The notes under the pieces are model-generated. The model was not told the DNA's origin. It saw only the letters and a program-made list of their open reading frames with translations, and did not search any database. 64,000 nt of DNA, from positions 124,001-188,000 of the forward strand of contig VIIQ02000842.1 of assembly GCA_007449985.2 (NCBI GenBank). Direction: 5' to 3'. Below are positions 1-64,000 of this stretch, one piece after another (within the stretch, counting starts at the first letter, position 1; every line of letters starts with the position of its first letter). This DNA comes from Desmodesmus armatus (Eukaryota > Chlorophyta > Chlorophyceae > Sphaeropleales > Scenedesmaceae). The position numbers were made by a program, and so were the translations under genes.

Positions 1-333
1 GCGAGCAGGCGTCAACCTGATCATGACGGGTGACCCGCATCTTGGGTCATGCTGTGCACAGCCGCCTCAGCGACGTTGCTGTTGTGTTGATGCTCTCCAC
101 CTCCTTTGTAGTGCATCACTGTCAACCGCTGTGGTACAGTCTGCTGAGAGTCTGAAGGAGCATAGCTGTCTAGTCAATGGTCCCCCTGCTGCACAGCATC
201 ATGCATCGTTTGCATGGCTCCAGCTTGCTCAATCCTATTGTATCTGCCACCAACGTGAAAGCCACTAGCAGCTGGGATACCAATGGCATGTGTCTGCATG
301 CTTGTGCTTGTTGTGCTGCATATGTGGCTGCAG

Positions 334-994
334 CCATCGCTGCCCTGGGGGCTGAGCCAGAGCCAGACCCTGCGCCTGAGGCAGGTGATGCAGCCCGCAG
401 CAGCAGGCAGGATGCACGTGTCAAGCATGAGGCCGCTGGCGTGAAGCGTGAGCGGGCGGCTGGCGTGAAGCGTGAGCAGGGTGCTGGTGATGAGGAGTAC
501 GTGCCCAGGAGTGCAACAGCAGCAGACCGCATTGACCTCACAGAGGAGGTGAGGGTGTCTCGACTGTCGGCAGCCCCAGGCTACAGTTGCCCAGTGTGTG
601 TGCATGCTTGGATCCTTCATGTTTATGCGTGCTTCACGTTTACGTGCTAGCCTTTGATCCGTCGTGGGTTTCTGGTGGTAGTGTTGTTAACCACAGAGAC
701 ACGGGCTGCCAGAATTTGCTGAGTGTCGTGTTTAGGGTCCTTGCACATGCGCAATCAAAGGATGATGCGGTCTATCATATGGGTGCATACTGGTGCACAT
801 AGCCTGTGCTGAGGTGGTCTCTGCTGCTGCTGCATTGTGCTGCTTTGTAGCCTGTGCGGCCGATGTGTGTCAACGGGCGCCAGGTTGCTCCTGATGAGCT
901 GGCCGTGTGTGACCTGTGTGACAGTGACGATGAGGGGGCAGCAGCGGCCAAGTGGCAGGTCAAGAAAAAGCAGCATGTCAAGGTGGAGCTGTGA
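334..994 (+). CDS. Copy A (3' end only) of tandem DUF7918-like / SUMO-motif gene family
   Basis: Two last exons, join(334..548, 851..994); the 5' exons lie left of the window. The exon at 334 follows a CAG acceptor in phase 1, and the 215-nt exon ends in phase 0 before gtgagg. The first exon is Ala/acid-rich and holds three psi-K-x-E motifs (VKHE, VKRE, VKRE), then D-E-E-Y-V-P-R-S-A-T-A-A and R-I-D-L-T-E-E. The last exon (48 codons including TGA) has M-C-V-N-G-R-Q, C-D-L-C-D-S-D-D-E and ends V-K-V-E-L, a fourth psi-K-x-E. K-x-E is the known SUMO-acceptor consensus and I-D-L-T with acidic flanks is a known SUMO-interacting motif; that these act so here is inference. Exon layout matches copies B, C and D exactly. 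No lesion is visible in this part. Confidence 0.7.
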
Positions 995-1480
995 GTTTGC
1001 AGTCATCATCTCGGCAGCTTGTAGTGTGGTTCAGCTGGGCTGTGCTCCTCCCCATTGATTGCCGGGGTAGGCCTTTGAACAGGCGTTGCAGCCATATTGC
1101 AGCTGGCAGTGGGTGGCTGTTCAGTCCAGATGCTGGACCAAGGCTGGTCAGGTCACTAGGGACTGCACAGTTTTGCTTGTGAGGGACTACACAGGCTGTC
1201 AGCAAGCGCTCGGGGTTGGCGCTGTGCCAATGCACCATTTGCAGGCTGTGTAGCAGTCATTGTGTTGTACAAGACTGTGTGATTGTGTTGGTGCACCACA
1301 CCCCACCAGTGGGTTAACCTTTCTAAGCAAGCCCAGCAGGAAGTGTTAGTGAATTTTCAAAGAGGCCCTTGCAACAGGTGAAAGAGTCCACAGCCACTCG
1401 TGCCACTCTTGTAGACAGCTGTACAGTATCTTCCCACTCCTTTGAACCCAGCTTGCTTACAGGTTCAAACCAATCTCGTT
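549..1480 (+). repeat. Segmental duplication partner of about 4704-5500 (gene tail and intergenic spacer)
   Basis: From the end of the SUMO-motif exon through the last exon and the downstream spacer, this stretch matches the region after fragment B' (about 4704-5500). Shared blocks include the text around 1020 and 5170, and the 'tgctcggggttggcgctgtg' block near 1207 and 5322. Identity looks moderate, with indels. Between 995 and 1824 I see no gene of its own; it should hold the 3' UTR of copy A and the promoter/5' UTR of copy B. Confidence 0.6.
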
Positions 1481-3630
1481 ACGATATGCAATGTGATGAC
1501 GTAGCTTGCAATGTCGGAACGCAGTTAGATAAGCTACTAAGGGAAGTGCATTTTATGAATGAATTTCCTGTTCCTGTCACCTCTTTCTTTGGCTACTGCT
1601 ACAGCTACTTTGGCTACTGCTACAGCAGATCTGGCCCAGGACTGTGAAGCCCAAGTCGCGTCACAAACCTTCAAAAATCCCACAATTTCGCTATTTGTCA
1701 CTTTTTGTTTGTCACTTGTTCAACACAACGTGAACTGCAGTTGTGCCAAGGTGTTGCAAGGGTGTTGAGCAGCAGCAGCAAACACTGCATTTCCACACGG
1801 AGCACCCTGACTGGATAGGCCTGTATGTCATCGAAAGGTGGCCATGCCAAGCAAGAGAACTTCACTGTGCGGCTGCAAACACCCACAGGCCAGTTGCTGC
1901 CTTCCGTCTAGTGGGATGGACACCGTTGCTTTGTGGGCGAGCCTGGCCAGGAGTTTGTTGTGGCCGTAATCAGATCCCTACGGTACCCTCACAAGGTGTA
2001 CAGGGTGAGTGTGCAAAGGATTCTGACTGCCTTTGACAGCAGCCAACTGCAGCTGCACTCATTGGGCCTCTCACCAACATCTGTTGTTGTCGCCGTGCGT
2101 TGCTGCCCTGCATGCTGCTTGCTGTTCATAGGCATCACTGCAGGTTGATGGGAAACGCGTTGGTTATCACCACTACATTGAAAAATCGGGGAAGCCAAGT
2201 GTGTTTCAAGGCTGGCTGGCATCAGGTACATCCCTCATGTGGCAGACATTACGCTGGACGCAGCCACCAGCGCTGTGACTTGCAGTTGCAAACAGAACTG
2301 CGCGTCACATCAGATGGCTAAACCCCTTACGCCTTGAAACCGCACACCTTCTCACTGTTTGATAGCAGCTTGTCCAATGCATTGTTCAGGCATTCCAATT
2401 ACAGGTCAGTGGAGGAGCCATGGTCCCTTGTGCAACACGACAGGGATGCCTTTCCTGCCTTGCCTCCTGAATGTGCAGGCACCTCAAGCAAGGTATCATA
2501 CAGGCGCTTCAAGTTTTCCAGCTGCCAGCCCAGCACTGCGGCAGCCACTGTTGCCAGTGCAGATCAGCTGGCAGCAGGGCGGATACAGCTAGACCTACAG
2601 GAGGTAGTGGTGACAAGCCACAAGACACCCGGCTTCAGTTATAGTGCAGTGCCACTCAGCGGGGGAGACAAGAGGCTGCCTGAAGGCAAGAAATGGTTCA
2701 TGGCCCCTGGCCTGAAGGTAGGCATGGCCATACCCTACTGCTGCTTGCCAATGCCGCAGTGTGCCTGTCAGACCTTATGCCCGTGCCTGTACTCTGTACG
2801 GTACTGTAGGTGCATTGTTGCAGACAGCACATTGCAAGGCTGTCCACCAGCAGATCCCCTGGGCTGGTGCAGTTATCACATGATGTTTTAGTTGTTACAA
2901 ATTCGCACCTCACTAGGGAATGACACCCAAATGGTGCTTGCAGCAATGTAGCACCTGCCAAAGTGCCACATGCGCAAGCTGGCCTTTCCCTGACAGCTCA
3001 TACCTGTGCCTACTTGACACATCCAATGCCACTTTTGCAGGCAGAAGCTGGCTCACATGTAACAGGGACTGGTTTTTGCCAAAGAGAAACTGAGGAGGTG
3101 GGGCTGCAGCTGAAGGGGTGACTACCCACTTGATAAGTGTCTGGCTGGCATGTTGCACCTGTATTTGAATGTGTGCATGGCTTGCTTGGCTGCATTTGCC
3201 TGCTTGCTACCCTGACAGCTTTTGCTGATGTTTTCAGTGCTGCTATGCAGCACAAAATGCTTATGGCCTTCTCATTCTGTGTTTTTTGGGTGATGGACAA
3301 GTGTTCACATGTGTGAAGCATGGCGGCTGTAATGGCAATGTGTGGTGCACTTGTGCAGGTCTGCTCCCTGCCCAGCCTGCATGTGCGCTACGACTCCTCT
3401 GAGGCGCTGTACCTGCGCAAGGCCCTCAACCCAAGGTTCGCACCACACAGGGCCATCCTGCGCAAGTCAGCAAACCCAGGTGAGCAGCCAGGCGCAATCA
3501 GCTTCTAGGCCATGGTTTGTGATGAATGCGCACCGGCAGGAACCCTGAGAGTCTTGCTGAATTGTGCATCCCCTTGCCGGTCAGTGCTAGTGCCTTTTGG
3601 TGGCCACCACTACTGTAGCGGGGTGGCCTT

Positions 3631-3631
<1 letters not shown>

Positions 3632-3660
<29 letters not shown>
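3632..3660 (+). repeat. (CAG)9 microsatellite in intron 5 of copy B
   Basis: Nine CAG units in a row inside the intron before the SUMO-motif exon. No coding role is seen. Confidence 0.95.
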
Positions 3661-3661
<1 letters not shown>

Positions 3662-4080
3662 GGCCTGGTGTTGATCAAGCAGGCGCAATGTGTTTTCGCT
3701 GTTGCGGCGTGTGTTTCATACAGCCATCGCGGCTCTGGGTGCCGAGCCAGCCAATGCAAGCAGTGGAGGTGCGGCAGCAGCAGCAGCAGCGGGTGGGGGT
3801 GTCAAGCATGAGGCCGTTGGCGTGAAGCGTGAGCGGGCGGCTGGCGGGTCAGGTGGTGATGATGATGACTACGTGCCCAGGAGTGCCACTGCAGCTGGTC
3901 GCATCGACCTCACAGAGGAGGTGAGAGGCTGGCTGATGCGCATACTTGTGGGGTGCTGTTCTTGGGTGTACGCCTCACGCCATGCGACAAGTAATGCGTG
4001 AGTCTGCAAGGTGTGCTTCATCAATATGGCAGATGCACCTGCCATCATGTGCCAACCACGAGCTTTTGCATGCATGCATC

Positions 4081-4124
4081 AGTACTGCCTACGGCAGGGG
4101 CATCAGTACTGCCTACGGCAGGGG
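4081..4124 (+). repeat. 24-bp tandem duplication in the last intron of copy B
   Basis: The unit agtactgcctacggcagggg plus catc occurs at 4081-4104, and its first 20 bases recur at 4105-4124. Copy C has a single diverged version at the same intron position (around 8325), so the duplication is specific to copy B. Confidence 0.9.
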
Positions 4125-4597
4125 CTAATGAGTGGGTGTATGGCTTCTGCTGCTGCTGATGCGGTGTGCTGCTTCGCAGCCTGTGCAGCCAATGTGTGTT
4201 AACGGGCGCCAGCTGGCCCCTGATGAACTGGCCGTGTGTGACCTGTGTGACAGCGATGAGGAGGGAGCAGCAGCACCCAAGTGGCAGGTCAAGAAAAAGC
4301 AGCATGTCAGTGTGGACCTGTAGCATGACCTCTGTCATCAACAATTTTGGCTCCAGTATGTATGTCAACCCATGGTTTGTCGGTTTGGTTACTCCTCTGT
4401 GAAGCAGTGTTGTTGTCAGTGACCGGACAACGACTGCCTCTTGAGGCGGCCGTTGTTTACCGTTGTACAGAAGGTCACGTTGACTGTGTACATCAATGTG
4501 TTTGTAGGCTGTATGATGACAGCCTGCCAAGGCATATGTTCTTATTTTGTCAGTGACGCGCATGGTGGCCCTCATGCAATTGAGCATGTTGTATCTG

Positions 4598-5169
4598 TTG
4601 GCGTGAAGCATATGAGCAGGGGGCTGGCGGGTCAGCTGTTGGTGATGAGGAGTATGTGCCCAGGAGCGCCACTGCAGCCAACCCCATTGACCTCACAGAG
4701 GAGGTGAGGGTGTTCTTGACTGTCAGCAGCCCTTGGCTACTGCTGCCCAGTGTGCATGCATGCTGGGATGTTTCATGTGTGTGCTTGCTTGATGTGGAGG
4801 CCGTCAATCAGTGGTGGGTGTAATGGGGTGGTAGTGGCGCAAAATAGCAGGGGCATGAGCTACCGAAATATGCCGATCACGCACTTGCACCTGCACAACA
4901 AGGGTAAGGTGCAACATATATCCAGGGGTAGATTCTGCCAGAACCAGTGGTGCACATAGCCTGTGCTGAGGTGGTCCCTGCTGCTGCTACGCTGTGCTGA
5001 TTTGCAGCCTGTGCTGCCAATGTGTGTCAACGGGCGCCAGTTTGCTCCTGATGAGCTGGCTGTGTGTGACTTGTGTGACAGTGACGAGGAGGGGGCAGCA
5101 GCACCTAAGTGGCAGGTCAAGAAGAAGCAGATGTCAAGGTGGAGCTCTGACTTTGCAGTCATCATCTAG
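4598..5169 (+). pseudogene. Fragment B': broken tail of the SUMO-motif gene family
   Basis: Contains only the 3' part of the SUMO-motif exon (about 4598-4703, still ending in the I-D-L-T-E-E codons before gtgagg) and a complete-looking last exon from 5008. The upstream exons and most psi-K-x-E units are missing. The first fragment is out of frame and its VKHE codon context is altered to V-K-H-M. The last exon has lost one base near 5132 relative to copy A, so the V-K-V-E-L ending is replaced by a frameshifted tail reading to a TAG at 5167-5169. Together with the flanking spacer it duplicates the copy A tail, which suggests unequal crossing-over in the array. Confidence 0.7.
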
Positions 5170-5858
5170 GCAGCTTGTGGTGTGGTTCAGCTTGGCTGTG
5201 CCTTGAACAGGCGTCACAGCCATGCAGCTTGCAGTGTGTGGCTGTCCAATTGAGATATTGGGTCGGGGCTGGTCAGATCACTGCACAGTCTTGTGCGTGA
5301 TGTGCACAGGCTGTCAGCATGTGCTCGGGGTTGGCGCTGTGCCAATGCACTCTTTGCAACAATCAGTCGCGGGCGGACTTTGCTGAAACACGGCTACCAG
5401 GAAGTGTCAGTGGAATGTTCAGGAGGACCCTTCACCTTTGAATTGAATCCAGAGTACGCCTGTCAAGTCATGCCGCCCATGTAGTCATCTACATGTTTTG
5501 TTCATGTTCATGTGCAGCAGACAGGTTCAAACCACTTTCGATGTCACTGTTGGTTTCAATGCGACGACGTGGCTTCCACTGTCGAGTCATGCAACTTGAT
5601 CCACGCAGATGAGGCTTTTGCTAAACGCGTCTCCTGCTCATGTTAGTCTACTGATCATCTACTGATCTTCCTGGCCCAGTGAAGCCTCAGTCTCGTCGCA
5701 CACGTCCCAACAATCGCACAGTCGTGCTTTCTGTCGCTTGTTACTGGTTTTCATCCAACGTGATCCACGTGAAGTGAAGTTGTGCCCAAGGTTGACCAGC
5801 AGCAGCAGCAAGACACTGCCTTGCAGCGCTCTGCAGCACCCTGCCTAGATAGGCCTGT
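5170..5858. other. Spacer upstream of copy C
   Basis: No gene of its own. Its first part matches the spacer after copy A, and the last about 100 bases before the ATG match the leader of copy B (shared agcagcagcagcaaacactgc-like and ggcctgtatgtcatcg blocks). It is expected to contain the promoter and 5' UTR of copy C. Confidence 0.5.
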
Positions 5859-8361
5859 ATGTCATCGCAAGGTGGCCAGGACAGTCAAGAGAAGTTCATC
5901 GTGCAGCTGCAGACACCCACAGGCCAGGTGCTGCCTTCCATACAGTGGGATGGCCACCGTTGCTTTGTGGGCGAGCCGGGCCAGGAGTTTGTTGTAACCG
6001 TGACAAGATCCCTCCGATACCCGCACAAGGTGTACAGGGTGAGTGTTGAATCGATGCTTATGGGCTTCAGCAGCAGCCAACTTCCAGCTGCACACCTCTG
6101 GCCTCACCAACGTGTGTTACTGTTGCCCTACATCGCTGCCCTGCATGCCAATTGCCAGGCATCACTGCAGGTTGATGGGAAACGCGTTGGTTATCGCTAT
6201 TACATTGAGGATGATTGGGAACCATTGGTGTTCAAAGGCTGGTTGGAATCAGGTACACTTTTCAAGAGACAGGCATGACGACGCACATGGCCAGCGGAGA
6301 TGTGACTTGCAGTTGCCAACAGTATTGCATCTGTTCGTGGTCACATCATATGGCTAACCCTCACATGCCTTGCACCAGCACACCCACTTACTGCATGACA
6401 ACAAAACACATGTCCCATGCAGTGGGCCAGGCATCTCAATGACAGGTCAGTGCAGGCTTACTGCATGACTTCTTTGTTCAACACAGGAGGGGTGTCTTTC
6501 CTGCATACTCTTTTTGTATTTCAGGCACCTCAGGCGGGGTGTCCTACAGGCACTTCAAACTTGCCAGCTGCCAACCCAGCAGCGCTGCAGCCACTGTTGC
6601 CAGCGCAGATCAGCTGGCAGAAGGACGCGTACAGCTGCACCTGCAGGAGGTTGTGGTGACAGACAAAAAGAAACCCAGCTCCAACAGAAAACGCAGTGCA
6701 TTGCCATGCAGCCAGGCAGACCAGAGGCTGCCTGAAGGCAAGAAATGGTTCATGGCCCCTGGCCTGAAGGTAGGCAGGGTTTACGGGTTCAGGTTTCGGC
6801 CATACCCTTAGTATCGCCAGCCAGTGCTGCCTTGTGCCTTGAAACCATGTGGCCCCTGGCCTCAAGGTAGGCAATGCCATACCCTTACTACCGCCTGCCA
6901 GTGCTGCAGCGTACATTTGAATCCACAGTTGACCTGACACAGGCAGCTGCCGCCAGGGCCGCCAGCAACAGTTGTTTTGATCCTTTGCCCCTCACAAGGG
7001 ATCGGCACCTTACCATTGGCTTGCAGCACCACTGGACCTGCGTACAAGTGCCAGCCTAAATTTCTTATTTGAAAGAGTCAGATCTTGACAGCACATGCAT
7101 GTGCCTTCTTGTCACATCCAATGTGCGTACGGCCTTTTACTTTTGCAGGCAGAGGCTGGCTCACATGCAACAGGGACTGGTTGGGCCAAGAGGGAGTTTC
7201 AGGAGGTGGGGCTGCAGCTGTAGGGGTGACTGCCTGCCTGATAAGTTGTGGGCCATAGATCTGAAGCCAACGGCTGGCTCAATGGTAATTGGACGTTCGC
7301 ATGGCTTGCTGGATGGCGTGTGCCTGCTAGTACTACTAGCAGGGTAGTACCCTGCTTGTACCTTTGACAGTTTGGCTTACCTTTCCGTGTGGCGCTATGT
7401 TGCTCATCATGCCTGATAGCCTGCTTACTCTATGTCCTGCCGGTTATGGACAAGTCCCATGTTTGAAAAATTGAAAAATTGCGGCTGTCCTGGCAATGTG
7501 CGGTATGTTCCTGCAGGTTGCCAGCCTGCCCAGCGTGCATGTGCGCTACGACTCCTCTGAAGCGCTGTACCTGCGCAAGGCCCTCGACCCCAGCCTCCCA
7601 CCACACAGGGCCATCCTGCGCAAGTCAGCAAACCCAGGTGGGGGGCACCCTTTGGATTGATGACATAGATGCCTGCTGTAAACACGCCCTTGCCAAGTGA
7701 CCTGGAGTCAGCTCAGCGTGTGCAGCGCATGGTGTGTGGGGACGGTTTCAGCTGTGTGCTTATGCCTGCGCTTATGCCTGTGGCAGCAGCAATGCCGTCC
7801 CAGCTGCTGCAGCAGGGCCCCTGTTGAGGCTAAACAAAATCCAAGCCAGCTGAGGCTCAGGTGCCTCCGCTGTTTGTATTGTCTGCATGTGCAGCCATCG
7901 CAGCTCTGGGTGCTGAGCCAGCAGATGCAAGCAGTGGAGCCGGGGCAGCAGCAGCAGCAGCAGGTGGGGGTCATGTCAAGCATGAGGACGCTGGTGTGAA
8001 GCATGAAGCCGCTGGTGTCAAGCCTGAGGCTGCAGGCGTCAAGCATGAGGTCGCTGGCATGAAGCATGAGGCTGCAGGCGTGAAGCGAGAGCTGGGGGCT
8101 GGTGATGATGAGTATGTGCCCAGGAGTGCGACTGCAGCCAACCGCATTGACCTCACAGAGGAGGTGAGGGGCTGGCTAATGTGCATGCTTGTGGGGTGCC
8201 TTTCTTTGGTGTATTTCATGGCACCATGCACAAAGTAATGCGTGTGATTGCAAGGTGTGCTTCAGCAACAAGGCGGATGCACCTGCTATTGTGTGCCAAT
8301 CACGAGCTTATGCATGCATGGATCAGTAGTACCCAAAGCAGGGGCTAATGAGTGGGTTCCT

Positions 8362-8431
<70 letters not shown>

Positions 8432-8587
8432 TTATTGCTGCAGCCTGTGCAGCCAATATGTGTGAATGGACGCCAGCTTGCGCGTGATGAGCTGGCTGTG
8501 TGTGACTTGTGTGACAGCGACGAAGATGACGCAGCAGCACCTAAGTGGCAGGTCCACAAAAAGCAGCACATTAGTGTTGACGTCTAG
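5859..8587 (+). CDS. Copy C: intact DUF7918-like protein with six psi-K-x-E motifs and a SIM-like motif
   Basis: Seven exons, join(5859..6038, 6159..6252, 6525..6769, 7149..7205, 7517..7637, 7895..8163, 8444..8587), total 1110 nt, 369 aa. All introns are GT-AG and the phases close. Residues 1 to about 230 form a beta-rich domain: L-Q-T-P-T-G-Q-V-L-P-S, F-V-G-E-P-G-Q-E-F-V-V-T-V, a V-D-G turn, V-F-K-G-W, F-K-L-A-S-C, G-K-K-W-F-M-A-P-G-L-K, then V-R-Y-D-S-S-E-A-L. This order resembles the DUF7918 domain (family of unknown function), judged by eye. Exon 6 is A/G-rich and holds VKHE, VKHE, VKPE, VKHE, MKHE, VKRE in 7-residue steps, then R-I-D-L-T-E-E. The last exon has C-V-N-G-R-Q, C-D-L-C-D-S-D-E-D and ends in TAG. 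No signal peptide or membrane segment is seen, so a nuclear or cytosolic place is likely. A heavily SUMOylated scaffold is inferred; no enzyme motif is visible. Confidence 0.8.
8364..8429 (+). repeat. (CTG)22 at the end of the last intron of copy C
   Basis: Twenty-two uninterrupted CTG units end 14 bases before the CAG acceptor at 8441-8443, so the array occupies the branch-point and polypyrimidine zone. Other copies have only two to five CTG units at this place. Confidence 0.97.
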
Positions 8588-9662
8588 CATGACACCTCAA
8601 GAATGAAGCTGTGTGTCAATTGTTGGTATTTTTCATTTTGTTGTCAGTAAAATATGTGGCCATGTATAGTCAGGGTAGGTGTGCGGCCCTTCTCCTGTGT
8701 TTCAGAGGCTTTGTGATGCCAACACTATCAGTCTGGTTGTGCTGACGCGCATTGCAACCATCCTGTACATGTATATGAGACTTCCGGTGTTTTGTACATG
8801 ACTGAAAGTGTGCAGAGTGGATTTTTGGCACGTCGCAGCACTTTCTAATACAGCACAGCGGGGATGCATATGCGAGATAAAATGTGCAGCTGTTTTGTTC
8901 ATACATGCTTATTGCATTGTGTGTTTGGCTGTCACGTTTGTCGGTGTATCCGGCATCACGTCTCTGATATGTCCAGCCTTGCTGCCCGCAACACCTGCCA
9001 GTGGGTAGCACCTGTGCCATAACTGCGACCACTGCGAGAAGGTATGCGAGCAGACGCCTATGTGTGTGCAGAGAGAGTTGGTGCTAAGAAGTAGTCTGGG
9101 CATTCTACTCTATCAGCGTGCATAGGGAGGGGGGTGCAAATGCAGCAGTGCACACAGGGCACTCCCCCCCCTTGTAACCTTGGAGACACAGGCAGCACAT
9201 ATGTGCTGTACAGCATGCATGCGGTACAGTGTACTGAAGTCAAGTGCATCACGGGTAGGTCTTTCGTGAGAAGGCCAAGCAGCTGATACAAGGCACTGCA
9301 AAATATCTTGCCGGTTCGACAGCAGACGAGAGGGGAGCATTTGCAGCTGTGCGGCAAACCCTTGTTTGAAACCATTCATATCAGTTGTAACAGTTTTGAA
9401 ATCTTGCGTCCATGATGTGATTGAACGCGCCACTTGGGAAAGGCCGCATGCTTTTGCAGCATCTTTGGAAAGTCGCTCTCCATCTGCTGTCCAACACAAC
9501 GCCTGAGTGGTCAGGGATCCGTTGTGAAGGTCACAGACTCCAGCCACCAACAGACCCGCAAGAGTAACTTACATACTTGTTTATACTTTCAAAAACATCC
9601 TTGCATTTGCACGAAGGTGTCGGCAGCAGCAGCAGGAGGTACCCCCTCCAACAGCAGACAGG
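8588..9662. other. Spacer between copies C and D
   Basis: No convincing gene. A minus-strand frame stays open from 9550 to 9113 (145 codons), with a fairly ordinary amino-acid mix for its first 80 codons, but I recognise no domain and see no supporting splice structure. The stretch differs from the spacers before copies B and C, so copy D is an older duplicate. Confidence 0.4.
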
Positions 9663-12323
9663 ATGGCCAAGGGGCAGGACTTCTTCGGAGTGCAACTGCA
9701 GACACCCACAGGCCAGGTGCTGCCCTCCATAGAGTACGATGGGCAGCGCTATTATGTGGGCGAGCCGGGCCAGGAGTTTGTTGTTGCTGTGACAAGGTCT
9801 GTGCGGTACCCCAAGAAACTGTACAAAGTGAGTCAAAATTTTGGTGTGCATTGAGCAGCTTGACAGCAACCAGACAGCTCCAATATCATGTGCAAGACCT
9901 CATGTGGCTTTGTATCTTGCATCCTGGTTACAGGCACTCTTGCTGGTTGATGGGCAGAGCGCTAATTCGTGTTTTCACCTGAGTAGTGGAGCGCCCCACG
10001 TGTTTCAAGGCTGGTTGACATCATGTAAGTGGCCACATGTGACACTTACGTCACTTACCCTGAGTGCGCACAGCAAGGGGAGCAATCTGCAGTTGCAGAC
10101 AGTCACCACATGCCAACCGCCTCCTCACCCTTCATGCATCCGTGACAGTGCTTGTAACACCACTGAACAACACCAGAACGTGTCCCATCCATGGCATCTG
10201 GGGTTGCCATGTATCGGCCTATATGAAACTGCCATTGCTGACGTCAAAAACTGACTTTCTTATGTGCAGCCACCCCAGATGGTATGACCTACAACCGCTT
10301 CAAGTTTGCCAGCTGTCAGCCCAGCACGGCTGCAGCCACTGTGAGGAGTACAGACGACTTGGCAGCAGGGCGGATACAGGTGAAGTTGTCAGAGGTGGTA
10401 GAGACAGGCCAGAAGGTGTTCAAGCCATGGTATGGATCAGCACCACGCTCAGAGGCAGACAAAAGGCTTCCTGAAGGCAAGAAGTGGTTCATGGCTCCTG
10501 GCCTCAAGGTATGTCTGGCTGAAACATTGAAATATGTGATGCTTTGCAGCGTGCCTAGCAGTCTTGATGCTGCAGGTGCAAGGTGGTATGTTGTGCAAGC
10601 AGCAACTCGAGCGTCCCTTTCACGCCGACAGGATATTGGTTGGCCAGCTGGTCTGAACCTCTCACTGCAGATAGCTGGGCATGTCCTTGCATGAGTAAGC
10701 AGCCACCCCTAGGTGGGCTGGGCTGTCAGCTATGCGCGCTGCACCTTACCAGCAAGCATTGACATGTGTGCGCAGGAGCACGCCACAGGTTTCAAGCGAG
10801 TGTGGGTCGCACCTATGGGGGCACTTCCCGTTATGCAGCTTGTGTCTGCACTCAACTGAACCCCAGGTCAAATGCACTGGCACATGCTGGGCTGCATCAT
10901 CCTGCCACACTTACAAAGTGAATGTAGATGGTTGTCTGTATGATGCTGTCAACGTCCTCTCCTGCTGCAGGCAGAAGCTGGTTCAAGCACAAAAGGGGCC
11001 GCGGTGGCTCACGCATAGTTCGGGAGGTGGGCCCACACCTGCAGGATACTTGACTGCCCACCTGCCTGGCAGGATGACTTTGCAACAGACTGTGGGCTTC
11101 CTCTTGTCTTCCATCCGGACAGTTCTGGGGCACAGTCAGCACCAGCTGTCACACTTGTCACTGGGTTGTTGCAACAGCATACCAGCTTGCACTTTGGAAG
11201 CTGGCACTAGTGTTCACGCATGGCCCTGCACGTGCTTGAACAGACTGTGTGCCTCTTTCCTTATGCTGCACACCTAGCCTGTTGCCCTTGCAAGGGGGCA
11301 AACGCACAGGGCCACTAGTCTGTCATCCATACGCAAGCTCGTGCTTTATGGCGGTGTGTGCGGTATGGTGTGCAGGTTGCCAGCTTGCCCAGCATGCATG
11401 TGCGCTACGACTCCTCTGAGGCGCTGTACCTGCGCAAGGCCCTCAACCCAAGGTTCGCACCACACAGGGCCATCCTGCGCAAGTCAGCAAACCCAGGTGC
11501 GAGCACTGCTGTGTTCTTGTTTTGGGTTACCAGTGACTGCTGGGTTGGGCTTTCATGCCATGAATACGTCTCGGCATGACAACTGCATGTACCTGCTGAG
11601 GTGTGCAGTACCTTGCCGTACCTGCCTGTGCTAGTGCCTGCAGATGGCCTTTCAAGCAGGCACTGTGTGTGTGAATTTGCGTTTGCTGTGTGTGATTCAT
11701 GCAGCCATTGCGGCTCTAGGTGCTGAGCCAGCCAGTGCAGGCGGGGCAGCAGCAGCAGCAGCCGGTGGGGGTCGTGTCAAGCGTGAGGCCGTTGGCGTGA
11801 AGCGTGAGCGGGGGGCTGGCGGATCAGCTGGTGGTGATGAGGAGTATGTGCCCAGGAGCGCCACTGCAGCCAACCGCATCGACCTCACAGAGGAGGTGAG
11901 GGGCTGTTCATTTGGCTGCAGCCTGTTGTTGGTACTATTGCCGTTTGGTGTGTGCATGCTTGTGTGTTGCTGGTGCACATTAATAAGACAGCTTCAACCA
12001 AGGCGGCTTTGTCTGCAAGACGTGCTCACGGTTTCAAACAGCCGGCGCAGCAGCTATCGGTAAGTGCTGACACAATCGCGGCATTGCACATACATGGCCT
12101 GCATGCTGCAAGGGGCGGCACAAAGGTGTGCACCTGTTCAAACGGGTTCCTGTGCTGCTGCTGCGTTATGTTGCTGCAGCCTGTGCTGCCAATGTGTGTC
12201 AACGGGCGCCAGGTTGCTCCTGATGAGCTGGCCGTGTGTGATTTGTGTGACAGTGACGAGGAGGGGGCAGCAGCACCTAAGTGGCAGGTCCAGAAAAAGC
12301 AGCACGTGACTGTCGACCTATGA
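9663..12323 (+). CDS. Copy D: diverged DUF7918-like / SUMO-motif protein
   Basis: Clear exons are 9663..9827, 9934..10024, 10270..10508, 11376..11496, 11705..11895 and 12180..12323. Start M-A-K-G-Q-D-F-F-G-V-Q-L-Q; the first exon is five codons shorter than in B and C. The fourth exon is a problem: the homologous block 10971..11026 is 56 nt instead of 57 and reads a stop in the expected phase. If a 13-nt micro-exon 10776..10788 (E-H-A-T-G) is added, the block reads R-S-W-F-K-H-K-R-G-R-G-G and all phases close at 1020 nt, 339 aa; E-H-A-T-G echoes S-H-A-T-G of copy C. Two psi-K-x-E motifs (VKRE, VKRE), then R-I-D-L-T-E-E, then the C-D-L-C-D-S-D-E-E tail, ending H-V-T-V-D-L and TGA. Function as for copy C. 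If the micro-exon is not used, the copy is broken. Confidence 0.65.
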
Positions 12324-13759
12324 GCGGCACAATCCCATGCCATGACAGCCTGAGGTTGTACAGAATCACGCAGCTGCGCAAAGTTGGGCTTTGTGAGGTT
12401 GTTGCTATGCTCTGATGTCTGTATGGCGATGTGTTACCAAGATAGTGGCTTGAGGGGTGGGTGATGGGCTGGGGAGGCTCGTTATCAGTACCCCCATGTA
12501 CAATGCTGTGTAGATGTGGCTGCATGGTCTCAGTCCTCCTGATTTTGAATCTGCAACATGTTGGCAGGGCATGGTTGTGCCCCTGATTTGTGGTTGTTTT
12601 TGTTGCTTTACCTTGTATACAGACATATCACTTGCTGCGGGTTGCACCACCAATTGTGTATGTTGTATCAAGCCATAAATCAACGGCATTGGGCACACTG
12701 TTTGGTTGGTGTTGATGCCGTCTCATATTTTGCAATCAGTTCTGCAGCTGCAGCGGCACCGCAGTGTTTTGATGTGTACACTTGGACGAGTAGGGGGTTT
12801 GATGGCCAAAGGGTGTGTCCCCATGCACGTTACACATGCATGCATGTTGAGCAGTGCAACCAGCTGGTGCCCATCTCTCTTGGGCGATGTGGACAGTGCT
12901 GATTGCACACACAAGGTGTAGGACCAGCCTGGTGCACCTAGTAGATGCCGTTGCATGACTCGCATGCATGCCGGCTGCCTATACTGCCAACATTTGACAA
13001 CCACCGGCAGTTGTGCCACGTGCCTGATGGCGAAGCTAACATCCTCAAACAACCAGCTAGTTGTGCAACACCCATGGGGCTGGCCAGCGCCAGTGTGCAG
13101 CCAGCACAGGCATCTGCTGACCACCACCAACACAAAACATGGTGTGTGGCCAGCCAGTGGGATTACGCCCCCCTGGCAAAACCAAAAAAAAACATGGTGC
13201 ACAATTCACAACGCACAGCAGCACTGTACAAACCCATCTATGGTTATAGCAGGCTGTCCATCAGCGGTAACAATGCAACACCAGACACTGTCTCAACAGC
13301 ACTTCAGGAATCTTGAACACTGCCACACACAACCACCTCTCCTTTTGCAGGCATGAGTGTGCAGGCCCAACCACCCGATTGACCAATCAATCCATCTCAA
13401 ACACACGTGCATGTGCAATGAGGAGCCATCAAGGATAATGCATCAGTACAGCCAACGCGGCCATGGCGGTAATCTGAGATACTCCATCAGAGGAAACTCC
13501 ATAAGAGGAAGTCCAATGAGAGGAATCCATCAGAGTAAGCCCCTGGGATACTCTCACTGCCATCAGAGTAAACCCCAACCACAGCATGTCTTGGATGCGC
13601 CACTCTCTGGCAAGCAGGACAAGCCTGCCAAATTACGGTAATCCGGCACTATGCTCTGCAAAGAAACTATGTCCGCAGGATCCTGCAGCTCAATTGAGCT
13701 AGTCACCAAAGAATCCTAGACACCTCTCATCCGCAAAAGGGCTCACTGTGGCACACCCT
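12324..13759. other. Gene-less stretch between copy D and the TRP-type channel gene
   Basis: Convergent 3' ends: copy D from the left and the channel gene from the right. Open frames here are short, lack splice structure and show no recognisable protein. Around 13485-13575 there are imperfect short repeats (variants of 'ccatcagag', 'ataagagga', 'atgagagga'). Confidence 0.5.
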
Positions 13760-16700
13760 TCATAACGAGTTTGCCCTTGTGAGGCCCCCATGGCCATCGA
13801 ACGGCCGCACCATCCTCACACGCTGCGCAGCTGCACCCCCTCCCACCCCAATGTGTTGCTGCTGGTGCAACAGCTGCCACGCCTGCTGCTGCGACAGCAT
13901 CGGCCCAATGTGGCCAGACCCCACAGACGCCAGCCCACTGCTGCCTGCAGCGAAGCTGCTGTTGCGCAGCTCATCCAGCCACGGGCCTTGCTGCTCTGCC
14001 GCATTATGCACCGCACCCCCACCATACCCTTGCCGTACACCAAAGCCACCATACCCCGAGCTGAAGCTGCTGCCTCTCGCTGCCGCAGCCGCCGCTGCTG
14101 CCGCCAACCCCGCAGTGCCGCTACCGGCCCTACTGATGCCGCTGCTGCCGTCCCCGGTCTGTCGATCTGTCGGCGACACTATTCCCGTCGTATTCCCACC
14201 CGCCATCCACACCCCTGGCGGCACAGACCGCCTGGCCGCCAGCCCCCGATCCGCCCCGCCACCACCGTAGTGACCTCCCAATTGCACCGGCGCCCCCACT
14301 AGTGGACCAGACACGCCTTCCAGCTGCTCCGGCAGGTGCCCCAGCGTGGTCATCGCATGCCGCAGGAAGCCAGGCCCTCCAGGCGTGCCCCCTGGTGTGA
14401 AGCCGTGTGAGGCTGAGTGGTGGCCATGCAGCCCACCACCTACAGCCACTGGTGGCACCCCCTTGTTTTGCCAGTTGGGCGACCCTGCCTGGAAGCTGCT
14501 GCGGGCTGACGGACCAAAGCCGCCGAAGCCTTGGGGGCCTGCAGGTGGGGCCGCATGGCCGAGTGTGGCCTGGCGTGAGAGCATGAGGGCTTGTGAGGGG
14601 CCTAGACTGCTGATGAAGAGCTTGATGAGAACGTCCAGCTTCTTGTGTAACTTGCCCAACCTGGACGCCAGCCGGGCAGGCACAGTGGGCAGCAGGCACA
14701 GCAGGGCATCAGGCATAGCAGACATACAGCACATCAGCACAGCCGTCAGGTAACATTGCACTGCGCAGTACCTGCATGCATGACAGTTTCAAGGGGTTGA
14801 GACCTGCAGAATCTAACTCTGATTCTGACTCAGTCAGTCGGTCGGGCCGACCTGTGCCAAAGCAGCAGCAGCAGCACACGACGGCCTTCCTGGCATGCCT
14901 GACTGCCTCTGAGTGACCATGTTCATGGCAAGGCGCACGGCACGACACCTGGCAAAGATGTAGTGATGCGATGACGATGAAACACTACAGCCACATGGAC
15001 AGACACAGACGTAAGTTAAAGCCCGGTCCCCACCTGTCCTCCAGCTCTTCTACCCGCAGCCGTGTCTCCTGCTGTGCCCCAGCAGATTGTTCTCCATCAG
15101 ACCCATGCCACTCCATACACTGTTCAGGTTCACCTGAGCACAACACAGCACAACACAGCATGATCAACCAGGCAGCAGCACTGCACTGCACAGTACAGGG
15201 CACAACACATCAGCAGGGGTTTTGCAGACATGACGGAATCACTGCCGACAGGAAGAGCGGCACAGAAATGTCAGCCAGCCAACATGCAGGTGCATGGGTG
15301 TACTGACAGCGCTGCCATGGTTCAGGCCTGGTGCAGGCTAAGCTTGCGTACCTCGTACGTTGCATCTGGGTGTATCTTCAGGATGTGCACAAAGGCTGGG
15401 TACCACATGCTGTGGTTCCTCACCCTGCAGTGCAACAACAAGCATGGCGCTGGTGAAAGCCAGGTGTAAAGCCAGTGGAGTGTTCGCCGAAGTGAATTCA
15501 CACAAACAACTGACAGACGTCCACTGTGTGCGCACAGCGGACACCTGCAGCAGGTCACCCACCGCACTATACAACGCCGGTCACTACAGAATGCTATGGT
15601 TTGTTGCAGTGCCGGCGTCAAACATTCCAGCCCCTCCTCTCCCTAGCTGTGCGCACAGCATGCAGGAATTGTCAGGTGGCTGGTATAGGCTGTTGTGCTG
15701 ACTCCAAGCTATTTGGGTTACCCGAGGGGCGAACTCCCACCGGCTGGCCAAACTTTGTGTGACTCAGCAATCAGGCAAACCCAACTGCCGGGGGCGCGAG
15801 GCAAAGCATCACCAGTGAAATACACCTAAAACCCATATCCCAGGCGGTGCCCAGTGCCGGGACCAAAAAGCATGGGACTGTGGGTTAGGCCTCACCATTG
15901 TGGCAGTGTGGCCTCCAGCTCGTCGATGATCTCTGCCTTGGAGTGCAGCAGCCGCAGACCCTCATCCTGCAGTGGAAGGGCAACCAGCAACAAGATGACA
16001 GTCCTGGTGCGATAAACAGGTGCCACCCCCGATGCATGTGCACCCTTAGTGGCACCATCAACAGGGGAATGATGTGCACCTGCAGTCTGCACCTCCTTCA
16101 GGAAGAGAAAGCAGGTGTGGTCATGCACAATTGTGATAACAGAGAGGTGTCACCAAACCACTGTGGGTGTATCCGGCTGAAATGCGCATTAGGTACGTGG
16201 TGGTAGGGGGTTGCTGCGCATTAGGTACGTGGTGGTGAGGGGTGTACAGCGTATGCACATCACACACAAACTGACAAAGGACCTCAACCAGTGCGACAGC
16301 AAGCAGCCATGTATACTGCCAGCAGTAGCAGCATGCATATGACAAGCCCACCTGGGAGATCTTTGAGAAGCTGTTGCTCATGCTGGCTATGAGCACGTTG
16401 AGCAGGAGGACGTTGAACACGAACTGCAAAGGACAGCAGCCAACACGGCAAGGTCCATACCAGGCACTTCATTATCATCACATCATCGATACATTCTGCC
16501 CTGGTTCAACCCTTGATAATCTGCATGGCTGTGCGTAAGCTTGCGATGATGATATGGAAGAAAGCAAGGAGGCGGATGCAGCCCCAAGCACAGTGTACTA
16601 ATCTTGGCATTGCCCTGCTACTAGCCAGGCCTACAAGGCTGTTGTTGCCTTGTACTGCAACAGTACCAAAATGCAGTACATCAGCACTCCTGCTGATCAA

Positions 16701-19700
16701 CAGCTTACTCACCTCAAATGCAATGAATAGCAGCATCGCAGCTGTTGGGTTGGTGCTGCCGTAGAACACGTTGTAGTCAAACATTGCTAACTGTGGACAC
16801 GCAGACAGCAGTGAAAATTGGAAGCAGGCAAACACATGTTGAGTAAGTTCTGGTACACAAGGCACACGTGCATGTGAGGGAGTAATCATGACATGACACC
16901 CTTTGGGCACAGTGTGCGGCCAGACATCACAATGCAGCAACAGAGACGCCACCAATACAGGTGCTCAGGTACCCCCAGCCATGATGCGCTCAGAGATGAT
17001 GGGGGTAGATAGCTTACCATGTAGGAAAACATGCTGGCCATGCTGTGCCATATGTTTGCAAAATCAGCAAATTGGCGGTCCTGCATAAAGACATAATGTC
17101 ACAGGGGCACAAGTTGTTTTTGGGCAACCCGCTATCAAGCATTCTGGTTACACGGTGACGACAACACAACACCTAGCTGTGTTTCATAGCTGCAGCTGCA
17201 AGTAACATACTGACTGGTAGCAAGACCGGCCTGTGTGCCAGCACCTGGATCTGTTGTGCCCCCCCCCCCCCCCGCTCCCCCCCTCTCCACACACACACAC
17301 ACAGGAGGCTCCTGCATTCTCACGACACATCCTTGACTGTCCTGCTGAGCTGGAGATGGCTGGATGCACCACATGAGTGTTGAGCACACACCAAACAGAT
17401 ACGCACCTGCCGGAAGAGTGCATAGAAGGCTAGGCCAAACCCAACCAGGGTCAGCGTGAAGAATGCCAGGAACCACTGCACAACCGCACCACACAGGAGG
17501 CAGACAACACCACAGCACTGTTACCATGGCATAGTGCACCACTCCATGCTGACATGCATTTCACTGAAAGGAATTCAGCGTCCATCAGGCACTCCTGCAC
17601 ACCCCTTCCAGCACACCACCACACTGAATGATGGCAAGCGGCTATGTTGCAGCAGGTGACCAACGAGCCAGGAGGCAGTGCATGCTGAGAGCACATGCAG
17701 GAGTCAAGCAAAACCGGAGCCTGCCTCCCCTCACCCTCCCAGCTGCGCGACCCCAGCTGTCCACAAAAGAGTAAGTGTACACATGCGGTGCTTAGTCATC
17801 AGCAGTGCCCTGTCACCTTCATATCCTCCATGACGATGCGTATGGTGTCCACGATGGTGTTCTTTGTGGGGTTGAACACCTTGGCAAAGTAGTGCTGACA
17901 ACAGGCAAGGAGCGCGGCAAAACACGGCGGCAGCAGCAGCAGCAGCAGCAACGGCGGCAAGAAGGGCAAGCTCATGAGCTGAGCGTTCCAGCTTGGATAG
18001 CAAGGTGGTCGCTGCTGAGAGATGCAGCTTCACCTCAGCGGCAAAATTGTCTGTTCCCTGGCAAAGTCCCCTGCCTAACCAAGCCCCTGAACATCCTCAC
18101 CAGCTTGATCCACAGCAGCACTTGCTGTGATGCAACCAGCACAGAGAACCAGCCTTCATCAACAAAGGTGCGCTGGATGTGCAAAACGCAGATCATCACC
18201 TGCAAACCACAGTACATGTGCTTGGAGGCTGGGGGGAGGGGAGGGGGCGAAGGTGGGCACATCACACTGCAATATGCCACCTCAAGGGTCACGGCGCTCT
18301 TCTGTATGGCGTGTTGCAGGCTCGAGTGCGGCTGTGCATGCATAGCGCGGCTGCCTCTGGTGCGCACCTGAAGGATGTAGGATGCCTGCAAAGCAGGACA
18401 GCAGTACAGCAAACGCCACAGGTCAGTCTCGGCGTGGCTGCTTTCAGCAACCTGCATGCTTGAGTTCTTCAAGCTTGCAGTGTGACTGTGACTCCAAGAC
18501 GCTTGTGTGTTGAGCAAATGGCTAGGGGTGCAGCGACTGTACATGCACAGCTGCAGCTGGTCATTGCATGCTGATAAAAAAACCGATGTCACCGATGATG
18601 GAGATGGCATGCAGCAATCATCAAGAGTAGTACTTGGCACATGCCTTGCAACCAGACATGCTGTGATGTGGTGCATGCCTCTGCAGAAGCAACCCATGCA
18701 ACCTCACCATGTCCAGCACATTCCAGGCCCTCAGCCAGCCCCAGCCATAGGCAGCAATGGTGCACAGCTCCATGTACAGGAAAGCAGACATGGGCAACAG
18801 GCTGAGCAAGCTGAACAGCAGTGCCAGGAATCCCTCCCTGCAGCAGCACAGCACAGCATCAACACCACTCCTAATCGGCAACTGCAGTACCACAGAGTCA
18901 CAGCTGCAATCAGAGTGGCAAACAGCTGTTGCAGTAGTCATGTCTGCTCGCCACTCGCGCATGGACATTGCCTGTACGACAGCAGCAGCACCATGCATGG
19001 CACCGTGCCAACACACACCCAACCTGCCTGTTGACCATGCACCCAGGCCTACAGTACCCAGCTGCAGCTGCTGCCCACGCACCTGTCCTGCACGGACTCC
19101 CAGAAGGTCATGGTCCAATCCTCTGCTTGGAAGATCAGAGTGAACGTTGTGAAGCTTGCCAGCCACAAACAGTAGCAGAACAGCTCATACAGTAGGAAGG
19201 TGCGAGCCCAGCTGGTCCACTTGAAGTTGATCACGGCCTGGACAGCTGGCAGCGCGAACACTGTCGCAGAACAGGCATGCGCCTGCGAGCAACACCACAT
19301 GCCAACAGCTGCTGGGACGAACGACCCCGTGACCACCCTAGCTCTGTCCATGGTGCCCCACTCGTGTGCAGCCGCCAGCGCTGGAACCCTCCTGCTGCTG
19401 GGCAAAGTGCATTTCACTCAGCTTGACATGAAGAGAGATGCAGCGCAGGCGACCGCAAAATGTGGGTGGGTGGGTGTGACCGTGCTTCAAACCAGCTGCC
19501 GCTGCCCTGCCAGCTACTGCTGTGATTGCCAACTCACGTGGAAGCGCTTCAGCAGGGGGTGCAGCAGGCCCTTCGACCCCTCAGCCGCAGCGTCACGCAG
19601 GTTGACGACATGCGCCTGCAAGACAACAGCACAGGTGATGCGCAGCTGCAACTAGCCACGGCCTTGGATGTTGCTGTCACTGGCTGCTTGATAGCGGTGA

Positions 19701-21045
19701 AAACCGCTGATACGTATCGCTACTACTGCAGATGAGCCGAGCCCGTGGCAGGCTACTATCGGCATGGCAGACGTGTTCGCACTAGTGGTCCACTGCACTA
19801 GGGCCTTGCCAGACTGCTGCTCTGCGGTCTGTCTCAGTGCAAACAATATATGTCAACTTCCCTGCTGTACGATTCCAAGTACGCTGCTAGGGCATGCTCA
19901 GCAGGGCCACACACCTCCACTGTGACCTTGGTGCTCCAGCCTAGTGCTGACTTGCCCTCCTGCGGGCGCGCAAAGTCTGCCAGCCGCTCACGCCACATGG
20001 TCTCCCAGTCAACCTGTGCGGGATCAGGCAGCACACCAGGCGGGGCAGCTGTTGCTGAGTGCGCTGCTAAGTGCTTTGCTGTTGCACTGGGCAGACCAGG
20101 TACGGCCAGCGACGTACAGCGCGTGCCAGGAAGTACGCTCGTACAGCCCAACTGCTTGTGCCGGCAATGCGCAACTGAGGGTGGGTGCCTGGTGACCTGA
20201 AGCTACATCAGCATCAGCGACCCACGCTGGGAGCTGCCTTGCACAACCACCGAGTTGCTTGCACATGCATTACACAGCTGCGGGTGGCTGTCTGCTCACC
20301 TCGTAGTGATCTGTGCCCATAGTGAGGATCTGCTCCTTCTCAAAGGCCCTGAAGGCGATTGCATCCTGCACAGCACACACACACAACAAGCTGGTTTTGT
20401 TGTACTGACTGCATCTGGGCCTGCAGGAGCGTGGCCAAGATGTACAGCAGCATGTCGGCTCATATGAAGCAACGCATGAACCACCATGCGGCAGCAGGTA
20501 CATACTGTCAGCTGCCGCCACAGCTGCAGCAGCTGTGCAGTGCTCAACTCACTGTTACAAGGAACTCCCCCAGCTTAACCACACCCTCCTCTTCCAGGTA
20601 CTGGATCACGTCTCGGGGCTTCTCCCTGCAGCAGAGCCATGCTAGCGCATCAGCAAACACCATGCGCTGCTGCTTTGCCGCCCACACTGGCCACACATTG
20701 CTCTGGACCTTTGTGATCTGGACCTTTGAGTGGGGCGCTACTGAAAGTGCATGCTTGCACTGCGACGTCTGCAGCTGCTGCTGGTGCGCACCGGATGAGC
20801 TCCTTGATCCTGTAGACGTCAGTGTCCTCAACATGGCCATCTGCTGCGTCAAAGCCACCGCAGCCACCCCCTGCTTCTGCAGCATCCAGCGCTGCCAGCT
20901 CCTGCAGCAGGGCCTCATCAAAAGGGAGCCCAAGCCCCTCGTGATCTGCCATGAAGGGCTCCCGCAGAGCCTCATCCTCCATGCTGCTGTGCTCAACAGC
21001 AGTCTGTACTGCCAGTTGTGATACGGCCCTGCTGCCGCTCTTCAA
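13760..21045 (-). CDS. TRP-type six-helix cation channel, 18 exons
   Basis: Complement of join(13760..14660, 15034..15119, 15352..15424, 15896..15966, 16352..16423, 16713..16790, 17018..17080, 17407..17475, 17817..17894, 18101..18199, 18368..18385, 18708..18837, 19083..19282, 19538..19615, 19915..20013, 20300..20365, 20553..20625, 20792..21045): 2508 nt, 835 aa, every junction GT-AG and in phase. Residues 1-200 are an acidic cytosolic head without ankyrin repeats that I can see. Helices are near 213-238 (S1), 260-288 (S2), 294-315 (S3), 321-345 (S4), 366-386 (S5) and 427-453 (S6); the pore loop carries S-Y-M-L-A-M-F-D-Y. S6 runs into L-L-L-N-V-L-I-A-S-M-S-N-S-F, a TRP/polycystin hallmark. After it come helices, a coiled coil (L-R-V-E-E-L-E-D-R-L-G-K-L-H-K-K-L) and a Gly/Ser-rich tail of about 270 residues. 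S4 has few basic residues, so voltage gating is unlikely. Non-selective cation or calcium flux at a membrane, possibly ciliary, is inferred. M at 20982 is an alternative start. Confidence 0.85.
17259..17303. repeat. Low-complexity C15 run and (AC)n in a channel intron
   Basis: Fifteen C in a row (17259-17273), a second C-run and a short AC repeat inside the intron between channel exons 17018..17080 and 17407..17475. Length here may be unreliable. Confidence 0.9.
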
Positions 21046-21418
21046 GCCCCACCGAAAACCGCTAAGCTAGGTGTCCATATCCATGCGCATTGGGGCCGAT
21101 GCCGAAGCTGTTGATGCACTGCTGCCCACCAGATTGAACTCAAGTTGGTCAGCTGACAACACACACGTGATCTGCCACGCAAGCACCCATGCTGTATGCT
21201 GGTGAATCAAGAAAGTGCAAACCACAAACGTTTCAAACCAGACAAATAGAAGCACCGGGTTTGGTTGGATGAACCCCGGCTGTACCTGTTATGCGACCGA
21301 AAGCGTTTCACACTACTAAGGGTCCTTTCAATATGACAATAATGCATAATGAGCCCCTTGCAAGTTCCGAAGTCTGACATCGTGGGACAAACCTTGGACA
21401 GCTGATATCTACTGTACA
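21046..21418. promoter_or_regulatory. Divergent promoter region between channel (-) and ciliary-like gene (+)
   Basis: Only 373 bp separate the two start codons, so both promoters must lie here or overlap the first exons. No canonical TATA box was identified. A shared promoter is inferred from geometry only. Confidence 0.4.
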
Positions 21419-23225
21419 ATGGCTGAACTGTACAACGCGACTGGAACAGTAAAAACTCTCGTGGGCAACTGGAGGGAGGAGCAGGATCTGGTGGCTGTCA
21501 CGGGCACAGCTCGTTGCAAGGTGTGTGTGCCTGGTGTCACAAACAAGCAGGTACTGCTGTCCCCCTTGTGCTGAGGCCTCTCCTGCATGCTGTCTGCATC
21601 CTGCAGCTCACAAGTGCAGGTGCAGCTGGAGGCTTCATTCCCAGCAGCGCAGTGCACGAGCCCACCCATGCGAGGGTCATTGAGCACAGTGAGCGAGAGG
21701 TAAGCAGCAAGGTCTATCGGCCCGGCACCGCCAGCAGCAGCCCACATTGGTGGCCCCACATATCTATACTTGCTGCTTGCCCAAGAAGGACCTTCAAGAC
21801 TCGTGGAATAGGCCTGGAGCCCACAGTTTGCTCAGCAAGGGGCTCAGCAAGGGGTGCTGGCTGAAGCCTGGCATGTTTGCAGTGCTGGCCCACTACACGC
21901 TGCACCATCCACACAGCACTTCTTGCTTTTTATGTTGTACTGGCTGCAGGATCCAAAGGGTTGGGCATCCCACAACATTGCCAACTTCCAGTTTCCACAC
22001 AAGCGGATTGACCTGCTGAGTTACCCCAAGGTCCTGGGCTGTGGGCCTAGGCAGGCACAGGTGGGTGGTGACCCCTGCACGCACCGTGCCCTGATGTGCA
22101 GGTCAGCAACAGTGCCAAAGGACTGCAGTGCCAAGCACACATACAGATCCTCAAGGGGCAACAACCCAATATGCTTGTAAACATAGCACTTTTATGTGCC
22201 AGCAATGCATGCCCGACAGACATTCTGCTGTGTGCTTCCAACCACACCGCAGGAGCTGCAGCAGATGTGGCAGCAGGCAGCTATGCCAGCACAGGTGCAG
22301 GAGGAGGAAAGGTCGTTTGAGACAACTCAGCAGGCAGAGTTTCAGCCCAAGACCATGGAAGGCCTGCAGTAAGTGGCCCCCACAGTGCAGCAGAGGTCGC
22401 AGGAAGGCTCAATGCATGCTGAACAGGCAGCATACTAGTGGTTGGCGCTGCAGGACCTTGACAGTGAGGCGCTTTGTAAATTACCCACGCCCAGCCGTGC
22501 TTATACCGTGCTGAAGGTGTCCTCAACACCATTGAAGGGTACCACCAGGCCATGTGACACGCTGGTCATGCGTGCTGGAGCTGCCGCAGCAGTGCATGAG
22601 CAACGCTGACGTCACATCACGGTGATGCATGCCTGCTCTCCCTGTATGTGCTGGCTGTGCTGCAGGGTTGGCTGCAAGGTCATGAACCCCGATTGCAGCC
22701 CTGTCAAGCGGGACCCCGTCTTCCTGCAGGAGACTGGCATTGTGCCCAAAGCTGGACGCTTGTTGGCACGGGACCCCAGCCTTGGCTACGTGAGGCCACC
22801 ATCGGCCACGCAGGGCCTGCCAGGGGCCACTGTGAACGGCTTGACACACAGCAACCTGGACCCTGCTGTCCCCATCACCATGTACACAGAGGCAGCTGCA
22901 AAGGCGACGTACAACGGAACCTTCTATGTGAGTTTCACTTCCTAAAGCGTTGTAGACAGCGTCAGCTTTGGGTGCGACAGCAGTGCCGCCTTTGTCAAGC
23001 ATCATGCTTTGATGGGATGCAGCGTGCCAAGGAAAGACTTCAGCACAGATGCAGGGTTTTCTGTCCTGCAGGGGTCAGGTGGACCCTGGCACAACTGCTG
23101 ACGCCGACCTAGCTGTGGTTTGCTGTATGCAGGGCACGGCCACCCTTGGGAAGGGCCTGATGGCCCGCAACGACCAGTTCACCAAGCTCATGGGGGATGT
23201 GAACAAGGACCAGCGCCCGCTGTAG
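21419..23225 (+). CDS. Small soluble protein resembling ciliary microtubule-inner proteins (CFAP107-like?)
   Basis: Seven exons, join(21419..21520, 21607..21699, 21950..22030, 22102..22176, 22253..22368, 22666..22927, 23133..23225), 822 nt, 273 aa, phases consistent. It begins M-A-E-L-Y-N-A-T-G-T-V-K-T-L-V-G-N-W-R-E. The K-x-L-x-G-N-W-x-E-E pattern is also found near the N-terminus of CFAP107, a ciliary doublet microtubule inner protein; later parts (N-F-Q-F-P-H-K-R-I-D, I-T-M-Y-T-E, T-Y-N-G-T-F-Y, M-A-R-N-D-Q-F-T-K-L-M-G-D) are Pro/Tyr-rich and unstructured in style, as is usual for such proteins. No signal peptide, helix bundle or enzyme motif is seen. The third intron donor (gtcctg at 22031) is weak. 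The divergent TRP-type channel and nearby BBS1 support a ciliary setting, but the family call rests on a short motif. Confidence 0.6.
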
Positions 23226-24180
23226 CCGTGCTGCTGCAAGTCTTCCGACGGCACACAGGAGTGTTGCAGGCGCCTTTCAAAATGACAGCACCGGGGTCAG
23301 CAGCAGCTCCTGATTACCGGCAGCAGTGAGGTGCCTTGCTGCCCGCAAATGCGCAACAGACTGCACAGCCTGTGCGCACAGTGTTTATTTCCACCCCAGC
23401 AGCAGCCTGTACAGAATCAAACTAATGCTCGAACTTTGTAACATACGTGAATGGGTTGGCCTTGCATAATGTTCAGCGATGGCAGGTATGTAGCATGTTT
23501 GCAGCACGGAGTGCAACCAACCAAGGCAGCTGCAATATCTTGGGCCTATACAATTCATAAGTGGCATCCTGCATGTATGGAGCTACTGGAGGCACAAGTG
23601 AGCATGGGTATTGCAGATATGTGTTTGTCTTGAGCAGCTGGCCCTGTCAGCAGCGTCGCACTGGCGGTCCCGCCGCCTTGGGACTGGTGGTGCCCCCACA
23701 GCCCAGACAACGTCAGTACACGCCCATTGAGCCCACATTCGTTTCAAAATGCAACGCATGTAAAGTGTCAGGGTAAGGAGCCTCTATCCACCCCCATGCC
23801 AGATATCGGTAATTGAATTCTGTCACTTTGGGAAGCGACCAAAATAAGTCCCGTGCACCCATTAGGCGATGCGTCAAAGTTCCTTGGCCAGAACTACGCA
23901 CATAGCATAGTGTCTGGTTAGCGGTTGCTTTTCACTTCTGATATCAGTGATCCTTCCACCCTCCCCCACAGCTATAATCGCCATCGCTCACCGCTTTGCC
24001 CTTTGGGCGTCCACATACCTACACAAACAACTAGTAAGTATTGATGACATTCATCACCCGCTTCTAGAGAGCCCGGCGAACAGCATGACGGCATCAACCA
24101 CCCAGCAGCAGCTACCTCAAAGATGGAGTACACCCTTCACACCGTCGCACTGGCAAACTCTTGTTGTTTCAGGGACCACA
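23226..24180. other. Spacer between the ciliary-like gene and the secreted Gln-rich gene
   Basis: No gene recognised. Holds the 3' UTR of the left gene and the promoter of the right gene. A frame at 23640-23776 reads a Pro/Gln-rich peptide ending N-A-C-K-V-S-G; it has no clear start or splice context and I do not call it. Confidence 0.4.
23437..23441 (+). terminator. Candidate TGTAA polyadenylation signal
   Basis: TGTAA, the usual poly(A) signal of green algae, 212 bases after the stop codon at 23225. Another copy occurs near 23759. Position-only evidence. Confidence 0.35.
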
Positions 24181-26447
24181 ATGAGGTCTATACTCAGCCT
24201 GTTGCTTATACTGACGCTGTGGAGCGAATGGTGTCCAGGTACGTGACAGTGGCTGCGGTTGGGTGCACCTACCTTGTATGTAGAGATACACTTAAGATAT
24301 GCCACCTGCAGCCAGCCACATTCCTTGCATGTATCAAGGGAGCAGCGTTAACCTCAGTATATCATTGAACCTGCTCCTGCCTGCACTGTATATTGATGCT
24401 GCCGCAGCTGTCCAGAGCGCCACGCTCGAAAGCCAGCAAAGGGGGCAGGACCGTGACCGTGGCAGCTCCAACAACAGGCAGCAGCAGCAGTCATTCGACC
24501 GCAGGCCACAGCAGGTACAGCAGGCCTGGCCGCGAGGGCAATCAGGGGGTGGCTTCAGCCCCCGAGGAGGTGACAGTGGCCTTGGTGGGGGAGGGGCCGG
24601 ACTGGGCAACAGGGGCAGTGGCTTTACACGCCCTGCCCCCGCCCCAGCCGCACCCGTATTCACCCCGCCCGCAGCCCCAGCAACAGCCACAGCAGCAGCG
24701 CCCCAGCTGGGGAGGAGGCGGCATGTTTGGCGGAGGTGCCGGCGGCCGTGGTGACAGGAACGACCGTGACAACACACCCACACCACAGCCGCTGCCTGCG
24801 CCTGTACCCACACCACAGCCCCAGCTGCCCCAGCAGCAGCAGCAGCAGCAGCAGCCATGGGGAGGTGGCGGTTTCTGGGGCGGTCGTGGACCCAATGGCA
24901 ACGACGGTCGTGGACGGGATGAGGGTCGTGATCAGCAGCAACCCCAGCCAAGGCCCATGCAGCCTGAGCAGCGCCCCCAGCAAGATAAACCACAGCAGCA
25001 GGACAGGCCGCAGCAGCAGGACAAACCACAGGACAGGCCACAGCAGCAAGACAAGCCACAGGACAGGCCGCAGCAGCAAGACAAGCCACAGGACAGGCCG
25101 CAGCAGCAGGATAAGCCACAGGATAGGCCGCAGCAGCAAGACAAGCCACAGGATAGGCCCCAAGACAGGCCGCAGCAGCAGGACAAGCCACAGGACAGGC
25201 CGCAGGACCAGCCCCAGCAGCAGCAGCCTGGCAGTCAGCCTGGTAGGGGGGATGGCTGGGGCCGCGGGGGCACGAGGCCACGTGAGAGGCCCAACCTGTC
25301 CCGCTTCACCGGGGGAGTCGGCCAGTACAGGAACATTGGATCTAAGCCTATCGAGACACAGGTGCGAGTGGTGTAGCGTCCTGTGCCCTGCTCAAACCCT
25401 AGTCATGCCTTGTGTTGAGGTTCCACTATGGACGTTTATGAAAACACGCCTGCTGAGCCCACTTCAAGAGCTGGCGTCAGCTTTGATTATGCAGTCTAGA
25501 TGCTGGGGCAGCTGCAGGATGACATGCCGGCAGCCACACAACGTCCTAGTGGTCCCACCTGTAGGGTGCTACCATGATATAATGCTATCATATAAAAAGC
25601 TATTATATATAATACTATGATGCAGTGACACAACTGCTGTTCCTTGCCAGCAGCACCCAAGCTCCAAGGTGCCCTCCAAATGCCGCATGTGTCTGAAACT
25701 TATTCTGTTGCTTTGCCTGTTGCCCGCCTTGCCTGCATGTCGACCCAACTGCAGGGCGAAGCTGCAACTCTGAGGAGAGACATCCAGGCAGACAACCCCA
25801 GGACAGCAGCAGAGTCCCTGGCCAACGCCTACTCAGGTGGCAGGGGGGATGCAGCTGCCAAGGCACTTGCAGCAGCAGCAGCAGGGGGTGTCAGTGCTGC
25901 CGCAGTCGGCAAGGCTGTTGCCGAGACCTCCCGCGTGCGCCCCAATGCAGCCCCCTGGCTACTGCGGCAGTCCGCAGACTATGCTGTGAACAACGGCCAT
26001 GTTGGCGGCTTCTCTAGAGCTATCTCCCAGTCGTTTGCCTTTGCTAGGCAGCAGAACTTCCTGCCGTCTTTTGTGCCGGCTATTGCGGATGCCATTCTGG
26101 GAGGAGGTGTGCAGACACGCTATGCCTTTGGATCTGCTATTGCTACAGCCATCGCTGACGGAGGTGACAGCCGTGCTGCTGTTGCAGAAGCTACGGCCAC
26201 TGCCATGTGCAGTGGTGGCAGCACAGCACAAGCATTTGCTGAAGCATATGCTGTTGCCATTGAGCAGGATCCACAGGGCTGCACTGTGCTGAAAGAGGCT
26301 CATGCCATGGCCTATGCTAGGTGTGGCCCAGGTTATGCTGAGGCTTGGTCTAAGACTGAGGTCACTTCTACCGTGCTGGGCTACTGCTTTTATGACAACA
26401 ATGACTTTTGGGGCAACTGGGGCAATTGGGGCAGGAAGCTGAAGTGA
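24181..26447 (+). CDS. Secreted Gln/Pro- and Ala-rich protein, paralogue 1
   Basis: Model join(24181..24238, 24408..24514, 24648..25361, 25755..26447), 1572 nt, 523 aa. The first exon is a signal peptide (M-R-S-I-L-S-L-L-L-I-L-T-L-W). A long Gln/Pro/Arg/Gly-rich region follows, with W-G-G-G-G-M-F-G-G-G blocks and a run of Q-Q-Q-D-K-P-Q-D-R-P units (about 24988-25210). The last exon encodes an Ala-rich helical domain with S-L-A-N-A-Y-S-G-G, A-V-A-E-A-T-A-T-A-M-C-S-G-G and four Cys in positions shared with the paralogue at 29361-31539, ending in N-W-G-N-W-G-R-K-L-K. The intron 24515..24647 is the uncertain part: without it the Gly-rich frame continues to a stop near 24754. Low complexity plus export suggest an extracellular matrix, wall or silk-like adhesive role; that is inference. 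No enzyme motif. Confidence 0.7.
24988..25210 (+). repeat. 30-bp coding minisatellite (Q-Q-Q-D-K-P-Q-D-R-P)
   Basis: About seven head-to-tail units of 'cagcagcaagacaagccaca' plus 'ggacaggccg' with single-base changes and a few shortened units. In frame with paralogue 1, so length changes in steps of 15 or 30 bp keep the protein open. Confidence 0.9.
25562..25625. other. AT-rich island within an intron
   Basis: The intron 25362..25754 contains about 60 bases almost only of A and T (around tatcatataaaaagc and tattatatataatac), unlike anything else in the window. It is partly self-complementary. It could be the remains of a small inserted element or an unusual intron structure. Confidence 0.5.
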
Positions 26448-27661
26448 GGGCTGCACACTGTTTCGCTTTGCAGGAGGGGTTGTTGCTGATGGACACTGGG
26501 TGCCAGTGTTTTTGGAGTGTTCTGAGGTGGATGTTGTGCATGCTTCATGCAGTGGTTTGAGTGTTGAGTCAGGGACGGATGCTGTACATACTTCTGGCAG
26601 CGTGCTGGTGGCTTTTTGAGGCGGGTTGACCTCAGCCCAGCCTGTTAGATGCTGTGTGCTGCACACAGTTGAGTGTCCTGTGATGCTTGAAGCTGCCAAG
26701 ACCGGACGTCGGCACCCCGGCATCTGCGGCAGATGTTGGTTGCTGGAGCCCCTCAGATGTGCTTTACCATATGCATGCAATGTCTGCACTGGCAGCCGCG
26801 TGCATGAACAGCGATGTCATGCAAGATGCACGCCGTGCTGGCGGTTGTGCTGCGATATGTCTCTGGTCATGCAAGATGCATGCCGTGTTCTTGAGCGCTG
26901 GCGGTTGTGCTGCTTTATGTCCACCAGGGCCTGTGCCCTTCCTGCTCAAGTGCTGTACAAGCACTGTACATACAGTATGCTGCAGGGCCATTCTGTGTCA
27001 TTTGGCTGCAGGCATACCTTTTCGGTCACAGCCTGCTTTGTTAGGCAGCGTAATCCACAGTCACTGCTGGCATCGTTAAGTTATGTTAACATCAGTTATG
27101 TTGTCCATCTGACATGCCCACTACACTCCTGGCAGCTGCTTTTCATGTTCCGCCAAAGTTGTTCCTGAGCCAACGTTGAGCCAAAGTTCTGGGCCAGTTG
27201 CCCCGTCTTTGTGTCATGCTGGCAGTGTGATCTTGTGAGTGACTCCAAAAGCTGTAGGAGTTGTAACCTGCTGTAGGGGGTTCCTGTCAGGTGGCCGGGA
27301 GAAGATGCGCTTTGTGTGCTGTTGTGGCGCTCCTTGCTTGCAGACTAGTCAGTACTGACGTCGTCCAGAGTGCGCCAGAGTTTGAACGCTGGCACAAGAT
27401 GCAGCCTTTGAGTATGATTAGCTGTTTTTCTACAACAATATGTGGCCTGGTACTACTTGCAAGCTTAGCTAGGCCTTGGGAGTACTGCCCAACAATCATG
27501 ATGAAGGTATTCATTTGTGATCCAGCTGTCGCGCGCAATTAGCTGTCACTGCCAAGAACATACACTACACAGCAGTAGTGACTCACTACCCTGCTCGGAG
27601 CAGGGCTCAACCACGGACAAGCATTCATGAATGCTGGCCCTGAGGCATCCGCAGTGTCTCC
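26448..27661. other. Spacer after the secreted Gln-rich gene
   Basis: Presumed 3' UTR followed by sequence without a supported gene. There is a short imperfect tandem duplication at about 26816-26925 (atgcaagatgca and gctggcggttgtgctg blocks, two copies). Confidence 0.4.
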
Positions 27662-28253
27662 ATGCATGAAGATCCCCCGCTGCCGGGCCAGAAAGCCACC
27701 CTTGCTTTGTCACTCTTGGCGGCCCAGAACAGTTTCTGCTGGACTCCTCTAGTAAGTCCTTGGGGCTTGCATGTGATGCCCATAAGGTGGAAACAGATGT
27801 GCTTCAAGTGTGTGCACTTGGACAAATTAGCGCGCGAGGCAAGATTTGACAGCGTGATCTCCCCATGCTGATGTTCCAGGTGTTGGGGCCCTGGCGCAGC
27901 ACATTGGGCAGTCCAACACAGAAGCACTGGCCTTGGCATGCAAGTATAGCAGCAGTTGCCCGTAATCTAACTTGTGCAACGGCAACGCCGGACGCTGCGG
28001 CTGCGCACGGTGCCCTTCATCAGTATCGTGCGGGGAGTGGGGGTTGGGGGCTGAATATACCCTCACCCCACTGGTGCAATTGTGGTGCCAGGGCCCTTGA
28101 TTGCACTCCAAGCGTGAAAGTTGAATTTTGCAAAGATGCTGCTTGCCTGCAGTGGCTGGCCGTATAAACCATGACAACTACAAGAGCTGGGAGTATGAAG
28201 ATAGCCACCTGACAGAGTTTGGCTGGAAGCAGCCGCTAGGCCTTATGTACTGA
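27662..28253 (+). CDS. Tentative tiny gene for a Trp/Tyr-rich protein of about 84 aa
   Basis: Possible exons 27662..27751, 27880..27943 and 28153..28253. The donor gtaagt at 27752, acceptor ttccag before 27880, donor gtatag at 27944 and acceptor ctgcag before 28153 are all canonical, and the phases agree (0, 1). The last two exons read V-L-G-P-W-R-S-T-L-G-S-P-T-Q-K-H-W-P-W-H, then H-D-N-Y-K-S-W-E-Y-E-D-S-H-L-T-E-F-G-W-K, ending L-G-L-M-Y and TGA. The W/Y/H-rich, non-repetitive composition looks like a real small structural protein. I do not recognise the family. The first exon and start codon are the least sure; an acceptor just before 27655 could mean further upstream exons. Confidence 0.4.
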
Positions 28254-29360
28254 GTTTTACCCAACAGCGCGCATGCTTTCCCAATGTTGAGCATTGCCGG
28301 CTCACTCAGCATTGCACTGCGCAGGCAGCAGTGCAGGGGCACAGCTGGTACAACCAGCTGCATTCTTCACCGGGCATGAGCAGGCACTCTTGGTTCGATC
28401 ACATAAAGCGACTCCATGTAGCTGCCTAATTACATCACAAGGGCTTTACTGCCTGACACAGGTGGCCAGCAGCACTAGTGTGCTGTTCAGGGTCCAGGAG
28501 TCACCCACTCCTGGAGTCAAGTCAAGGTGATATGGGCGTTTCAGCCCCACTAAGCTGCGAAGCACCACGTCTGCAGTGGGCCGGTGTCAAAATCAGAGCG
28601 CCCACTGCGCAGTGCATGCCATGACATGTTGAACCAAGGCATGTCCAGGCCCTGCAGACAAACACCCCTCAACACCTGCAGTCTGTCATCCCAGACATTC
28701 CCGCCGTCTGTTCAAGGCCGATGCATCTATGTGTCTGATGTCCTGGTGCAGCCCTGACTGCACTTGTACACCTGCCAACGCTGCTTCACAGACAGCGTGA
28801 CAGAAGGCTGCTTTCTCGCTCTACCAACTGCCAGCCAACAGCCTCAGCCAAATACAGCCATCCGCACGGACAGTGTCCCACCACTGCACGTGAACAGATA
28901 AAATTGTACACCATGCATGATGCTGCAGCAGTTGTCCTCTAAACCCCAGTTGGACAGCGTGACGCTGCCCAACTATACGCCTGCAGTGGCTAGCATCACC
29001 AAGTGCAAGTTGCCAGGCTAGCCCCAAGACAACTGAAGACGGTGAGTTTCCACGTCAGTGGCTTTCAAGCCGCCAACGTCTCTGACATTCAACTGGCCTT
29101 CACAAGGGCTTATGAGTGGTAGTAGCCCCCCCCCCCCCCGGGGTGTGGAGTGCTGCTTCACTGGGCTCCAGTGAATCATTCACAGGGGGGCCCTATGTGC
29201 CGGTACCGGCACCGGTGCATGAGAGCTAAGTCATACATCAACCAACACATGTAGTGCCTCACCACAGGAACAACAGCAGGCAACCAAAGCACATGGAGCC
29301 CTGCACGCTGCTATATACACCAACAAAACCTTCTGCAAAACAGTGAAAGCCCCGCTGCAC
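28254..29360. other. Spacer between convergent genes
   Basis: No supported gene. Lies between the tentative small + gene and the 3' end of the - strand secreted paralogue. A C-run sits at about 29127-29138. Confidence 0.4.
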
Positions 29361-31539
29361 TCACTTGCCACCCCAGTTGCCACCCTGGTTCCAGCCACCC
29401 TGGTTCCAGCCACCCTGCCCGCCCCACCCTCCTCCCTGACCCCAACCGCCTTGACTGCCACCCCAGTCACCCTGCCCTCCGCTCCCAAAGCCGTTGTTGC
29501 TGCTGCTGGTGCTGCCGCTGTTGCCACCTGCTACGCTGATCTCCGTATCTGGGAAGAAGCCCTCCAACAGGCCACAAAACCCTAGGACAGAGGAAGAAGC
29601 CTCGGCCTCAGCAACAGCATCAGCTGCTCCGTCACCACACTTGGCTTGCGCTAAGGCCTTCGCCTCATTCAAAACCAGGCAGCCATTCTTGTCCTGAGAG
29701 AGGGCAATAGCATAGGCAGAGCTCCAGGCTTGAGCCTGGCTGCCTCCCGAGCACAAGGCTGTAGCAGTAGCTTCAGCTACAGCCGCCTTGCTATCACCTC
29801 CCTGAGCAATAGCCTGCGCGATGGCATTACCAGTGGCATAGCGAGCGGCATCTCCTCCAGTGTTGATTGATTGACACACGGCTTCTGTGAGCTGTGGGAC
29901 CTGCTGCTGCTGCTTGGCGTAGCCAAACGCGTCGGCCATGGTGCTGGCATATCTGTCGGTTTGACCCCTTGTCACGGCCAGGTTGGCAGACTTTGCCAGC
30001 AGGCCTGCAGGACAAGTAGGTGGGTGGGGCGGGCAGTCGCCAGAGCATTCAAAGTTTGAAATTATTCAAACCTACCGTCATAGCTTCACGCAGTGTTTGC
30101 GCAAAGCGCTGCAGCAGCTCTCTTTGTTATCTTTACTGTCATGAACACATGCCACCCATGCCGTGTGCAGCAATGCAGTTGCCGGGCAAAGTTGCGCGCC
30201 TGTGAACGGCCGATGCCGGGGCACCAGCAGGGGCTGCCGCCAACATCATACGGTGCTGAAAACATCAGGACCACAGCCAAGAGCAAGCAAGCAAATACAG
30301 CCATGTGGACCCGCACCGCTGACCTGGAGCAACATTGGGGTGGCTGGCAGACATGTCTGATATCGCTTGGGCCATAGTGGAGGACTGAGCACCAGACCCA
30401 TCCCCAGCAGCTGCACTGGCCACTGCCTGCGCGGCTGCCTCAGAATTGCCGCCGCTGTAGGCCCTTGCAAGGCTCTGTGCTGTGCCTCGGGGGTTGTTGG
30501 GCACCAGTAAGCTGCTGAGGAGGCCTGTCAGCAAGGGCAGCGGCTGACGGCGGACGTTGCTGTAGCTGGAGACTGGTGCCAAGAGGGGGGACAGGGCACC
30601 GCGATCGTACCTGTGCCAGAACAGGAGAGTTGGAAGGGACACGCCGATGGAAAGTCATGGTTAGGCATAGCTTTGAATGCTGAGCCGCACAGAAGCAGCT
30701 TCTTGAGACACATGAGAATGCCGTGTGTTGGCCCTGTCGTTGCATAGCGTGCATCTCAGCTGCAGCAACAGCGTACACCTGGAGGCGTATCTGAGTGTGC
30801 CATGCAGTCAGCACTTGGTGCGCAGCCATTGTGTCTCAGCATCACATGCAGCATAACCAGCAGGGCCCAAGAAGCTGCAACCCAAACAGATGCTGTGAGG
30901 CTGCATTGCCTGGGCTGCTGCGCCCCCTGAAAGCACACACCTGCGGTAGCGGTTGATGCGCTCCTGGCGCCAGCGCCTGTCGTACTGACGGCGGCGGCTG
31001 GTGTTGATGCTGTCTGCTGACAGTAGCCCACGCGCCTGCCTGGGCTTGTTGGGTCCCGGTTGCTGTTGCGTGTGCGCAGTGTCCTGGAATGATGCTGCTG
31101 GCCTGGGAGTGGGTTTGGTCGCCGCAGGCTGTGCTGCGCCTGCTTCCTGCTCGAAGGCGTCTGTGTTGACGATGGGTGCATTCATGAAACGTGCAGGACC
31201 GGCTTGCAAGAGTGACCTGCGGCTGTGCCAGGCTGGCGACAGGAGCAGGACCAAACAGAGCACAGCAGGCGCACATCAGAGGTTAGGAAGTTGAGTCGTA
31301 TCCTACATGTGCTGACTGGCACTGCGCACTCAGTAGTGATCGCAACATCGCTGCTTTCCACAAGGACAGAGCCCCCCCCCCCCCCCCACACACACACACA
31401 GGCACTATCACCAGCACACTGCTGGAAACTGGAGAGTCAGCAAGGCTACTTTGAAGCCTTGAAGCAGCTCACCTGTGCTACCCATTGACATTTGTATGCA
31501 TGCACCCAGCAGTAAGACTGTCAGAAGAAACTGCGCCAT
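29361..31539 (-). CDS. Secreted Ala- and Gly/Trp-rich protein, paralogue 2
   Basis: Complement of join(29361..30004, 30324..30610, 30941..31232, 31473..31539), 1290 nt, 429 aa, all GT-AG, phases closed. Exon 1 is a signal peptide (M-A-Q-F-L-L-T-V-L-L-L-G-A-C-I-Q-M-S-M-G). Exon 2 is basic and Gln/Pro-rich, ending R-R-R-Q-Y-D-R-R-W-R-Q-E-R-I-N-R-Y-R-R. Exons 3-4 carry the Ala-rich domain shared with the gene at 24181-26447: S-L-A-R-A-Y-S-G-G, A-A-A-Q-A-V-A-S-A-A-A, A-V-A-E-A-T-A-T-A-L-C-S-G-G, G-C-L-V-L-N-E-A-K-A, K-C-G, V-L-G-F-C. Four Cys match the paralogue, which suggests two disulfides. The tail is a Gly/Trp/Gln repeat (Q-G-G-W-G-Q-G-G-G-W-G-G). Extracellular, matrix-forming role inferred. 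The two paralogues lie tail to tail about 3 kb apart and differ in their N-terminal low-complexity parts. Confidence 0.8.
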
Positions 31540-32321
31540 GCTCGGGTCTCCTTGTCCTTCTGCAGACACCGACAGGTGATAGCAGCTGCTGAAACCAATG
31601 CACACATCCAGTGGATTGAGCATTGAAGGAAGCTCACACCTGGTGTGATGCACGTGGCTGCCCAAACAATGATTGTGCCACGCAGCTTTGGTCAACACGT
31701 TCTGGGTCAACAGCAACCCACCACCCCACCACTGCGCACCTATCAGCAGCGTTGGTGTCGTCACGCGGACCACAGGCTAGCAGGTGCTAGTCTTTAAGCG
31801 ATTGCGTTGCCTGGCTGCCTGGGCAGAGCCAGGGACTGCAAGTGCTGGCCTTGCTGCTTTCAAAGTCTGGCAGTGAACGTGCAGCAAAACAGCGCTAGGA
31901 CTGCATCAACGTGGTGCGTCGATATCTTCACCGACAGCGCGATCGGATGAGCAACGGTTGATCGGTCAGACAGAGCAGCTTCTGCAGCTGACACGAAACA
32001 AGTGCAGGACTCCTGTGAGGCTCAGTACTGGCGTTGTTCAGGTGGCCTGTAGATCGACATATTTTGGCTGTTTTGCGCTTTGGTCCGGTTGGAGAGTCTG
32101 CTGGTTCTTTTGGCTACCTTCGTCTCCCTTCCTGGTCATCGATTAGTCGATACCAGGGTGGCACCGCCGGTGCTGTCTCTCAGCCCACTTGAACCAATAC
32201 AAAAGGAAGACTTTGAAAAAATTGCTGCAAAACAACAGTGCATCGCCCTGGTCACCCGAGCTCCCAGTTCACAGCAGTTGCAACACTTGCAGTGCCTGCC
32301 AACTCAAGCAAAGGCACTGGC
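31540..32321. other. Spacer: promoter of secreted paralogue 2 and 3' UTR of BBS1
   Basis: Both flanking genes are on the - strand. No other gene is supported. Just left of it, in the first intron of the secreted paralogue (about 31373-31399), is a C-run with an AC repeat. Confidence 0.4.
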
Positions 32322-35300
32322 TCAATCATCAGGCTCGCTGAAGGGCATTTTGACATTGGCAGTCATCAGTGGTGTGCCCGCCTGCTCTGCTCCCACCACC
32401 ACAACCTTGACAGCACCTGCCCCCAACTCCGGCTGTGTGCAGGTCACATCAGCCTGCATGTGAAGCGGCAGCGGGGTAGCGGGCAAGCATCAGGCACATA
32501 CAACGTGTGTGTACTTTGGGGGGGGGCAGAGTTTCAAGGCAGATGTTGCTGCATGCGGCCAAAGCTTTAAGGCAACCCCACTGACTCAGGGCCATCCTCA
32601 GGGCCTGTTTGTGATGCATCTGCCTGCACACAATCGTGGCAAGGTGCACCCTTGACCCCCCCCCCCCCAAAAGCTGCATCATTGAGACATGGCCCAGCTG
32701 CATAGCACGGCGCACCTTGAAGGTGTACTGCAGGAGTGGCACCAGGCAGGGCACCATGAAGTGTGGTGTGTGCACCTTGTACATGTCTGGGTCAGCAGGC
32801 TGCACCAGCACCTGCAAACACGCGCACACCCCACAGCAATGCGGCACACATGCAACCATCACACAGGCAGTGATGTGGCTACATCATGTAGCTGCATGTG
32901 TGTGATTATGATAATCACACACATTGCCATGCAGTCCGCTCATGAGCGATCAGGCACCACAGTCATTGTTTTGGTCGTTGTCAAGCACCACCCTCCCTTG
33001 AGCCCAACTGCACTTCCTTCCCTGAACGTCATCGGCTGGCAGCCACAGCGTCCAAAAGCTAGCTTGTGTTTGGGAGTGTGCCACACCCCTACTGCCTGCC
33101 TGGTGCCAGCTGACGTCCATGTTCAGTCGGAGAAGTTGCACGACGCGCACCTGCAGGTTTGTGGCCAAGTCTTGCCCTTCATTGGCAAGGTTGATGAGCA
33201 ACCTGAAGCGTGGACCCAGGCCTTGGATGTTGACGCTCATGCTCAGGCTGGCTGCAGCAGCATGGGTCCCCTGCACAAACACATCACACCCAGCATGTTG
33301 CGACGCAAGAAGCATTGCCAACTCTGATCTTGCTTGCACACAAAGTGGACAATAGGAATGTGCACAGACTCGGATCCTGCATTGAAGGAGGGGGTCTGGA
33401 CGTCTGCTTCAAGCAAGCTGCTCTGACTGCACCAGGGCAGTCCTGGAGTGCAGCCCTGCTCACTGCTGCTGTGTCGTGGATGTGCTCGGCAGTTACAGCC
33501 AAGTGCACTGCATCAGCACGACAGCCCACCTGTCCGTCTGTCAGCACTTTGACGAGAGCCCTGGCAGTCTCCAGCCGCATCTTGACCAGGTCCCGCTGGA
33601 AAACCCTAGGTGTCAAAGAATGGGCAGCAGCAGGCGGAGCCCACCGCACACATTGTGATAAGTCTGTCTGAAGTGCTGTGTTGACACTTATTGCAAGGCC
33701 ATGTGTTGTAAGAGGAAAAGTAGCACAGCCGGCATGTGAGGGTTGGGTGTGAGTGACAGTCAGCTACGATTGTGGATGATGCGGTGCTGGGGACACTAAC
33801 AATCATTGTCATCACACCAAGCACCCAAAAGAAGCCGCCCTAAGAGTGGTCCCAGCCCAATGTCGTACCTGTGCATGTCAACGGCGTGTTCCCGCTCCCG
33901 CTGCGTCTGCTCCACGTACAGCCGCGTCTTCTTGGGCACATCCAGGGGCACGTCTTGCTCTGGTGGTGGTCCTGAGCCCCCCGCGGCGGCAACCTCCAGG
34001 CTTGCTGTGCGGGGCAGAATCTGCATATACGACACATGCGCAGTTTATTTGCAACCACTGAGCAGTATGCCAGGCAGCCTCACTGTCAACATACACACTT
34101 AAGGAAAGACTGTGCCCCGCGTGCTAGTGTTTGTGGTGCAGAATTGCCGAGTGGGTCACTCCCTGATGTATTGAAGGTGTTACGTCGCTGCCAGTCTGTT
34201 CGAACACTGCGACAGAGTGTGTACAGGACACAAGTGCCTTGACAATTGACGAGTTGTCACCACATCCTGCCACGCAAAATGACTCGTGAGCGCACCTGTG
34301 TCGCTGACAAGCTGGTGCACTCTGCGGCTATGGCTGTGGTGCTAGCAGTGTGCCAGCATACCCTGTGTGCCGTCCCCCAGCCCACCTTGATGTCCAGGCC
34401 CCCTGCTTCCGTCACATTGACCAGTGAGTTGTCCTCGCGTGCATAGCGGCCCACGAACAACCCGCTCACAGGGCTGCTGCTGGTGTGCTCTGAGACCAGT
34501 GTCTTATCATTGTACACTCTGAGGACGCCGTTTGACAGGGCCACCACCACACACTTTGTGTTGCGCGTGGAGTTGGGTGTCAGCAGCTGCATGGCGCGTA
34601 TGCTGGCAGGCATGTACAGGGAGTACTGCTTGGAGCCTGCCACAGAGTAGCAGTGTACTGCGTCAGCCATGGTGCCCACAATGATCTGCCTGGTGGTGGT
34701 CACCTGCGGCATGCAGCACGGGCACCGTGGCAGCCACCAGCCATGAAGTGTGAAACGTGTGACTGTAATACAGACCTGTCAGCCACGGCATGGCTGCACA
34801 GCAGTCCCGCAGCGCTGCTGTACTGCACTGTACTGTCACGTACATGTGATTGTTCACAAGCTGCATCAGCCAGTGCCTTGGCAGCTACACCTTTTACAGA
34901 CATGCGTGTTATGCATGCATGCAGCTTTTGGGTGCCGCCTACATGTACCCACCAGGGTGACGGGCTGTGAATCCAGCTGTATGACTGTCTTCGCCAGCAC
35001 CCCTCCCTTCACGCTGTACAGCCAGCCATCACGTGCTGCCACAGTGACTCTGTAGCCTGCATCCAGGCCGCCGGCTGTGGATATTAGTGCTGGCACTGCG
35101 GGCAGGGTTAGGCTGCTGCTGACAGAAGTGGCGCCAGGACCTAGCAGCAGGACGCGCTTGTCCTCTGTGCCAACCACCAGCTGGCCAACACCGTCTGGCT
35201 GCAGGAGCAGCATAGCGGCAACGGAGATGTGGCAGAGTCAGCAACAGCAGCAGCGGAAGGGACATAGACACGTTGTTGTCAATGACAAGGGTGCGCATGC

Positions 35301-36579
35301 CTCCATGACACCAAGTTTCGATGATGACTTTGGCACCTACAAGAGAGTCTGTTGTGTGGCACTGACATGGCTAGTGCAGGAAGAGTGGTGGCCAACAAGG
35401 AGAGGCTTGTCATGGTGCTTGGCTGCTCGCATGGTGAGATGGTTCACAAGTAGCACAGGTGTACCCGTTGCCGCTGGCTGTGGTGCCGCATGCAGCATAC
35501 GTGCGTCACTGTTGCTCCTGACCTCATCTGCTGTCTGCCGTATGACCCCCATGCAGGTGATGTATGACAGGTGGGCGCTGCTGGGTCCGTCACTGGTTGC
35601 TGCATATGACTGCTGCTCCGAGGGTCTGCCAGCGACAGCAGCTGCATGGAGCTGGTGCTCAGCTGTAGGCCTGCTGCCTGCAGCTGCTCCAGCTTGCCTG
35701 CACCTGCCTGTGCTGAGCACTGCCCTGCCTGCATGGCCTGCCTGCACACAGGACAAACAGTGACCCACAAGTCCATCATGATCGAAATGGAAGTGACTGA
35801 TGCATAACAAATGTCCCTCCAGCATAAGCAAAACTGCTGCCAGCACACAGTGTTCTTTGACATTCTGTTTTGACCCTGCTCGCTCTGGTGTGAAAGATGC
35901 AGCAACATACCATGGCTGCGCACCAACCAAACTATATGCCGATTTGCATGCAGCACTTGCACGGCTGAGGGCAAGCTGGAACACTCCAGCTGCTGAAGGG
36001 CCAGCTTTTGTATGCAATTTGCGTAGCTCACCAGATGGCCTGCTCATCTGACTGGCCATCTGCTGCTGGCAGGGTGAACTTGTAGAAGGGCCGCAGATTT
36101 TGGAACATGTAGATGTGCGATCCAGCAGCCACTGCTACTGTGGGCAGGCGCGACCCCTGGCTGTCCAGCAGCAAGGCACATACTGCCACTGGGACATCCT
36201 GCAGCTCCACCTCTGAAGCTTTCTGAGTGCCCTTCCACACCTGTACACATTCCACAGCGGCCAGCAGCACTAGTGCAGTGAAGTTTGGCATGTCGTGCCA
36301 CAAGCCGTACAGAGGTGTGCCCCAGCAGCCAAGCAGCGCAGAAGAGGGGTGACACACCTTGAGCTTCTTGTCAGCATCAGCAACGACAAGCCGCCAGTCC
36401 CCATCACCACATAGGTTGCACGTGGTGATGCAACTGCTGAAAGCTTTGACGCCCGCAACTGGGTCTGCCCATGCATCCAGCCACAGCTGCTTCACTGGCT
36501 CCCGTGCATGCCCCGACTTGCTGCTACGAGTGAGGCGTGGCCTTGCTGGCTCCAGCTCCACCGTAGTCCTGTTCGGCAT
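32322..36579 (-). CDS. BBS1: BBS1, subunit of the BBSome ciliary trafficking coat
   Basis: Complement of join(32322..32453, 32716..32811, 33151..33270, 33530..33605, 33869..34020, 34386..34703, 34953..35198, 35523..35724, 36032..36240, 36358..36579), 1773 nt, 590 aa, close to the 593 aa of human BBS1. Recognisable along the whole length: [79 protein letters not shown] and the end A-N-V-K-M-P-F-S-E. These form the seven-bladed beta-propeller (N-terminal two thirds) and the C-terminal ear-like part. BBS1 binds ARL6/BBS3-GTP and helps move membrane proteins out of cilia. Exon 35523..35724 is uncertain: a second frame starting at 35741 also resembles BBS1 for 40 residues. Divergent from the Kir-type channel at 37394. 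Confidence 0.95.
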
Positions 36580-37393
36580 GATCAGCTGCTGTCACTGATA
36601 TCGTTGCTGCTGCTGTTGTTGCTGTCTATCTGGCTGCACATCCTGTATGCTGTGGACACCCACAGGCTGTGCTGTGCTGTGGAGCTTTGCTGTGCACACA
36701 CAGGGCTGCCTGTGTTCTGTGTGATGTGATCAAAGTCAAGGGGTTCCCAAAACAGGTGCAGGTGGTGCAGACTGCAGTTTATCAACACCAACAGGGTAAG
36801 ACCCGCCAAAAGATCTGCTCAACAATCTGGCCGGGAGGCACTGCGCGTGTCAGTGTTTGAGGAATGAAAAGACTCAGAGATCTGCAGTAGCCTTGCACGT
36901 AATGAACCCAGTGAAGGCCAACCAAAGTGACGGGGCAGTTGATACCTGCCAATGCAAGTAAACGTGTATGACGCATGGTGCTGCACCAATTTCGTCTGTT
37001 CATGAAAGCGACACGTTTTGAAGTAGTTTGAGTCCCTCAGCGTCTGCTCTTGGGTTCGTTATCCAAATCTGGCATCGATCACACCGCGTTGAGTCCTGTG
37101 TTGCTGTGTCATCTACAAGTATCTTGGAACAGACAGCAAAGTGGTTGCGCTGGGCTGCAGATCCGCACACCCCGGTTGCAGCAGCTCCCCTGCTTTGCTG
37201 TCATCTCAGCTGCTTCAACCACCACCACATCGGAAAGACCAGTGGCAGAGCCGGGGTTGCCTCGTTGACAGCACATACTCATCTGTCATCAGGGACAGCA
37301 GGACCCAGGGGCCTGCTGCGGTGCTCAGTGCAATTATTCACCTAGGACCTGTAGGAAGCTTGTCAGCGGTGGCTTGGTAGCAGCAGCGAGCTG
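36580..37393. promoter_or_regulatory. Divergent promoter region between BBS1 (-) and the Kir-type channel (+)
   Basis: 814 bp between the start codons with no supported gene inside. It should hold both promoters and 5' UTRs. No clear TATA box was found. Confidence 0.4.
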
Positions 37394-40300
37394 ATGCCTC
37401 CCAACGGCCAGCGCAGACTGCCAGGGTTGAGGCCGGATGGCCCCAGGCCTAGCCTTCTGGACCGCAAGAAGCCTTTCTTCACAGGCTTGCAACGGTTTGG
37501 TGTGGACAAGCAGCTGTACTTGCAGGTGAGCGAGGGGGTGAGGTGTTGTTGTGTCGGCCGAGTAACAGAACTGCATGTGCAGCACAGGGGTAATGTTGGT
37601 GGGCTGCTTTTCATGTTGGTAGGCTGCTTGACGAAATCGTGCTCTTGCTCAGACGCTCAAAGGATGGGTTGAATAGGTGTGCAGCCGAAAGCAGTAGCCC
37701 TTGGGTGCTTGAGGGTTGGGTGGCTGTTGCGTTGCAACCTACAGCGAGGCTCGCGAGCAAGCAGCTCCTGAACAACCACTTGCCTGTGTCACCTGCTGCA
37801 GGACCCGTTCCATACACTGCTGAACCTGCCTTGGTGAGTCATCTGCAGCCACTCTTGCACAGCCTGGCAAACCCCTGCCATGCCACTCACTGCACAGTGC
37901 CAAGGCCACCTTCAGCAGTGCAGTGGGGTCAGCTTCCTGTTGGTAGAATTGCTATACGGACATTCGGATTAGAAGGCTCCCTCTGCGAGCTACAGGCAGT
38001 AATATGTACAGCTTCAAACAGCATCGTCATCGCCGCTGAGTAAGATGTGTTTCATGGTGTTTTTTTGTTTGTTTTTCCACAGGTGGAAGTTCATCATCAT
38101 CTTCTTCTCCACCTACATCATACAGTTCTGCACCTTTGCACTGATCTACTGGGCCTTCCCAGGGACCTGCACACACGGCATCGATGGCAACTTTGCACAT
38201 GCCCTTTGGATGAGCAGCAGGACAGCATCCACCATCGGGTTCAATCAGGTGGGGCTGGAGGAGCAGCAACTGCAGTGGCAGCGGCAGCGGTCGCTGGTGA
38301 TATGTGGGGCAGGAGCAGGAGCAGCAGCGGCAGCAATGTATATGCTATAGACATGTCTTGGTGAAGCTGCAGGCAGCTGTCTAAGAAGGGAGCAGCAGCA
38401 GGGGCAGGGGCAGTGGAAGCAGGTGCATTGGTGGTATAGTGCTGGACTGCAGACAGGGATTCGTGGGCTGGGCTGGCAATGACACAGCATGCAGCCGCTG
38501 GCAACTTCAGGCACGCAACCCCGTCTATGTTCGTTTTGTCCATAACCTAGCTGCCGACACTGATATGGTGTAGTCCATTCACATGTAGTCAACTCCCCCC
38601 CCCCTGCATGTTAATGTGTCCGTGCTGCATGTAGCTACCCCCCCCCTATGCTTATGTGTCCGTGCTGCTTCTTGTGTTTTGTTGATAATTTTGCAGATCT
38701 ACCCTGAGGTGACCTGTCCAGGAGCCAACCTGATTGTGATGATGCAGGTCATCTGCAGCAACCTCATCGACTTCATCATGCTGGGTCTTGTGTTTGCGCG
38801 CTTCTCAGCCCCCTTCAAGCGCGCCACCAGCATACGCTTCAGCAACACCTGCACCATCAACAGGCACAGCAGCGGATACTGGGCGCTCACACTTAGGTGC
38901 GCGCAGCGGGGCATGGTGATGTCGTATCCGTGCTGCAGCGCTCTAACTTCTTGCCGCAGAGCACATGTCGTAGGGTGTAAGCAGTGGGCGAAGGCTAGGG
39001 TAGGCATGTGCATTTGCTCGTGCAGAAGGGCTTTAGCTTTTTGAGCTGCCGCGGCAGTACAGCAGCAGCTGGCGGGGACATGCAGCAGGTGCATGGCCGC
39101 AGGGGCATGGGTGTCATCGCAGCTCTGCTCGATGCACAGCCGTAGGCAGGGGTGGCTCGTCATCCTGCACCGCCCCGGGTTGCAGGGGGTTTTGTCACTA
39201 TCAAGTGCAATGCGTGCTGTGTGCTGGGCAGGAAGCAGTACAACTAGCTGTCACCACACACTATAGGCCACCAGCATGGCTATGACAGGCAAAGTCCCTG
39301 TCAACATGCGCTCACCCTATGTGCGCCCTCTGGCCTGCTGCTTGCACTGCAGTCAACAACACACACTTCCAAATCAGTCCACATGTGTATAGCACGCGGC
39401 GCTTGCTTACTTGTGCACAACTTCTCTTTGGCACTGCTGCAGGGTTGCCAACATCCGCAAGCATCAGCTGCTAAAGCCTGAGATCAAGGTCATGATGACG
39501 GCGGTGGACTCTATCACTCCCTCAAACTATGTGTTTGAGTACCTGGCCATTGAGGCGTTTGAGATGCAGCAGATGAACCTGCAGCTGGGCTTCCCTGCCA
39601 ATGTGGTGCATGTCATTCGGCCCAGCAGCCCACTCTACAACCTCAGCTTGCAGGTGATGCTGGGGCCAGGAGGGAGGGGTAGGAGGGTGGGGCGGTTTGG
39701 AGAGAAGCGGCAGGGAGGAGCAGGTTATGCTGGGGGCAGGAGGGCGGGTAGCTACCTGGGGGTGGCTACTTCCTACAGGAGGGTGGGGCGATGGGGAGGG
39801 AGGGGTGGAGGGAGGAGCAGGAGGGGGTGTGGTGTGGCAGGCTGGGTGCCATGCATGTGTTGCGTCACAGCTTCTTGTTTTCTGACAGCAGCGGTTGCAT
39901 GCCATGGAAATGCATGCCGACAAGAGTTGCACATGCACCCACCATCCCATGTCATGTATGTTGCAGTAAAAGGTGTGCAGTATCAATCAGTACAGTAACA
40001 GTCACGAAGTAGATATGTTCAAAGTTGTAACACTCACTGCTGCCCCTTCCACTGCTGTCTGTGTACATGTATCTGCCGTGTGTGGTGTGTGGTGCAGGAG
40101 ATGGATGCGCGCATGATGGAGGTGCTGGTGTTTGTGGACGGTGTGGACGCCATGACCAGCAAGGTCATGCAGGCACGCCGCAACTACATGCCCTCAGAAA
40201 TGATGCTCAATGAGCAGGTGGGTGGGGTTAGGGTGGGATGCAGTGCTGCTAGCGGCAGCACAGGGGCAGGAATATTTAGTGAAGCGCCGCAGGGCAGTCA

Positions 40301-41189
40301 CTATGGTGCCAGGCAAGGGGCACCTGTAACAGCAAACTGTGTCAGTCAGCTTACTGCTCGACAGCATCGCATCATGTGTGCAACAGCAAAGCGCCTAGTC
40401 AACCTGCTTTTGCTGTTGTGTTGTGCTGCAGTTTGCCGACCTGCACTTGGAGATGCGTGGCGGCAAGCTGGGCCTGGACTTCACTCAGTTTGACAACACT
40501 GTCAGCAGCACAGGTGTGTTCACAAACTAAACAACAAGGGTGTGTTTGTCTACGGCAGCCCTGAACAAGACTGGGGGCTGCTAGCTTGCAGCTCAGCGTG
40601 TTTGCTCGCCTGACATATTAGTCACAAGGGTGGCACCCATTGCATGTGCAGGACAGCTGTCTGAACTGGTGCTGCAGCCTCACCCACAACATGCCTCACA
40701 GGGGCCATGCAACACGGGGGCCAGATGGTAATTGAAAAGAGCATTGTGCTGCATCTCAGCCCATTGTGCACTTTAGGCGCAGCGGACACCCATGCATGCC
40801 TGCTGAACTGTTCCTGGTGCTGTTGCTTGTCTGCAGACATGTTGGTCAACGAGTACCAGACCTCGCCTCAGCTTGCCGGCATGTCTATGCCTGAGCTGCA
40901 GAACCACATGAGCCACCTGCGCCACCTTACTTTCAAGCGCCTGACAGAGCAGATGCCGGGCCGCAAGTCAGGCGCTGGTGCAGCAGCAGGACCTGTGGGT
41001 GGGGTAGAGGCAGCGTCTGCAGGCGCAGGCACGTCAGCGGGGAACCCAGGTTTTGGCGGGTCAGTGGAGCTGGGGCACATCGCTGCGGGTGTGACTGGCG
41101 GGTCAGGGGCAGCGTCGGGGCGCACCAGCCGCAACAGGGATGCTGTGCAGCCGTTTGACCAGTCAAACTTCAGCACGCTGCCTCTGTGA
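37394..41189 (+). CDS. Inward-rectifier (Kir)-type potassium channel with altered filter
   Basis: Eight exons, join(37394..37525, 37802..37833, 38083..38248, 38697..38896, 39443..39653, 40098..40217, 40432..40513, 40837..41189), 1296 nt, 431 aa, all phases closed. D-P-F-H-T-L-L-N-L-P-W-W leads into M1 (about 55-80). The pore reads S-S-R-T-A-S-T-I-G-F-N-Q (filter 105-109) and M2 is about 121-150. The two extracellular Cys of Kir channels are present (C84, C117), and D135 matches the rectification Asp of Kir2.1. The cytoplasmic Kir domain follows: R-V-A-N-I-R-K-H-Q-L, H-V-I-R-P-S-S-P-L-Y-N-L-S, V-F-V-D-G-V-D-A-M-T-S-K-V-M-Q-A-R. A Gly/Ala-rich tail of about 80 residues ends it. The filter is G-F-N instead of G-Y-G/G-F-G, and the Kir2.1 Glu-Arg pair behind the filter is Arg and Ile here, so potassium selectivity may be changed. 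Confidence 0.9.
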
Positions 41190-43031
41190 GCAGTAGTTTG
41201 ACCCGCTGTGCTTTAACCAGCTGCCATGGAGCAGCGGGTTGAGCAGTCGCTCATCAGCATGCTGTCGATGGGAGCGGGTGTGTCAGCATGCTTGATCGGG
41301 TGGCACCAGCCCAGGCTTGTGATGCCTGGCGGTGCACGCAGAAGTTGGTTGGGGCAGCTTGCAGGGACTATCTGTTGCCGTGCCAGTTGGGGCTGTGTGT
41401 TCTGGGGTTGTGTCCTGTCGGTCTCTCCTGGTGTTTGTGAGTTGTAATGTTGGCTATTGCACAGCGCGCAATTCAACTCTGTCTCTTTGTACATATGGTG
41501 CTGCTATGGATTTGATGCGGTGCTGTGTGACAGTATGCTTGCTGGCATACAGTTGATGGTGGTAGTGGCTGCAGCAGGCTGCAGTGTCGTCATGTACTTG
41601 GGCTATGACTGCAAGGCTGCTTTTCTGTCCTCTAGGACTGTGAGATGGTTTGGCCTTGCAGTTACCTGCCTGCCAGTTCAATACTGTTTGGTTGTGTTGC
41701 GACAGCACGGTGTTTGTTGTGTCTGGCTGGTGGCAGGGCCTTGGTTTAACTTTGACAGCCCACAGAATGGCTGGATTGTTTGCCAGTCACTGTACATGGG
41801 GGGTGGGGAGGGTGACCAATGTGTTCTTTCCTTGCAGTTATAACTGGCATGATTATGCCAGACACTGGTGCTTTGTGATGTCGAAAGCAGGTTAGCCTTC
41901 TAGAGGTACACATATGACTGGGATGAAGGGTGCTCAGGCAGCCAAGCCGGTGTTTGGTTGTGGGAATCTTCTGTTACTGATCACACACACACCACAATGA
42001 TGCTAGCACCACTTATGGTGACGGACAGAACTGTCAGCAGTCAATTGGCGGCAAACCAACCGACTGCCAAATCTCATCACACACATCGCAGTGGTATCAA
42101 CACCAAACCCACCACACACGTACACACAGCAGACTGATTGTCACTGGGCTGGCAAGGGGCCCAACCAGCCCCGGCCAGTAAACGTCCTGCCGCCACACTA
42201 TATATCCAGCTTATTGGGGCCCTGAGCATTTGAACAGGGCAATATGAACAACATGCTGTCAACAGGCAGTGTAGATGCAAGCAAGCCATGAATTCACCCT
42301 TCGAAGGGTATCGCTTCACAGGCACTGCCAAGCCATGCTGCACACAGGCGCAACAGTGAAAGGAACACAGCAAGCGATGCTATGTGCACTGCTCAAGTAG
42401 TGCGCACGAGCAAGGTATGAAGCAACAGCAACATATGAGCAGGAACGAAGCCCTCCACATACCATTCGAAAAGAGAAGAACAGCCTGTATGCTTTGCAGC
42501 ACTGACTACTGCATGTCTCCCTCAGCTCAGTGTTTATTCAGCTGAGGCAGAATGGGCCAGCAGCGTGGCCTGTGCAAACCTTTTCTTGTCAACTGTGTCA
42601 GCCCATGTTGACCATGCCGCCAGAAGACGGCTCTAACAAGTGTGCACATCACAAAGATGGCGACTGGTTGGAGGCCTGTTATCAGTCATGGCAACCTTGC
42701 AGCACCCAGCACCAACATACTGTGGGGCATGCAGGGTGGTTGGTGATGCAAAGCTGCACACACACATCTGCGCACACATGCGCCGAACACAAACGCACAA
42801 GATAGTCTTATGTGTTAGTGGATGCACTGCACCACTTTCTTTATCAGACAAGCTGGCCATGTGCCACTGCTTGACAACCTTGGCACCTGCACAAGGCCAG
42901 GCATTAGCTTGGCATTAGCCAGGCATACGATGGGACATGAAACCCTTCTTGAGTATATGCACTAACACGTCGTTGGCTGGAAGCCAGAAGCAACATTCTG
43001 ATGGGGGAAAAGATAGAAAGCAAGCACAAAA
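41190..43031. other. Spacer between convergent genes
   Basis: 3' ends of the Kir-type gene (+) and the left cysteine-rich gene (-). Open frames are short and show no family; nothing else supported. Confidence 0.45.
41443..41447 (+). terminator. Candidate TGTAA polyadenylation signal of the Kir-type gene
   Basis: TGTAA 254 bases after the stop codon. Green-algal poly(A) signal by sequence and position only. Confidence 0.35.
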
Positions 43032-46000
43032 TCACCACTTCAAGCCGGCCAGGCCGCCAGCCACGACTGTGGGCAGGCTGAAGAATGAGCGGGTTGCAAG
43101 GGCATCCACACCACCCCTGAAGCTGCATTTGCCTTGTGCTGCATCGTACACAAAGCCCCAGCACACGTTGCTGTTGTCGCAGAGCTTCTTGCAGTCGGCC
43201 CTGTTGGTATTGCTTGTCCACTGGGCACCGCCTGTGACGAAGGTGCGTGCGTCGGCACCCAGGTTGGAGCCCGCAGCCTCCCAGTCGCTCTCTGCAGCTT
43301 GGGTGATGGAGCAGTGGGCGTAGTAGCCGCTGGACATCATCTTAGCGCCCACGACAGCGCTGGCAGGGTCCTCAGCGCCCACCACGCTGGATGCGGAGCC
43401 GAGTGTGCTGGGGGGCAGCTTGTAGAGCAGCTGCTTGCCGGTGGCCTCGTCAGAGGCTGAGGGAGCCAGCACCATGGTGTAGCACTTGTTGGCTGTGACG
43501 TCGTACTGTGCCATGCAGCACTGGTTGTCAGGACAGCTCTCAATGCAGGCTGCCAGGTCGTTGGCGTTGCTGCCTGCCCCCAGCAGTGTGCTGCCTGGTA
43601 CCACGTAGGCCTGTCCAGCCTCTGGTGACAGCTGGCTGCGGAGGGGCACGCAGGACTCCTTGTCAAAGGAGCCCTGGTACAGGGTGGTGCCGAAGCTTTC
43701 GTAGGTGTCGCCGTTGCCGTCCACAGGAGTGTAGAATGTGGTGCTGGGGCAGGTGGTGCAGGTGGTGTCACCACCGGGGTGGAAGGAGCCGTAGTTGCAC
43801 ACGTCGCAGGTGGGGGAGCCAGACGCCTTGCCGTAGCCGGCCACGCACACTGCAGAGGGGGACAGCGACAGCAGCAGCAGCAGCAGAAAGGGAGCGCAAC
43901 AGGCAGGTGCACACACAGTCAGATCACAGTGCCACAAGGGCTTGCCACAACCGTACAGCTTGTGCTGATGACTGCTGGTTTGATGATGCGGCAGTGCTAC
44001 AAAGCATCATTCATGATGTTTCAGGGCAGGGAGGGTGGCCATGACTCTTGAAGCTCATTTGGGTGCTGCTGTGCTGTCAGGTCTGGCCCCTGCCAGCAGT
44101 GGAAGCCACAAAACAGCGAGCAAACATTTAAAGGGAACAACAAAGCCTGCAGCTGCTGCTTGTCACTCACCATCACAGGCTGTGATGTTTGATGATCCGG
44201 GCTGCTTGGTGCTGCTGCCTGCTGGGCACTGCTGGCACTTGGAACCGGGAGCACCTCCCTCGCCGTAGTAGCCGATGGGGCACTCCAGCACTGGCAGGTC
44301 AACCAGCTCGTCCAGGGTCACGTTGGTGTTGGGGTTGAAGGCGTCAGTGGTGTTGGTGCTGTTGACCACACCAAAGCCGCCCTTGACAATGCACTCGGTG
44401 ATGAACCTCTGCTGGCTGGCGTTGTCTGCGGTGGTGCGGCCTGCAGGGCACTGCTGGCAGGGCTTGCGGCTGCCCTTGGCAGAGTAGAAGCCGGGCGCAC
44501 AGCGACTGGCACCTGCAGGGGGAGGGAGGCAGCACAGCAGGAGCAAGAAGAGGGGGGTCAAGCAGAGCCGAAAAATGGATCCATACGAGCCGGCCAATGC
44601 TTGAATGGGAAGCGCTTCCCACAGCAGCAACATATACAACTTGAAGCACGGCGCCAGGACTGCTGTTGCTCGTTGGGGGCTGTCAGGTCAGGCTGTGCAA
44701 CAATTGTGACATACCATCAACATAGGGGGGGCAGCAACTTTCTGGACTGTTGGTAACACTCATCACAGAGCCCGTGAACACACATCAGTTGAGCCTGCTG
44801 GTGCATGGTTCTCACCCTCAGAAGCGTAGCCGAATCCATCGTCGTTGACACACACTTCGCTGTTGCTGACCTTGACGGCGTTGTCGGTAATCATGTTACG
44901 TGGGCAGGGCTTGCAGGGAGCGGCAGCCCATCCGTAGACCTTGCCAGCAGCACCGTAGGTGTTGATAGGGCAGTCCTTGCCCACAAACTGGTTCCTGCCT
45001 TGAGCAATCATGCCCATACCAGCCTCAATGACTGCATGACAGAGAGGGCAACATGGGACAAGCAAGATGGAGGTGAGACTGCATGCGTGGTGTTCTGGCA
45101 AGGGCGTCGCTGCAAGCTCGATATGCAGGGGCAGGGCATGTGTCCTGGCAGCGACATGCTGGCACCCGGCGGCTGGACTGAGCTGATTGTAAATGCTTGT
45201 TGTGCAAGAGATGGCTGCAAGTCAGCGCTGCTGTTGGCAAGCATTGCTCAACCTCCCAAGCAACAGCGTCGCAGCACTCACAGCAAGAGGCAGAGGTAGC
45301 CCTGATCAGTGAGCCGTTGGCTGCCTTGGGGTTCTCGTCCAGGTCCCTGGGCTCGCTGCCAATGCCCTCACCACAGGCGGTGCAGGTCTCGGCCTTGGGG
45401 TCGTTGTAAATCACCCAGCCCTCCCTGAAGTTGCCAGAGCCGCACTGCTGCATAGGCTGGTTCTGGACTGGGATGAAGTAGCCAGGAGGGACCACTGCAA
45501 GGCAGGAAGCAGAGTGAAGGCAGGGAGGCAGCAGCAGCAGCAACATGAGCACATCAGCAGTCAGTACACCATCAACACTGCACACCAGAGTACCACCCAG
45601 GGGTGAAAGAAGCAACAACAACATGGTTCCCGGCAAAGATGATGACAAATGGTGTACACATGCCATGTCTGACATGTCTGTCAACTCAAGTTGCAGAGCC
45701 TCCTTGGGCATACAAACCACAGAGCAGCACATGCGTATGAAGTATCAAGCTTGCTTGAGGCTGCCAGGCCCTGTTTGACCGACTCACCGCACTCCTCAAT
45801 GGACTTTGCACCCTTGACTGTCGTGACTGTGGCTGAGGGGCAGGACACGCACTGGCCCTTGAGGGAGTAGAAGCCGATGTCGCACATAGTGGCGTTGGGC
45901 AGGCCTTGGTCCCCCTCGGCAGTTGGTGGATTGATGGTGGAGGGGTCGGTGACGTCCTCAAAGGTGTCGACACCATACCCAGGCAGCACCACGTTACAGT

Positions 46001-47171
46001 CTCTGCGCAGGCCCTTGCCGGCGCCGTCAGTGGTGATACCGGGGTTGCAGGGCAGGCACAGGGTGCCAATGGCAGCGTCAAAGTCCACATAGTTCTCACG
46101 GTAGAAGCCCTGGGGGCAGATGCGCACCAGGCCCTGGCTCATGAACCTGCCGGGAGGGATCTCTGTTGGAGGGTCAGAGGGCAGGCAGCACAGGGAGGGA
46201 CGGCAGCAGCAGGCAGTGAGTATGGTGTTGACTGTTGTGTAAGGTTGTGTCCAACCAAGCACAGTGCAGCGCCAGTGAGTCAACAAAAGCTGGCAGTGGA
46301 GCATCTGCTGCTGTGTTGCATGTGCTGCAGACTGGTCTGCACACCCTTCATCGGTGCATGTGAAGCGCCAAGAGCACGGCTACTCACTGCACACAGTCTT
46401 CTTTGATGCACGCTGGCCGGCGTTCAGTTGGGTTGCAGGATTCTCCTCCAGACCAGACTGGCACCTCAGGCACTTGGACAGGCGGTTGAACTGGGGGGCG
46501 TACTCAGAGGTGGCGCAGGGGCTGCCGCTGTTGGGAGAGGTGCGTGCATAGCCTGCAGGAGCCAGGCAGTCGGACTGGCTGCGTGCGCCTGTGTTCCTTG
46601 TGACCAGGTTGTCGCCGCAGGTGGCGTTGGAGCCCCTGTTGGTGGGGTTCTCCACCTTGTCTCCTCCGGGGCAGTACTGGTTGGAAGGGCAGCGGGTGCA
46701 GGACTGTGCAGCGCTGTCAGCCTCAAAGAAGCCACGGGGGCACACTGCAGGCAGAAACGGCGAGGAAGGCGCAGGGCCAGACGACGGCAGCAACAGTGTC
46801 AGTGAACGCCTCAACAGACAGTGGGTGTTGGTCGGAGTGCCTGCAAACGAAGCTCGGCCATCCAGAAAAACATGCATACACCACTGCTCGAAGTGCACAA
46901 AGGAGGCCAGCCTGGTCCACTCACCACACTGCAGGATGTTGTCCTGTCCGCTGGCATCCACCACAGGCTCGTAGTTGGCCAGGCAACGCAGGCACACCCA
47001 GCGGGCGACACCCATGATATTCCTGGTGGCACAGGCACCCTGCTCACACTTGGGGATGGTGCCCAGGCAGCCGTTGGAGTTGGACAGGGCATCCTGGGCC
47101 AGCTGGCGAGCATCAGAGGTAGCAAACAAAGCAAGGGTGGCCACAAGGGCCACGACGACGTGACAGCGCAT
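43032..47171 (-). CDS. Secreted cysteine-rich GCC2/GCC3-like protein, intact left copy
   Basis: Complement of join(43032..43849, 44171..44512, 44816..45031, 45282..45494, 45788..46162, 46388..46744, 46925..47171), 2568 nt, 855 aa. All inner junctions are phase 1, so each middle exon is a symmetric module. Signal peptide M-R-C-H-V-V-V-A-L-V-A-T-L-A-L-F-A. Then repeated Cys modules of the type G-F-Y-x-x-x-G-x-x-x-x-C-x-x-C-P-A-G-x-x-T, as in GCC2/GCC3 (ephrin-receptor-like) domains, e.g. C-A-P-G-F-Y-S-A-K-G and C-P-I-G-Y-Y-G-E-G-G. The last exon has two PAN/Apple-like stretches (C-I-E-S-C-P-D-N-Q-C-C and C-K-K-L-C-D-N-S-N-V-C-W-G-F-V-Y). Several N-x-S/T sites. No membrane segment after the signal peptide, so wall or matrix protein is inferred. 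Ends K-W and TGA. Identical in layout to the right copy at 50360. Confidence 0.85.
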
Positions 47172-47560
47172 GTTTCTGGTGGATGCGCTCAGAGTGATGC
47201 GTTGATGAGGTCAACAGCAGCAGCAGATTGACTTCACAGCTGCACAGAGTTTGGATCAGAAGCAGCGTGTTGAAGTGTGAAGCTGGCCTGCAGCTGTTGA
47301 GCCTAAGGAAGATGTTCTTTCAGGCCGTCACAGCCTCTTCTTATAGCTGACCGCTGTTCCACCGGCACGGAGCTCGCCCACAGTACCACTCCGTCTACGC
47401 CATGTACGCATACGGTGGCGAACAGGCAGCAAACTTGGCAGCCTGATCATCATATCAGTTGCTTCTACCTACTAATGAAGCAACCTTGCTCATGTCGCTG
47501 GTCCCTATACGACAGCACATCCGTATTCATGGATATAGTACGGGCCATGACACACCGGCG
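43045..47560. repeat. Left arm of a large inverted repeat
   Basis: Reverse-complement match to 49971..54486; coordinates pair as x + y = 97530 (97531 inside a one-base indel at about 46634/50897). Only a handful of substitutions were noticed across the arm, all the way through introns and promoter. Match ends abruptly next to the stop codon on the outer side. On the inner side it falls to a weaker match reaching about 47715. Confidence 0.9.
47340..47345 (-). promoter_or_regulatory. TATA-like box of the left cysteine-rich gene
   Basis: Reads TATAAG on the - strand, 169 bases upstream of the ATG at 47171. Mirrored in the right arm. Confidence 0.5.
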
Positions 47561-47914
47561 CTGCTGAGCAAGCGCAGTCAAGCAGTGCTGGATGAGATCG
47601 TCGCCAAAGGTTATGAAATCGCTTCCTTAAATTGCTGTGATGGCACTGGCCTGTAGCGTAGACATCACTCACGTCTCAGATCGTTGGTGCCATACAACCT
47701 GGCATGTTTAGACTTTGGAGGTGCAACACGGCCCGAAAGACAATTGACAGCCTGCTTACCAAGCAGCACATATGCAACCCTGCTGGCTGGGGGTGACTGC
47801 AACTTGAAGGCAGCATACATGTACAGCATCCTCACGAATCCTGGCCGGTCAAGATCAATGTCGGCCTGTGTGCACTATCAACACTGCTCATTCATGTGCC
47901 ACATTTTAATATGA

Positions 47915-47956
47915 CCACAGCCACAGCCACAGCCACAGCCACAGCCACAGCCACAG
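47915..47956. repeat. (CCACAG)7 hexamer repeat
   Basis: Seven perfect units in the palindrome loop. Confidence 0.95.
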
Positions 47957-48907
47957 CTCATGTTGAGGGCTTCAAAAGCCATCCGCCACTCTCAACTTGG
48001 CACAACATCCTGCCAGTGTCACATGGCAAGCCTGCTGGCTAGGCACTTGCAGCTTGTACCCGGCACTGCCTTCACTTCAACCCACTGTCACATGCCCCAA
48101 CGTGTAGACACAGGGAGTGCATCCAGCCAATGATCAACCATCTCACCATCCAAGGAATCCGAAGTTGGTCTACGCGCGTAGGAACGCACAGTAAAAACAC
48201 ATTCAATCAAGAACAGTGAGAAGGAAACCTTTCAGCTGATCAGATTGCCTCCAGGCTCTCCAGCACCCTCCAGCATTCGGCTGGCTGATTTGCTGCGTGG
48301 CTTCCTGACTACTGCTGCTGCTGCTGCTGCTTAAAGAGCGAACTGATGCGTAATGGTGATACCGAGACTGCATTGAGGGGCCACAACCCTCCCCATGGCA
48401 CGGCAGGCAGGTCTAAGTCCCCTTGTCCCCCTAGGAATTACCTGCAGGCACAGTGAAGCATTTCGGTAGGCAACAGGGTAGTCAGTAGACCTGCACAAAC
48501 AAGCTTGAACACATGCAGGCCCTGCGGCTTGTCTAGTGTGGCTTGAGGCGACTTGAACGTCCAGGGCAGGGGTAGACAGTAATGTAGGCCGGGGGATCGT
48601 CACTGACAGGATGTGACCAGGGTATAGGACGCCCTGACGGGGGAATCCTGCTGCACAAAAACAGCAACACAGCCTAGCAGGCAAACCAAGTGAAGCATCT
48701 GTGGCAAGCAAAACGCAAGGGGTGTACATGTGTGTGGACGCATGTGTAAGCTGACACGGGCTGCAAGCAGCTCCCCATGTGTGTAGGCGAAAGGTGGCAT
48801 GCACGCTGTGAGGTTTCAGCTCACGACCATGTTGGGTGTACCATGTTGGCTGAAAGTATGTGGGAACGATGTGTGCGTTGGACACATGGGTTGCAACCAG
48901 CCAGTGT

Positions 48908-48989
48908 GCGTTGATACAGGCAGTTTGCTGTTGGCTGCAACTTCGGCTGCCACTTGCGTTGATACAGGCAGTTTGCTGTTGGCTGCAAC
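48908..48989. repeat. 49-bp-period tandem duplication in the loop
   Basis: The block gttgatacaggcagtttgct plus gttggctgcaac occurs at about 48910 and again at about 48959, followed by a further partial copy (gctgttggctgcaac at about 48993). Confidence 0.9.
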
Positions 48990-49970
48990 ATGTGCTGTTG
49001 GCTGCAACTTCATTGATGATCAAGGCTGCCATTCCCACTGCTCCATGTAGAGTGTGTACAGGCGGGGGCCCCAATATCGGGGTATTTGTGTGTAATGACT
49101 TTGGAGGCTCAGACTTTCTGGCTGTGGTGATGGTGGGCGCAGATGGTAGGGCCGCTTTGTGAGCAAGTCACGCAATAAGGATCCCAGCCAGGGGGGGGGG
49201 GCAGTCCAGTCAACTTTGGACACTAGGCTGAACTTTGACTTGGTACTTTCACAATAGATTTATAACATTATAAATAACATTTGGTAAGAAGTTGACGGCA
49301 ATCTGAGCAGGTTGAAAACAGGGGGGTGGGTGGGTGGGTCAAGCTGGGTTTCCTGGCATGCTGTCAACTTCTTGTAGGAGCATCGGATGTCCGACAACAA
49401 CCTTAGCGCCCCCCCCCCTGTCCCAGCACTCATTTACATCAGCAAACATGTGAGGATTACCTGAAAACGGGACGGGCGCGCAGGCATCAGTGGGTGTGAG
49501 ACACATTGGTTTGATGACAGTTCAGGTGTGTTGCTGCTGCGGCATGGCAGGTGTCACCAAACGTCTGCCACAACAGGGATGGGCGGGAAAACGGTCCATA
49601 TAAAATTCAAATGGTTTTGGCACCTCACTGCATCTTCAGATGTCCCGTTTGGTAGCTCTTTCTGGTCGGGCCAAAATTGGGGCCACGGAAGATGGCACCA
49701 GCAAACAGCAGTACAAGTACTTGTAGCACCTGAACATTGCCAAGACCGCGAAACAGGGTCTGAGAATTTGCGTGTGTCCCCTCATACAACAAAAAACATT
49801 TGTCCCGGTGGCATCATGAGGCTGCAGACATGCCAGGTTATATGGCACCAATGATCTGAGACGTGAGTCATGTCCAATACGCTACAGGCCAGCGCCATCA
49901 CAGCAATTCATGGGTGACCTCTCCTTAATCCTTGGCGAAATGTCATCAAACACTGCTTGGCAGCGCCTCT

Positions 49971-52900
49971 TGCCGGTGTGTCATGGCCCGTACTATATCC
50001 ATGAATACGGATGTGCTGTCGTATAGGGACCAGCGACATGAGCAAGGTTGCTTCATTAGTAGGTAGAAGCAACTGATATGATGATCAGGCTGCCAAGTTT
50101 GCTGCCTGTTCGCCACCGTATGCGTACATGGCGTAGACGGAGTGGTACTGTGGGCGAGCTCCGTGCCGGTGGAACAGCGGTCAGCTATAAGAAGAGGCTG
50201 TGACGGCCTGAAAGAACATCTTCCTTAGGCTCAACAGCTGCAGGCCAGCTTCACACTTCAACACGCTGCTTCTGATCCAAACTCTGTGCAGCTGTGAAGT
50301 CAATCTGCTGCTGCTGTTGACCTCATCAACGCATCACTCTGAGCGCATCCACCAGAAACATGCGCTGTCACGTCGTCGTGGCCCTTGTGGCCACCCTTGC
50401 TTTGTTTGCTACCTCTGATGCTCGCCAGCTGGCCCAGGATGCCCTGTCCAACTCCAACGGCTGCCTGGGCACCATCCCCAAGTGTGAGCAGGGTGCCTGT
50501 GCCACCAGGAATATCATGGGTGTCGCCCGCTGGGTGTGCCTGCGTTGCCTGGCCAACTACGAGCCTGTGGTGGATGCCAGCGGACAGGACAACATCCTGC
50601 AGTGTGGTGAGTGGACCAGGCTGGCCTCCTTTGTGCACTTCGAGCAGTGGTGTATGCATGTTTTTCTGGATGGCCGAGCTTCGTTTGCAGGCACTCCGAC
50701 CAACACCCACTGTCTGTTGAGGCGTTCACTGACACTGTTGCTGCCGTCGTCTGGCCCTGCGCCTTCCTCGCCGTTTCTGCCTGCAGTGTGCCCCCGTGGC
50801 TTCTTTGAGGCTGACAGCGCTGCACAGTCCTGCACCCGCTGCCCTTCCAACCAGTACTGCCCCGGAGGAGACAAGGTGGAGAACCCCACCAACAGGGCTC
50901 CAACGCCACCTGCGGCGACAACCTGGTCACAAGGAACACAGGCGCACGCAGCCAGTCCGACTGCCTGGCTCCTGCAGGCTATGCACGCACCTCTCCCAAT
51001 AGCGGCAGCCCCTGCGCCACCTCTGAGTACGCCCCCCAGTTCAACCGCCTGTCCAAGTGCCTGAGGTGCCAGTCTGGTCTGGAGGAGAATCCTGCAACCC
51101 AACTGAACGCCGGCCAGCGTGCATCAAAGAAGACTGTGTGCAGTGAGTAGCCGTGCTCTTGGCGCTTCACATGCACCGATGAAGGGTGTGCAGACCAGTC
51201 TGCAGCACATGCAACACAGCAGCAGATGCTCCACTGCCAGCTTTTGTTGACTCACTGGCGCTGCACTGTGCTTGGTTGGACACAACCTTACACAACAGTC
51301 AACACCATACTCACTGCCTGCTGCTGCCGTCCCTCCCTGTGCTGCCTGCCCTCTGACCCTCCAACAGAGATCCCTCCCGGCAGGTTCATGAGCCAGGGCC
51401 TGGTGCGCATCTGCCCCCAGGGCTTCTACCGTGAGAACTATGTGGACTTTGACGCTGCCATCGGCACCCTGTGCCTGCCCTGCAACCCCGGTATCACCAC
51501 TGACGGCGCCGGCAAGGGCCTGCGCAGAGACTGTAACGTGGTGCTGCCTGGGTATGGTGTCGACACCTTTGAGGACGTCACCGACCCCTCCACCATCAAT
51601 CCACCAACTGCCGAGGGGGACCAAGGCCTGCCCAACGCCACTATGTGCGACATCGGCTTCTACTCCCTCAAGGGCCAGTGCGTGTCCTGCCCCTCAGCCA
51701 CAGTCACGACAGTCAAGGGTGCAAAGTCCATTGAGGAGTGCGGTGAGTCGGTCAAACAGGGCCTGGCAGCCTCAAGCAAGCTTGATACTTCATACGCATG
51801 TGCTGCTCTGTGGTTTGTATGCCCAAGGAGGCTCTGCAACTTGAGTTGACAGACATGTCAGACATGGCATGTGTACACCATTTGTCATCATCTTTGCCGG
51901 GAACCATGTTGTTGTTGCTTCTTTCACCCCTGGGTGGTACTCTGGTGTGCAGTGTTGATGGTGTACTGACTGCTGATGTGCTCATGTTGCTGCTGCTGCT
52001 GCCTCCCTGCCTTCACTCTGCTTCCTGCCTTGCAGTGGTCCCTCCTGGCTACTTCATCCCAGTCCAGAACCAGCCTATGCAGCAGTGCGGCTCTGGCAAC
52101 TTCAGGGAGGGCTGGGTGATTTACAACGACCCCAAGGCCGAGACCTGCACCGCCTGTGGTGAGGGCATTGGCAGCGAGCCCAGGGACCTGGACGAGAACC
52201 CCAAGGCAGCCAACGGCTCACTGGTCAGGGCTACCTCTGCCTCTTGCTGTGAGTGCTGCGACGCTGTTGCTTGGGAGGTTGAGCAATGCTTGCCAACAGC
52301 AGCGCTGACTTGCAGCCATCTCTTGCACAACAAGCATTTACAATCAGCTCAGTCCAGCCGCCGGGTGCCAGCATGTCGCTGCCAGGACACATGCCCTGCC
52401 CCTGCATATCGAGCTTGCAGCGACGCCCTTGCCAGAACACCACGCATGCAGTCTCACCTCCATCTTGCTTGTCCCATGTTGCCCTCTCTGTCATGCAGTC
52501 ATTGAGGCTGGTATGGGCATGATTGCTCAAGGCAGGAACCAGTTTGTGGGCAAGGACTGCCCTATCAACACCTACGGTGCTGCTGGCAAGGTCTACGGAT
52601 GGGCTGCCGCTCCCTGCAAGCCCTGCCCACGTAACATGATTACCGACAACGCCGTCAAGGTCAGCAACAGCGAAGTGTGTGTCAACGACGATGGATTCGG
52701 CTACGCTTCTGAGGGTGAGAACCATGCACCAGCAGGCTCAACTGATGTGTGTTCACGGGCTCTGTGATGAGTGTTACCAACAGTCCAGAAAGTTGCTGCC
52801 CCCCCTATGTTGATGGTATGTCACAATTGTTGCACAGCCTGACCTGACAGCCCCCAACGAGCAACAGCAGTCCTGGCGCCGTGCTTCAAGTTGTATATGT

Positions 52901-54486
52901 TGCTGCTGTGGGAAGCGCTTCCCATTCAAGCATTGGCCGGCTCGTATGGATCCATTTTTCGGCTCTGCTTGACCCCCCTCTTCTTGCTCCTGCTGTGCTG
53001 CCTCCCTCCCCCTGCAGGTGCCAGTCGCTGTGCGCCCGGCTTCTACTCTGCCAAGGGCAGCCGCAAGCCCTGCCAGCAGTGCCCTGCAGGCCGCACCACC
53101 GCAGACAACGCCAGCCAGCAGAGGTTCATCACCGAGTGCATTGTCAAGGGCGGCTTTGGTGTGGTCAACAGCACCAACACCACTGACGCCTTCAACCCCA
53201 ACACCAACGTGACCCTGGACGAGCTGGTTGACCTGCCAGTGCTGGAGTGCCCCATCGGCTACTACGGCGAGGGAGGTGCTCCCGGTTCCAAGTGCCAGCA
53301 GTGCCCAGCAGGCAGCAGCACCAAGCAGCCCGGATCATCAAACATCACAGCCTGTGATGGTGAGTGACAAGCAGCAGCTGCAGGCTTTGTTGTTCCCTTT
53401 AAATGTTTGCTCGCTGTTTTGTGGCTTCCACTGCTGGCAGGGGCCAGACCTGACAGCACAGCAGCACCCAAATGAGCTTCAAGAGTCATGGCCACCCTCC
53501 CTGCCCTGAAACATCATGAATGATGCTTTGTAGCACTGCCGCATCATCAAACCAGCAGTCATCAGCACAAGCTGTACGGTTGTGGCAAGCCCTTGTGGCA
53601 CTGTGATCTGACTGTGTGTGCACCTGCCTGTTGCGCTCCCTTTCTGCTGCTGCTGCTGCTGTCGCTGTCCCCCTCTGCAGTGTGCGTGGCCGGCTACGGC
53701 AAGGCGTCTGGCTCCCCCACCTGCGACGTGTGCAACTACGGCTCCTTCCACCCCGGTGGTGACACCACCTGCACCACCTGCCCCAGCACCACATTCTACA
53801 CTCCTGTGGACGGCAACGGCGACACCTACGAAAGCTTCGGCACCACCCTGTACCAGGGCTCCTTTGACAAGGAGTCCTGCGTGCCCCTCCGCAGCCAGCT
53901 GTCACCAGAGGCTGGACAGGCCTACGTGGTACCAGGCAGCACACTGCTGGGGGCAGGCAGCAACGCCAACGACCTGGCAGCCTGCATTGGAAGCTGTCCT
54001 GACAACCAGTGCTGCATGGCACAGTACGACGTCACAGCCAACAAGTGCTACACCATGGTGCTGGCTCCCTCAGCCTCTGACGAGGCCACCGGCAAGCAGC
54101 TGCTCTACAAGCTGCCCCCCAGCACACTCGGCTCCGCATCCAGCGTGGTGGGCGCTGAGGACCCTGCCAGCGCTGTCGTGGGCGCTAAGATGATGTCCAG
54201 CGGCTACTACGCCCACTGCTCCATCACCCAAGCTGCAGAGAGCGACTGGGAGGCTGCGGGCTCCAACCTGGGTGCCGACGCACGCACCTTCGTCACAGGC
54301 GGTGCCCAGTGGACAAGCAACACCAACAGGGCCGACTGCAAGAAGCTCTGCGACAACAGCAACGTGTGCTGGGGCTTTGTGTACGATGCAGCACAAGGCA
54401 AATGCAGCTTCAGGGGCGGTGTGGATGCCCTTGCAACCCGCTCATTCTTCAGCCTGCCCACAGTCGTGGCTGGCGGCCTGGCCAGC
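49971..54486. repeat. Right arm of the large inverted repeat
   Basis: Partner of 43045..47560. Carries the whole right-hand copy of the cysteine-rich gene with its promoter. The outer breakpoint lies in the last codons: the left copy ends in TGA and the right copy in TAA, and the 3' flanks are unrelated. Confidence 0.9.
50186..50191 (+). promoter_or_regulatory. TATA-like box of the right cysteine-rich gene
   Basis: TATAAG 169 bases upstream of the ATG at 50360, mirrored in the left arm. Confidence 0.5.
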
Positions 54487-54498
54487 CTCAAGTGGTAA
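50360..54498 (+). pseudogene. Right copy of the cysteine-rich GCC2/GCC3-like gene, with a one-base frameshift
   Basis: Exons join(50360..50606, 50787..51142, 51368..51742, 52036..52248, 52499..52714, 53018..53359, 53681..54498) mirror the left copy, and all splice sites are kept. In exon 2 a run of four G in the left copy is three G here (50895-50897). The frame is lost after N-P-T-N-R and ends at a stop at 51062-51064, giving a predicted product of about 174 aa with only the signal peptide and first module. All later exons remain open in their proper frame with only a few amino-acid changes (e.g. I-E-S-C to I-G-S-C), so the break is very recent, or is a base-call error in a G-run. Confidence 0.75.
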
Positions 54499-56214
54499 AG
54501 TTGCAGTCAGCTTGCTCTTATTGCTGTCTCTGCAGCCAAGCTTGTTGTTGGGCTTGATGCCCCATTGTGTGTATGAGCCGATGCTGCAGCACGGCGGCGA
54601 GGCCGACTTGTTCGCTGATAAAAGAGTGTGCAGTGCAAGCAGCATACAGTGCCATGTTACTGGTGCGTGTTTTTTTTGTTATATGCCTGCATGTGTGTGT
54701 ATCCCTTGCCAGTGATAACAGCCCCTGCGCTCCTTGTGGTGCTGTCACAGCACTACGGTAGTGCTGCCTGCATGGTTACTGTCACATAAAGGGTGCTAGA
54801 GCACTCACCATGTGGTGATGCATGGTTTGTCAGACAACAAATTGTCACTGTCAGCACGGACTGACACAGTGATAAGGGTTGGGTTGATCAGCTGCTCACT
54901 AGCTTGCCTCTGCCAAATAAACACTGGGCTCAGGCTGAGGTTCACCATGTAGTAGTCACTGCTGCAAAGCATGGTGGCTGTGAAGATGTGTTGTGGTCTT
55001 GTGGCGGGTGTGCATTCCCTGCTCGTTCTTGGCCCTTGTTTTTTGCTACTGCACTACCTGAGACTGGTGCGTAGCATTGCTTGCTCTCTTGGTTTGCTTT
55101 CTCATTGCGCGGTGTCAGCATGCAGTTGTGCTTTATGCGTTCCTTCCTATTGCCCTGTGCGGATGCCCAGGGCCTCAATAATTGGGTTAGTTTCCAGAGG
55201 GCTAGTGTGGCTGTACAGGCAGGGGCTGCATGCAGTCCTTGCAACCACTTTGCCCGTGCTGGCTAGCAGTTTGTGTCTACGTTGTGGTGTTCCTTGACAG
55301 CCACAACAGTCAGATACAATGCTATGCTGTGTGCAATGTGTCCCTTCTGTGGACCATTGCAGGATAGCATGTGCAAGGTTCAGCAAGTTGCCACTCTATC
55401 CCACCAGGGTGTGCAGTTTTGCTTCTGGGTTTCAGTTGACAATTGTGCTTCAAACTGTCTGCACAGGCAGTGTTGCTGCTGGTTTGAGTCGACAGATGTG
55501 CTTCAATGTGCAGTGGTGGTTGCGTCCAACTGCACATGGGTAACACTCTTCACCTTCAAGAGCAGATCTTGCAGGCTTCCAGTGTTCACAAGACGCAGTT
55601 ACCACTGGCCAACTGATAGCGGCGGGTTACACCATCATCTAGCTTCACACCCAAATCTTGACAGCAGTGCCAAGCAGCAACTACATACAGCAGTGTGTTT
55701 TGCCTCCACAGACTGTTAGGTGATGCCTGCAATGCACAGTTGTGTCATTCAATACAACAACACAAATGTTACACCTGTAGCGATGAAGCTCAAGAGCTCA
55801 TGCCAACCATACCATGGTTCAGTGACTAATGAGTAGGCACCCTCCTTGGCACACCCCCTGCTGCAATCTCCTGCTCAACCACACAGAGCCCCTTGTGGCG
55901 CCAATGTCTGACAGGCAGGGCTTCACACACGCATGGCCTCTTCAGTGCCATCCTACAGTCAAGGTACATGGCTATGGGACACTAACAGCATGGTGTGGTC
56001 CCAATGCAGACAACTGTGGCAGCACACAGTCCAATGCGCTGCTGCGTGGCCTTTGTCAGCAGCTGCGGGCAGCAGGGCATGCCAATATCAGCACCAACAG
56101 GCCAGCCCTGCTGCCAGTTGCTGTCCCTGAAACCTTCAGGCTACATGTCTATCACTTCAAGGCTGGAGCACTCTGCCTCTCAAAGCTGGAGAATCACCAC
56201 AACAGCAATCAGCC
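54499..56214. other. Spacer between convergent genes
   Basis: 3' flanks of the right cysteine-rich gene (+) and the coiled-coil gene (-). No supported gene. Confidence 0.45.
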
Positions 56215-59200
56215 TCACCACAGACCCAACTGTGTCGCAGCCAGAGGGACCAACACACTCAATGACACACACGCGCCAACAAGCAGCAGCTCAAACCCTT
56301 GGCTGTCATTCTGCTGGCCTGCACCCTTCATGCCATGCTGTGCTGACGTGCTCTGCAGCTGCTCAGGCGTCCTCAAGCTGTCTGCTGCCAGCTGTACATT
56401 GAAAATGTCTGTGGGAGCCTGTGTGGGTTGTGGCCCATCTGCTGAGCCGGTGCTGTCAGGTGAAGAGGCTGTAGACCTCTCAGCATCTGATACTGCAGGT
56501 GCAGGGAAGGCCTGATAGCCTCTGTACACCTTGAAAGAACGAGTCAAGGACGGACGGCTGGTGCTGAGATCTGCTGATCCGCTGCTGCTGCTAGTCCCGC
56601 TCCTCCAAGGGTCGTCAAGCAGCAGTGACAGCCCCACCCTGCTGTTGCTGCTGCTGCCGCTGCTGCCTTGCAGACCTTGCCACCTGTGCTGCTGCTCCAG
56701 CATATTACACAGCTGCTCGACCCTGCTGTCAGATTCCTGTGACGCTTTCTTGGCAGCTGCTAGCTCCGACAGCAGCACAGCTTTCTCCCCTCGCAGAGTG
56801 GAAACGTCACCCAGGAGCTGCTGCTCTGAGAGCTGCAACTGCTGCAGCTGTTGCTCTGCCAGAAGCAGCTTCCCTGCTAGGGCGTCCTTATCCTCCCGCA
56901 GAGCTGACACCTCACCCACCAGCTGCTGCTGTTGCAGTTGCTGCTCTTTGATGTAGTGGGCTGCTGCCTGAGCCTCAGTGCGCAAAGATGCCTGCGCGCC
57001 CTGCAGCTGCTGCACCTGCTGCTGGGACTGCTGCAGTTGTGAAGTCACTGCCGCTTTCTCTCCCTGAAGCTTCTGCACCTGCTCCTCCTGCTGCTGCAGC
57101 CTGGCGGTGAGAGCCTCCTCCAGCCCCTGCAGCTGCTTTACCTGCTGTGCAGACTGCTGCAGCTGTGCAGCCACTGCCGCTTTCTCTCCCTGAAGCTTCT
57201 GCACCTGCTCCTCCTGCTGCTGCAGCCTGGCGGTGAGAACCTCCTCCAGCCCCTGCAGCTGCTTTACCTGCCGTGCGGACTGCTGCAACTGTGCAGCCAC
57301 TGCCGCTTTCTCTCCCTCAAGCTTCTGCACCTGCTCCTCCTGCTGCTGCAGCTTGGCGGTGAGGACCTCCTCCAGCCCCTGATAGTGCTTCACTTGCTGT
57401 GCAGACTGCTGCAGCTTGCCTGCCAGCACAGCTTTTTGTGCCTGTACCAGCTGCAAGTCCTGCTCTGCCTGCTGCAGCTTCTCTGCAAGTCCGTCCCTGT
57501 CACCCTGCATTCGCTTGACCTGCTGCTCTTGCTGCTGCAGCCGGACTACAAGACTTTCCCGCTCTTTCAAAAGCGTCTGCACCCGCTGCTCAGACTGCTG
57601 CAGACTGGCTGTGAGCGCATCCTTGGCTTCCTGTGCCTGCTGCAGCTGCTCATGTAAGTGTTGAAGCCTGGTTTTGAGGTCATCTCTCTCACCCTGCATT
57701 TGCTTGACCTGCTGCTCTGACTGCTGCAGCCTGACTGTGAGTTCCTTCCTCTCCTCTAGCATCTGCTGCACCTGCTGCTCAGACTGCTGCAGGCTGGCTG
57801 TGAACGCATCGTTGTCTCCTTGGAGCGTCTGCACCTGCTGCTGCAACTGCTGCAGCCTGACTGTAAGCGCGTCCCTCTCCTCCAGCAACTGCTGCACCTG
57901 CTGCCGTGCCAACCGCAGCTCTGTTGCAACTGCTTCTCTTTCCCCCTGGACGGTCTGCACCTGCTGCTCGTACTGCTGCAGCTTTACTGTCAGTTCCTCC
58001 CGCTCTGTGTGTAGCGTCTGCACCTGCTGCTCAAACTGCTGCAGCAGTACCGCTTGTCCGTTCTTCTCTGCTTGTACCAGCTCCACTTGCTGCTGAGACA
58101 GCTTCACTTGCGCAGCCAATGCTGCACTCTCACCCTCAACCTGCTGCAGGTGTTCTTCTGTATGCAGCAGCTGCTCTTCTGCCAGCTGCAGCTGCTGCTC
58201 AACAAGCTGCAGCTCAGACGCTAGTGCAGCCAAGTCCTGCTGTAGGGCTAGCATCTGGCTTTCGAGCTGCTTCTCTGACTCCTGCAGCTGGTGTGCAAAG
58301 AGGCTGGCAGCTCGCAGCTCAGCTGTCAATGCAGCTTTCTCGCCCTGGAGTGCTGACAGTAGGCCCACCTGCTGCTGCGCCTCCCTGCGTAGCTGCTGCT
58401 CCTGCTGCCGTGCTGCTGAAAGCTCGCTCTCGAGAGCTGCTAGCTGTGCCTGCAGCCTTTGACCCAAGGCATCCTTTTCAGCCGCTGCTGCTGCTAGCTG
58501 CTGCTGGTTGGCTGCAAGCTGAGCCTCCAACTCCTCAACTGTGACTGCTGCGGCAGCTGCTGCTGCCTTTGCTGCCGCCTTGACTTGGTACATTTCTGTT
58601 GCAATGCTGTCTTTGTGGCTTACTGCTGAAGCAAGCTGTGCCTGCAGCTCAGCTGCTTGCTTTTGCAGGGACTCGAGCTTGAGGGACGCCCCTTGCACCG
58701 CTGCTGACCGAGCCTCGTGAAGCGCGCTGGCCTGCGCTGCTGCTGTCGTTTGCTGTGCGTCCAGCTGGTGCTTTAGCTCCTGAGTCTCTGCGACTGCCGC
58801 ACGAAGCTGCTGCCTGTGACTCTGACGCTCCTTTTGCATGGAGGCCGCAAGGTCCTGCTGCTGCTGTAGCTGCCGCTGCAGGTCCTGCAGCTCTCCTGCC
58901 ATCTGGGTGTTTGAGCGCTGAGCGGCAGATAAGTGTGCTGACACCGCTGCTTCTGCTGCCTGCCTGTCAAGCAGCTGGCGCTGCAGCATGTCTTTGTAAT
59001 CTTCTGTGATTGTTGACACCAGGCCTTCGTAGACGTCCATGAGCTGCTTTTGGTCGTTTGCGTCCTGCAGGATCTGCTGCAGCTCAGCTGCCGCCTGCAG
59101 CAGGTGGTGGTGGCATGGATCAGGATTGTGAGGTACCACAGGAGGAAGCAGGAGCTGCCAGCTACAGTGTAGCAGTTCCCTGCCTCACGCAAGATAGTTG

Positions 59201-59589
59201 CACCGTCCAGGGGTGGTGTTACATGTAAGACATGCATGTGAAAAGTGCCACGACAATCATTGCTAGCTGCATGCCCTGGATCCCCACAGGATGCCCACCT
59301 CATCTGAGCTGACTGGTTGGAGCTGTTGTTGGTGCTGCTGCTGCTGCTGCTGCTGTTGCAATAGTGGCCCCAGCTTGAAGCCAGGTGTCCTGCAGCGGCC
59401 AAAACCCTTTGCTCCTATCGCTGCTGTTTGGGCTGAGGTACTTTTGAGCAGCTGCTTGACATTATGAGCCCCAGGGACAGAGAAGCGGGTTTCTGCTGCA
59501 GGCACTTCTCGACCAGAAGCAAGGTTTCTATGCTTGCTCTTCTGGCCTGAGGCCTTGCTCCCAGTGCGCCTTGCGCGCCCTGCATACAC
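56215..59589 (-). CDS. Long coiled-coil protein with hydrophobic C-terminal tail (golgin-like)
   Basis: Two exons, complement of join(56215..59094, 59299..59589), 1056 aa; donor gtgggc and acceptor ctgcag, phase 0. The first exon encodes a basic head with a poly-Gln stretch. From about residue 98 to 900 the protein is almost unbroken heptad repeat rich in Gln, Glu, Leu, Ala and Lys. Residues about 650-780 hold three to four copies of a 42-residue unit (L-Q-Q-Q-E-E-Q-V-Q-K-L and G-E-K-A-A-V-A-A-Q-L-Q-Q-S). A Ser-rich linker follows, and the last about 25 residues (L-L-L-V-G-A-C-V-S-L-S-V-L-V-P-L-A-A) are hydrophobic up to the stop. A coiled coil with a C-terminal anchor is typical of tail-anchored golgins and other organelle tethers; that role is inferred. 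No GRIP domain or kinesin head is seen. Coiled-coil composition makes homology calls weak. Confidence 0.75.
57050..57430 (-). repeat. 126-bp coding repeats in the coiled-coil gene
   Basis: About three units with starts at 57061, 57187 and 57313 (exact 126-bp spacing, 42 codons = six heptads). High DNA identity, so recent internal duplications that keep the heptad phase. Confidence 0.9.
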
Positions 59590-61746
59590 TCGAACGTCCT
59601 TGCCTGCAACGTTGGACCAGCGCCGCGGTGAGCCGGAGCTGAATTTCCTGAATTTCTAGCAAGTAAGCCTTTAGAAGTAAGAAACATCAGGTACGTTGTG
59701 CACACGCACCTCTACAATATGTACTGCTCTGTGTTTTGCCTATAGCGGCGAACATGGCAAGGCAGACGCTTAGTTTCGTTAAGGCTGTCTTTGGCTGAAG
59801 CAGACAAAAGGATTAAGAAGCTGTGAAGAAAGTCTCCCACAGGCTGGGCACGTCGAATTGCTCAGACGTTCCCTTAAGTCGACGTACGGTACGTACGGTA
59901 AACCAATGCTCTCGAAGTAAGAGTCAGGGTATTCTTCACATCGCTGACAGTCCAACCCATCAGAGTCAGGGTGGCCCCTTTGCTGTGATTGGGGTTTACC
60001 AAGGGGGGGGTGAGGGTTTAGGAAGGGGTTGCCCACTGGGCCAGCTACACGTCTCATCTACAGGGGCAGACATAGTAGAAACAGCAGTAGTAGATGGGTG
60101 TAGCCGCAGGTCATTCTGGGATCGCAAGTCGCATCGGTTGACTTCAGATTGACGCACCCCACCCCCACCCCCAAGTCCATGTCAGCTACAGAGCTGCTAT
60201 GTTTCCACATGTGTTCATTGTACAGAATTGTCACGGGTTTGATGGCGTCGCTTGCAGCTGACAACGCTGACAGATGTTGCTATGCTGTAGAGTGTGCAGC
60301 TGCCTGCAGCTGTGTTGCTGCCAGGCTCCACAGTGAATCGTGCTGGCAGTTCTGGCTTGTCAAGGCATGCATGTTTTCAGAATGCGGGCGTTCAGGTTAA
60401 CCTGAGGCAGCTGCATTTAGCAGCTAGAGCTAGACGTGGCCTGGCAATTACTAGCTTGCAGCCAGCTTCGAGGGTAGACATAGCCTGCAGGGGACAGGCG
60501 TGCATGGAAGTAGTCAAGTTGTTCAACACAAGCTTGCGAGTGTTGCCCATTCAAGCATAGAAGAAATGGATGGTGGGGGTTATCTATGCGACTTGCAACA
60601 ATGACAGAGACATCCTTGCCCAAAACACTGCCAGTGATGCAGTGGTGGCTCGGCATCAGTGCTGCAGGCAGCTGGCTGTAGCCAGCTGCATGCCCGCCCC
60701 GGTGTTGGGTCATGGGGTTGGACATGTGGTCAGCCCCTTTGAAGATCTGTCACGATCAACAGTTGGGCCATCGTGCAGCATGGTAGCCACTGCTGACTGG
60801 CAGGTAGGGCTGTTGACCAAGCACAGTTGCGCTTGCATTTAGAAAGCCTGGCAGCAGCGAGGAATAGGTTGCACCACCTTTTTGGTCGCAGCCAACTGGA
60901 GACAGGTGTTGTTTCACTCCAATCCTCAGCATGGCGCACTTGGACACATCCGCTCAACAGCTTGCAAGGGTTTCCAGTGCCTTGGAATGCAAGCATGACA
61001 GGACTGCAGCTGCTGCATCTCATAAACAAAAGATGGACCGGCTTCAATGAAACGCCTCCAGCGTTGATGTCAACTTTTCAAAGAATCCCAGCCAAAATGA
61101 ATTCCAAAATGTCCCGCCAGGCTTGGACCATGTTCTGGACTGTGTGCCATACATCTTGCTGAGGTCCTCCTTTGTTCTTTAAGCGTGCTGGACGCATTGG
61201 CCTGCAATGAGCGCCCCTAGTCATTGTTGTGAGCCCTGGTGGGGTGGGTGTCACTTGTCCCCTTGGGTGACGGTGGGGTCAAACCACGTGCTCAACAGCT
61301 GAGAGCAGGTGTGCGGACAATAACTTTTGTTCTTGAGTTCAAAACACTCCCGTGGTGCTGCCATGCGAATTATGGCGCCCTGGCAGGTCCTCTGGCAGCT
61401 CAACAGCAGAAGGATGTAGGATGTGAGAGCTGTCAGAGAGATGGATTGCTACACGTATCAGTGATTGAAGAGTCAAATTCACAGGTGGATTAGTGAATGC
61501 ATGTTTCCCCTCAGGTATAAGTAGCAGTCAGGTGTTTCCCAGACATGACCTTCAGACATCAACAGGCTTTTGTCGTCCGTGTCTGCATGTGACTGTTGAT
61601 CTCCGAGAGTGCCCACCGTCTGCACCATCCCCCTGCACCATCCCCCTGCACCATCCCCCGCTATCGATACCAAAAATCGGAATCCTTCTCCGAGGACAAG
61701 AAAAATGCACGCGCCAGCAACAATGACTGGGGGACTGCTGCTGCTG
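59590..61746. other. Spacer upstream of the coiled-coil gene
   Basis: Between the promoter of the coiled-coil gene (-) and the 3' end of the repeat-exon gene (-). Several short open frames, none with splice support or a recognisable product. A palindromic gacgtacggtacgtac motif sits at about 59881-59896. Confidence 0.4.
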
Positions 61747-64000
61747 CTAGGACTGCTGCTGTTGCTGTTGCTGCTGGCAGAACTGCTGCCAGGCATGCTG
61801 CTGCTCCCAGGACTGCCAGGTCTGCTGCCAGTTCTGCTGCCAGGTCTGCTGTAGCTGTTGCTGTCGCCGTTGCTGCCAGGATTGCGACTGCTGCTGCTGC
61901 TGCTGTTGCTGCCAGTACTCCTGCCAGTACTCCTGCTGCTGCAGCAGCAGCTGCTGCTGCTGTTGTTGCTGCTGCTGCAGCTGCTGCTGCTGCAGCTGCT
62001 GCCACAGCTGCTGCTGCTGCAGCTGCTGCTGCTGCAACAACAACTGCTGTAGCTGCCGCGACTGCGGTAGTAGCACCCGGGCCTGCCAGGCTTTTCTCAG
62101 TACAGCCCAGCGAGCCTGAACATACTCCTGTTGTGCGGGGGTGACAGTGCCGTTCCTAACTGCCGCAAATGCATCAACCATCTTCTGCACACCAGCCAAG
62201 TGCACGTCTACAGTCTTCTGTTGCTCGGGGGTGGCGACGCCCTCCTCTGCAGCCGTAAATGCAGCCCGCAAGACCTCACCTGCACAGCATGGGAAGCCGC
62301 GAATGCCGTTGTGTCCTTTCACAGGCTCGATAAGTTGTGTGGCAGTGTCAAGGTGTATGCTCAATCGCATGGCATGAGGTGTGGGGTGTCAGAGCAATGG
62401 CAGAGCAGGTGGTGCCACACAACCTTGCTTGATTGAGAACACACGAGCGGACCGTATGCGACAGCGTCAAGAACTGATACATGCTGCACATTCTACTCAC
62501 CCCTCGCTGCATTTCCCGCTGCAGCTCCAGCACGGCAAGCATCCACTATCTTCTGTTGCACGGGGGTGGCAGTGCCCTCGTTTGCAGCCGCAAATGCAGC
62601 CCTCACGACCTCACCTGCACAGCATGGGAAGCCGCGAATGCCGTTGTGTCCTTTCACAGGCTCGATAAGTTGTGTGGCAGTGTCAAGGTGTATGCTGAAT
62701 CGCATGGCATGAGGTGTGGGGTGTCAGAGCAATGGCACAGCAGGTGGTGCCACACAGCCTTGCTTGATTGAGAACACACGTCAAGAACTGATACATGCTG
62801 CACATTCTACTCACCCCCCGCTGCACCTCCAGCACAGCAAGCATCCACTATCTTCTGTTGCACGGGGGTGGCGACGCCCTCCTCTGCAGCCGCAAATGCA
62901 GCCCTCACGACCTCACCTGCACAGCATGGGAAGCCGCGAATGCCGTTGTGTCCTTTCACAGGCTCGATAAGTTGTGTGGCAGTGTCAAGGTGTATGCTCA
63001 ATCGCATGGCATGAGGTGTGGGGTGTCAGAGCAATGGCACAGCAGGTGGTGCCACACAGCCTTGCTTGATTGAGAACACACGTCAAGAACTGATACATGC
63101 TGCACATTCTACTCACCCCCCGCTGCACCTCCAGCACAGCAAGCATCCACTATCTTCTGTTGCACGAGGGTGGCAGTGCCCTCGTTTGCAGCCGCAAATG
63201 CAGCCCTCACGACCTCACCTGCACAGCATGGGAAGCCGCGAATGCCGTTGTGTCCTTTCACGGGCTCAATAAGTTGTGTGGCAGTGTCAAGGTGTATGCT
63301 CAATCGCATGGCATGAGGTGTGGGGTGTCAGAGCAATGGCACAGCAGGTGGTGCCACACAGCCTTGCTTGATTGAGAACACACGTCAAGAACTGATACAT
63401 GCTGCACATTCTACTCACCCCCCGCTGCACCTCCAGCACAGCAAGCATCCACTATCTTCTGTTGCACGGGGGTGGCAGTGCCCTCGTTTGCAGCCGCAAA
63501 TGCAGCCCTCACGACCTCACCTGCACAGCATGGGAAGCCGCGAATGCCGTTGTGTCTTTTCACAGGCTCGATAAGTTGTGTGGCAGTGTCAAGGTGTATG
63601 CTCAATCGCATGGCATGAGGTGTGGGGTGTCAGAGCAATGGCACAGCAGGTGGTGCCACACAGCCTTGCTTGATTGAGAACACACGTCAAGAACTGATAC
63701 ATGCTGCACATTCTACTCACCCCCCGCTGCACCTCCAGCACAGCAAGCATCCACTATCTTCTGTTGCACGGGGGTGGCAGTGCCCTCGTTTGCAGCCGCA
63801 AATGCAGCCCTCACGACCTCACCTGCACAGCATGGGAAGCCGCGAATGCCGTTGTGTCCTTTCACGGGCTCGATAAGTTGTGTGGCAGTGTCAAGGTGTA
63901 TGCTCAATCGCATGGCATGAGGTGTGGGGTGTCAGAGCAATGGCACAGCAGGTGGTGCCACACAGCCTTGCTTGATTGAGAACACACGTCAAGAACTGAT
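61747..64000 (-). CDS. 3' part of a gene built from tandem symmetric exons, Gln-rich end
   Basis: Partial; runs off the right edge. Visible exons, complement of join(61747..62279, 62501..62614, 62815..62916, 63117..63218, 63419..63520, 63721..63822). The acceptor is always tgtgcag, the donor gtgagt, and every inner exon is phase 1-1 (102 nt, one of 114 nt), so any number of exons keeps the frame. Each adds a 34-residue unit: G-E-V-V-R-A-A-F-A-A-A-N-E-G-T-A-T-P-V-Q then Q-K-I-V-D-A-C-C-A-G-G-A-A-G. The last exon begins with a diverged unit, has a second one (A-F-A-A-V-R-N-G-T-V-T-P-A-Q-Q) and ends in a long poly-Gln/Trp tail and TAG. The units look like short helix pairs with two adjacent Cys. 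I do not recognise the family. The start and upstream part are not in the window. An alternative frame through the exon and part of the upstream intron is also open, so exon limits rest on phase logic. Confidence 0.6.
62280..64000 (-). repeat. 302-bp tandem array (exon plus intron units)
   Basis: Units repeat with exactly 302-bp spacing at 62815, 63117, 63419 and 63721 (314 for the first, which has a 12-bp longer exon). Introns of 200 bp are nearly identical between units, as are the exons; only a few bases differ (e.g. EEGVAT versus NEGTAT codons). The array continues beyond 64000. Confidence 0.97.

Follow-up and report, generated by a model that had tools for sequence, protein, structure and literature searches.

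The window analyzed here (64,000 nucleotides of Desmodesmus armatus contig VIIQ02000842.1, positions 124,001 to 188,000) contains part of a tandem gene family made up of copies Z, A, B, C and D and a fragment, B′, with Z and most of A lying upstream of it (Table 1). A sequence-only reading had placed the start of the family at position 334, which opens the tail exon of copy A, the earlier exons of that gene lying before the window. Splice sites, together with an alignment to copy D, served to set the exon borders of C, B and Z. Copy C has an open frame both with and without its cassette exon, and in copy D this exon is one base short, so that the frame is open only if the cassette is skipped. 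Copy B carries an in-frame TAG at codon 29 and is therefore probably a pseudogene, or its translation begins at a later start. Because B is a probable pseudogene and D is doubtful, the clean copies are probably Z, A and C only. Fragment B′ retains NPIDLTEE and AVCDLCDSDEE, and the frame of its last exon breaks near the end. The window also holds a BBS1-like gene, a synteny marker; the sole place where BBS1 was found in this genome is the contig that carries the tandem family, and in the relative P0007 a BBS1 Pfam domain lies within the same predicted protein as the family region. An Rfam search of the window returned no match.

Table 1 Family members, their motifs and the synteny marker (window positions unless stated otherwise).
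Feature	Position	Strand	Content
Copy Z array	upstream, outside the window		VKRE, VKRE
Copy A, earlier exons	C792:121932-123998, before window start		
Copy A, tail exon	334..548	+	three psi-K-x-E, acidic linker, RIDLTEE
Copy A, array to RIDLTEE	420-548		VKHE, VKRE, VKRE
Copy A, last exon	851..994	+	AVCDLCDSDDE (second SIM-like motif), basic KKK, C-terminal HVKVEL
Copy B, whole gene	1825..4323	+	exons 1825-2004, 2132-2225, 2479-2717, (cassette 3041-3097), 3359-3479, 3724-3920, 4180-4323
Copy B, tail exon	3724..3920	+	VKHE, VKRE, RIDLTEE
Copy B, array to RIDLTEE	3801-3920		VKHE, VKRE
Fragment B′	4602..5150 (limits approximate)	+	decayed remnant of last two exons
Copy C, whole gene	5859..8587	+	exons 5859-6038, 6159-6252, 6525-6769, (cassette 7149-7205), 7517-7637, 7895-8163, 8444-8587
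Copy C, tail exon	7895..8163	+	six psi-K-x-E in 21-nt steps (7975-8091); linker after them ends GAGDDEYVPRSATAANRIDLTEE
Copy C, array to RIDLTEE	7975-8163		VKHE, VKHE, VKPE, VKHE, MKHE, VKRE
Copy C, last exon	8444..8587	+	SIM-like AVCDLCDSDEDD, C-terminal HISVDV
Copy D, whole gene	9663..12323	+	exons 9663-9827, 9934-10024, 10270-10508, 11376-11496, 11705-11895, 12180-12323
Copy D, tail exon	11705..11895	+	VKRE, VKRE, RIDLTEE
Copy D, array to RIDLTEE	11776-11895		VKRE, VKRE
Copy D, last exon	12180..12323	+	AVCDLCDSDEE, C-terminal HVTVDL
BBS1-like gene exons	35007..36483	-	synteny marker

The tail exon of each copy holds two to six tetrapeptides of the form psi-K-x-E, the SUMO acceptor consensus, all within that one exon and mostly in 21-nt steps, in agreement with the seven-residue periodicity reported by the sequence-only reading. 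Its statement that every copy combines such an array with RIDLTEE holds for A, B, C, D and Z and fails for fragment B′, whose out-of-frame array reads VKHM. The usual number of motifs is two or three; the long array is found in copy C only, where it has been enlarged by duplication of the 21-nt unit. The array had further been described as immediately followed by an acidic linker and RIDLTEE. Acidic residues do follow the motif closest to the SUMO-interacting motif (SIM) in most copies and RIDLTEE is present, but a linker containing PRSATA intervenes, and the DLT core starts 22–27 residues after the start of the last motif in the copies of this genome, and 13–32 after it across the ten tails measured. 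Of 1,836 open frames scanned (109 kb), just five contained at least two acceptor motifs together with a DLT core, and these belong to the tail exons in copies Z, A, B, C and D. The C-terminal HVKVEL of copy A contains one extra motif (VKVE).

Acceptor motifs account for nearly all lysines of the linker (36 of 38 in 15 sequences) versus 5 of 147 in the N-terminal domain (11 sequences covering it), with V (33), M (2) or L (1) in the psi position and R, H, P, Q, D or W as x. All 15 linkers contain at least one strict motif and 14 contain at least two, the exception being P0003, with a single strict motif and one TKQE; within-linker shuffles gave P ≤ 3.5e-4 in 14 of the 15 sequences and P = 0.009 for P0003. 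The last exon is not poor in lysine, and its KKK stretch belongs to no motif. Across 15 units from the five D. armatus copies (B included), the K codon is AAG without exception and changes at E are synonymous only, whereas x differs by amino acid. Recognition by UBC9 is expected to fix K and E and to leave x free, and the fixed K and E with a free x thus fit this expectation.

Two SIM-like stretches follow the array. A published description of the SIM asks for acidic/Ser residues next to a hydrophobic core of four positions, three or more of them taken by V, L, I or C (PMC12751080). The core of the first (SIM1) is IDLT, VDLT or LDLT, with INL in two relatives; RIDLT of the window copies has only two hydrophobics in its four-residue core, fewer than three. 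The second (SIM2), AVCDL followed by D, S and E residues, is encoded in the next exon, which lacks repeats, and AVCDL is the most conserved motif of the tail. A loose pattern finds V-C-D-L with acidic/Ser residues in all ten complete tails; a stricter one finds it in eight, missing P0003 and P0004, where INLA/INLV replaces DLT. In all ten complete tails SIM1 and SIM2 lie 24–25 residues apart. Judged by these sequences, RIDLT alone is a weak SIM and AVCDLCDSDDE in the following exon of copy A is the better candidate. The claim that acceptors and a SIM share one module stands insofar as both motif types are conserved across genera, with RIDLT as the weaker part. The second and better SIM-like motif, AVCDL plus acidic/Ser residues at a fixed spacing, had escaped the sequence-only reading.

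A search for homologues, as had been suggested, found 15 proteins, 10 of which show the tail region; P0005, P0006, P0009, P0010 and P0013 are fragments or intron-reading models without it. The tail is kept in Tetradesmus, Scenedesmus, Raphidocelis, Monoraphidium, a eukprot alga and four fragments from other collections. Across genera K and E are retained as x, the spacer and its length vary, and so the pattern named beforehand as adverse, repeats conserved with loss of K and E, is not what these homologues show. PRSAT and VNGRxVAxDE around the SIM-like stretches are also conserved. In viral contigs, 78 pattern matches yielded none that was confirmed.

Ahead of the tail, the intact genes encode a roughly 230-residue N-terminal domain, which had been called uncharacterised. 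The adjective holds, but the domain is, on the basis of a Pfam match in a relative and a profile alignment, probably related to a named Pfam family, DUF7918 (PF25534), seen in fungi and a few algae. With a cut-off of 27 bits, P0002 scores 27.5, P0001 is just below at 26.0 and P0003 is below at 17.1; an hhalign comparison of the algal profile A1 with the fungal profile A3 gives 183 collinear columns (E 3.4e-4, probability 37.6%). Copies A, Z, C and D give no DUF7918 match in Pfam. A PF25534 search of the D. armatus genome returned none, but the control genomes gave none either, so this search says nothing about presence or absence. The tail sets the algal branch apart: 177 fungal-type DUF7918 proteins matched, and among the 120 of them that were listed none joins a pair of acceptor motifs to a core of the DLT type, and a broad SIM is present in 0 of these 120 tails versus 8 of 10 algal ones. 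One psi-K-x-E occurs in 27 of the 120 listed fungal tails, so single motifs are common. Pfam searches of A, Z, C and D found no family above cut-off, including no known oligomerization domain, the RING/B-box/coiled-coil (TRIM) domains, zf-MIZ (SP-RING) or a RING domain of the STUbL kind; a match to Birna_VP4 in copy D (E 0.67) is a chance one. A sequence search of the PDB gave a best E of 1.4 for copy D, nothing for profile A1 and four weak matches to MAL/MKL1 chains for profile A3 (E 0.22–0.37). In NCBIfam, P0002 had no match and P0001 only exonuclease-type families, all below their cut-offs.

SUMO pathway genes are present in the same genome. Two Gly-Gly SUMO genes, ending QVGGC and QVGGCCC, were located on contig C59 by following up a pair of weak matches (E 0.585 and 0.819) exon by exon, and there are UBC9-like exons and C48 protease (ULP-like) matches. 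An SP-RING E3 search gave one match of 28.5 bits, under the cut-off, and a prokaryotic control also matched. Searches with Arabidopsis SUMO1 ranked first four tandem SUMO-like genes on contig C560, which we rejected as the main SUMO because Gly-Cys is the ending of three of them. In the part of the literature that was covered, SUMO substrates of these algae are the subject of no study.

We consider it fairly likely, from the sequence features above, that the intact genes encode a SUMO-regulated hub, in which a DUF7918-related domain and a tail with multiple acceptors and two SIMs would be multi-SUMOylated and linked to partners through SUMO/SIM contacts. The array might instead serve mainly as a nuclear localization signal, with E and V incidental. 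K-R-E-R fits the loose pattern K-K/R-X-K/R and is present in 11 of the 15 sequences, and several copies have a second basic cluster, KKK, near the C-terminus. But KRER makes up only 11 of 36 motif copies, is absent from Z, C and both P0007 units, and leaves VKHE, VKPE, VKWE, VKDE, LKQE and VKREL outside the pattern; E is retained even though an acidic residue should not aid such a signal, and V, M or L precedes 36 of 38 lysines. This makes nuclear import as the main function quite improbable, though it may be a partial role alongside SUMO. That the array is a functionless low-complexity linker expanded by 21-nt slippage seems very improbable: copy C has clearly grown in this way, and alanine and glycine runs flank the array, yet between genera K and E stay as spacer, spacer length and x change, the 15 D. 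armatus units show no change at K and only synonymous ones at E, and AVCDL sits in a separate exon free of repeats.

Two further alternatives accept SUMO at the acceptor sites. Were the tail a SUMO-primed degron, multi-SUMOylation would draw a SUMO-targeted ubiquitin ligase and set turnover rather than assembly. Linker lysines almost exclusively of the SUMO type would be expected if ubiquitin is excluded until SUMO is attached, and multi-SUMOylated proteins, ETV4 for one, are reported to be RNF4 clients; a client needs no SIMs of its own, however, and the last exon offers more lysines, and we regard this explanation as unlikely. A less remote, though still doubtful, proposal is that only the acceptor half is SUMO-related and that the acidic AVCDLxDSDDE and DLT stretches bind a non-SUMO partner such as a chromatin or transcription factor. 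In its favor, SIMs are loosely defined, the core of RIDLT holds just two hydrophobics, and the conservation of PRSAT and VNGRxVAxDE extends beyond what a SIM requires. On the other side, the Val, Cys and Leu core followed by an acidic/Ser stretch fits the SIM description in PMC12751080, and all ten complete tails combine such a core with SUMO-acceptor motifs.

Several known systems share parts of this layout. PML, as described in PMC8616421, combines SUMOylation and a SIM with an acidic/Ser stretch in one protein, and the likeness to PML and PML nuclear-body proteins lies in the pairing of acceptor and SIM-type motifs, predicted here; the window copies differ in having no TRIM/RBCC domain by Pfam, another domain in its place and another lineage. 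In GCNA, Spartan and Wss1 the SIMs lie in a disordered region that contains repeats and changes fast, much as predicted here, and Chlamydomonas has GCNA; in contrast, the repeats of mouse GCNA are acidic, the protease domain is theirs (present in human GCNA, absent from mouse), and the available part of the source mentions no acceptor array for them (PMC5098910). SUMO-targeted ubiquitin ligases such as RNF4 likewise have more than one SIM-like motif at short spacing (PMC12751080), but the window copies have no RING domain by Pfam and carry acceptor-type sites as well.

In the SUMO-regulated hub that we favor, the linker between the domain and the SIMs, lysine-poor outside its two to six acceptor sites, is probably disordered, the protein is presumably nuclear, and the SIMs would bring SUMO-charged UBC9 to the nearby lysines. 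The protein would then become multi-SUMOylated, and attached SUMO together with the SIMs would link it to SUMO-modified or SIM-bearing partners, so that the N-terminal domain would be switched or recruited by SUMO. A condensate scaffold, as first suggested, is one possible outcome, and the carrying of several SUMO chains another prediction of the same kind. It is conceivable, if improbable, that the DUF7918-related branch of the Sphaeropleales is a dedicated SUMO hub, with a chain of acceptor lysines, tandem SIMs and other linker lysines cleared, acting as a scaffold for SUMO–SUMO assembly. Partners may include the genome's enlarged set of SUMO-like proteins with a Gly-Cys rather than a Gly-Gly end, which therefore may act only without conjugation. 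The proposed hub offers the first testable link of the uncharacterised DUF7918-related family to a pathway, that of SUMO, and the natural series from two to six acceptor sites in otherwise similar proteins would be useful for studying how SUMO number affects assembly or turnover.

The tail exons of copies A, B, C, D and Z contain three, two, six, two and two psi-K-x-E motifs, respectively, and in each of them this SUMO-acceptor-type array is followed by an acidic stretch, PRSATA and RIDLTEE. The sequence-only reading ascribed the array and RIDLTEE to every copy, which holds for these five tail exons but not for fragment B', where the array has been lost. Copy A has an extra VKVE at its C-terminus. 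Both strands of 109 kb were scanned for open frames 40 residues or longer. Of the 1,836 frames (146,391 residues), five have two psi-K-x-E motifs inside 40 residues, and the five in which a DLT-type core follows correspond to the tail exons of Z, A, B, C and D. The linker, between the N-terminal domain and the first core of a putative SUMO-interacting motif (SIM), was shuffled in 15 sequences (copies Z, A, C and D, both units of homologue P0007, and nine further homologues; B and B' excluded), giving 0.009-0.087 motifs expected versus 1-6 observed per sequence, with P ≤3.5e-4 in 14 of the 15 and 0.009 in P0003.

Gene copies of the tandem cluster on contig C792 and the intron sequence shared by two of them
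Feature	Position	Strand	Remark
Copy Z	C792:118065-120775	+	before the window
Copy A, last two exons	window 334-548, 851-994	+	earlier exons before the window
Copy B	window 1825-4323	+	
Fragment B'	window about 4602-5150	+	decayed
Copy C	window 5859-8587	+	
Copy D	window 9663-12323	+	
Shared B/C intron sequence	window 3980-4162 and 8224-8382		

The window corresponds to C792:124001-188000. When copy D is used as a query against its own genome (115.8 Mb, 831 contigs), 29 of the 32 matches are exon-sized and lie in this cluster (weakest E 4.5e-4); the other three fall outside it, the best at E 0.02. With exon borders chosen in this analysis, Z, A and C have intact reading frames, while in B codon 29 is a TAG. 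Copy D is open only if a cassette exon is omitted, as its counterpart (window 10970-11025) measures 56 nt rather than 57 and throws the remainder out of frame when included. Since the segment is present, and in frame, in the relatives P0001, P0003 and P0004, copy D may be damaged or the cassette may be skipped. The introns behind the tail exons of B and C share sequence, with 83% identity across 122 nt (family D13) and 84% across 61 nt (family D16), which suggests that a duplication or conversion took place recently. In copy C, a run of 22 CTG units lies in the last intron near the splice acceptor (window 8364-8429), with only short CTG runs at the same site in B and D.

Two protein searches, each scoring only the 8,000 candidates with the most words in common, returned 15 homologues: P0001 and P0003 from Tetradesmus obliquus, P0004 from Scenedesmus, P0002 from Raphidocelis, P0008 from Monoraphidium, the two-unit P0007 from a eukprot alga, and nine short or intron-reading predictions that are apparently metagenomic. 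The closest of these relatives suggest that the window comes from a green alga of the Sphaeropleales. The layout is present in all ten that show the tail region (P0005, P0006, P0009, P0010 and P0013 do not show it), although P0003 has one strict motif and one TKQE. Homologues that kept the repeats and lost K and E had been named as the outcome that would speak against SUMO; the opposite is found. Inside the linker, 36 of 38 lysines (15 sequences) belong to a psi-K-x-E, compared with 5 of 147 in the domain (11 sequences covering it), and these counts are non-independent because sequences of one genome are related. Four fragments do not include the domain, and there up to 90 residues ahead of the core were counted as linker. 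The psi residue is V in 33 motifs, M in two and L in one, and x is R (21), H (8), P (4), Q, D or W (one each). The two exceptions are the TKQE of P0003 and a lysine directly ahead of VKRE in P0008. Beyond the first core, the last exon is not poor in lysine, with KKK in several copies.

In this genome's copies, RIDLT taken alone makes a weak SIM: it has only two hydrophobics among its four core residues, whereas a SIM core typically has at least three, according to a 2025 review (PMC12751080); equivalents in relatives read TVDLT, YLDLT, FVDLT, and TINLA or TINLV. A fuller SIM-type motif, absent from the sequence-only reading, lies in the next exon, where AVCDL followed by D, S or E occurs 24-25 residues past the first core in all ten complete tails, eight of which pass a stricter SIM pattern (P0003 and P0004 fail). 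Because a figure legend in that review places Cys alongside Val, Leu and Ile among preferred core residues, and its text describes acidic or phosphorylatable flanks (PMC12751080), AVCDL is, judged by sequence, the better SIM candidate. The C-termini (HVDVDL, HISVDV, AIELAV and AVELTEGDA among others) may provide a third, weaker SIM. The last acceptor motif precedes the first core by 13-32 residues, a variability expected of a flexible linker.

The domain ahead of the linker can be called DUF7918-related rather than a firm member of that family. Copies A, Z, C and D match no Pfam family beyond its cut-off; P0002 reaches 27.5 bits for DUF7918 (cut-off 27) and P0001 falls under it at 26.0. When the algal profile is compared with one built from 47 fungal-type DUF7918 proteins, the two align collinearly across 183 columns, at E 3.4e-4 and a probability of 37.6%. 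With a single query, 177 fungal-type proteins were collected at E ≤0.001, and 120 of these were examined (114 labeled DUF7918; the named ones are fungi). At least one psi-K-x-E follows the domain in 27 of the 120, at least two in 2, and a DLT-type core occurs in 3; none of the 120 combines at least two acceptor motifs with such a core, and none has a broad SIM in its tail (median tail 122 residues; 2 tails are shorter than 40, and 1 protein lacks the anchor motif). The algal-type tail is therefore not general to DUF7918, as judged from the fungal-type branch sampled. The literature searched for DUF7918 (PF25534) gave no mention of it. The end of the domain in the fungal alignment (profile positions 193-257) bears a weak likeness, which may be chance, to chains of MAL/MKL1 (E 0.22-0.37), proteins that bear RPEL motifs.

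Directly upstream of Z lies a gene (L007:831-2440, exons joined by hand) whose product has an RNase_T exonuclease and a GRF zinc finger. P0001 joins an RNase_T exonuclease and a DUF7918 unit in one predicted protein, which may be a genuine fusion or a gene model that runs the same neighbours together. Likewise, the sole genomic place found for BBS1 is on this contig, downstream of the cluster (window 35007-36483), and P0007 includes a BBS1 domain in one predicted protein with its DUF7918 units. This recurrence suggests an old locus maintained between genera.

The genome carries SUMO pathway genes. Two SUMO genes on contig C59 have last exons ending in QQVGGC (L049) and EQVGGCCC (L048), so that a few residues extend beyond the Gly-Gly; C1 carries UBC9/SCE1-like exons, 71% identical across residues 36-76; C48 protease gives 16 matches over the cut-off, part of them perhaps from mobile elements; and one SP-RING match falls under its cut-off. 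An expanded SUMO-like (Rad60-SLD) set comprises four tandem proteins on C560 (L035, C560:349001-359000) and one each on C208 (L044) and C637 (L047). Five of the six end in Gly-Cys-stop rather than Gly-Gly and may not be conjugatable; all six have a poly-Q stretch ahead of the domain, preceded by KRxR in five. In Chlamydomonas, heat raises SUMO conjugates, as reported in PMC11371177.

Proteins combining a SUMO acceptor with a SIM are already known; for this domain and lineage, the combination was not found in the literature searched (by listings, with subscription papers mostly outside reach). The core idea of acceptor plus SIM is well supported at the sequence level and strengthened by the comparative data. 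In the likeliest mechanism, the SIMs would draw SUMO-charged UBC9, the lysines beside them would become SUMO-modified, and the modified protein would bind SUMO- or SIM-bearing partners. The same sequence would be expected if SUMO primed the protein for degradation, or if it simply switched the domain, as if the protein were a scaffold. As poly-SUMO and poly-SIM can yield droplets, and PML uses both features (PMC8616421), a scaffold role is possible, and the condensate reading stands as a candidate for what these algal proteins may do.
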